A DNA stretch of 38,174 bases from Oscillospiraceae bacterium (GTDB taxonomy: Bacteria > Bacillota > Clostridia > Oscillospirales > Ruminococcaceae). This document shows, one piece after another, positions 1-38,174 of this stretch; position 1 is the first letter of the stretch; each line of letters starts with the position of its first letter. Position numbers and translations under genes: made by a program. Under the pieces are notes generated by a model, which searched no databases, was not told where the DNA came from, and was given only the letters and a program-made list of their open reading frames with translations. The stretch covers positions 1-38,174 of the forward strand of contig WRMK01000004.1 in the NCBI GenBank assembly GCA_009777155.1. Reading direction: 5' to 3'.

Positions 1-2
1 AA

Positions 3-293
3 AGGCTCACGCCCGACCTGTTCCTGCTCGACTATCTGATGCCTAAGATGACGGGGTTTGACCTCGTGCCGATTATCCGCAAGTTCCCCGAACACGATGA
101 AACACCGATAATTTTCTTGACCTCCGAAGGCTCAACCGACCACGTCACGGCGGCGATTAACCTCGGCGCGTGCGACTTTATCGTAAAGCCGATAAAGGAA
201 TCGGTGCTGTGCCAAAAAGCCATGATGAACACGATTGATTACATGACACTTAGGCGTAAGCGGATGATTTTTAAGGAGGCTAAGAGATTTTAA
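3..293 (+). CDS. Response regulator receiver domain, 5'-truncated by window edge
   Basis: Frame open from window start: ..LTPDLFLLDYLMPKMTGFDLVPIIRK..PIIFLTSEGSTDHVTAAINLGACDFIVKPI; receiver motifs DxxMPxMxG, T/S and KP. Confidence 0.85.
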   Translation, partial: RLTPDLFLLDYLMPKMTGFDLVPIIRKFPEHDETPIIFLTSEGSTDHVTAAINLGACDFIVKPIKESVLCQKAMMNTIDYMTLRRKRMIFKEAKRF

Positions 294-359
294 CATAAAC
301 CTATTGAATTTCGCAATAGGTTGTGGTATACTTATTAAAAATAGGCGATTGCGAAACTC

Positions 360-450
360 ACGGACGCGCATCGCTTGCGAAGAAATGCTGCGCCCCTACA
401 TGTTTTAATACTTCATCTACATATTGTAGGGGCGGGCATTGCCCGTCCGT
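360..450. repeat. Composite inverted pair of palindromic units (family F4: acggacgcgc..gcgcccctacat / atgtaggggcgggcattgcccgtccgt)
   Basis: Direct reading; same architecture recurs at 11.4-11.9 kb and 27.0 kb. Confidence 0.85.
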
Positions 451-489
451 AAGCAATCAGCTATTATTAAACAACGAAAGGATTAAATT

Positions 490-1185
490 ATGTTAAGCTA
501 TTCACACGAAGTTGAGCAGATGTGTACCGTGGCGAAAGGTGCCAGTCACGGCCCTGCGCCGATTCCACAGGAAGGCAAATGGACAAAGGCCCGCGAGATT
601 ACCGACATCAGCGGCCTCACCCATGGCGTGGGCTGGTGCGCGCCGCAACAAGGTGCATGCAAATTGACCCTCAACGTCAAAAACGGCATTGTTGAGGAGG
701 CGTTGGTCGAAACACTCGGCTGTTCCGGCATGACACACTCGGCGGCTATGGCGGGGGAAATTCTGCCCGGCAAAACCATTCTCGAGGCCATGAACACAGA
801 CTTGGTCTGCGATGCCATTAACGTGGCAATGCGGGAATTGTTCCTGCAAATTATCTACGGCCGCTCACAGACGGCATTCTCCGAGGGCGGGCTACCCGTT
901 GGAGCAGGGCTTGAGGATTTGGGCAAGGGCTTGCGTTCGCAGGTCGGGACTATTTTTTCGACACAGGCAAAAGGCGTGCGCTATATGGAAATGGCAGAGG
1001 GCTACATAACCAAGATGGCACTTGACAAAAACGATGAAGTTATCGGCTACGAATTTGTCAAAGTCGGCAAAATGCTCGAAGATATTCGCCGCGGCAAGAC
1101 CCCCGATGAAGCCTACAAAGCCAACGTGGGCAGGTACGGCAGATTTGACGAAGCGGTCAAGTATATTGACCCACGCGAAGAATAA
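490..1185 (+). CDS. NifU-N-like iron-sulfur cluster assembly scaffold-type protein (partner of GGGtGRT protein)
   Basis: 231-aa ORF with HGVGWCAPQQGAC and ETLGCSGMTHSAAMAGE; adjacent to GGGtGRT gene. Confidence 0.7.
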   Translation: MLSYSHEVEQMCTVAKGASHGPAPIPQEGKWTKAREITDISGLTHGVGWCAPQQGACKLTLNVKNGIVEEALVETLGCSGMTHSAAMAGEILPGKTILEAMNTDLVCDAINVAMRELFLQIIYGRSQTAFSEGGLPVGAGLEDLGKGLRSQVGTIFSTQAKGVRYMEMAEGYITKMALDKNDEVIGYEFVKVGKMLEDIRRGKTPDEAYKANVGRYGRFDEAVKYIDPREE

Positions 1186-1300
1186 TGCAGAATGCAGAAT
1201 GCAGAATGCAGAAATAAATAGGATTACGATGTTTGTTTCCGTCGGAAAACGGCTTAAAAATTAAATTATTTCTGCATTCTGCATTCTCATTTCTGCATTA
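1183..1300. repeat. F1 inverted-repeat element, arms of tandem heptamer (atgcaga)n, copy 1
   Basis: taatgcagaatgcagaatgcagaatgcagaaat ... atttctgcattctgcattctcatttctgcatta; core contains ttccgtcggaaa. Confidence 0.9.
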
Positions 1301-1328
1301 AATTAAATGAAAGGACATGATTTTACAC

Positions 1329-2333
1329 ATGAGTAATATTAAATTTGAAGGGCAGAACAGGCGTGAGGGTAAGATTGCCGAGTGCCTTAAAGAATATGGC
1401 TTTGAGAGCCTTGAGGCGGCGCGGGATTTGTGCCTTGAAAAGGGTATAAACGTCGAGGAAATCGTCAAGGGCGTGCAGCCTATTGCGTTCGAGAACGCTG
1501 TTTGGGCGTACACCCTCGGTACTGCAATCGCCGTCAAGACCGGCGCGACACAAGCCGCAAAAGCCGCCGCGACTATCGGCAAAGGTCTGCAAGCTTTCTG
1601 CATACCCGGCTCGGTAGCGGAAAGCCGCGATGTGGGTTTGGGGCATGGCAACTTGGGCGCAATGTTGCTTGAAGAAGAAAACAGTTGCTTCTGCTTTTTG
1701 GCGGGACACGAGAGTTTCGCGGCGGCAGAGGGCGCAATCGGCATAGCGCGTACCGCAAACAAGGCCCGGAAAGAGCCGTTGCGTGTAATCCTAAACGGAC
1801 TCGGCAAAGATGCCGCGTATATAATTTCGCGGATTAACGGCTTTACATACGTTGAAACTGAGTACGACATTCCGAACGACGACTTGAAAATTGTCAAGGA
1901 AATCGCCTTTTCGGACGGCGAAAAAGCCAAGGTTAAGGTCTACGGTTGCGATGATGTAATCGAGGGCGTGGCGATTATGAAGCATGAGCATGTCGAGGTG
2001 TCGATTACGGGGAACTCGACAAATCCCACTCGTTTTCAGCACCTTGTTGCAGGGACGTACAAGAAGTGGGCGAACGAGAACGGCAAGAAGTATTTCTCAG
2101 TCGCGTCCGGCGGCGGCACAGGCAGAACTTTGCACCCCGACAACATGGCGGCAGGCCCGGCGTCTTACGGCTTGACCGACTCAATGGGCCGCATGCACGG
2201 CGACGCGCAATTCGCGGGCTCAAGCTCGGTCCCCGCACACGTGGAAATGATGGGCCTAATAGGCATGGGGAACAACCCGATGGTAGGCGCGACGGTGGCG
2301 TGCGCGGTGGCGGTTAGTGAGACGAACAATTGA
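1329..2333 (+). CDS. GGGtGRT family protein
   Basis: Contains diagnostic ASGGGTGRTLHPDNMAAGPASYGLTDSMGRMHGDAQFAGSSSVPAHVEMMGLIGMGNNPMVGATVA; ORF track starts at 1317, ATG at 1329 also plausible. Confidence 0.88.
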   Translation: MSNIKFEGQNRREGKIAECLKEYGFESLEAARDLCLEKGINVEEIVKGVQPIAFENAVWAYTLGTAIAVKTGATQAAKAAATIGKGLQAFCIPGSVAESRDVGLGHGNLGAMLLEEENSCFCFLAGHESFAAAEGAIGIARTANKARKEPLRVILNGLGKDAAYIISRINGFTYVETEYDIPNDDLKIVKEIAFSDGEKAKVKVYGCDDVIEGVAIMKHEHVEVSITGNSTNPTRFQHLVAGTYKKWANENGKKYFSVASGGGTGRTLHPDNMAAGPASYGLTDSMGRMHGDAQFAGSSSVPAHVEMMGLIGMGNNPMVGATVACAVAVSETNN

Positions 2334-2470
2334 CAATGTATAATTGACAATGGACAATTAATTTAATTAAAAAGCCTGTTGAAAAATCGACAGGCTTTGC
2401 TTTTTTTCTCGTAACTTTCAAAGTAAAATATAATTATCAATTGTCCATTGTCAATTGTAAATTGTTCGTC
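2321..2470. repeat. F2 inverted-repeat element, arms gacgaacaattgacaat.. / ..attgtccattgtcaattgtaaattgttcgtc
   Basis: Inverted termini gacgaacaat/attgttcgtc plus heptamer-like ggacaat/tgacaat repeats. Confidence 0.85.
2371..2407 (+). terminator. Rho-independent terminator after GGGtGRT gene
   Basis: aaagcctgt-tgaaaaatcg-acaggcttt followed by gcttttttt. Confidence 0.8.
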
Positions 2471-2565
2471 GGGGGTTGACAGTTATGTCGAAATATGTTA
2501 TACTTGTGTTAGGGGTAGCCTTGGGGGCTTTGTTGAGGGGTTTTTTGAAGAAAGGATGTGGGGAT

Positions 2566-2805
2566 ATGACTGCTACATTGGAAAAAATAAAGTGCGTAAT
2601 TATTTATCTAATATATGACGAAGAAGTTGATGTTTGGATTGCCATGAGCGAAGATGTTCCGGGGCTTGTTTTGGAGTCGGAGTCTAAGGAGACTCTAAAG
2701 AAGCGAGTAAAGCTCGCGGCACCCGAATTGCTGGAGCTTAATGGCGTGGAATTTGACGAAGACCTTTTGATTAATTTTCGTGAGGTTGAGAGGGTTTTTG
2801 GGTAA
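2566..2805 (+). CDS. HicB/DUF1902-like antitoxin
   Basis: MTATLEKIKCVIIYLIYDEEVDVWIAMSEDVPGLVLESESKETLKKRV; ORF track start is 2476, but ATG 2566 has an SD-like aaagga and fits the family; overlaps downstream HicA-like ORF. Confidence 0.65.
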   Translation: MTATLEKIKCVIIYLIYDEEVDVWIAMSEDVPGLVLESESKETLKKRVKLAAPELLELNGVEFDEDLLINFREVERVFG

Positions 2806-3002
2806 TGGCGGAGTACGAGAAGAAAGTGCGGGAAGTCTTGAAAGAAAACGGTTACTTTTTCGAGAGACACGGCAAAGGCGACCACGACATTTGGTTTAAC
2901 CCCGAAATTCAAAAATCCGTTTCGGTCGATGGGAAAATTAAATCTCGCCATTCTGCAAACGGAATTTTGAAAGAGGCGAAAATAGATTTTCGTTTTAGAT
3001 GA
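2805..3002 (+). CDS. HicA-like mRNA interferase toxin
   Basis: EKKVREVLKENGYFFERHGKGDHDIWFNP..SANGILKEAKI; small ORF directly coupled to HicB/DUF1902-like gene. Confidence 0.7.
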   Translation: MAEYEKKVREVLKENGYFFERHGKGDHDIWFNPEIQKSVSVDGKIKSRHSANGILKEAKIDFRFR

Positions 3003-3120
3003 AGCCTGTTGAATAGCCGCCCATTCTGTTTCATTTAATTATGAAAAAGATGGGCGGCTATTAAAAACTTTGCTAAAGCAAAGTTTTGTTACGACAGGGG
3101 GGTGAAAACCCAACAGGCTT
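3002..3120. repeat. F5 multi-hairpin element copy A (outer stem aagcctgttg/caacaggctt)
   Basis: Internal hairpins aatagccgcccat..atgggcggctatt and aaaactttgc..gcaaagtttt; same core in reverse orientation at 17889-18003. Confidence 0.85.
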
Positions 3121-3143
3121 TCACACTAACCACTTTCAACCCC

Positions 3144-4217
3144 CTACAACAAAATCCTCTCAACAACAATATTATAAGACCCCACATCATCCCTAAGGTC
3201 GATATACCTCTCGTCGTCCGCACCGTCCTCGGGGAGCAGTTTCACCAACGGCCGCAGCAGATTATTCTCGTAGTTTTTGCAGACAATGCCGTGTTGCCCG
3301 TTCGAGAGTTGCACCTGCACCCCGAGCGGGAACGGCGCGACTTTCTTCATGAAAATTTCAACCAACTTAGGATTAAACTCCCCGCCCGAGTTGCCCGATA
3401 TGTACTCATAGGCCTCGGGGGGCGGCACAGCCTCGGCGTAGGCGCGCTTGGAGGTCATGGCGTCGTAGACGTCCGCGATTGCGATAATCTGCGCCTCGAA
3501 CGGGATTTGCGCGGACTTTTTGCCGTAGGGATACCCCGTGCCGTCGTATCGCTCGTGGTGGTTCATAATTGCCGAAGTTACCGTAAATGGCAGTGACTTT
3601 TTAAGTTTCAGCTTCTCAACCCCGACTGCGGCGTGTGTCTTAATCAGCTCAAATTCCTCGTCGGTCAATTTGCCCGGCTTGTTGAGCAGATTTATGTCGA
3701 TAAAAATTTTGCCTATATCGTGCAGGATTGCCGCCATTGCCAAGCTTTTCAATTGTCGGCGCGGCAAATCACACTCCAAACCAATCACACACGCCAAAAC
3801 GCAGACGTTTATCGAGTGTTGATAGGTGTACTTGTCGAAATCTTTCATGTCCGTTATGCTGATTATCGGCGCGTTTGAGTTCATTATTTCGTCAATCAGT
3901 TGACTCAAAACGTCGGTGATTTTCTTCATGTTGCTTTGGAAAAATTTAGAGTTGCCTTTCATTGCACTGCCCCTCAGGTGGTGCATTAATATCGCGCTCT
4001 TGTTCCGCACTTCCTGCGAGATTACGCTCTCGACTTCGATACCTTCCGAAAAGGCGTCGTCAATGTAGAGCCCGCTGTGCCCCATCTCCTTGAGTTTCGC
4101 GATTACTCGGTCGGTTATGGTGGTGCCGGCTTGTATGAGGATATGCCCGGAGTCCCCGAAAAGCGGCTTCCCTGCTGTCATGCCCTCTTTTAAATTGTCC
4201 GCTGTTATGTATCTCAT
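3144..4217 (-). CDS. HD-GYP domain protein, putative cyclic-di-GMP phosphodiesterase
   Basis: AAILHDIGKIFIDINLLNKPGKLTDEEFELIKTHAAVGVEKLK..NHHERYDGTGYPYGKKSAQIPFEAQIIAIADVYDAMTSKRAY. Confidence 0.92.
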   Translation of the reverse strand: MRYITADNLKEGMTAGKPLFGDSGHILIQAGTTITDRVIAKLKEMGHSGLYIDDAFSEGIEVESVISQEVRNKSAILMHHLRGSAMKGNSKFFQSNMKKITDVLSQLIDEIMNSNAPIISITDMKDFDKYTYQHSINVCVLACVIGLECDLPRRQLKSLAMAAILHDIGKIFIDINLLNKPGKLTDEEFELIKTHAAVGVEKLKLKKSLPFTVTSAIMNHHERYDGTGYPYGKKSAQIPFEAQIIAIADVYDAMTSKRAYAEAVPPPEAYEYISGNSGGEFNPKLVEIFMKKVAPFPLGVQVQLSNGQHGIVCKNYENNLLRPLVKLLPEDGADDERYIDLRDDVGSYNIVVERILL

Positions 4218-4233
4218 TCTTGAACCTCATATT

Positions 4234-4375
4234 TAATGCAGAAATAATAATGCAAAATGCAGAAATAATTAAATATTCTAAGTAGATTTCTTAATTAAAT
4301 CACATCGCGCATATCTGCTGAGAACTGCTTTGAAACTAAATTATTTCTGCATTCTGCATTCTGCATTCTCATTTG
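4234..4375. repeat. F1 element copy 2
   Basis: aatgcagaaataataatgcaaaatgcagaa ... ttatttctgcattctgcattctgcattctcat; core cgcgcatatctgctgag shared with copy 4. Confidence 0.85.
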
Positions 4376-4378
4376 TTG

Positions 4379-4792
4379 CTATATTACTAAAATTAATGTT
4401 CCTGCGCCAATCAGCACGCCGCCTATTATCGCTTTCACATCCACCGTTTCGCGCAGGATTACGAACGCCAAGACCATCGTAATCACCACGCTCAATTTGT
4501 CCACCGGGACTACTTTTGACACCGAGCCGAGCTGCATTGCCCGAAAGTAAAACAACCATGAAATCCCGGTTGCACAGCCCGATAGGATTAGAAACAGCCA
4601 GCTTTTTTGAGTAATCGCGGTGATTTCGCCCTGCTTGCCCGTTATAAAGACTACGCCCCACGCGATTAGCAGTACTACAATCGTTCGGATTGCCGTCGCT
4701 AAGTTTGTGTCAACATTATCCAAGCCGATTTTGGCGAAAATCGCAGTCAACGCCGCGAAAATTGCACCAAGTAACGCAAATATCAACCACAT
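4379..4792 (-). CDS. EamA/DMT-superfamily transporter (single-domain, 137 aa)
   Basis: MWLIFALLGAIFAALTAIFAKIGLDNVDTNLATAIRTIVVLLIAW..GCATGISWLFYFRAMQLGSVSKVVPVDKLSVVITMVLAFVILRETV. Confidence 0.88.
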   Translation of the reverse strand: MWLIFALLGAIFAALTAIFAKIGLDNVDTNLATAIRTIVVLLIAWGVVFITGKQGEITAITQKSWLFLILSGCATGISWLFYFRAMQLGSVSKVVPVDKLSVVITMVLAFVILRETVDVKAIIGGVLIGAGTLILVI

Positions 4793-5835
4793 ATGTCACC
4801 CTTGTCGGTATTAGTCTCGCAAAATTCGCAGGTCCAGTATTCTTCCTTTTCGCATTTTACAGGGCGGTTCATGAGGGTTTTCAGTGCCTTTTCGGGCCTT
4901 TCACCCTCGAACAGTATTTTGCAAAGTTGCTCGATTATCGGCAGGTTTACCTTGTATTTATCTGCTAATTCCAAGGCGGTTTTGGCGGTGTAATACCCTT
5001 CTACAGTTCCGGTTTTTGCGACTGCGGCCTCCGCCGCCATGCCCTCGCCGATAAGTTTACCTGCGCGGCCATTTCGAGACAATTCCGAGGTGCAAGTGAT
5101 AATCAAGTCGCCCATGCCCGACAAGCCCGTGAAGGTCTGCCACTGCGCCCCACAAGCGGCACTGAGGCGGGTGATTTCCGCCAAGCCCCGTGTCATTAAT
5201 GCCGCCAAAGCATTATCGCCGAGGCCCATACCCCGCACAATCCCGCAGCAAAGCGCGATTGCGTTCTTGAGCGCGCCGCCGAGTTCGCAACCTTTGACGT
5301 CGTCCGAGAGGTATATCCGAAAGGTCTCGCTCTGCAAATTCTCCTGCACGCAGAACGCCGCCTCTTTCCACTTACTCGCACAGACAACCGTCGTAGGCAC
5401 GCCCTTGCCGACTTCCTCCGCGTGACACGGCCCGGTGAGTACTGCGATTTGATTACGCGGGTATACCTCGACAAGCACTTCCGAAAGCCGTTTTTGAGTT
5501 ACACGCTCAAATCCTTTGCCCGCGCTGACTATAATCGTCTTCTCGCCGACAAATTCAGCGGCGGCAAGTGCGGTCTCGCGGATAAATTCCGACGGGACGG
5601 CGAAGACGAGGATTTCGCTGTCTTTGATTTCGGAGATACTCGCTGTGAAATTTATTTCGGGTGAGAGTTTTATGCCGGGCAAAACTCGCGTGTTTTCGCC
5701 GTCACGCTTGATTGCGTCAACCTCGGCTTGAAACTTTGTCCACGCCGTCACGCTATGCCCGTTGCTCTGCCACAGTGCAGAAAGTGCCGCACCGAACCCG
5801 CAACCTAAGACCGATATTTTAACGCTACTTGCCAT
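4783..5835 (-). CDS. gpsA: NAD(P)H-dependent glycerol-3-phosphate dehydrogenase with Cys-rich C-terminal tail
   Basis: VLGCGFGAALSALWQSNGHSVTAW..PSEFIRE..SAGKGFE..LTGPCHAEEV..GGALKNAIALCCGI..GLGDNALAALMTRGLAEITRL. Confidence 0.92.
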   Translation of the reverse strand: MASSVKISVLGCGFGAALSALWQSNGHSVTAWTKFQAEVDAIKRDGENTRVLPGIKLSPEINFTASISEIKDSEILVFAVPSEFIRETALAAAEFVGEKTIIVSAGKGFERVTQKRLSEVLVEVYPRNQIAVLTGPCHAEEVGKGVPTTVVCASKWKEAAFCVQENLQSETFRIYLSDDVKGCELGGALKNAIALCCGIVRGMGLGDNALAALMTRGLAEITRLSAACGAQWQTFTGLSGMGDLIITCTSELSRNGRAGKLIGEGMAAEAAVAKTGTVEGYYTAKTALELADKYKVNLPIIEQLCKILFEGERPEKALKTLMNRPVKCEKEEYWTCEFCETNTDKGDICG

Positions 5836-5927
5836 ACTTTCAATGCCGTGCCGCCGCTGTTCGCGCTGATTTAGAGGGATTTTGCGGCACGGTTCACGCC
5901 TTCCGTAATATTTTTAACCGTTTCCGA

Positions 5928-6923
5928 TTATCGCTTCTTTAGATTTACCGACCCAACCGCCGCGGCTACCACGCCGACTGCAACTACGCCCGCAAGTATC
6001 ACCATCAAGGAGTTTGAACCCTCGTTGGCATTATCAACATCAGCGGCGGGTGCAGGTGCGGGGGCGGGGCGGGGTGCGGGGGCGTCGGGGTCAACGCTTG
6101 TGTTTTCTTGCACAGTTTCGTTGGGAGTTTCGTCGGGGACTTCTTCAATTTCGGGAGCAGTTTCGGGCGGTGTTACCTCGACTTGACCGCCGCCGACTTT
6201 GAACCCGCCGAGTATCAGCTCAAACAGGTCAACCTGCGCCCTACCCTCACCGTGGTCGCCGCGTACCGCGAGTGACACCTCGCGCATGCCGCCGAATTCG
6301 ATGCCGAGCTGCCGCTCCCACTCGTAAAAGTGTTCGCTGACGTTGACCGTGCCGTTGTGCCGCCTGTTCTCACGAACCGCCCAGATTTGGGTGTACGCGC
6401 CCTCGCCATCAAGGTGGAGGGCGTTTTCAACATAGGTCACGAATAGGTTATAATTCTCGCCGTCGATTGCGTATACTTCCAACTCGTCATTGCCGCGGAC
6501 TTCAACCCCGCCCCAGTTCTCGACTATATAATACTCCACGAGTGTACCTTTATCGCCGTTGCCCATCCAGCCGAAGCCGCCGAAAAACGACGAGCCTGAG
6601 GTTGCAGTGTAGACTACGTCATAGGTTAGCGTAATCTCGCCCATTTGCCTGTGGGTGAGGTTTTCCTCCTCGTATCGCCTGCCCGAGCGGAAAAGCGAAC
6701 GCCGCGTCGGCGCGGTGTTCCACTCGCAGACGAACAGCCCGTTTTCCTCCAAGAGCATATGGGTCTCGGCGCGGTCACTGCTGCGCCAGACCTCGAAGTC
6801 GAAGCCGCCGTGGCTGTCTTGGCCGACCTCGTTGTCGAGTATAAGCTGGTCGGTCGCCGATGCCGTTACAATCGTCATTGCCAACATTAGTGCTGTTAAT
6901 AATACACTTGCATGTTTTTTCAT
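5928..6923 (-). CDS. GH11-family endo-xylanase-like secreted protein with Pro/Ala linker and C-terminal TM tail
   Basis: Signal peptide; VEYYIVENWGG (nucleophile Glu region) and GTVNVSEHFYEWE (acid/base Glu region); GSNSLMVILAGVVAVGVVAAAVGSVNLKKR tail. Confidence 0.85.
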   Translation of the reverse strand: MKKHASVLLTALMLAMTIVTASATDQLILDNEVGQDSHGGFDFEVWRSSDRAETHMLLEENGLFVCEWNTAPTRRSLFRSGRRYEEENLTHRQMGEITLTYDVVYTATSGSSFFGGFGWMGNGDKGTLVEYYIVENWGGVEVRGNDELEVYAIDGENYNLFVTYVENALHLDGEGAYTQIWAVRENRRHNGTVNVSEHFYEWERQLGIEFGGMREVSLAVRGDHGEGRAQVDLFELILGGFKVGGGQVEVTPPETAPEIEEVPDETPNETVQENTSVDPDAPAPRPAPAPAPAADVDNANEGSNSLMVILAGVVAVGVVAAAVGSVNLKKR

Positions 6924-6942
6924 CTTGCATTACCATGCCTTT

Positions 6943-7992
6943 CTATTTATTCGCTTTTGCGGTGTTAACCGAGCCTACGATTGCTATCAGAACACCCACC
7001 ATGACGAAGACCGCGAGTATAATCACTAACGGATTCGAGCCGCTGTTTGCGTCGGTTGCTGTGGTGTCGGCGGCGGCGGGGGCAGGTGCGGGGGCGGGAG
7101 CGGGCGGTGAATCTGAAGTTGATTCTGTGGTCGGGGTTGCGGGAGTATCGGTAGTTTCGGTAGTTGCGGGTGTTTCAACCGTTTCGGTAGGTGTCACCGG
7201 CGCGGTCGGAATCGCGCTTGTTTGGCCGCCGCCGACCGTTTGGCCGTCATATGTCAACTCAAAAAGGTCTACCTGCGCCGAACCCACGCTGTTCTGCCCT
7301 TGCACATAGAGCGAGGTCTCGTTCAAAATCGACTCGCCTATGGCAGACCTGCTCCGCTCGATGTCAACTTCTATACCCATGGTGGCAAGCAGTTCATCAA
7401 AGGTTTTGTAATGCTCGCTGACCGAGACTGTACCTGCGGTACGTGCGGTTCTGCGGGTACTCCAAACTTGGTAAAAACTCAGCGTGCCGAAAGGCGTTTC
7501 CGTGTTATATTGTGCGGAAATTGAGATGTCGTAGGTGTCGCCGTCCACTGTAAACTCGCCGATGTGAGTATCGCCGACCGGGCGTTCGCCTTGCCATGCC
7601 TCGATAATATAATACTCGATTGTCGGGTTGCGATACCAGCCGTAGACGCCGATTGCCGAGTCCCCGTCTGCAACGTATTGCACGTCATAGTTTATCGAAA
7701 TATCGCCCCACTCGGAATAGTTCCGAAGTCTGCCGAATCGTCTCCCCGTGCGGAAAATTATGTTTCGGCCGCCGGTTGTGTTCCACTCGGACAGGAAAGT
7801 CCCGTCGTCTTCGATGACCATCAGTGCCTTTTCGACACCTGCGGTGCTGTGCCACAGCTCGTAGTCGAGGGTTGAGGGTTCGTGGGTTCTGTAGCCTTGG
7901 GTAGGCTCGTCTACAATTACCTGCGCCGAAGCCGACACAGCCGCTGTGATTATTATTAGTGCGGTGAGGAGGGAAGCGGGTAGTTTTTTCAT
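6943..7992 (-). CDS. Second GH11-family endo-xylanase-like protein with C-terminal TM tail
   Basis: IEYYIIEAW and GTVSVSEHYKTFDELLATMGIEV; MKK start at 7992 preceded by aaaggag (ORF track extends to 8049); tail GSNPLVIILAVFVMVGVLIAIVGSVNTAKANK. Confidence 0.85.
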   Translation of the reverse strand: MKKLPASLLTALIIITAAVSASAQVIVDEPTQGYRTHEPSTLDYELWHSTAGVEKALMVIEDDGTFLSEWNTTGGRNIIFRTGRRFGRLRNYSEWGDISINYDVQYVADGDSAIGVYGWYRNPTIEYYIIEAWQGERPVGDTHIGEFTVDGDTYDISISAQYNTETPFGTLSFYQVWSTRRTARTAGTVSVSEHYKTFDELLATMGIEVDIERSRSAIGESILNETSLYVQGQNSVGSAQVDLFELTYDGQTVGGGQTSAIPTAPVTPTETVETPATTETTDTPATPTTESTSDSPPAPAPAPAPAAADTTATDANSGSNPLVIILAVFVMVGVLIAIVGSVNTAKANK

Positions 7993-8037
7993 AGCAATGC
8001 TCCTTTGATTCTGAATTGTTTGTGGGGATTTTTTATC

Positions 8038-8224
8038 ACGGGCGCGCAATGCGCGCCCCTACATTCGGGGGAATTTTTAACCCACGGGCGATTGGAAATC
8101 GCCCCTATATATTTGCGGGATTTTTTATCACGGGCGCGCCTTGGTGAGTTCGCCCCTACATGGTGCGTGCCTATTGTGTATCGGGGAATTTTTTAAACAC
8201 GGACGCGCAATGCGCGCCCCTACA
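8038..8224. repeat. Cluster of four F4 palindromic units
   Basis: acgggcgcgcaatgcgcgcccctacat; acgggcgattggaaatcgcccctatat; acgggcgcgccttggtgagttcgcccctacat; acggacgcgcaatgcgcgcccctacat. Confidence 0.85.
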
Positions 8225-8251
8225 TTCAGGGGAATTTTTGCGAGTGTGGGG

Positions 8252-8517
8252 GGCAGAGGGGGGTAGTAGGGGTACGGCGGGCGCAAATAACCGCCAGCCC
8301 GCCACACAGACTGTTCAGACTCCACTTTCTCGATTGCGACCTTACAAGTTCACGACTTAATAGGTTTTATCTACTTGAAAAGTCTGCACTCTCAAATAGG
8401 CACGTGCTATCTGATAACGGTTCGGCTCGAGAAGGTTAGACTTTATCAATCGTAGAACGCGGGCGTGTGGCTCTTTGCGGTAGAGCAGACACAGACCCCC
8501 TACTACCCCCCTCTGCC
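8252..8517. repeat. Long-range inverted repeat, 21-bp arms flanking ~224 bp
   Basis: ggcagaggggggtagtagggg (8252-8272) and cccctactacccccctctgcc (8497-8517). Confidence 0.9.
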
Positions 8518-8533
8518 TTTACGTACAGGGAAT

Positions 8534-9226
8534 TTATTCCGTATCGGGTTCGTTGTCCGGTTTTTTGAACCGTTCGCTGACCCCGAGTTTGCGCTCGGTT
8601 TTGTTGATTAGTCGTTTTATATTACCCCTGTGCATGAAAATCAGGATTGCCGCGATTACTAATGAGCAGGCGAGATTGGGGTATGCCGAGACGTCGTTTT
8701 TCATGAGGCTTAGTGTGAACACGCAAATGGGATAGCAAGCCCCCGCGATTACCGAGCCGAGCGAGACATATCGAGTCGCCGCCACGACCGTTATAAATAT
8801 GCCGAGGAGTATACTCGCCGAGACCCAGTCGATGGCGTAAAGTACCGCCAAAGTTACCAGTACACCTTTGCCGCCTTTGAAGCCGTAGTAGAGCGGGAAG
8901 ACGTGGCCCAGACACGCCATAATTCCTGCGAAGTATGCAATCCAGTTCATGCCGAGGGATAAATCTGCGGTGTTGGTGTCGGCGAGGTACAAAAACGCCA
9001 AACGCACTACAATCACCGACGCCACGCCTTTCAGCACGTCCCCAAACAGCACGAAGACTGCCGCCGTCTTGCCTTGGGTACGCAGGACGTTTGTCAGCCC
9101 CGCGCCGCCCGAACCGAGGGTGCGTATATCCACGCCGCTTTTGATTCTTGTTACTATTATAGCAGAATTAATCCCGCAAATCAAGTAGGGCGCGGCGAGC
9201 ATTATTAAATAACATAGAAGTATCAT
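8534..9226 (-). CDS. plsY: Glycerol-3-phosphate acyltransferase PlsY
   Basis: GSGGAGLTNVLRTQGKTAAVFVLFGDVLKG..ACLGHVFPLYYGFKGGKGVLVTLAVL. Confidence 0.92.
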   Translation of the reverse strand: MILLCYLIMLAAPYLICGINSAIIVTRIKSGVDIRTLGSGGAGLTNVLRTQGKTAAVFVLFGDVLKGVASVIVVRLAFLYLADTNTADLSLGMNWIAYFAGIMACLGHVFPLYYGFKGGKGVLVTLAVLYAIDWVSASILLGIFITVVAATRYVSLGSVIAGACYPICVFTLSLMKNDVSAYPNLACSLVIAAILIFMHRGNIKRLINKTERKLGVSERFKKPDNEPDTE

Positions 9227-9612
9227 GCTTTTTCGGCACTCCCTATTCTATTTATCATACTGTTAAGCTTTTTATCGAACGTAAATACATCGTGATTGCA
9301 GACAACCTTGAAAGCATACAAAATGCAGTCCACAAAATCCATGTTCAGGTCTTTATATGCCTTCAAAGCCACTGCGACAACGCCTTTTGCCTCGGTCTCT
9401 ATATTCGGATTGGCAAGTAATTCTTCGAGACTTGCGGCAATTTCGGTTTTCGGCAACATATAGACTTTGTTCAGCACATAAACAACCTCAGCCAACACCT
9501 CATGCCTAAGATAAACCTTGGAATTTGCGATTAAATCGCGGGTTTTGACCGCCATTTCGGGATTGTCGTTCAGCATATAGCGCAGTATCGCGTTTGCATC
9601 AATCAACAGCAT
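9223..9612 (-). CDS. PIN-domain ribonuclease toxin (VapC-like)
   Basis: MLLIDANAILRYMLNDNPEMA..LAEVVYVL..NMDFVDCILYAF..DVFTFDKKLN. Confidence 0.85.
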   Translation of the reverse strand: MLLIDANAILRYMLNDNPEMAVKTRDLIANSKVYLRHEVLAEVVYVLNKVYMLPKTEIAASLEELLANPNIETEAKGVVAVALKAYKDLNMDFVDCILYAFKVVCNHDVFTFDKKLNSMINRIGSAEKA

Positions 9613-9856
9613 ATTTTTCCCTCACCGCCATTCCCCACGCTTCTTTTTCGAGCGGGATTAAGTCGGGGTTTGCGTACTTGTGCAAGATTCCGAACGCGCC
9701 ACCATGAATATCGGCACTTGCATTTTCCTGCACCGTATCCGCTTCGGGAAGCCTGTACAACGCCCGCAAGCCCTTTAATATCTCAATTGCGGCAGATAAT
9801 TTATCATCGGGAATATCTTGAAGTATCTCGAATACTTGTGTTTGATTTCTTGTCAT
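9599..9856 (-). CDS. Putative antitoxin partner of PIN toxin
   Basis: 85 aa, overlaps the PIN ORF start; small upstream gene in canonical antitoxin position. Confidence 0.6.
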   Translation of the reverse strand: MTRNQTQVFEILQDIPDDKLSAAIEILKGLRALYRLPEADTVQENASADIHGGAFGILHKYANPDLIPLEKEAWGMAVREKYAVD

Positions 9857-9873
9857 AACGCACTCCTTGCAAA

Positions 9874-10083
9874 ATTCAATGAATAGTGAATAAGGAACAA
9901 TGAATAATTGTGGTGTCCGCTGCGGCGGACGGGTTTTAGACTCTAATGACCGTGAAGAAACTGATTGCGAGTTTAGACTTTAATAATCCCGAAAGAAAGG
10001 GAATCGAGTTCTAAATTATTCAATCGGAAATCGTCGCCAAGCGACACCAAAATTATTCCTTATTCCTTATTCATTATTAATTA
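9874..10083. repeat. F3 inverted-repeat element with aataagga/ttccttatt heptamer arms
   Basis: attcaatgaatagtgaataaggaacaatgaataatt ... aattattccttattccttattcattattaatta. Confidence 0.8.
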
Positions 10084-11391
10084 TTCGCCCCGCTCCCTCG
10101 CAACAATCACAATCGGCGTTCCCCCAAGCTCGAACGTCTCGCGGATTTGGTTTTCTATATACCTTTGGTAGGAGAAGTGGAAAAGGTCGATTTTGTTGCA
10201 GAAAATTACGAAGGTTGGGGGTTTTACGCTGGCTTGTGTAATATAGTAGAGTTTCAGGCGTCTGCCTTTGTCGGTGGGGGGCTGAACCCGCGCTGTTGCT
10301 ACCGCTAACATATCATTCAGCATGCCTGTGGAAATGCGCCGTGCGTTTTGCTCCGAGACGTACCGCACAAGCTCGAACAGCTTATTGATTCTTTGGCCCG
10401 TGAGTGCCGATATGAAGACGAACGGCACGTATTTCATGAAGGAAAAATCCCGCTCTAAGTCTTTGGTGAACTCCTTCATAGTCTTGTCGTCTTTTTCTAT
10501 TAAATCCCATTTGTTAACGGCGATTACCGTTGGTTTTCCTTTGTCGTGGGCGTACCCTGCGACCTTTGAATCCTGCTCGGTGTAACCCTCGACCGCATCA
10601 ATCATCATCACGCAGACATCGGCGCGGTCAACCGCCATGAACGCCCGCAGTGCCGCGTATTTCTCGACGTTCTCGCTGACACGGCTCTTGCGGCGCAGGC
10701 CCGCCGTGTCGATTAGTACATATTTTTCGCCCATATGAACAATTTCGGTGTCAACGGCGTCGCGGGTAGTCCCTGCCACGTCCGAGACTATCATGCGGTT
10801 CTCGCCCGCAATCTTGTTCACAAGCGAGGATTTCCCGGCGTTGGGCTTGCCGATTATCGCTATTGCCAATTTATCGGGTTGCTCGGTGGATTGCTCGGGT
10901 GGCAAGTGCTTTACCACCTCGTCGAGCATGTCGCCCGTGCCGTGCCCGTGTACCGACGAGAGGGGGAACGGCGCGCCGATGCCTAAGTTGTAGAACTCGT
11001 ACAACTCCGCCGGCAAATCCCCGACGGTATCGCATTTGTTCACGCCCAGAACTACGGGTTTACCGCTTTTTTGCAGCAACGCCGCGACTTCCTTGTCCCC
11101 TGCGGTGACGCCGCTCCGCAAATCGGTGACAAAGATGATTACATCGGCAGTTTCAATCGCCAATTCGGCTTGCTCACGCATTGAGGTCAGAATTTCGCCG
11201 GTGTCTTGACGGTCGATTCCGCCTGTGTCCACCAAGGAAAATTCGCGGCCGAGCCATTCGCACTTGCCGTAAATTCTGTCGCGGGTAACACCGGGCGTGT
11301 CGTCCACGATTGCGGTACGCGCGCCGGTGAGCTTGTTGAAAAGCGTGGATTTGCCCACGTTCGGGCGGCCTACGATTGCTGCAAGGGACAC
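10081..11391 (-). CDS. der: Ribosome-associated GTPase Der (EngA), two GTPase domains
   Basis: AIVGRPNVGKSTLFNKLTGARTAIVDDTPGVTRDR and IIGKPNAGKSSLVNKIAGENRMIVSDVAGTTRDAVD. Confidence 0.96.
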   Translation of the reverse strand: MSLAAIVGRPNVGKSTLFNKLTGARTAIVDDTPGVTRDRIYGKCEWLGREFSLVDTGGIDRQDTGEILTSMREQAELAIETADVIIFVTDLRSGVTAGDKEVAALLQKSGKPVVLGVNKCDTVGDLPAELYEFYNLGIGAPFPLSSVHGHGTGDMLDEVVKHLPPEQSTEQPDKLAIAIIGKPNAGKSSLVNKIAGENRMIVSDVAGTTRDAVDTEIVHMGEKYVLIDTAGLRRKSRVSENVEKYAALRAFMAVDRADVCVMMIDAVEGYTEQDSKVAGYAHDKGKPTVIAVNKWDLIEKDDKTMKEFTKDLERDFSFMKYVPFVFISALTGQRINKLFELVRYVSEQNARRISTGMLNDMLAVATARVQPPTDKGRRLKLYYITQASVKPPTFVIFCNKIDLFHFSYQRYIENQIRETFELGGTPIVIVARERGE

Positions 11392-11423
11392 GGTTTGTAC
11401 TCCTTTTGGTTAATGTATACAGA

Positions 11424-11940
11424 TGATTGCGACACACGGACAAACCATGGCGAGTCGCTCCTACATGCGTTGAACCTATTGCGACGGACGCGCAATGCGC
11501 GCCCCTACATATGGCGGTTATTTTTTTATTTTATCTACATATTGTAGGGGCGGGCATTGCCCGTCCGCAAAATAGCGGGGTTCGCAATAGGTCATTAAAT
11601 GCAAACAGGTGATTGCGACACACGGGCGAATCGCTCCTACATGCGTTGAACCTATTGCGACGGACGCGCATCGCTTGCGAAGTAATGCTGCGGCCCTACA
11701 TATGGCGGTTATTTTTTGTTTCATCTACATATTGTAGGGGCGGGCATTGCCCGTCCGCAAAATAGCGGGGTTCGCAATCGGTCATTAAATGCAAACAGAT
11801 GATTGCGAGATACGGGCGAATCGCTCCTACATGCGTTGAACCTATTGCGACGGACGCGCAATGCGCGCCCCTACATATAGGGTCTCTGCAAACAATATGC
11901 GGATATATTGTAGGGGCGATTTCCAATCGCCCGTAAAATA
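11424..11940. repeat. Three direct ~187-190-bp repeats, each built from F4 palindromic units
   Basis: gattgcga(c/g)a.acgg anchors at 11424, 11611, 11801; each carries cggacgcgca...gcccctacat and ttgtaggggcg... units. Confidence 0.88.
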
Positions 11941-11947
11941 GCAGAAT

Positions 11948-13603
11948 TTACCACTTTAAAGCGTCGTATAATTCGTAGCCGTCAACCGCGATTACGCGGA
12001 CTTTTACACCGAGGGCGGCCTCGACTTCGGCGGGCGTTACGTCGTCTAAGAACATGTCGCCGTCTGCGCGGAGCATTACCGCCGGAATTAGCAGTTCTTC
12101 GCCGAGATGGGCCTTGTGGGGGAGCAGTTGTTGGATTAGGTCGCCGCCTGTTACTAAGCCTGCTACCGTTACGGTTTTGCCGAAAAAGTTGTTCTCGATT
12201 GGGTATATTTTCACGTTTTCGCCCGATGTGAACGAATTTTTTTCGAGTGGGCGGTTTTTCACGTTTTCGTCGGATATGAACGGGGGTTTTTCGAGTGGGC
12301 GGTTTTTCATGTTTTCGGTCGGTACGAACGGGGGTTTTTTCGCGTTTTCGCCTGATATAAACGAATGTTTTTCGAGCAGTTCCTTTAGGAAGGGCGCGGC
12401 TGAAACTCCTGTTGCTATGGATTTTCTGGGGGGGTGGGGGTGTTGCGCGGCTCCGCCGCCGCTCTGTGCGGCTCCGCCGCTGATTTGCGCGGCTTCGCCG
12501 CCGTTCTGCGCGGCTCCGCCGCCGTCCTGCGCGGCTTCGCCGCCGTCTTGCGCGGCTCCGCCGCCGTCTTGCGCGGCTCCGCCGCCGTCTTGCGCGGCTT
12601 CGCCGCCGATTTGCGCGGCTCCGCCGCCGTGTGCGCCAAGTCTCGTGGCTATGCCACAAGCCTCCGAAAACTCCTGCTGTAACAGCGCAATCATACCCAC
12701 GCCGTTCTCGTACTGCGGGAACGCGCCGAAGTCGTTATCTGAATCATCGGAATCATCATATTTCTTGTCGTAATTTGTATAATCGGGTGGAATTATACCC
12801 GCTGTAATATATAACTCATCAGATGCGAAAACCGCTCTGTCGCTGAATTTGTGGATAATTTCAAGGGCGGCTAATGCCGATTCTTTGTCGAAAGGTTTTA
12901 GCGGGGTGAGGTTCTCGCGGTGCTTTGTAATGCCGACGGGTACGCAGGCGATGCTTTTGACGGCGGGTTTGAGTGCCGTTAAATCTTCCAAAGTCCGCTG
13001 TAACTCCGCGCCGTCATTGACTTCGGGGCAGATTACGACTTGGCAATTCAGCTCGACCCCGGCGCGCGCAATCTCGTACAAATGCTCCAAAGCCTCACCG
13101 GCGCGGGGATTGCCGAGCATGTGACACCGCAGTACCTTGTTCGTCGTGTGAACCGAGACGTTTAAGGCAAGCCTCATCTTAATTATACGCTTAACCTCGC
13201 GTTCTGTCAAGTTAGTAAGCGAAATATAATTTCCCTGCAAGAACGAAAGCCGCGCGTCGTCGTCCTTGAAGTAGAGAGAATCCCGCATGGGGCGCGGTTT
13301 TCGGGGCAGTTGGTCGATGAAGCAAAATATGCAGTTGTTTGCACAACTTCGCTCGTTGCTCATTAGGAAAGTGTCAAATTCCAAGCCTAAGTCGTCGTAT
13401 TCGCCCTTTTTGACTTTTTTTGTCAATGTTTTGCGAGAAATCTTGTCAAATAATTCTACTTTCAGTATATTGTCAGCAGAATAATACATATAGTCGAGGA
13501 TATCCCCTATTTCGTTCATATTAATCGAAATTAGGAAATTCCCGCTTTTGATTCCCGCTTTGTGGGCGGGGGAATTTTCGATGACGTTTGTAATTTCTAT
13601 CAT
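11948..13603 (-). CDS. DUF512/TIGR03279-type putative radical SAM protein with N-terminal PDZ-like domain and repeat-expanded insertion
   Basis: ENSPAHKAGIKSGNFLISINMNEIGDILDY; CANNCIFCFIDQLPRKPRPMRDSLYFKDDDARLSFLQGNYISLTNL; C-terminal VTVAGLVTGGDLIQQL. Confidence 0.88.
   Translation of the reverse strand: MIEITNVIENSPAHKAGIKSGNFLISINMNEIGDILDYMYYSADNILKVELFDKISRKTLTKKVKKGEYDDLGLEFDTFLMSNERSCANNCIFCFIDQLPRKPRPMRDSLYFKDDDARLSFLQGNYISLTNLTEREVKRIIKMRLALNVSVHTTNKVLRCHMLGNPRAGEALEHLYEIARAGVELNCQVVICPEVNDGAELQRTLEDLTALKPAVKSIACVPVGITKHRENLTPLKPFDKESALAALEIIHKFSDRAVFASDELYITAGIIPPDYTNYDKKYDDSDDSDNDFGAFPQYENGVGMIALLQQEFSEACGIATRLGAHGGGAAQIGGEAAQDGGGAAQDGGGAAQDGGEAAQDGGGAAQNGGEAAQISGGAAQSGGGAAQHPHPPRKSIATGVSAAPFLKELLEKHSFISGENAKKPPFVPTENMKNRPLEKPPFISDENVKNRPLEKNSFTSGENVKIYPIENNFFGKTVTVAGLVTGGDLIQQLLPHKAHLGEELLIPAVMLRADGDMFLDDVTPAEVEAALGVKVRVIAVDGYELYDALKW
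12447..12635. repeat. 21-bp tandem repeat, about 9 copies (gcggctccgccgccgtcttgc)
   Basis: Encodes GG(G/E)AAQ(D/N/I/S) heptapeptides on the minus strand. Confidence 0.93.
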
Positions 13604-13719
13604 ATTATTGCACTAAAATACCATGCGGTAAACCCGCGCTATTACTAATCGGGCGCGGCAAACCGCGCTATTACAAATTAGGGTGCGGAAAACCGCACCC
13701 TTAAAGGTGGCACACCAAT

Positions 13720-13905
13720 TTACGCTTCTTCCTGCGCGATAATTTCCCTGCCCTTGTAAAAGCCGCAGCTCTTGCAGACTCTATGCGGTGTTTTTATTTC
13801 GCCGCACTTTGTACAACGGGAAAAAGCGGGCGCATCTAACTTCCAGACCTGCGAACGCCTTTTGTCGCGGCGGGTACGCGAGACCTTCCTTTTCGGAACA
13901 GCCAT
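13720..13905 (-). CDS. rpmF: 50S ribosomal protein L32
   Basis: MAVPKRKVSRTRRDKRRSQVWKLDAPAFSRCTKCGEIKTPHRVCKSCGFYKGREII. Confidence 0.96.
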   Translation of the reverse strand: MAVPKRKVSRTRRDKRRSQVWKLDAPAFSRCTKCGEIKTPHRVCKSCGFYKGREIIAQEEA

Positions 13906-14008
13906 ATCTATTCCCTCCCTATATGTTCTATTATAGCTATTTTTTAGACACTGACATATATTATATCACTAATTGCGAGACTTGTCAATATTTATTGCAA
14001 ATATTTTT

Positions 14009-14410
14009 TCACACATATTTTTTCACACTCTCGGGCAATTCCTCGACGGCCGCCGAAATCGTGAATGTAATGCAGGTTGAATCGCTTATTTCGTTGACAC
14101 GGTCGATTAATTTTGCGACTTCCTCGAAGTCTGTGCCGACGATTTTCAACAGACCGTCAATGAAAATGTCGGTGCAGTCGTAATCCGAGGCCATCAGCCC
14201 CGCGATAAAGCCGTATAGTTCACTGCACCCCGCGACCTTGTACTCCTCAATGTTAATCAGCCTTACCTTGGGTTTGATGTTGCCGTTGAGGGACGAGCCG
14301 ATTTGGATTGCCACGACGTTGCCCTTGCTGACACCTGCCGCCGTGTGAATCGCGTCGATAAGGATTTTTGTCTTCCCCGAACCCCGTCTCCCGTGAATTA
14401 ACTTAACCAT
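14009..14410 (-). CDS. Small P-loop NTPase-like protein, function unknown
   Basis: MVKLIHGRRGSGKTKILIDAIH Walker A; IFIDGLLKIVG Walker B-like. Confidence 0.65.
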   Translation of the reverse strand: MVKLIHGRRGSGKTKILIDAIHTAAGVSKGNVVAIQIGSSLNGNIKPKVRLINIEEYKVAGCSELYGFIAGLMASDYDCTDIFIDGLLKIVGTDFEEVAKLIDRVNEISDSTCITFTISAAVEELPESVKKYV

Positions 14411-14451
14411 CTTCGTATACCTCCTAATTTTTTGTAACTTCGTGTAATTTG

Positions 14452-14570
14452 CGGACGCGCACTGCGCGCCCCTACATGGTCGCGGTGGTCTTGCGGGCGG
14501 GCGTGGAAACCCGCCCCTACAGGGCCGCGGTATCTTGCGGGCGCGCCCCTACATATAGTGCGCCCCTACC
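14452..14570. repeat. F4 palindromic units (three or more)
   Basis: gcggacgcgcactgcgcgcccctacat; gcgggcgggcgtggaaacccgcccctacag; gcgggcgcgcccctacat. Confidence 0.8.
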
Positions 14571-14578
14571 GTGCATTT

Positions 14579-15919
14579 TTATTCGTTCAGCAATTTCTCC
14601 AACGCCGCCCGTTCGGCTTCAAAGCCGGGTTTGCCGAGCAGGGCGAACATATTTTTCTTGTAACTTTCGACTCCGGGCTGGTCGAATGGATTCACGCCGA
14701 GTATGTACCCCGAAATCGCGCATGCCTTCTCGAAAAAGTAAATCAGATAGCCCAATTCGTACTCGTTAAGTTCCGGCATTTCGAGAATTATATTCGGGAC
14801 GCCGCCCTCAACGTGCGCCAAAACCGTCCCCTCAAAGGCTTTGCGATTGACCTCGGACATGTTCCGGTTCGAGAGGAAATTCAAGCCGTCGGAATTTTCC
14901 GGGCACTCTTTGAGGAAGAAGTCCTTCTGCGGAGTTTTCACGTCTATCACTGTTTCAAACAGCAACGGCGCGCCGTCCTGCACGTATTGGCCCAGCGAGT
15001 GCAAATCGGTGCTGAATACTGCCGAGACGGGCAGTAGGCCCTTTTTATCCTTGCCCTCGCTCTCGCCGAATAATTGCTTGTACCACTCGCTCATCATCGC
15101 GAACGAGTTCTCATACGCCACCAGCATTTCCGCCCTTTTGCCCTTGCGATACAGGATATTTCGCAGGGCGGCGTAGCGGTAGCAGGGGTTTTTGTCCAAA
15201 TCAGGCACACTGTATTCCCGCATGGCATCGCCTGCACCCTGCATGAGCGCGTCAATATCGCACCCCGCACAGGCAATCGGCAGTAACCCCACCGCCGACA
15301 ACACCGAAAACCGCCCGCCGACGTCGTCCGCAATCGTGAAAGTCTCGTACTGCATCTTGTCGGCCAATTCTTTTAGGGTACCGCGGGCCGCGTCGGTAGT
15401 GGCGTAGATACGGGCTTTCGCGCCATCCTCGCCGTATTTTTCGACTAACATGTCGCGGAAAACCCGAAACGCCAACGCAGGTTCGGTGGTCGTGCCGGAC
15501 TTTGAAATCACGTTGACCGAGAAATCGCGGCTGTCCACCAGTGAAATAATCTCGTTCAGATAGGTCGGGCTGATGCTGTTGCCCGCGAAATATATGTCGG
15601 GCGTGGGCTTTTTGAGCGAGTTATAGAGCGAAGACTTGAGGGCCTCGATGACCGCCCTTGCCCCCAAATACGAGCCGCCGATGCCTATTACGATAAGCAC
15701 TTCACTGTCGGCGGTGATTTTCGCGGCGGCTTTTTTAATGCGGGCGAATTCGGCTTTGTCGTAGGTCTCGGGCAGGTCTACCCAACCGAGAAAGTCGCTC
15801 CCCATGCCGCTTTTGGCGGTAAGTTGCTCATGCGCGGTTTGAACCGCGCCGCTCATGCCGCAGAGTTCATGTGTGCCAACGAAATTTTTGAGGTATCGCT
15901 CGTTTAATTTTATAGCCAT
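14579..15919 (-). CDS. pgi: Glucose-6-phosphate isomerase
   Basis: [65 protein letters not shown] track start 15934, ATG at 15919 equally plausible. Confidence 0.95.
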
Positions 15920-15963
15920 AATTTCCTCCACCATTATTTATTATAAGCAACCGCGAAGTCCAC

Positions 15964-15992
15964 AACGGGCGAACGCAGTTCGCCCCTACGTG
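15964..15992. repeat. Single F4 unit with core cgggcgaacgcagttcgcccctacg
   Basis: Direct reading. Confidence 0.75.
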
Positions 15993-16073
15993 CAGGGTAT
16001 CTCCGAGCAACGTGTGGACAATAGGTTTTTAATATACTAAGTTAATTATAGCAGATATTTTTAGACTTTTCAA

Positions 16074-17240
16074 CTAAAATCTGAAAAATTTTTCCAACAT
16101 TATTTCGAGGGCCTTGGCGAAGGTCAGTTCCTCGACCTCGTAAAGCGCGACAATATCGTATTCCGCGACGACAACGCCGTCTAATTCCACCGCGACTTTC
16201 CCGATACTGCCGCCTTTAGGAATCGGCGCGGCGAGACTGTCGGGGACGGTGTAGATATACTTGGCGTTTTTGCCGCTGCCTTTGGGTGCAACGAAGCTCA
16301 AGGGGGCGGCGATTGCGGTGTCGAGGGTTTTTGTGACGCCACGCTCGACCTTTACGGGCGAGAAATTCTCGCTGTCGGGCGTGGGCGTGACAAATTCAAA
16401 GTCGCGGAAGCCGTCACTAAGCACGTGCTTGCCGATTTCGACACGCTCGTCTTCGCCGACTGCGCCGAGTACCACCGCAATCAGTTTCATGCCGTCCCGA
16501 ATTGCACAGTGGGCAATGCAAAAGCCCGCCGCCGCCGATTGCCCCGCTTTGCCGCCGATTGAACCTTGGTAACTGTGGGCTAATTTGTTGGTGTTCAACA
16601 GCTGTGTTTCCCGCTCTGTGCCTGCCCTCACTGCCGAAAGTCGCGTGGTGAAATGTTGACCGAAAATCTCGCCAAAGCCGCTTAATTTGAACAGTTCCGC
16701 GGTCATCAGCGCAATGTCGGACGCGGTCGAGAGACTTCGCTCGTCAAAGCCGCCGCAGTCTGCGAAAAACGTCTCTTGCAGGTTCAATTCGGCGGCGCGT
16801 TGGTTCATGCGCTCGGTGAAGGCCTCGGTACTGCCCGAAACGTACTCTGCAAGCGCGATTGTCGCGTCATTGGACGAGCTGATTACCACCGATTTGAGCA
16901 ACTCGTCAAGCTTCATGACCTCGCCGGCGTTGAGCCAGATGACCGAGCCGGTCGCCTTGTGGGCGTTCATGGAGGCGGGAACGTCGTCGGTGAGCGAGAT
17001 TCTGCCGCTTTGCAACTCCTCGCCAATCAAAAGCAGCGTCATTATTTTGGCAAGTGAGGACATTGGTAACTGTTGGTTTTCGTTGTGACTGCGGAGAATC
17101 TGCCCGGTCTCGGCTTCCATTAGAATAAACGCCGCCGCATCGGGGAGCTTGTAGTCGTCGGAATTATTTGCGTATGCGGGCGTGAGCCCTGTTATAATCA
17201 AGGCGGTTAGCGTAACCGCCACTGTAAAAATCTTTTTCAT
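16074..17240 (-). CDS. D-alanyl-D-alanine carboxypeptidase (S11/DacF-like)
   Basis: Signal peptide from MKK at 17240; SSLAKIM (SxxK), SSSNDA (SxN), GGKAGQSA at KTG position; upstream ORF extension runs into F1 repeat. Confidence 0.88.
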   Translation of the reverse strand: MKKIFTVAVTLTALIITGLTPAYANNSDDYKLPDAAAFILMEAETGQILRSHNENQQLPMSSLAKIMTLLLIGEELQSGRISLTDDVPASMNAHKATGSVIWLNAGEVMKLDELLKSVVISSSNDATIALAEYVSGSTEAFTERMNQRAAELNLQETFFADCGGFDERSLSTASDIALMTAELFKLSGFGEIFGQHFTTRLSAVRAGTERETQLLNTNKLAHSYQGSIGGKAGQSAAAGFCIAHCAIRDGMKLIAVVLGAVGEDERVEIGKHVLSDGFRDFEFVTPTPDSENFSPVKVERGVTKTLDTAIAAPLSFVAPKGSGKNAKYIYTVPDSLAAPIPKGGSIGKVAVELDGVVVAEYDIVALYEVEELTFAKALEIMLEKFFRF

Positions 17241-17331
17241 ATATACCTCGAAATGTATTTTTACAGTTAGTTTTCGTAATGTGTTGGTTTTTATGTATAA
17301 AACTGTTTTATAGGGTAAATATAGAAATAAC

Positions 17332-17440
17332 AATGCAGAATGCAGAATGCAGAAATAAATAAATTTACAACGCATATTTCCGTCGGAAAGCCACCAAAAA
17401 AATACATTATTTCTGCATTCTGCATTATTATTTCTGCATT
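17332..17440. repeat. F1 element copy 3
   Basis: aatgcagaatgcagaatgcagaaat ... atttctgcattctgcattattatttctgcatt; core ttccgtcggaaa. Confidence 0.88.
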
Positions 17441-17454
17441 AGAACGAGGTGTTT

Positions 17455-17883
17455 ATGAAGTTTCCAATCCTATTCCTATTCGGTGCCTTTGTATACGGCG
17501 CACTCGAGGTAATTTTCAAGCAGGGCGACACACACGTCTCGATGTTTTTGCTCGGTGGGTTGTGCTTTTTGCTACTTGGGGCGATGAGCCCGCGAATGTC
17601 CTTGCTGTCGCGAATGACGGCGGGCGCGTTGCTGATTACCGCGTTGGAGCTTGCGGTCGGCGTGATTGTCAACGTCATCTTGAACCTTGGGGTCTGGGAT
17701 TATTCTTACATGCCGTTCAATTTTATGGGACAAATTTGTTTATTGTTCACAGGGTTTTGGTTTGGGTTGTCTTTGGTGGGTTTTTTGTTGGACGGCTGGC
17801 TGAAACATCGGCTGTTCAACGCCGAAAAGCCGCAGTATCGGATTATGCCGCGGTTGCCAATTAAGCGTAAGGAGATTGCGTGA
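17455..17883 (+). CDS. Putative ABC-transporter-permease-like membrane protein (CmpB family-like)
   Basis: MKFPILFLFGAFVYGALEVIFKQGDTHVSMFLLGGLCFLLL..LELAVGVIVNVILNLGVWDYSYMPFNFMGQICLLFTGFW. Confidence 0.6.
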   Translation: MKFPILFLFGAFVYGALEVIFKQGDTHVSMFLLGGLCFLLLGAMSPRMSLLSRMTAGALLITALELAVGVIVNVILNLGVWDYSYMPFNFMGQICLLFTGFWFGLSLVGFLLDGWLKHRLFNAEKPQYRIMPRLPIKRKEIA

Positions 17884-17888
17884 ATAAA

Positions 17889-18003
17889 ACCGCCGCCCAT
17901 TCTCCCCACTGACGTAAGAAAACTTTGCTTTAGCAAAGTTTTAATAGCCGCCCATCTTTTTCATAATTAAATGAAACTGAATGGGCGGCTATTGGGCGGC
18001 GGT
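17889..18003. repeat. F5 multi-hairpin element copy B, inverted relative to copy A (outer stem accgccgccca/tgggcggcggt)
   Basis: Reverse complement contains aatagccgcccattcagtttcatttaattatgaaaaagatgggcggctattaaaactttgctaaagcaaagtttt, near-identical to copy A core. Confidence 0.88.
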
Positions 18004-18013
18004 TCGTTTATTT

Positions 18014-18216
18014 GCGGACGACCGGGGGCGGTCGTTCCTACGTGCAAAAAAGATTTTCGGTCGTTGAAAATTTTTATTGTAGGGTCGGGCTTCCATGCCC
18101 GACCGTTCATTTCTGGGTTGTTCGCGGGCGGGCATGGAAACCCGCCCCTACAGCAATAATTTTCAACCACATAAAAATATCATGGTATGTAGGGGCGAAC
18201 TGCGTTCGCCCGCAAA
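18014..18216. repeat. Cluster of F4 palindromic units with different cores
   Basis: gcggacgaccgggggcggtcgttcctacg; tgtagggtcgggcttccatgcccgacc; cgggcgggcatggaaacccgcccctaca; tgtaggggcgaactgcgttcgcccgc. Confidence 0.82.
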
Positions 18217-18245
18217 ACCGCGCAACCACCGTAACCCCAACAAAA

Positions 18246-19139
18246 TCAAACATTATTCAACAACCGAAACTCCGTAGGCGTCAACTGCTTATTATGCTTG
18301 AAGACCCTGTTGAAGGTCGCGATGCTTTGGAAGCCCGATTCGAGGGCGATTTCGGTGATTGCGGCATCGGAATTTATCAGCATCGACTCGGCGACCTTGA
18401 CCCTCACACGGGTGAGATAATCATAGAAAGACACCCCCGCGAATTGCTTGAACCACCGTGTAAAATGAAACTTGCTGAACCCCGCTATCCCCGAAATCAG
18501 CTCAAGCGGCATATCCTCCTTGTAGTGCTGATTTATGTACTCGATACAGCGGTTGAAATTGGCGATATGGGCCTTTCGCTTGACTAAAATTGGCAGGTCG
18601 GCGAAGTCCTCGGGGTTTTCGCCGTGGCTTTGGTAATTCCGCGCCATTGCAACCGCGATGTTAATCAGCTTTGCCGCGACGTTCGCCTCGTAATAATCGG
18701 CTTTCCCGCGATACTCGTCCAACGCCGCCAAGAGCGATTCCTTTATAATAGGGTGCAATTCGGGGTGCTCGGCGGGGGTAATTTTGCGGGGCTTGAAAAA
18801 GAGGTAGGACGCGCTTGTGAGGCCTTTTACCGACTTCAAAAGCGAGATGTCGAACTGCAAAATTATCCGCTCGCCTGCGCCTATCGTTTTCGGTACATGA
18901 ATCTCGTGAATGTCGCCGGTAGGGATTATCAGCACGTCGTATTCGGCGAGCGGGTACAAGGTCTCGTTGACCGTAACTTCATAGCCGCCCTTAATCGGCA
19001 TGATGATTTCCGCCGCACTGTGCCAGTGTTTGGGGTAGTCGGTCGCCTCGTCGTTGTGGTAAATCAAAAACAATCCCCCACCAAAATCAACAGTTTCCAA
19101 CATGCCGTCTAATTTATATATCATACCTTCACCCCCCAT
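18246..19139 (-). CDS. AraC-family transcriptional regulator (cupin + HTH)
   Basis: KHWHSAAEIIMPIKGGYEV..; HTH region LISGIAGFSKFHFTRWFKQFAGVSFYDYLTRVRVKVAESMLINSDAAITEIALESGFQSIATFNRVFKHNKQLTPTEFR. Confidence 0.94.
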   Translation of the reverse strand: MGGEGMIYKLDGMLETVDFGGGLFLIYHNDEATDYPKHWHSAAEIIMPIKGGYEVTVNETLYPLAEYDVLIIPTGDIHEIHVPKTIGAGERIILQFDISLLKSVKGLTSASYLFFKPRKITPAEHPELHPIIKESLLAALDEYRGKADYYEANVAAKLINIAVAMARNYQSHGENPEDFADLPILVKRKAHIANFNRCIEYINQHYKEDMPLELISGIAGFSKFHFTRWFKQFAGVSFYDYLTRVRVKVAESMLINSDAAITEIALESGFQSIATFNRVFKHNKQLTPTEFRLLNNV

Positions 19140-19142
19140 ATT

Positions 19143-19301
19143 TAATGCAGAAATGAGAATGCAGAATGCAGAAATAAGCGGCTTACAAGGCTTATTCCCG
19201 ACGGAAATCCACTTGAAAATTAATTCACAGGCGCATATCTGCTGAAAAATAACCTAAAAAATTTAATTATTTCTGCATTCTGCATTCTGCATTCTCATTT
19301 T
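19143..19301. repeat. F1 element copy 4
   Basis: aatgcagaaatgagaatgcagaatgcagaaat ... atttctgcattctgcattctgcattctcatttt; core cgcatatctgctga and ttcccgacggaaa. Confidence 0.88.
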
Positions 19302-19332
19302 ATCATGGTAATCATAAATTGTCAATAGGTTT

Positions 19333-19379
19333 TCAAATATTGCGATTGCCAATTTTTGGGCGACTTCTCAAATATTGCC
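19333..19379. promoter_or_regulatory. 11-bp direct repeat TCAAATATTGC x2 in divergent araC/SBP intergenic region; candidate operator
   Basis: tcaaatattgc at 19333 and 19368 (35 bp start-to-start). Confidence 0.35.
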
Positions 19380-19508
19380 GAAAACCGTATATTTTGTAAA
19401 TTACAGCAATATATGATTAGACAGATACAAAATTCAAGTGTATTATTAAAAATAGCTAAAAATTTTTGCACTTACAAGCTTTAATTTTACGAAGGGGTAA
19501 AAAATAGT

Positions 19509-22493
19509 ATGTACATTGACCCTGCCAAGAAAAAATTTATCTACGCCGGGATTGCCGCGGCGGTTGTGATTGTGATTGTCGTTTTCGCCCTTACACGGGG
19601 CGCGGTCGGCAGTTTTTACCAGAAGTACGAGGGCTTTGACCTGACCGCGCCCGCGTCGGGGCGCAGTGATACATATGTGCGGTACCTTGACCGATTCCCG
19701 AACGCCGCGTTTCCGTCGGCGGGGGTCGTGATTGACCTTGCCGATTTTAATGAAGTCTTGGTAAACCCTGTTGTAATCGAACGTGAGGAGGTTGTAAATT
19801 CACGCGGTGCGACTATTGAAACAGACCTCGAGGGCGAGTTTGGCGATGTTGGCAGATTTTTAATGACCGACGAATACGCCTTTGTTGAGTATACCGTAGA
19901 TGTCCCTGCGGCAGGGTTTTACAACTTAAAAATTGATTTCTTCCCCGTTGAATCAAGGGGCGTTGACATTGAACGCGCCGTGTATATTAACGGGTCGATT
20001 CCGTTTCGCGGGGCAGATATAATCACCTTTTACAGGACATGGGGCGACTTGGTCCAGTATGATAATTCGGGCAATCCGTATACTATACGCACCGACAACC
20101 AAAACAATCAGATTCGCGCTACACAGGTCGAGATGCCGCGTTGGGAGACCTCGTTCTTCATGGATTCACAGGGGTATTTTATCGAGCCGTATAAGTTTTA
20201 CTTTGAGGCGGGGGCGAATACAATCGCGCTCGAATCGGTCAACGAGCCGCTTGCAATCAAGAGTTTCGAGCTTGTACCGGTCCGCGATTTGCCGACACAC
20301 GCCGAGTTTATGCAACAGACCGATTTGTCACGGTTCAGCGGCAACAGGCTCAGTGCGCCCATAATAATACAGGGCGAGGATTCAAAAGCACGCTCGTCCG
20401 CGTCACTGTACCCATTTTTCGATACATCGTCCGCCACAACCGAGCCGTACAGCGTCCGCTATATTACACTCAACGCAATAGGCGGCGGCCGCTGGGGGAT
20501 ACCGGGGCAGTGGATTGAATGGGACATTGAAGTACCCGAAGACGGCTTGTATCGTCTCGACTTCAAGTCGCGGCAGAATTACAACCGCGGAATGGTCTCC
20601 AACCGTACTTTGTTTATAAATGGCGAGATTCCGTTTCAAGAAGCTTTGGCTATACCGTTCCACTTCAGCAGCTCGTGGGACTTGGTCGGCCCTACCGACT
20701 TGAATGGCAATCCGCTGTTCTTCCCGCTGGGTGCCGGCACGAATACTATTAGGCTGCAAGTTACTCTCGGAGACATCAGTACTACTTTATCGCAGATTGA
20801 AGAATCTGTGCTGCGCCTTAACGAAATCTACCTGCAAGTCTTGGTACTTACAGGCCCCGACCCCGACCCCAACCGCGATTACCGCCTTGAAGAATACTAC
20901 CCCGACTTGATTACCCGCATGGACTTCGAGAGCCGCTACATATACAAACTCATGGACGATATTATAGAGTACACGGGCCAAATGGGCCCCGAGGTTGCAA
21001 CTCTGCAGTCGATTGCGCGACAATTGGAAGTCTTCGTCAGAAAACCGCAGGATATTCCGCGCGGTGTAGTAGTATTTAAGGAAAACATTGCGGCAGTCGG
21101 GACTACCTTGATAGGCTTGTCGTCCGCGCCATTAGATATAGACTGGATTGCGCTTACTTGTGAGAATACTACAGCACCGAAAGTCAGCGAGAACTTCTTC
21201 CAAACGGCACGGCATGAAATTTTGTCGTTCCTTGCAACTTTCTTTGTGGACTTTAATAATATCGGCGACGTGCACCGAGGTCGGGACGTCACCGAAGTTT
21301 GGATATTCAGCGGCCGCGACCAGAGTACCATTCTGAAATCAATGATAGACGATACTTACACCCCCTCCACCGCGAACCCCGTGAACCTGCGCTTGGTGGA
21401 CTTGGCGGCGTTAATGCCCGCAGTCGTGGCGGGTTCTGGGCCGGACGTGGCACTTACGGTCAACAATGCCGACCCGATTAACTACGCATTCAGAAGTGCG
21501 GCAAAGGATTTGCGAAATTTCACCGATTTTTACGAGGTCAAAGAGGAGTTTCACCCCGAGGCCTTTGTGCCGTTTGAATATCTTGGCGGGTACTACGGTA
21601 TACCCGAAACGCAAATATTCCCGGTAATGTTCTACCGCATGGATATTTTGGAACAGCTTGGAATCGAGCCGCCGCAGACTTGGGACGAAGTCGTCGCAAT
21701 CTTCCCGGCGTTGCAACAGAAGAACTTGAGCGTGGGGATTCCGTCGGTTGAGCGGCGGTTCGGCGAGTTGTTCGCGCCCGACTTATCGGGATTTTTCACA
21801 CAGTTGTATCAGGTTGGCGGCGCGTTGTACAACGAGGACGGCTCGCGCTCGCTGTTCGATAGTGAGCAAGCGGTAACAGCGTTCGACACCTACACTCGCT
21901 TTTTCACCCACTACAAAGCCCCCTTGCACTACAACTTTGTCAACCGCTTCCGCTCGGGCGAGATGCCGATTGGCTTTGCCGACTATAACATGTTTAATCA
22001 ATTGGCAGTATTCGCACCCGAAATCAGAGGATTGTGGCGGTTTGATTTGTTGCCGGGTATACCGCAGGAAGACGGCAGTATCAATCGCAGTACCTCTTGT
22101 TGGGGCAATGCCTCGATGATTTTGTCCAATTGTAAAGACCCCGATAAGGCGTGGGAATTTATGCGTTGGTGGGTCAGCTCGGATACGCAATTGCGGTTCG
22201 GGCGGGAGTTAGAAAGTGTGATGGGTACGGCGGCGCGGTATCCGACTGCGAACTTGGTCGCGTTCAATCAGCTCGGTTGGAACGCCCGCGATAATTCGGT
22301 GCTGAACAGGCAGTGGGAATGGGTCGTGGGAACACCGGAAGTCCCCGGCGGCTATTACGTTCAACGGCATATAATCAATGCAGTGCGTAGGGTAATTAAC
22401 GACTCGGTGGACATGAGAGAAACCCTGCTCGACTACACACGCTCGATTAACAACGAACTTGAGAAGAAGCGCAAAGAATTTGGATTATCCTGA
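19509..22493 (+). CDS. Membrane-anchored multidomain protein: two CBM-like modules + C-terminal extracellular solute-binding (family 1) domain
   Basis: N-terminal TM KKFIYAGIAAAVVIVIVVFALTRG; repeated YINGSIPFRGA../FINGEIPFQEA.. modules; SBP features TEVWIFSGRDQSTILKSMIDD, LGGYYGIPETQIFPVMFYRMDILEQLGIEPPQTWDEV, DKAWEFMRWWVSSDTQ. Confidence 0.85.
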   Translation: MYIDPAKKKFIYAGIAAAVVIVIVVFALTRGAVGSFYQKYEGFDLTAPASGRSDTYVRYLDRFPNAAFPSAGVVIDLADFNEVLVNPVVIEREEVVNSRGATIETDLEGEFGDVGRFLMTDEYAFVEYTVDVPAAGFYNLKIDFFPVESRGVDIERAVYINGSIPFRGADIITFYRTWGDLVQYDNSGNPYTIRTDNQNNQIRATQVEMPRWETSFFMDSQGYFIEPYKFYFEAGANTIALESVNEPLAIKSFELVPVRDLPTHAEFMQQTDLSRFSGNRLSAPIIIQGEDSKARSSASLYPFFDTSSATTEPYSVRYITLNAIGGGRWGIPGQWIEWDIEVPEDGLYRLDFKSRQNYNRGMVSNRTLFINGEIPFQEALAIPFHFSSSWDLVGPTDLNGNPLFFPLGAGTNTIRLQVTLGDISTTLSQIEESVLRLNEIYLQVLVLTGPDPDPNRDYRLEEYYPDLITRMDFESRYIYKLMDDIIEYTGQMGPEVATLQSIARQLEVFVRKPQDIPRGVVVFKENIAAVGTTLIGLSSAPLDIDWIALTCENTTAPKVSENFFQTARHEILSFLATFFVDFNNIGDVHRGRDVTEVWIFSGRDQSTILKSMIDDTYTPSTANPVNLRLVDLAALMPAVVAGSGPDVALTVNNADPINYAFRSAAKDLRNFTDFYEVKEEFHPEAFVPFEYLGGYYGIPETQIFPVMFYRMDILEQLGIEPPQTWDEVVAIFPALQQKNLSVGIPSVERRFGELFAPDLSGFFTQLYQVGGALYNEDGSRSLFDSEQAVTAFDTYTRFFTHYKAPLHYNFVNRFRSGEMPIGFADYNMFNQLAVFAPEIRGLWRFDLLPGIPQEDGSINRSTSCWGNASMILSNCKDPDKAWEFMRWWVSSDTQLRFGRELESVMGTAARYPTANLVAFNQLGWNARDNSVLNRQWEWVVGTPEVPGGYYVQRHIINAVRRVINDSVDMRETLLDYTRSINNELEKKRKEFGLS

Positions 22494-22616
22494 CGTATGA
22501 TTGACAATTGACAGATAATAATAAGGCGCGGTTATGATTTTGTGCGGGTGAAAACCCCCTTGCGCCAAACAAACCTATACGCCTATACGATTTCGGGGCG
22601 CAAGGAGGAGAAATTC

Positions 22617-23555
22617 ATGGAAGAAACTACCCGGGGTAACATGACCTTCAAAGAGAAGATGCACTGGTTTTGGTACGACGTGAAGATGAGCAAAACATAT
22701 TACTTGTTTCTGCTCCCCTATGCGTTGGTGTTCATAACTTTCTTGGTTTTGCCTGTAATTATTTCGATTTTTTTTAGTTTCACTTACTATAATATTTTCG
22801 AGCCGCCGAAATTTATCGGCTTGGATAACTATACCAACCTGCTTTTGGGGGACGATATATTTTTGAAGGCGGTCACGAATACCCTACTGATGGCACTGAT
22901 TACAGGTCCCATCGGCTACATAATGGCGTTCGTCTTTGCATGGTTTATACACGGATTGCCGCGGTTGTTGCGGGCGTTTGCGGTGCTGATATTCTACGCG
23001 CCTACATTATCCGGCTCGGTGTTTTTAGTCTGGCTGTTGATATTCAGCGGCGACCAGTATGGCTACGCGAATGCGATTCTGCGCTCACTCGGGCTTAACA
23101 CGGGGCAGCCAATATATTTCCTTACCAACCCCGATTATATGATGCCTATTATCTTGGTGGTAATCCTGTGGATGAGCCTTGGTGCGGGATTCCTGTCGTT
23201 CGTGGCGGGATTGCAAACGGTTGACCGTTCGCAGTATGAGGCGGGGTATATTGACGGCGTGCGTAATCGTTGGCAGGAACTGTGGTTTATCACGCTGCCG
23301 AACATGAAAGGTATGCTGTTGTTCGGGGCGGTTATGTCGATTACCCAGTCGTTTGCAGTCGGCGATATTACGACCGCGCTCTGCGGCTTCCCCAGTACCG
23401 ATTACGCCGTGCATACGATAATTAATCACTTGGTAGACTACGGCACACTGCGCTTTGACATGGGCTACGCCTCGGCAATAGCAACACTGCTGTTCTTGAT
23501 TATGGTGCTGTGTAATAGATACATTCAAAAGGCAATCGGAAGAATAGGAAAGTAA
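22617..23555 (+). CDS. CUT1-type sugar ABC transporter permease
   Basis: YLFLLPYALVFITFLVLPVIISIFFSFT..; EAA-like loop YEAGYIDGVRNRWQELWFITLPNMKG; aaggagg SD before ATG 22617. Confidence 0.92.
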   Translation: MEETTRGNMTFKEKMHWFWYDVKMSKTYYLFLLPYALVFITFLVLPVIISIFFSFTYYNIFEPPKFIGLDNYTNLLLGDDIFLKAVTNTLLMALITGPIGYIMAFVFAWFIHGLPRLLRAFAVLIFYAPTLSGSVFLVWLLIFSGDQYGYANAILRSLGLNTGQPIYFLTNPDYMMPIILVVILWMSLGAGFLSFVAGLQTVDRSQYEAGYIDGVRNRWQELWFITLPNMKGMLLFGAVMSITQSFAVGDITTALCGFPSTDYAVHTIINHLVDYGTLRFDMGYASAIATLLFLIMVLCNRYIQKAIGRIGK

Positions 23556-23596
23556 TTAGAGTTAAAGGCTGAAAATAATTTAGGAAGGTGGGTTCC

Positions 23597-23647
23597 ATGC
23601 CGCAATTTTCGTTGAAAATTGCTCAAGCGTGGGCGGCATGGTATTGA
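23597..23647 (+). CDS. Putative 16-aa leader ORF (MPQFSLKIAQAWAAWY)
   Basis: ATG preceded by ggaaggtggg; stops 4 nt before next permease ATG, which lacks a clear SD of its own. Confidence 0.35.
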   Translation: MPQFSLKIAQAWAAWY

Positions 23648-23651
23648 ATTT

Positions 23652-24506
23652 ATGAAAGCTGGCGGTCTTCGACAAACCCGTTCTATTGGCGGGAACATAT
23701 TTGTTTATCTTATGCTAATCCTTTTCGGGGCGTTCTTCGCGTACCCGCTTGTGTTTGCTATAAATAACGCGTTCAAGCCGCTCAACGAAATCTTCCTGTT
23801 CCCACCGCGGCTGTTCGTGCAACAACCTACCATGAACAATTTCCGCGACCTGTTCACAATCATGAGCCGCGAGAGGATTACATTTTCACGCTACATATTC
23901 AACACCGCGTTTATAACCGCAGTCGGGACTTTCGGGCATATTATCATCGCCTCAATGGGCGCGTATGTCTTGTCAAAATATACTTTTCCGGGCAGTCGGC
24001 TGTTCTTTAAGGCGGTCATCGTTACGCTGATGTTCTCGGTGCATGTTACGGCGATTCCCAACTTTTTAATCATGAACCAGCTTGGCTGGGTTGATACCTA
24101 CGCCGCCGTAATTATCCCCGCGTTCGCAATGCCTATCGGCTTTTTCCTGCTGAAACAATTCATGGACACCGTCCCGATGACGCTGATTGAAGCGGCGAAA
24201 ATTGACGGTGCGAAAGAGTTTCTGATATTCTGGAGTATCGTAATGCCGACTGTAAAGCCTGCATGGTTGACAGTCATGGTTTTCTCGGTGCAGAACCTCT
24301 GGAACGCCCGCGCATCCAACTTTATCTTCTCGGAAGAATTGAAGACACTGCCGTACGCCTTGCAACAGATTCAAGCGGGCGGCGTTCAGCGGGCGGGTGT
24401 CGGCGCGGCGGTAACTTTATTTATAATGGTAGTCCCGCTCGTAGTCTTCATCAGCGCGCAGAGTAATATCATTGAAACCATGGCGAGTTCGGGAATTAAG
24501 GAGTAG
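23652..24506 (+). CDS. CUT1-type carbohydrate ABC transporter permease
   Basis: GGNIFVYLMLILFGAFFAYPLVFAINNAFKPLNEIFLFPPRLFV..; EAA loop IEAAKIDGAKEFLIFWSIVMPTVKP. Confidence 0.92.
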   Translation: MKAGGLRQTRSIGGNIFVYLMLILFGAFFAYPLVFAINNAFKPLNEIFLFPPRLFVQQPTMNNFRDLFTIMSRERITFSRYIFNTAFITAVGTFGHIIIASMGAYVLSKYTFPGSRLFFKAVIVTLMFSVHVTAIPNFLIMNQLGWVDTYAAVIIPAFAMPIGFFLLKQFMDTVPMTLIEAAKIDGAKEFLIFWSIVMPTVKPAWLTVMVFSVQNLWNARASNFIFSEELKTLPYALQQIQAGGVQRAGVGAAVTLFIMVVPLVVFISAQSNIIETMASSGIKE

Positions 24507-24511
24507 GGTGT

Positions 24512-26269
24512 ATGAGAAAATTACTTGCAATAGTGCTTAGTTCTGTGCTTTTAATCGGGCTTGCTTCGACGGTTCATGCCGCGGGGCCGACCAACTATAC
24601 CTATGTCTACGGCTTTTGGGCGGACGAAATCGCCACGCCGGACGCCTTTGCGGTTGCGGGAATGGTTTACGGCTTTGATTACGGCATCGGCAACTTCAAC
24701 AACCCGCAAGACCTGCACTCCTGCAAACTCACCAACAAGCTCTACATTGCCGACACCGGAAATAATCGCATAGTCGTCTTCGACTTGGACGAGAGCACCG
24801 ATAGTTTCGTGCTGAACCGCGTTGTTACGGGGGTTTATATTGACCCTGCGGACGTGCCGGTTCTGCGCGATGTGGGCGAAGTTGACCTTGAGGAGGACGA
24901 CGAGGAAGGCGCGCCGCATTTTGACGACGGTGAGCATAGCGTTGATGAAACTGAACATTTTGACGATGACGAGGACGATGTGAACCCGCAAACGGACGAA
25001 ATTGACGAACAATGGACAATGGACAATGGACAATTGACAATTGATGATGAAGATGAAAACGAGATTGACGAAGACGGTCTTGTTGAAGATGAAGAATTTC
25101 CGCTTTATAATGAGGACGGCTTGATTTTCAGCGGGTTCAATTCGCCGCACGGGATTTTCGTTGACAAGCATGGCGAGATTTTCATTGCCGATACGCTGAA
25201 TCAGCGGATATTGCGCCTTGACAACGATTTTAACTACATAAACTCGGTCTTCCGGCCCGACGACCCCACCGTCGTTGACGACGGCATAGAATTTCTGCCG
25301 CTGAAATTAGTCGCGGACTTCTCGGGGAGAATTTTCACACAAGTACGAAACGTGAACAAAGGCTTCATGGAGTTCGATGTAGACGGGACTTTTCATGGGT
25401 ACATGGGCGCGTCCCGCGTTGAGCCAAGACTAATCGACATTTTTTGGAAACGTATCGCAACCGACGCACAACGGCGGCAGATGGAGCTGTTTGTACCGAC
25501 CGAGTATAATAACCTTTCGCTCGACCATGACGGCTTTGTTTACGCGACTTTGAGTGCATATTCGGGCAACCCGTTCGACGGTGTCGCGCCTGTCCGCAGG
25601 CTTAACGCTATCGGCGAGGATATACTTATCCGCAACGGCTACGCCGAACCCGCCGGGGACTGGTGGGGCGGCTCTTTCGGGGGGATACAGGGCATGTCGA
25701 GATTTGCCGACGTGACGGTCTTCCCCAATAATTCCTACGCAGTTCTCGACCGCACACGGGGCAGGATTTTCATGTACGACTACCAAGGCGAGTTGCTGTA
25801 CGTTTTCGGCGGTATCGGCAACACACGCGGGCGATTCTTGGACGTTGCGGCGATTGACCGCATGGGGGATAATCTGTTGGTGCTTGACCCCCGCGCCGCC
25901 ACTGTGACACGCTTTGCGCCCACTCGATACGGCAGTTACATTACCGCCGCCATGGACTATTACTACAGCGGCGACTACGACAAGTCGGCCGAAATGTGGA
26001 ACATGGTAATGAACCTCAATGGTAACTACGACTTTGCGTACATTGGCATGGGCAGGGCCGCACTCCGTAACGAGCAATACGCCGAGGCAATGCGGCTTTA
26101 CGAGATTAAACACGACCAAGAGAATTATGGCAAAGCCTTTCAGCTGTTCCGAAAAGACTGGATTGAGGCCAATATAACGACGATTCTGCTGTGTTTGTTG
26201 GTAGTTTATGTGATACTGAAGACACTTTCGATTGTGCTGAAAATCCGTAATAAGCGTAAGGGGGAATAA
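24512..26269 (+). CDS. NHL-repeat beta-propeller protein with TPR-like region and C-terminal TM; acidic repeat-derived linker
   Basis: NNPQDLHSCKLTNKLYIADTGNNRIVVFDLD; FNSPHGIFVDKHGEIFIADTLNQRILRLD; TPR-like SAEMWNMVMNLNGNYDFAYIGMGRAALRNEQYAEAMRLYEIKHD; C-terminal hydrophobic helix. Confidence 0.85.
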   Translation: MRKLLAIVLSSVLLIGLASTVHAAGPTNYTYVYGFWADEIATPDAFAVAGMVYGFDYGIGNFNNPQDLHSCKLTNKLYIADTGNNRIVVFDLDESTDSFVLNRVVTGVYIDPADVPVLRDVGEVDLEEDDEEGAPHFDDGEHSVDETEHFDDDEDDVNPQTDEIDEQWTMDNGQLTIDDEDENEIDEDGLVEDEEFPLYNEDGLIFSGFNSPHGIFVDKHGEIFIADTLNQRILRLDNDFNYINSVFRPDDPTVVDDGIEFLPLKLVADFSGRIFTQVRNVNKGFMEFDVDGTFHGYMGASRVEPRLIDIFWKRIATDAQRRQMELFVPTEYNNLSLDHDGFVYATLSAYSGNPFDGVAPVRRLNAIGEDILIRNGYAEPAGDWWGGSFGGIQGMSRFADVTVFPNNSYAVLDRTRGRIFMYDYQGELLYVFGGIGNTRGRFLDVAAIDRMGDNLLVLDPRAATVTRFAPTRYGSYITAAMDYYYSGDYDKSAEMWNMVMNLNGNYDFAYIGMGRAALRNEQYAEAMRLYEIKHDQENYGKAFQLFRKDWIEANITTILLCLLVVYVILKTLSIVLKIRNKRKGE

Positions 26270-26271
26270 TC

Positions 26272-26931
26272 ATGGTGGCCACTCTAAAGAATATTGACAC
26301 CTATACCGAGCTGCTCAAACAGCTTAAATACGCACTCTACTGCATATTTCACCCTGCCGACGGCTTTTGGTGCATTAACAGGGAAAAGCGGGCTTCGGTG
26401 GCGTCGGCGACTGTGCTTTTGGTGGTCTACTGCCTGATTGAGGTCATGCGGTTGACACTTACCAACTTTCAAATGCTCTTAGTGCCGATTGAGTACTTCA
26501 ACGCACCTATGGCGGCGTTGTCAATCTGCGTGCCTATCCTGCTCTGGAGCGTTGCGAACTGGGGGTTCACCACATTATTCAACGGCAAGGGCAAGCTTTC
26601 GGACATTTACGTCGCGACTGTTTACGCCTTCACCCCTGTAATTATTTGCAATGCCGCGGGTATAGTTATCAGCCAATTTATCACCTTTGAGGAAGGCGTG
26701 CTGTATCATACAATGCTGTCAATCGCGGGGATTTGGGCGTTTCTGTTGGTCTTGGTCGCGATGATGCAAGTCCATGATTACACCCTGCTCAAAGCAATCG
26801 CCACAAGCCTGCTCGCAATCTGCGGAATCGGGTTTATAGTCTTCATTTTCCTGCTGTTTTTCAGCCTTGTGAGCGATGCGTTTATGTATTTTTACAGTCT
26901 TTATAATGAGATTGTTTTTAGGCTTTATTAG
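26272..26931 (+). CDS. YIP1-family membrane protein
   Basis: Multi-TM; LSDIYVATVYAFTPVIICNAAGIVISQFI, WAFLLVLVAMMQVHDYTLLKAIATSLLA; N-terminal HPADGFWCI. Confidence 0.82.
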   Translation: MVATLKNIDTYTELLKQLKYALYCIFHPADGFWCINREKRASVASATVLLVVYCLIEVMRLTLTNFQMLLVPIEYFNAPMAALSICVPILLWSVANWGFTTLFNGKGKLSDIYVATVYAFTPVIICNAAGIVISQFITFEEGVLYHTMLSIAGIWAFLLVLVAMMQVHDYTLLKAIATSLLAICGIGFIVFIFLLFFSLVSDAFMYFYSLYNEIVFRLY

Positions 26932-26988
26932 CACCGTTAAAATTTTAACAATCGCAAAAGGGTGCAGTGAAATCTGCGGGCGAAACTC

Positions 26989-27072
26989 ACGGACGCGCAA
27001 TGCGCGCCCCTACATATAGCGCACGACTTTAATATTCGCCTACATATTGTAGGGGCGGGCATTGCCCGTCCG
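26989..27072. repeat. Composite inverted pair of F4 units
   Basis: cggacgcgcaatgcgcgcccctacat ... atattgtaggggcgggcattgcccgtccg. Confidence 0.87.
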
Positions 27073-27124
27073 CAAGCCCCGCACTGTTTTTAGGCTTTAC
27101 TAATTGTATAAAGGGAGCAACCAC

Positions 27125-29677
27125 ATGAGAAAACTTCTGCTTACGGCACTATCGCTATTGTCTCTGCTGTTTTTGTTAATACTCGCCGCCTGTTCGTCGT
27201 CGGTTGACGATGAGGAGGGTATACGTGTGCGCGGGTTTGACGCGGGTGAAGCCCCTCAAGTCTACGAGTTCGAGAACGAGAGCCTGCTCCTTTCCTTCCA
27301 CCCCCACACCACCCACTTCTCACTCTTGGACAAAAACACAGGTGTCGTCTGGGAATCCAACCCGCAGGAAGACCTCGGTGCAACCGGGCTTACCGACAGA
27401 ATCATGAAGTCGTTGCTTGTGTTGTCCTACTCCGAGAAGAATGGCGTTACAAGCACCCTCGACAGCTTCCGATACAGCGTTGACAAAGAGTTGTACGAGT
27501 ATGAAGTTTTTGACAACGGCTTTGAAATTCACTTCACAATCGGCGATATTGAGCGGATTTTCTACATTCCCGAAGCCATTCCCGAGTGGAGAATGGACCA
27601 GCTGACCGCCGACATGACACCCGAAGAAGTGCGGCAAATCCCCAACTTGTTCTACCGGATTTACAGCCCGTCAATGACCGTTCCGTCCGGTGAGACTATG
27701 GCGAGTATACGCGAGAGATTCCCCGACTTGGACGAGACGCGGGTCTATGCACTGCGCGATATTGGCGCGCACTTGAAGGCGCAAGCCGAGGACCTGTTTG
27801 AAAAGTACGGCTATACAATGGACGACTACAGGGACGACCTCGAGTTTTACGGTGAGGAGCGGGAAGTTACCGCGCCTGTGTTTAATATCACTCTGCGGGT
27901 CGAGCTTGACGGCGAGTCCTTGAAAGTCTCTGTGCCTTATGACGAAATCGAGTACAGAACCGAGTTCCCGCCTGTTGGCTTGAGCGTTCTGCCGTATTTC
28001 GGGGCAGGGCATCTTGACGACGAGGGGTACATGTTAGTGCCGGACGGTGCGGGCGCGTTGATTAATTTTAACAACGGCAAAGGCAATCAAAACCCCTACT
28101 TCAACAGGGTCTACGGTTGGGACGAGGCGATTTCACGCGAGGCAATGATTAACGACAACAAGGCGCATTATCCCGTGTTCGGGATTGAGAAGAATGAGAA
28201 TGCAATGCTCTGCATTATCGAGCAGGGGGCGGCTTACGCCAGTGTTCGTGCCGATGTGTCGGGTGCGTTGATTAGGAATAGTAACTATAATAACGTCTTC
28301 GCCGAGTATTCGCTTATACACAGCGAAAACTTGGAGATTGCCGCCAAAAGTAACACCGCCGTCCTGCTGTTTGAGCGGGATTTAGCGGAGGGCGAGAGCC
28401 TTGTGCAGAGCTATTACTTCCCGAAAAACAACGGCTATATGGGCATGGCCGAGAAATACCGCGAGTATCTCATTGAGCGGCACCCGCATTTGGCGTTGTC
28501 CGATACGAGCAGTGTTCCCGTGGCGGTTGAAATTGTCGGCGCGGTTAATAGGGTTCAGCATGTTTTGGGGATACCGGTAGACCGGTCATTCGGGCTGACT
28601 ACTTATAATCAAGCAAGCGATATTGTGAATGATTTGAGTAGACGCGGCTTTGACGATGTGCATTATAGGCTTACGGGGTGGTTCAACAGTAGCTTACAGC
28701 ATACTGTGCCTACGAAAGTCAAGCTGATTTCGGGGCTTGGGAATAAGCGCGGCCTCACTAATTTAGTTAGCACCGTGAACAATAACAATTCGCAGATATA
28801 CATGGAAGCGAATTTCCTGTACATGTACGACACTTCGCCGTTCGACGGGTTCAGTTTGAACCGCGACGCGGCACGCTATGTCAACCGCAAACGTGTGCAA
28901 GCCTACCCGCACAGCTTTGTCTCGTTCGGGCCTAAAACATGGTATGAAGGCTTTTACCTCGCCCGCCCCGACTTCATGATGAGCACAATTGACAGCTTTA
29001 TCGGCAGTATTGGCAGTTACGGCGCAGAGAATATTGCATTCCGCACAATCGGCAATAACTTAGCGGGCGACTATAACGAAAAGCGCAAAATCAGCCGCGA
29101 GGCCTCGATGAATACCCAGATTGATAAGCTTGCCGAGCTTCGCGCAAAGGGCAACTCGATAATGCTCCAGAGCGGGTACGCCTACGCCGCCCCCTACGCC
29201 GACTTCATTACCGACTTCCCGCTTGGGTGGCAGGGCTTTGGAATCTTGGACGTTGAGATACCTTTCTATCAAATAGTTTTACACGGCTTAGTGCCGTATG
29301 CGGGCAGACCGATAAACTTGGCCGAAGACTACGACATGAATATTTTACGGAGCCTTGAGACCGGCTCGGGCCTGTATTTCCACTTCATGCACGAGAATCC
29401 GTTAGTACTGCAAGACTCGCGGTATTTGGAATTTTTCTCCAGTCAATACTCGATGTGGGCGGAGACGGCGGAGGAATTGCTCGACTTCTTCGACACACAA
29501 ATCGGCGATACATACAACCAGTACATAACCGACTATATAGCCTTGGCGGAGGGTGTGAGCGTAACAGAGTATGCAAACGGCGTCAAGGTAATCGTGAACA
29601 GGTCGGGCGTGCCGCATGTGTATGAGGGCAAGGTAATCAACAGCATGGACTTTACGGTGATAAGGGGGGGAAGATAG
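27125..29677 (+). CDS. DUF5696-like lipoprotein, candidate glycoside-hydrolase-fold protein
   Basis: Lipobox LLILAACSSS; beta-rich N-terminal half then region suggestive of TIM barrel (VAVEIVGAVNRVQHV..YNQASDIVNDLSRRGFDDVHYRLTGWFNSS..YAAPYADFITDFPLG). Confidence 0.72.
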   Translation: MRKLLLTALSLLSLLFLLILAACSSSVDDEEGIRVRGFDAGEAPQVYEFENESLLLSFHPHTTHFSLLDKNTGVVWESNPQEDLGATGLTDRIMKSLLVLSYSEKNGVTSTLDSFRYSVDKELYEYEVFDNGFEIHFTIGDIERIFYIPEAIPEWRMDQLTADMTPEEVRQIPNLFYRIYSPSMTVPSGETMASIRERFPDLDETRVYALRDIGAHLKAQAEDLFEKYGYTMDDYRDDLEFYGEEREVTAPVFNITLRVELDGESLKVSVPYDEIEYRTEFPPVGLSVLPYFGAGHLDDEGYMLVPDGAGALINFNNGKGNQNPYFNRVYGWDEAISREAMINDNKAHYPVFGIEKNENAMLCIIEQGAAYASVRADVSGALIRNSNYNNVFAEYSLIHSENLEIAAKSNTAVLLFERDLAEGESLVQSYYFPKNNGYMGMAEKYREYLIERHPHLALSDTSSVPVAVEIVGAVNRVQHVLGIPVDRSFGLTTYNQASDIVNDLSRRGFDDVHYRLTGWFNSSLQHTVPTKVKLISGLGNKRGLTNLVSTVNNNNSQIYMEANFLYMYDTSPFDGFSLNRDAARYVNRKRVQAYPHSFVSFGPKTWYEGFYLARPDFMMSTIDSFIGSIGSYGAENIAFRTIGNNLAGDYNEKRKISREASMNTQIDKLAELRAKGNSIMLQSGYAYAAPYADFITDFPLGWQGFGILDVEIPFYQIVLHGLVPYAGRPINLAEDYDMNILRSLETGSGLYFHFMHENPLVLQDSRYLEFFSSQYSMWAETAEELLDFFDTQIGDTYNQYITDYIALAEGVSVTEYANGVKVIVNRSGVPHVYEGKVINSMDFTVIRGGR

Positions 29678-30679
29678 TTGGAAACAGTTAAAACAGTTGA
29701 AACAACTGATTCACGACAAGGCAAAAAGCCGCTTTCCATGCCACCCCAAAAGGGCGGATTGGCAGGGAAAATTCAAAACCTCCCGATGAATACTAAGAAT
29801 GCCATCGCAGGGTACTTGTTCATTTCGCCGTTTATTATCGGCTTTTTGGCGTTCATGTTTTTCCCAATGCTCGAGTCTGTACGTATGTCGTTCAGCGAGG
29901 TCACTATGGACTTGGCTACTGCGCGATTTTCGCTGGCGTTCACCGGCTTTGAAAACTATCGCTGGGTCTTCAGAGTTGACCCCGAGTTTATGCGATTGCT
30001 GACTGAAGAATTGCGTAACATGGCATTTTCTGTGCCTGCTGTAATTGTCTTTTCGTTCTTTGTTGCGCTGATTCTCAATCAAAAGTTTAAGTTTCGCGGC
30101 GTTGTGCGTTCGGTCTTTTTCCTGCCTGTAATTCTGTCGGCGGGGGTAATGCTCGGCCTTGAAAACAGCAATGCTTTGTTGCGTGACATGCAGGACTTGG
30201 TGCGGGAAAGCAACGCGATGACCTCTACGATTACGGGCGTGCTTGAAGACTTGATAGGCAGAACCGGGTTCACTTTTATGGACGTGCTTTTGGAGTATGT
30301 TTTCGCGACTATTAACAGGATTTACGATATTGCGCTCATCTCCGGTATACAGATAATAATTTTCTTGTCGGGGTTGCAGACTATATCGCCTTCTATGTAC
30401 GAAGCGTCGAAAATTGAGGGCGCGACGGCGTGGGAAAACTTTTGGAAGATTACCTTCCCGATGATTAGCTCGCTTATACTCGTCAACGTAATCTACTCGG
30501 TTATTGATTACTTTGTGCGGAGCGACAATCGCGTTATGGCAAAGGTTACGGGCGCGATTTCGGGCGACGTCGCCTACGGGCACAGCTTTGCTATGGCGTG
30601 GTCGTACTTTGGGATTGTAATTGTCATTGTGGGGATTTTGGCTCTTATTATATCAAGAAAGGTTTACTACTATGAATAA
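29678..30679 (+). CDS. CUT1-type sugar ABC transporter permease
   Basis: AIAGYLFISPFIIGFLAFMFFPMLESVRMSFSEV; EAA loop YEASKIEGATAWENFWKITFPMISS; TTG start with gggggaag SD. Confidence 0.92.
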   Translation: METVKTVETTDSRQGKKPLSMPPQKGGLAGKIQNLPMNTKNAIAGYLFISPFIIGFLAFMFFPMLESVRMSFSEVTMDLATARFSLAFTGFENYRWVFRVDPEFMRLLTEELRNMAFSVPAVIVFSFFVALILNQKFKFRGVVRSVFFLPVILSAGVMLGLENSNALLRDMQDLVRESNAMTSTITGVLEDLIGRTGFTFMDVLLEYVFATINRIYDIALISGIQIIIFLSGLQTISPSMYEASKIEGATAWENFWKITFPMISSLILVNVIYSVIDYFVRSDNRVMAKVTGAISGDVAYGHSFAMAWSYFGIVIVIVGILALIISRKVYYYE

Positions 30680-31745
30680 CGACCGAACCGCCGCATTAAC
30701 CAAGAAAAACTACAAGCCAAAGCGGTCTTCTTTCAAGGAATTGCTCCAAAGAAACAGGGACTCCGGCGGGTATCTTTTCAGAAAAAACGTCGGGCACTGG
30801 TTCTTTGTATTCGTTCGAGGGGTGCTTTTGTTTGGGCTGTGCTTTTTAATTCTACAGCCGCTGTTGAATAAAATCGCGCTGAGTTTCATGTCGGAGGCGG
30901 ACATTTTCGACCCGACCGTGCATAATATCCCGCGCGAATTTACCACCGATAATTACACCATGACGGCACTGCTCATGACCTACTGGATGTCGCTCCGCAA
31001 CACATTCTTTCTGACTTTGGTGATTGCGTTTTTGCAGGTCGCCGCTTGCACTTTCGTGGGGTATGGCTTTGCGCGGTTCAAGTTCCCGCTGAAAAATTTT
31101 TGGTTCGGCTGTGTAATGGTGCTTATTTTAGTACCGCCGCAGACGATTTTGAGTACGCTGTATCTGCATTTCTACAACTTTGATGTGTTCGGAATAATCA
31201 CCTTTTTCCGCGGGCTGTTCTTCACACCCGCACAGGAGGGCGATGTGCTCGGGCCGCTGAATCTTTTGGGCAGTCCGTTGCCGTACTTGATGATGAGCGC
31301 GACCTGCATGGGGTTGAAAAACGGGCTGTATATCTACATGATACGGCAGTATTTCCGCAATGTGCCTAAAGATATTGAGGAAGCCGCATACGTTGACGGG
31401 TGCGGGAAATTCAAGACTTTCTACGCGATTATGCTGCCCGATGCAAAGGCAATTATCGTCTCGTGTTTTTTGTTCTCGTTTGTGTGGCAGTGGACTGATT
31501 CGCTGTTCTCGAATTTGTTTTTGCGGAGCATGAACGTCTTGTCAAGCACGGTCGGCACGTTGGACGAGAGCTTGACCGACTACTTCATAAGCAACTACGG
31601 GCGCAACGCCTTCCCCTCGCTCGGCTATCAACAGCAGATAGTCGCGACGGGTATGCTGATGTTTATCGCGCCGCTCATACTGCTGTATTTGGTGGCACAG
31701 AAAGGCTTTGTGGAAAGTATCTCGCAGTCGGGTATTAAAATGTAG
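30672..31745 (+). CDS. CUT1-type carbohydrate ABC transporter permease
   Basis: EAA loop IEEAAYVDGCGKFKTFYAIMLPDAKA; ATG 30672 overlaps previous gene end. Confidence 0.92.
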   Translation: MNNDRTAALTKKNYKPKRSSFKELLQRNRDSGGYLFRKNVGHWFFVFVRGVLLFGLCFLILQPLLNKIALSFMSEADIFDPTVHNIPREFTTDNYTMTALLMTYWMSLRNTFFLTLVIAFLQVAACTFVGYGFARFKFPLKNFWFGCVMVLILVPPQTILSTLYLHFYNFDVFGIITFFRGLFFTPAQEGDVLGPLNLLGSPLPYLMMSATCMGLKNGLYIYMIRQYFRNVPKDIEEAAYVDGCGKFKTFYAIMLPDAKAIIVSCFLFSFVWQWTDSLFSNLFLRSMNVLSSTVGTLDESLTDYFISNYGRNAFPSLGYQQQIVATGMLMFIAPLILLYLVAQKGFVESISQSGIKM

Positions 31746-31799
31746 TTAAGAAAGAAGTTTCTTAATGATAAATCAACACGCATTAGTCGATTGTGAATT

Positions 31800-31826
31800 T
31801 GCGGACGCGCAATGCGCGCCCCTACA
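31800..31826. repeat. Single F4 unit upstream of SBP gene
   Basis: gcggacgcgcaatgcgcgcccctaca. Confidence 0.8.
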
Positions 31827-31862
31827 ATCAGCTAAAACTATTTATTCTGTAGGAGGAATACT

Positions 31863-33326
31863 ATGAGATTCAAGAAATTTATGCAGTTTTTCATCGTTGC
31901 CGCACTTGCAATCGGATTAATGACGGCTTGCAACGACACTCCCGACCCCGGCAATACCGGCGGTAGGGATAACCCGAATCCCACTGTAGAAGGTGAGACT
32001 CAAGGTGGTGGCGAGAATACAGGCGGTGGCGGCGGAGGAATGTCATACGACCTTTGCCCCTGCAACGACCCTACTCGTGACCTCGGCGGCGCGCATGTAA
32101 TCCTCGGCAACTGGTGGCAAGGCCCGCCAACCCCGCCGACGACACAGTATGCAGAAGACACCGAAGCTTATCGCAACATGATTCAGGAAAAGCACAACTT
32201 TACAATCGTGGAAGAACGTATCGCGACTTATGACTCGATGCCCGACATTGCGACCTTGTCGTTCATGAGCGGCGACCCCGCGGCGTCGATTTTCACGCTT
32301 GACAGCAGTGACACCATGAGCATGTTCAGGCGCGGGGTTTTCTACCCGCTGAGTGACGCGCCGAGCTTTAATCCTTATGATGAGAAGTGGAATCAGTTGG
32401 TGGTTGAGTCGATGACGTTTGATGACGTTGTGTATGGATTTGCACACGGCTACGAGCCTCGCGGCGGCGTCTTCTTCAACAAGAATGTCCTTGAAGAAGC
32501 CGGCATTGACCCCGAATCAATCTACGACCACCAAGCCGCTAATACTTGGACGTGGGACGTTTTCAACGAGATGTGCAGAACTGTGACACGTGACACCACC
32601 GGTAACGGCGAAATCGACGTTTTCGGGATTACCGCGTTCCACACCCGCACTCTTGACGCGGCACTTGCGAGCAATAATGCGAGATACGTCGGCAGAGATG
32701 CGGACGGCAGATTCTTCAACGCGTCCTTGTCGAACGAGTTTCTTGAGGCGGCGGTTTTTGTCCACAACTTGGCTATGAACGGCTTTGTAAGACCCGAGCC
32801 GGACGGCGTTGAGTGGAACTGGTTCATCGAAGGCTTTAACGAGGGTAACGCCGCGTTCCGTATCGCCGAAGAACACTCCAAGAGCGACCTGCGCGATGTT
32901 TCGTTCGACTGGGGCTTTGTATTCTTCCCGCGCGGCCCGCAGAACGACCGCGTAATTTCGACCTATCGTGAGAACATTCGCTTTGTACCTGCAAACGGAT
33001 TCACCCCGCAAGAAGTTGACGATATTCTGTTCGCGTTCGACCTCTTTACAGAACGCACTCCCGGTTGGGAAGACGACGAAATGGCGTGGAAATACGGCGC
33101 GTATCCCGACTACAGAGATTTACGTGCGGTTGATGAAACACTGGCAATGATGAGCACCGGAGCGAACGGCAACTTGAGCCTTGAGCCGTATATTATCGGC
33201 TTCCAAACCGGTAGAGTTTCGTGGGATATTTGGAACCCCGAGTACACCCCGATGGAGCTGATTGAAGGCGCGAGAGCCGAGTGGGAAAGTTTCATTGACG
33301 CCGCGAATGTGGCTTACTTTGGGTAA
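31863..33326 (+). CDS. Extracellular solute-binding lipoprotein (family 1)
   Basis: Lipobox AIGLMTACNDT; Gly-rich linker; VVYGFAHGYEPRGGVFFNKNVLEEAGIDPESIYDHQAANTWTWDVFNEM. Confidence 0.9.
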   Translation: MRFKKFMQFFIVAALAIGLMTACNDTPDPGNTGGRDNPNPTVEGETQGGGENTGGGGGGMSYDLCPCNDPTRDLGGAHVILGNWWQGPPTPPTTQYAEDTEAYRNMIQEKHNFTIVEERIATYDSMPDIATLSFMSGDPAASIFTLDSSDTMSMFRRGVFYPLSDAPSFNPYDEKWNQLVVESMTFDDVVYGFAHGYEPRGGVFFNKNVLEEAGIDPESIYDHQAANTWTWDVFNEMCRTVTRDTTGNGEIDVFGITAFHTRTLDAALASNNARYVGRDADGRFFNASLSNEFLEAAVFVHNLAMNGFVRPEPDGVEWNWFIEGFNEGNAAFRIAEEHSKSDLRDVSFDWGFVFFPRGPQNDRVISTYRENIRFVPANGFTPQEVDDILFAFDLFTERTPGWEDDEMAWKYGAYPDYRDLRAVDETLAMMSTGANGNLSLEPYIIGFQTGRVSWDIWNPEYTPMELIEGARAEWESFIDAANVAYFG

Positions 33327-33354
33327 GTAATTTAAGGTTATATAGTAAACAACG

Positions 33355-33380
33355 GGAGGGGATAATAGGTTATTCCCTCC
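33355..33380 (+). terminator. Stem-loop between SBP and GH10 genes (attenuator or processing stem)
   Basis: ggaggggataa-tagg-ttattccctcc followed by tattgtttta. Confidence 0.55.
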
Positions 33381-33420
33381 TATTGTTTTATGGACGATTG
33401 CATGTTAATTGGAGGACATC

Positions 33421-35181
33421 ATGAGAAAGATTGTTGCAAGTCTGCTGATTTGTGCGATGTTGATTTCGGCTTGTGAGAAAACGCCGCCTGTGGTTGTTGA
33501 AGAACCGTCTTCGCCGGTAATCAACCCGGTTCTGCCGACTGTGGTTGACGGGGACGGCGAGGACGTGGAAGACCCTGCTGTGGTGAACCCGCAAGACCCT
33601 GCGCCGTCTTTAGTGACACCGCCGCAAGTCGGGTTCGAGGTGGTGTTTGCGGAGGATTTTGAGGGCGGGACGTCGGCTTTTACGGCGCGAGGTAGTGAAA
33701 CGCTTGCGATTGTAGACGACGGCTTTCAAAGCGAGAAGTGCCTTGTTGTAGTTGACCGAACTGCCGCTTGGAACGGCCCTAAGATTAGCTTGACAAATAT
33801 AGTCGAGCCGGGTACCTTGTACGAGTTTCGCGCTATGATTAAGTACGATTTTGTGCCCGAAGTCACGACAGAGCGGCTTACCGCCTCGCTTGAAATCGGC
33901 TTGGGCGGCGTGATTAACTATTCGGGGGAGGCGCATGTGCAGGCGGTTTTGGGCGAGTGGGCTGAAATCGCGGGGACGTTTAGCACACCCGAAAATTTCA
34001 CGAGTTTCGCGCTGTACTTTGAGGGCGGGGCTGAAATTGACGGCGAGTTTTGCGAGATTTACCTTGATGATGTGGAAATAAAAAAGGTAAATGCTGAAAA
34101 GCTTCCCGCGGATTTACTGCCGCCGATTTTTGAGGTACACGAGGATTATTTTTCAATCGGTGTCGGCGTCGTCATGGCGGACTTGCAGAATTCCGATAGT
34201 GCCGCGTTAATCAATCATCATTTCAACAGTATCACAATGGGCAACGAGATGAAGCCGTCGTCGCTTTTGGACAGGGCAGGGAGCATTGCCGACCCTGACG
34301 GTGCGCCCGCAATCAGGACTGCGGTGCTTGATGAGTGCCTTTCGTATGCAAGGGATAACGGCTTGAAAATGCGCGGGCATACGCTTGTGTGGCATGAGCA
34401 GACGCCGCTCTGGTTCTTCAAGGAGGGCTATTCGCAGGACGTCAACGCCGCGAATGTTAGTCGTGAGGTAATGCTTGCGAGATTAGAAAGTTACATCGAG
34501 ACTGTGTTGAGTTACTGCCAAGAGAATTACCCGGGTGTAATTTATGCGTGGGACGTGGTGAATGAGGCGATTGACACCGCGAGTGCCGATGAGAACAAGA
34601 TTCGCGATATGCACGCGGGTGCGCCGAACCCGTGGTATGAGGTCGTGGGGGCTGATTATGTTGAGCAGGCGTTTTATTTTGCGCGGAAGTACGCCGAGGA
34701 TGACGTAAAGCTGTTCTACAACGATTACAACGAGTATCACTTGAATAAACTTATGCCGATAACCGCGCTTTTGAGTGAGTTGAAGCAGAAGGACCTCGTG
34801 GACGGCATGGGCATGCAGGCGCATATCGGCATGAGCGACCCCGCCGTAATCGACTTTCAGTGGGCGGTGTTGCAGTATGCCGAGTTGGGGCTTGAGATTC
34901 AAGTCACCGAGTTGGATATTAATCTCGGGTCTAATTCGGAGGAGGATTTGATGCGGCAGGCGATAAGGTATCGGCAGCTGATGAATATTTTCCGATACTG
35001 CGTCGATAACGGGCTGGCGAATATCACGAATGTCACGGTCTGGGGCTTGTCCGACCGCGATACTTGGCTGAATTTCCGCGACGGCGGGGGGAGGAAGTAT
35101 CCGCTGTTGTTTGATGATTATTTGTATCCTAAGATGGCTTTTTGGGGGTTTGTGTTGGATGAATCTGTGCCTCACTGGTAG
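33421..35181 (+). CDS. GH10 endo-1,4-beta-xylanase lipoprotein with N-terminal CBM4/9/22-like module
   Basis: Lipobox AMLISACEK; MGNEMKP, RGHTLVWHEQTPLWF, YAWDVVNEAID (acid/base), IQVTELDINLGS (nucleophile); ggagg SD before ATG 33421. Confidence 0.95.
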   Translation: MRKIVASLLICAMLISACEKTPPVVVEEPSSPVINPVLPTVVDGDGEDVEDPAVVNPQDPAPSLVTPPQVGFEVVFAEDFEGGTSAFTARGSETLAIVDDGFQSEKCLVVVDRTAAWNGPKISLTNIVEPGTLYEFRAMIKYDFVPEVTTERLTASLEIGLGGVINYSGEAHVQAVLGEWAEIAGTFSTPENFTSFALYFEGGAEIDGEFCEIYLDDVEIKKVNAEKLPADLLPPIFEVHEDYFSIGVGVVMADLQNSDSAALINHHFNSITMGNEMKPSSLLDRAGSIADPDGAPAIRTAVLDECLSYARDNGLKMRGHTLVWHEQTPLWFFKEGYSQDVNAANVSREVMLARLESYIETVLSYCQENYPGVIYAWDVVNEAIDTASADENKIRDMHAGAPNPWYEVVGADYVEQAFYFARKYAEDDVKLFYNDYNEYHLNKLMPITALLSELKQKDLVDGMGMQAHIGMSDPAVIDFQWAVLQYAELGLEIQVTELDINLGSNSEEDLMRQAIRYRQLMNIFRYCVDNGLANITNVTVWGLSDRDTWLNFRDGGGRKYPLLFDDYLYPKMAFWGFVLDESVPHW

Positions 35182-35280
35182 GGCGCAGAGGGTGGGGGTG
35201 CGGGGGTCTATATCTGCCCTACGGAGCAGTTCGCATAAAGAAGAAAAATTATAAGGCAATCGTTAAAGCAGTATTATAAT

Positions 35281-35307
35281 AGTACCCGCCTTTTGGAGGT
35301 GGGTACT
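35281..35307. terminator. Bidirectional terminator-like hairpin between convergent GH10 and kinase genes
   Basis: agtacccgcc-ttttgga-ggtgggtact; no long U-tract. Confidence 0.45.
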
Positions 35308-35349
35308 TAATTTCAAATATGCATTAGACGGATTACCCTATTGCGGGAC

Positions 35350-35919
35350 TTAATTAACAGTCAATATCTTTTTAATATATTCTCTCAAAACATTTGTCGA
35401 TTCAATTAATCCCAAAGTAGCGGTATTAATCGAAAAATCAACTTTTTCCGGATATTCAAACACATCTACTTCTTTATAATGTTTACTGATGTGTTCATCG
35501 TTTTGCCCTATAATTTTTATGGGTACGGTGGTAAACAGCCCCTCTCTTGATTTTACATAGAGCTTTTTGTCATCTCGTTTTTCACAAATTTCAATAGGAC
35601 ATTCAATGTGTATCCATTTGAGATTAGTTAGCATTTCACTTGCCAAATCCCTATATTTTTCTAAGTTTGCAGTTGCAGAGATTATGACATTTATACCGTT
35701 TTTATTAAGCTGGTGACAAGTATAAATGATACCTCTATAAACAAATTCACGCTCCCCTTGAGCAAACATAGGACTTGGTGTTAAGAATTTTCGCATTTCA
35801 TCTGAATCTAAATGCGTTAATTCAAACTCATCTCGCACTGCGGATGCCAACGTGGTTTTTCCGCTTGACGGTAAACCCATCAACCAAAAAGTGTGTGTTT
35901 TCAAAATTACAACCTCCAT
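35350..35919 (-). CDS. APS-kinase (CysC)-like P-loop kinase
   Basis: LMGLPSSGKTTLASAVRDEFELTHLDSDEMRKFLTPSPMF..REFVYRGIIYTCHQLNKNGINVIISATANLEKYRDLA..HIECPIEICEKRDDKKLYVKSREG. Confidence 0.82.
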   Translation of the reverse strand: MEVVILKTHTFWLMGLPSSGKTTLASAVRDEFELTHLDSDEMRKFLTPSPMFAQGEREFVYRGIIYTCHQLNKNGINVIISATANLEKYRDLASEMLTNLKWIHIECPIEICEKRDDKKLYVKSREGLFTTVPIKIIGQNDEHISKHYKEVDVFEYPEKVDFSINTATLGLIESTNVLREYIKKILTVN

Positions 35920-35925
35920 TAATTA

Positions 35926-36633
35926 TTATAGAATTTTAACTGAAAAAAGAAACGAAATCATATTTATAAAAGATAATATATTAATAAATAAAAAGACATA
36001 TGAAAACTTCAACAAATCATAACGAAAATCTGTGACTGTCGATAACGAATATATTCCGTGAACCAATTCTTCGAGCACATCTTTAGACGTGATAATTTTA
36101 TTAGCCGCTTTTTCATAGTCGTCATAACTAAAAGTTAATATATATTTAGGAGCGGTATATGCGTGTACTTTACCTACCCGCTCTTTCCCGCTTTTTTTCT
36201 GAAACCATTTAGCTAATATTTTCGATTCCACCGGGATTAAACAGAAAACCACAAAAAAAGTTGTTGCAAAAAAAGAAAATAAAAACACAATTGACACCGC
36301 TCGAAAAATGGCGATTTCTATATTGGAAAGTGCCGTATAATCATTTAATATATTTATTGAGATAGTTATAAATGCCGAAACGACAAATGCCAAAACAACC
36401 ATAATTATAGATGCTCTATGGTATACGGACATTTTTAATCCATCTATTCGTTCGTGGCAATATTTAAAAAACTCAATTTGGTGTTCGATGTTCTCATAGC
36501 CATCGTCAGAGATTTCTTTATTTACAAGATTTTCGACGTTAAGGTTTTCAATGTTCAGACTCCCAATCCTTGCACCCGTTAAGGGGTTACGCATTTCAAA
36601 ACTCTTCTCTTTTGGTTTAGTTTTTCTTGCCAT
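35926..36633 (-). CDS. Multi-TM protein resembling PycTM (DUF5706)-type effector, tentative
   Basis: N-terminal helix, TM hairpin (ASIIMVVLAFVVSAFITISI / IFRAVSIVFLFSFFATTFFVVF), cytosolic segment with VHGIYSLSTVTDFRYDLLKFSYVF, terminal TM; MARK start at 36633 with gaggag SD. Confidence 0.45.
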   Translation of the reverse strand: MARKTKPKEKSFEMRNPLTGARIGSLNIENLNVENLVNKEISDDGYENIEHQIEFFKYCHERIDGLKMSVYHRASIIMVVLAFVVSAFITISINILNDYTALSNIEIAIFRAVSIVFLFSFFATTFFVVFCLIPVESKILAKWFQKKSGKERVGKVHAYTAPKYILTFSYDDYEKAANKIITSKDVLEELVHGIYSLSTVTDFRYDLLKFSYVFLFINILSFINMISFLFSVKIL

Positions 36634-36709
36634 TGTAAATTCTCCTCGTTTTGTCTTTTTAACACCTCGCACAACCTCTTTAAGGACAGTCGAACAAACT
36701 GTATTTAAT

Positions 36710-37729
36710 CTACCCCAAATCCCCCAACATAACCTGCCTATCCACCGAAAATAAATCCCTTAATCTCGCATGAGAATACGCTTTGACAGAGTGCTTTTCA
36801 ACCATTCCAATTATCCCCGAAACAGTAACAGCAGAACCGTGAACTCCTGTTTCTTTTACGATATTAGCGATTTGCCCGTCAATACTTTTGCTGAAACCGC
36901 CCGCTATATACGAGAAAAACGCAAGCGGCATTTTGCCGTCATAATAATTCTGCAAACCGCCGATGTAATTATGAACCATGCGGTTATGATGGTCATTGCT
37001 TATGGTGTATTTGCTGTATGCTTTGTTGTCGATAATGCCGCAATAACCCTCGCTGTCAGATAGAATCATAACGTCGGGAGTTAGCCCGATTGCACCGACA
37101 TGACGAGATTCAAACCCAAAAACAGTTTTGAATAATTCGGCAGTTGCTTTTTCAAAATCGAGTGCGTTGTCCCGCCCCTTGAACGCCATTTCAAAGTATT
37201 CTGTCATAAACGAGCCGATTGCTCCTCGTGGGTAAAGGCTCATCAAAGTTGTTTCAACAAATCTTGTTTCCGCACCGACCGTTTCTGCAATTTTGTCGAT
37301 TAAATCCGATGTGATTTTTCCGATAGGTTGTTTAAGTGATTCGGCGATAAACGCTTGCTTGATTTTGATTTCTGCAAGCATTTTCGGAGTTACGGTTGAG
37401 GCTTCGGTCAAGTTCCGCAAATCCTTTTTATGTTTAGGGTCAAGCCCGTATTTTCTTTGGAAAAACTCATGCTCGGCGGGGCGGTCAATAAACTTCGGCG
37501 TTTCGGCGAGTATCACCCTAACCTCGTCAGTTTTATCGGGCAATATTCGTATCGCTCTATCGTCTTCGCTACGTTTTGCAAGCTGTGTATATTCGAGCCA
37601 GTTTTGAATTGTATTTGCCACGTCCATTAAGTTCCCGAAAGGGTTTTCCTTGTTTAGCCCCTTGCTTGAAGGGTATTTTTCAAAGAAATCCTTATCAAGT
37701 GCCGCCTCGCCTTTTTGCCGGAACAACAA
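36710..37729 (-). CDS. AlwI-family/FokI-type PD-(D/E)XK restriction endonuclease, possibly N-terminally truncated
   Basis: TPDVMILSDSEGYCGIIDNKAYSKYTISNDHHNRMVHNYIGGLQNYY compared with FokI PDG..YGVIVDTKAYSGGY; TTG start, no ATG. Confidence 0.75.
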   Translation of the reverse strand: MLFRQKGEAALDKDFFEKYPSSKGLNKENPFGNLMDVANTIQNWLEYTQLAKRSEDDRAIRILPDKTDEVRVILAETPKFIDRPAEHEFFQRKYGLDPKHKKDLRNLTEASTVTPKMLAEIKIKQAFIAESLKQPIGKITSDLIDKIAETVGAETRFVETTLMSLYPRGAIGSFMTEYFEMAFKGRDNALDFEKATAELFKTVFGFESRHVGAIGLTPDVMILSDSEGYCGIIDNKAYSKYTISNDHHNRMVHNYIGGLQNYYDGKMPLAFFSYIAGGFSKSIDGQIANIVKETGVHGSAVTVSGIIGMVEKHSVKAYSHARLRDLFSVDRQVMLGDLG

Positions 37730-37740
37730 TAGCTTGTCAA

Positions 37741-37983
37741 CTACCTTTTTATAACAGGCTTCTGTTTCTGTAAATCAATTAGCTTATCGCATTGTTTACA
37801 ATCAACCTGGTCAATACATACAGAACACGGTAATAGACCCATTCCGCAAAAAGGACAAGAACTTATTTGACAAGCAGTGGTATTGAAAACCTCGTTATCG
37901 CAATTGTTACAATAAACATCAAAATAACAAGTGTTAATGAACCCCAAATCATCCTTTTTCCCGACTGTCTCCGGCACTTTCAT
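37741..37983 (-). CDS. Cys-rich zinc-ribbon-like mini-protein
   Basis: CNNCDNEVFNTTACQISSCPFCGMGLLPCSVCIDQVDCKQCDK; atggaggtttt SD before ATG. Confidence 0.55.
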   Translation of the reverse strand: MKVPETVGKKDDLGFINTCYFDVYCNNCDNEVFNTTACQISSCPFCGMGLLPCSVCIDQVDCKQCDKLIDLQKQKPVIKR

Positions 37984-37995
37984 AAAACCTCCATT

Positions 37996-38174
37996 TCATA
38001 GTCGGGTAACCGACTTATAAAACACCTGTTCAGACTTTATTGTTTGCTTTTCAAACTTTATTTCACTAATAGGGTTAAACACAGTCATCATTTTAGGAAT
38101 ATCAGCAAGATTGCTAATAATAGTTAATGCGTATTGATTTGTGTATTCAATGGCTTTCTCATATTCATTTTTAT
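37996..38174 (-). CDS. C-terminal part of unidentified ORF truncated by window edge
   Basis: Open minus-strand frame ending ..KNEYEKAIEYTNQYALTIISNLADIPKMMTVFNPISEIKFEKQTIKSEQVFYKSVTRL*. Confidence 0.45.
   Translation of the reverse strand, partial: KNEYEKAIEYTNQYALTIISNLADIPKMMTVFNPISEIKFEKQTIKSEQVFYKSVTRL

Follow-up and report, generated by a model that had tools for sequence, protein, structure and literature searches.

The loop of a hairpin exposes DNA as a single strand, the form on which Y1 HUH transposases act, and group IIC introns recognise terminator-like hairpins, although they typically insert beside the hairpin and not inside it. Some IS110 relatives, like group IIC introns, target REPs, attC sites or terminators. 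Palindromes as hosts of short repeats have been described for the GTAG- and CGTC-tagged REPs, including the GTAG-15 dimers of A. variabilis, the GTAG-23 elements of T. roseum and the CGTC-1 dimers of H. neapolitanus, all of which lie within palindromic sequences (Di Nocera et al. 2013, PMC3733652). For two of the three, the palindromes used by a family share a single consensus and no empty one was found, while the T. roseum targets fit a short GC-rich consensus and many GTAG-23 targets are unoccupied (PMC3733652). The element examined in the present study, F5 (AATAGCC...TTACGNCAGGGG, ~90 nt), is most probably a small non-autonomous mobile element of DNA that has entered the loops of hairpins already in place.

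The window, by which we mean the whole stretch of 38,174 nt analysed here (positions 1 to 38,174 of contig WRMK01000004.1, forward strand), belongs to the Oscillospiraceae bacterium assembly GCA_009777155.1, a draft of 2.36 Mb in 209 contigs that is 98% complete. A first-pass annotation had reported two copies of F5 with near-identical cores in the window, copy A at 3002-3120 and copy B at 17889-18003 in the opposite orientation, and both were confirmed. Copy A lies at its reported place on the plus strand. The 5' arm of its pre-existing host hairpin, AAGCCTGTTG (3002-3011), pairs over 10 bp with the 3' arm CAACAGGCTT (3111-3120). The P2 hairpin with its apical stem and loop (AATAGCCGCCC..GGGCGGCTATT, 3012-3062) is followed by the P3 hairpin (AAAACTTTGC-TAAA-GCAAAGTTTT, 3064-3087) and by the 3' tail of the element (GTTACGACAGGGGGG, 3088-3102), whose boundary we infer from a 16-copy alignment. 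The remaining TGAAAACC (3103-3110) is probably a remnant of the host-hairpin loop. Copy B occupies 17900-17993 on the minus strand (P2 17943-17993, P3 17919-17942, tail 17900-17918) and matches copy A at E = 1e-34. Its host-hairpin arms, given on the plus strand, are AACCGCCGCCC (17888-17898) and GGGCGGCGGTT (17994-18004), pairing over 11 bp.

The resemblance of the copy A stem to a nearby terminator, also pointed out in the first pass, holds, as both contain the arm AAGCCTGT. This intact terminator hairpin (2371-2398, plus strand) reads AAAGCCTGT-TGAAAAATCG-ACAGGCTTT and is a model for the appearance of an empty host hairpin. Copy A has TGAAAACC where this sister terminator has TGAAAAATCG, and the TGAAAA in the intact loop (2380-2389) serves as the comparison. 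A stem search found stems of the copy A type elsewhere only in the 2371 terminator and once on contig C81. Inverted ATTGTCAATTG / ATTGTCCATTG repeats flank the terminator on both sides between 2330 and 2470; this additional dispersed repeat is also present beside copy L013. At 2566-3002, upstream of copy A, lies a HicA-like gene whose PF07927 match falls just below cut-off, with a DUF1902 gene before it. The two form a probable toxin-antitoxin pair, and the TGA stop of the HicA-like gene (3000-3002) overlaps the 5' arm of the copy A host hairpin by one base.

A whole-genome search located the core (P2, P3 and tail; ~90-95 nt, folding into two main hairpins) at ~16 distinct places in the assembly, some of them truncated by contig ends, in addition to decayed copies clustered on contig C34. 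All exact matches to the P3 motif genome-wide are F5 copies. The P2-type hairpin matches are likewise F5 copies, except for the decayed C34 cluster and one plain terminator on contig C106. The latter (L055:165-196) is an ordinary terminator, AATAGCCGCC..GGCGGCTATTTTTATT, with the same stem as P2, a hint from its sequence that P2 itself may derive from a terminator. Many copies lie beside gene 3' ends and most are close to gene ends; two sites are on prophage-like sequence, one of them adjoining a tape measure gene. Outside this genome, a full copy diverged from those described above was found in one of 70 congeners (G011), and a second congener (G004) has a P2-like piece within a terminator-like hairpin. 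A covariance model search of 398 genomes drawn from the family found no F5 copy in the 397 others. A pattern scan of GTDB returned one copy, identical in sequence to that of G011, from the Oscillospiraceae MAG WRJM01000138.1. The same scan of IMG/VR returned only a prophage copy (L058) matching copy L004, and no F5 copy was found in the phage and plasmid collections searched.

For the outer stems we took, in all copies with both flanks, the best pairing whose 5' arm ended no more than 4 nt from AATAGCC and whose 3' arm started no more than 29 nt beyond TTACG; L015 and L017, in which the contig ends inside the right flank, were left out. A stem of 7-17 bp was present in 12 of 15 copies. As L008 and L016 represent the same site in two related prophage contigs, this corresponds to 11 of 14 independent sites. 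The L008 and L016 copies, at the end of contig C1 and on contig C198, lie upstream of a repressor gene, and the L016 copy has a tandem duplication within P3. In every stem-bearing copy the gap between the 5' arm and AATAGCC is 0-1 nt, and the start of the 3' arm lies 13-17 nt beyond TTACG. When right flanks were permuted among copies the observed stem total was never reached (0/5000). Across 116 kb of this genome, 1.1% of positions outside long ORFs are so flanked; against this background the binomial probability of the observed stems is near 1e-19. Mean identity within the genome was 0.89 for the cores as opposed to 0.34 for the 10-nt outer arms, which marks the outer stem as a pre-existing hairpin that does not belong to the element. 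The report that the outer stems of copies A and B are unrelated in sequence yet self-complementary extends to the stem-bearing copies across the genome, with the core abutted at a fixed position. The copies are dispersed and near-identical, their flanks are unrelated between copies yet mostly self-complementary, and their 5' end abuts the stem top.

Several host hairpins carry T-runs on one or both sides and directly follow gene ends. These include that of L003 (GTTGTTTTTT), 3' of a ybjQ-like gene, and that of L012, in the spacer between rplQ-like and murA-like genes (gene names by sequence inspection). Terminator loops, which the first pass had favoured as the target, are used, but not exclusively, as GTAG-REP palindromes serve as well. 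L010 and L011 lie within GTAGGGGCGGG..CCCGCCC units, which are members of the GTAG-REP family, and L006 and L015 retain half a REP. REPs and terminators of the host-hairpin kinds are also present without F5. The nesting also occurs in reverse on contig C34 (L059:1785-1988), where a GTAG-REP dimer, as part of a 136-nt stretch, interrupts the apical loop of a decayed F5. The region holds several F5-like units in a decayed state, of which some have no P3. GTAG-type REP palindromes are very dense in the genome (57 distinct GTAGGG-type matches in ~116 kb, often as dimers), with positions including 426, 11544, 18079-18160 and 27049 of the window as well as L059, L064 and L065, and the outer flanks of some dimers are themselves inverted repeats.

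The left boundary of the element at AATAGCC is exact and the right boundary is probably the G-run, beyond which a few GAA- or A-rich bases resembling terminator loops precede the 3' arm. With the G-run as the right end and loop-like bases beyond it, insertion would have taken place at the 5' stem/loop junction of the host hairpin, and the A-rich nucleotides next to the 3' arm would be the old host loop. As the element folds compactly, the arms of a host terminator could still meet, and the insertion may be tolerated for this reason. The same compact fold within the loop, which may spare termination, and the proximity of most copies to gene ends are also what one would expect if insertion were approximately random between genes and selection kept the terminator-loop copies as the least harmful. 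This explanation is nonetheless unlikely, given that the 5' boundary falls at the stem top in every stem-bearing copy and that REP loops, which have no obvious need for sparing, are used too.

Single-stranded hairpin loops would be the substrate in the proposed insertion, as expected of single-strand transposition by Y1 (HUH) enzymes, and the single TnpA_REP/RAYT-like protein of the genome may act in trans as the enzyme. Its gene, the only Y1_Tnp gene identified, lies on contig C154 (L089:703-1290, minus strand) and encodes 195 aa with NHVH and YIDENP motifs. As described for TnpA_REP subclass 2.4 (PMC6006769), the gene contains GTAG-REP sequences in frame with its coding sequence; some of them stand between the HUH and tyrosine motifs. 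The REPs associated with the gene are those inside it, and no F5 copy lies beside it. A longer element combining F5-like ends with a transposase gene was not found in the genome, which counts against the insertion reading and leaves the Y1 protein a candidate. A different machinery, either an IS110-type recombinase or a terminator-targeting group IIC intron system, appears improbable. IS110-type transposases are present on contigs C38 and C76, but no link between these genes and F5 was seen and the P3 motif occurs in no element other than the F5 copies. The group IIC system is disfavoured since no reverse transcriptase domain (RVT_1) was matched in the 98% complete genome; F5 also differs from these introns in its length of ~90 nt and in matching no Rfam family.

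The core is itself structured. The consensus from the 16-copy alignment is AATAGCCGCCCnTTCTGTTTTATTTAATTATAAACAAGATTGGCGGCTATT-AAAACTTTGCTAAAGCAAAGTTTT-CTTACGTCAGGGGG, and three copies folded together with their outer stems had z-scores of -8.7, -9.4 and -12.1 relative to dinucleotide-shuffled sequences. P2 and P3 together show two-sided changes at six pairs, with a core covariation score of 0.140 compared to 0.092 for shuffled alignments (0/500) and at most 0.054 for slid partners. Four of the six pairs come from P3 of the G011 copy (GATGTTTTGC-TAAA-GCAAAACATC) and so count as one lineage. An apical P2 pair is UA or CG within the host genome and AU in G011. The core hairpins thus covary, making F5 structured as well as mobile. 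Between the two readings offered in the first pass, a structured RNA or a mobile element entering hairpin loops, the genome-wide copies support insertion. That F5 is an RNA family with a covarying closing helix P1, its copies being paralogous genes for small RNAs or elements of 3'-UTRs, is highly improbable: the whole unit does fold far better than shuffles, P2 and P3 do change on both sides, and the many copies beside gene 3' ends would be transcribed, but P1 shows no intermediate states and its arms are unrelated between copies, some P1 stems can be recognised as REPs or as terminators, both kinds of which also occur without the core, no Rfam covariance model matched at gathering score in the window and six loci, and the copies occupy non-homologous loci including prophages. 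A complete change of arms beside a near-fixed core is not expected in a young paralogous family with a covarying helix and is explained directly by insertion. The best reading is therefore a REP- or MITE-like element whose nested insertion mimics an RNA with a covarying stem.

Copies with non-complementary flanks, which the first-pass annotation had named as evidence against its proposal, do occur at three of the 14 sites (L006, L007 and L009), the other 11 being stem-bearing; the three do not outweigh the 11 clean sites. Two of them look broken or rejoined. L006 has its half REP on one side only, and at L009 two gene fragments with no relation to each other meet, the one on the right starting at position 62 of the DUF2262 model. 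An interruption of one gene by F5 was considered for L009 and rejected, as the left fragment contains none of the missing half of the DUF2262 domain, indicating a rearranged or chimeric junction. L007 shares its left flank with L012 and has lost the usual 3' end, for which we have no explanation. Because several copies lie at contig ends of a 209-contig draft, some junctions may also be misassembled. The first pass had further proposed a search for empty sites in related strains. No orthologous empty site with the same stem was found using ybjQ orthologues and prophage proteins, the latter leading back to the same prophage and otherwise only to one distantly related repressor, and the case for insertion accordingly rests on the pattern and not on a before-and-after pair. 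Short terminators free of the element follow the ybjQ-like gene in the relatives G004 and G045; with a stem sequence different from that of L003, they are supportive but are not true empty sites. Also counting against insertion are the lack on F5 of the GTAG tag of RAYT-mobilised REPs, the stem-less sites, the draft junctions and the differing stems of the ybjQ terminators.

A broader and more tentative proposal is that transposition is aimed at DNA shape and not at sequence. Any stable hairpin loop might then be entered at its 5' stem/loop junction, and the element, being made of hairpins, could become the next target, leading to reciprocal hairpin-in-hairpin growth with REPs that is disguised as a covarying RNA. 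F5 provides a clean natural data set for structure-directed insertion, in which a hairpin loop is the only evident feature shared by the 11 independent sites. For RNA discovery pipelines it is a warning, as a mobile hairpin in terminator loops produces an outer helix that mimics covariation and is in reality a collection of host stems unrelated to one another. Should the Y1 protein be responsible, the question of how REPs spread and choose their targets would be tied to a concrete, testable substrate.

Like the GTAG and CGTC REPs (PMC3733652), F5 is a short palindromic repeat, with the two hairpins per unit that are often seen in them, and is found mostly downstream of genes. In contrast to those REPs, it carries no GTAG or CGTC beside the stem. 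GTAG is absent from the foot of either hairpin in the 16-copy alignment, as is the CGTC adjoining an 8-9 bp stem with a CCA-like tail that is typical of CGTC REPs; the CGTC present in some F5 tails is several nt from P3, whose stem is 10 bp, and is not conserved. F5 would thus behave as a passenger of the REP or IS200/IS605 type, but with the tag missing and no F5 copy flanking the transposase gene, it is not a GTAG or CGTC REP. The REPINs mobilised by RAYT/TnpA_REP proteins (PMC3116915, PMC8266576) share with F5 the two hairpins, the non-autonomous nature and the multiple copies, and the genome that carries F5 encodes one RAYT-like Y1 protein and is very rich in GTAG REPs. Unlike in REPINs, P2 and P3 are unrelated hairpins with no mirror arrangement. 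F5 also resembles MITEs and PATE-like derivatives of IS200/IS605 in its shortness, subterminal hairpins, asymmetric ends, lack of a visible target duplication and plausible single-stranded target. It differs from IS200/IS605 derivatives in that no parental IS with F5 ends was found, which may be missing from the draft assembly, and in having no fixed target tetranucleotide at the AATAGCC side; the loose GAA on the opposite side may be target or element. Apart from a weak TTCAA/TTGAA at one site, the two ends do not form inverted repeats, and the flanks of the copies inspected contain no direct repeat bordering the element of the kind seen in DDE-type MITEs. REPs within palindromes thus have a precedent (PMC3733652), from which F5 differs in that its targets are hairpins of unrelated sequence, including terminators. 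It is ordinary in size and likely non-autonomous, and its shape-based target pattern is unusually clear.
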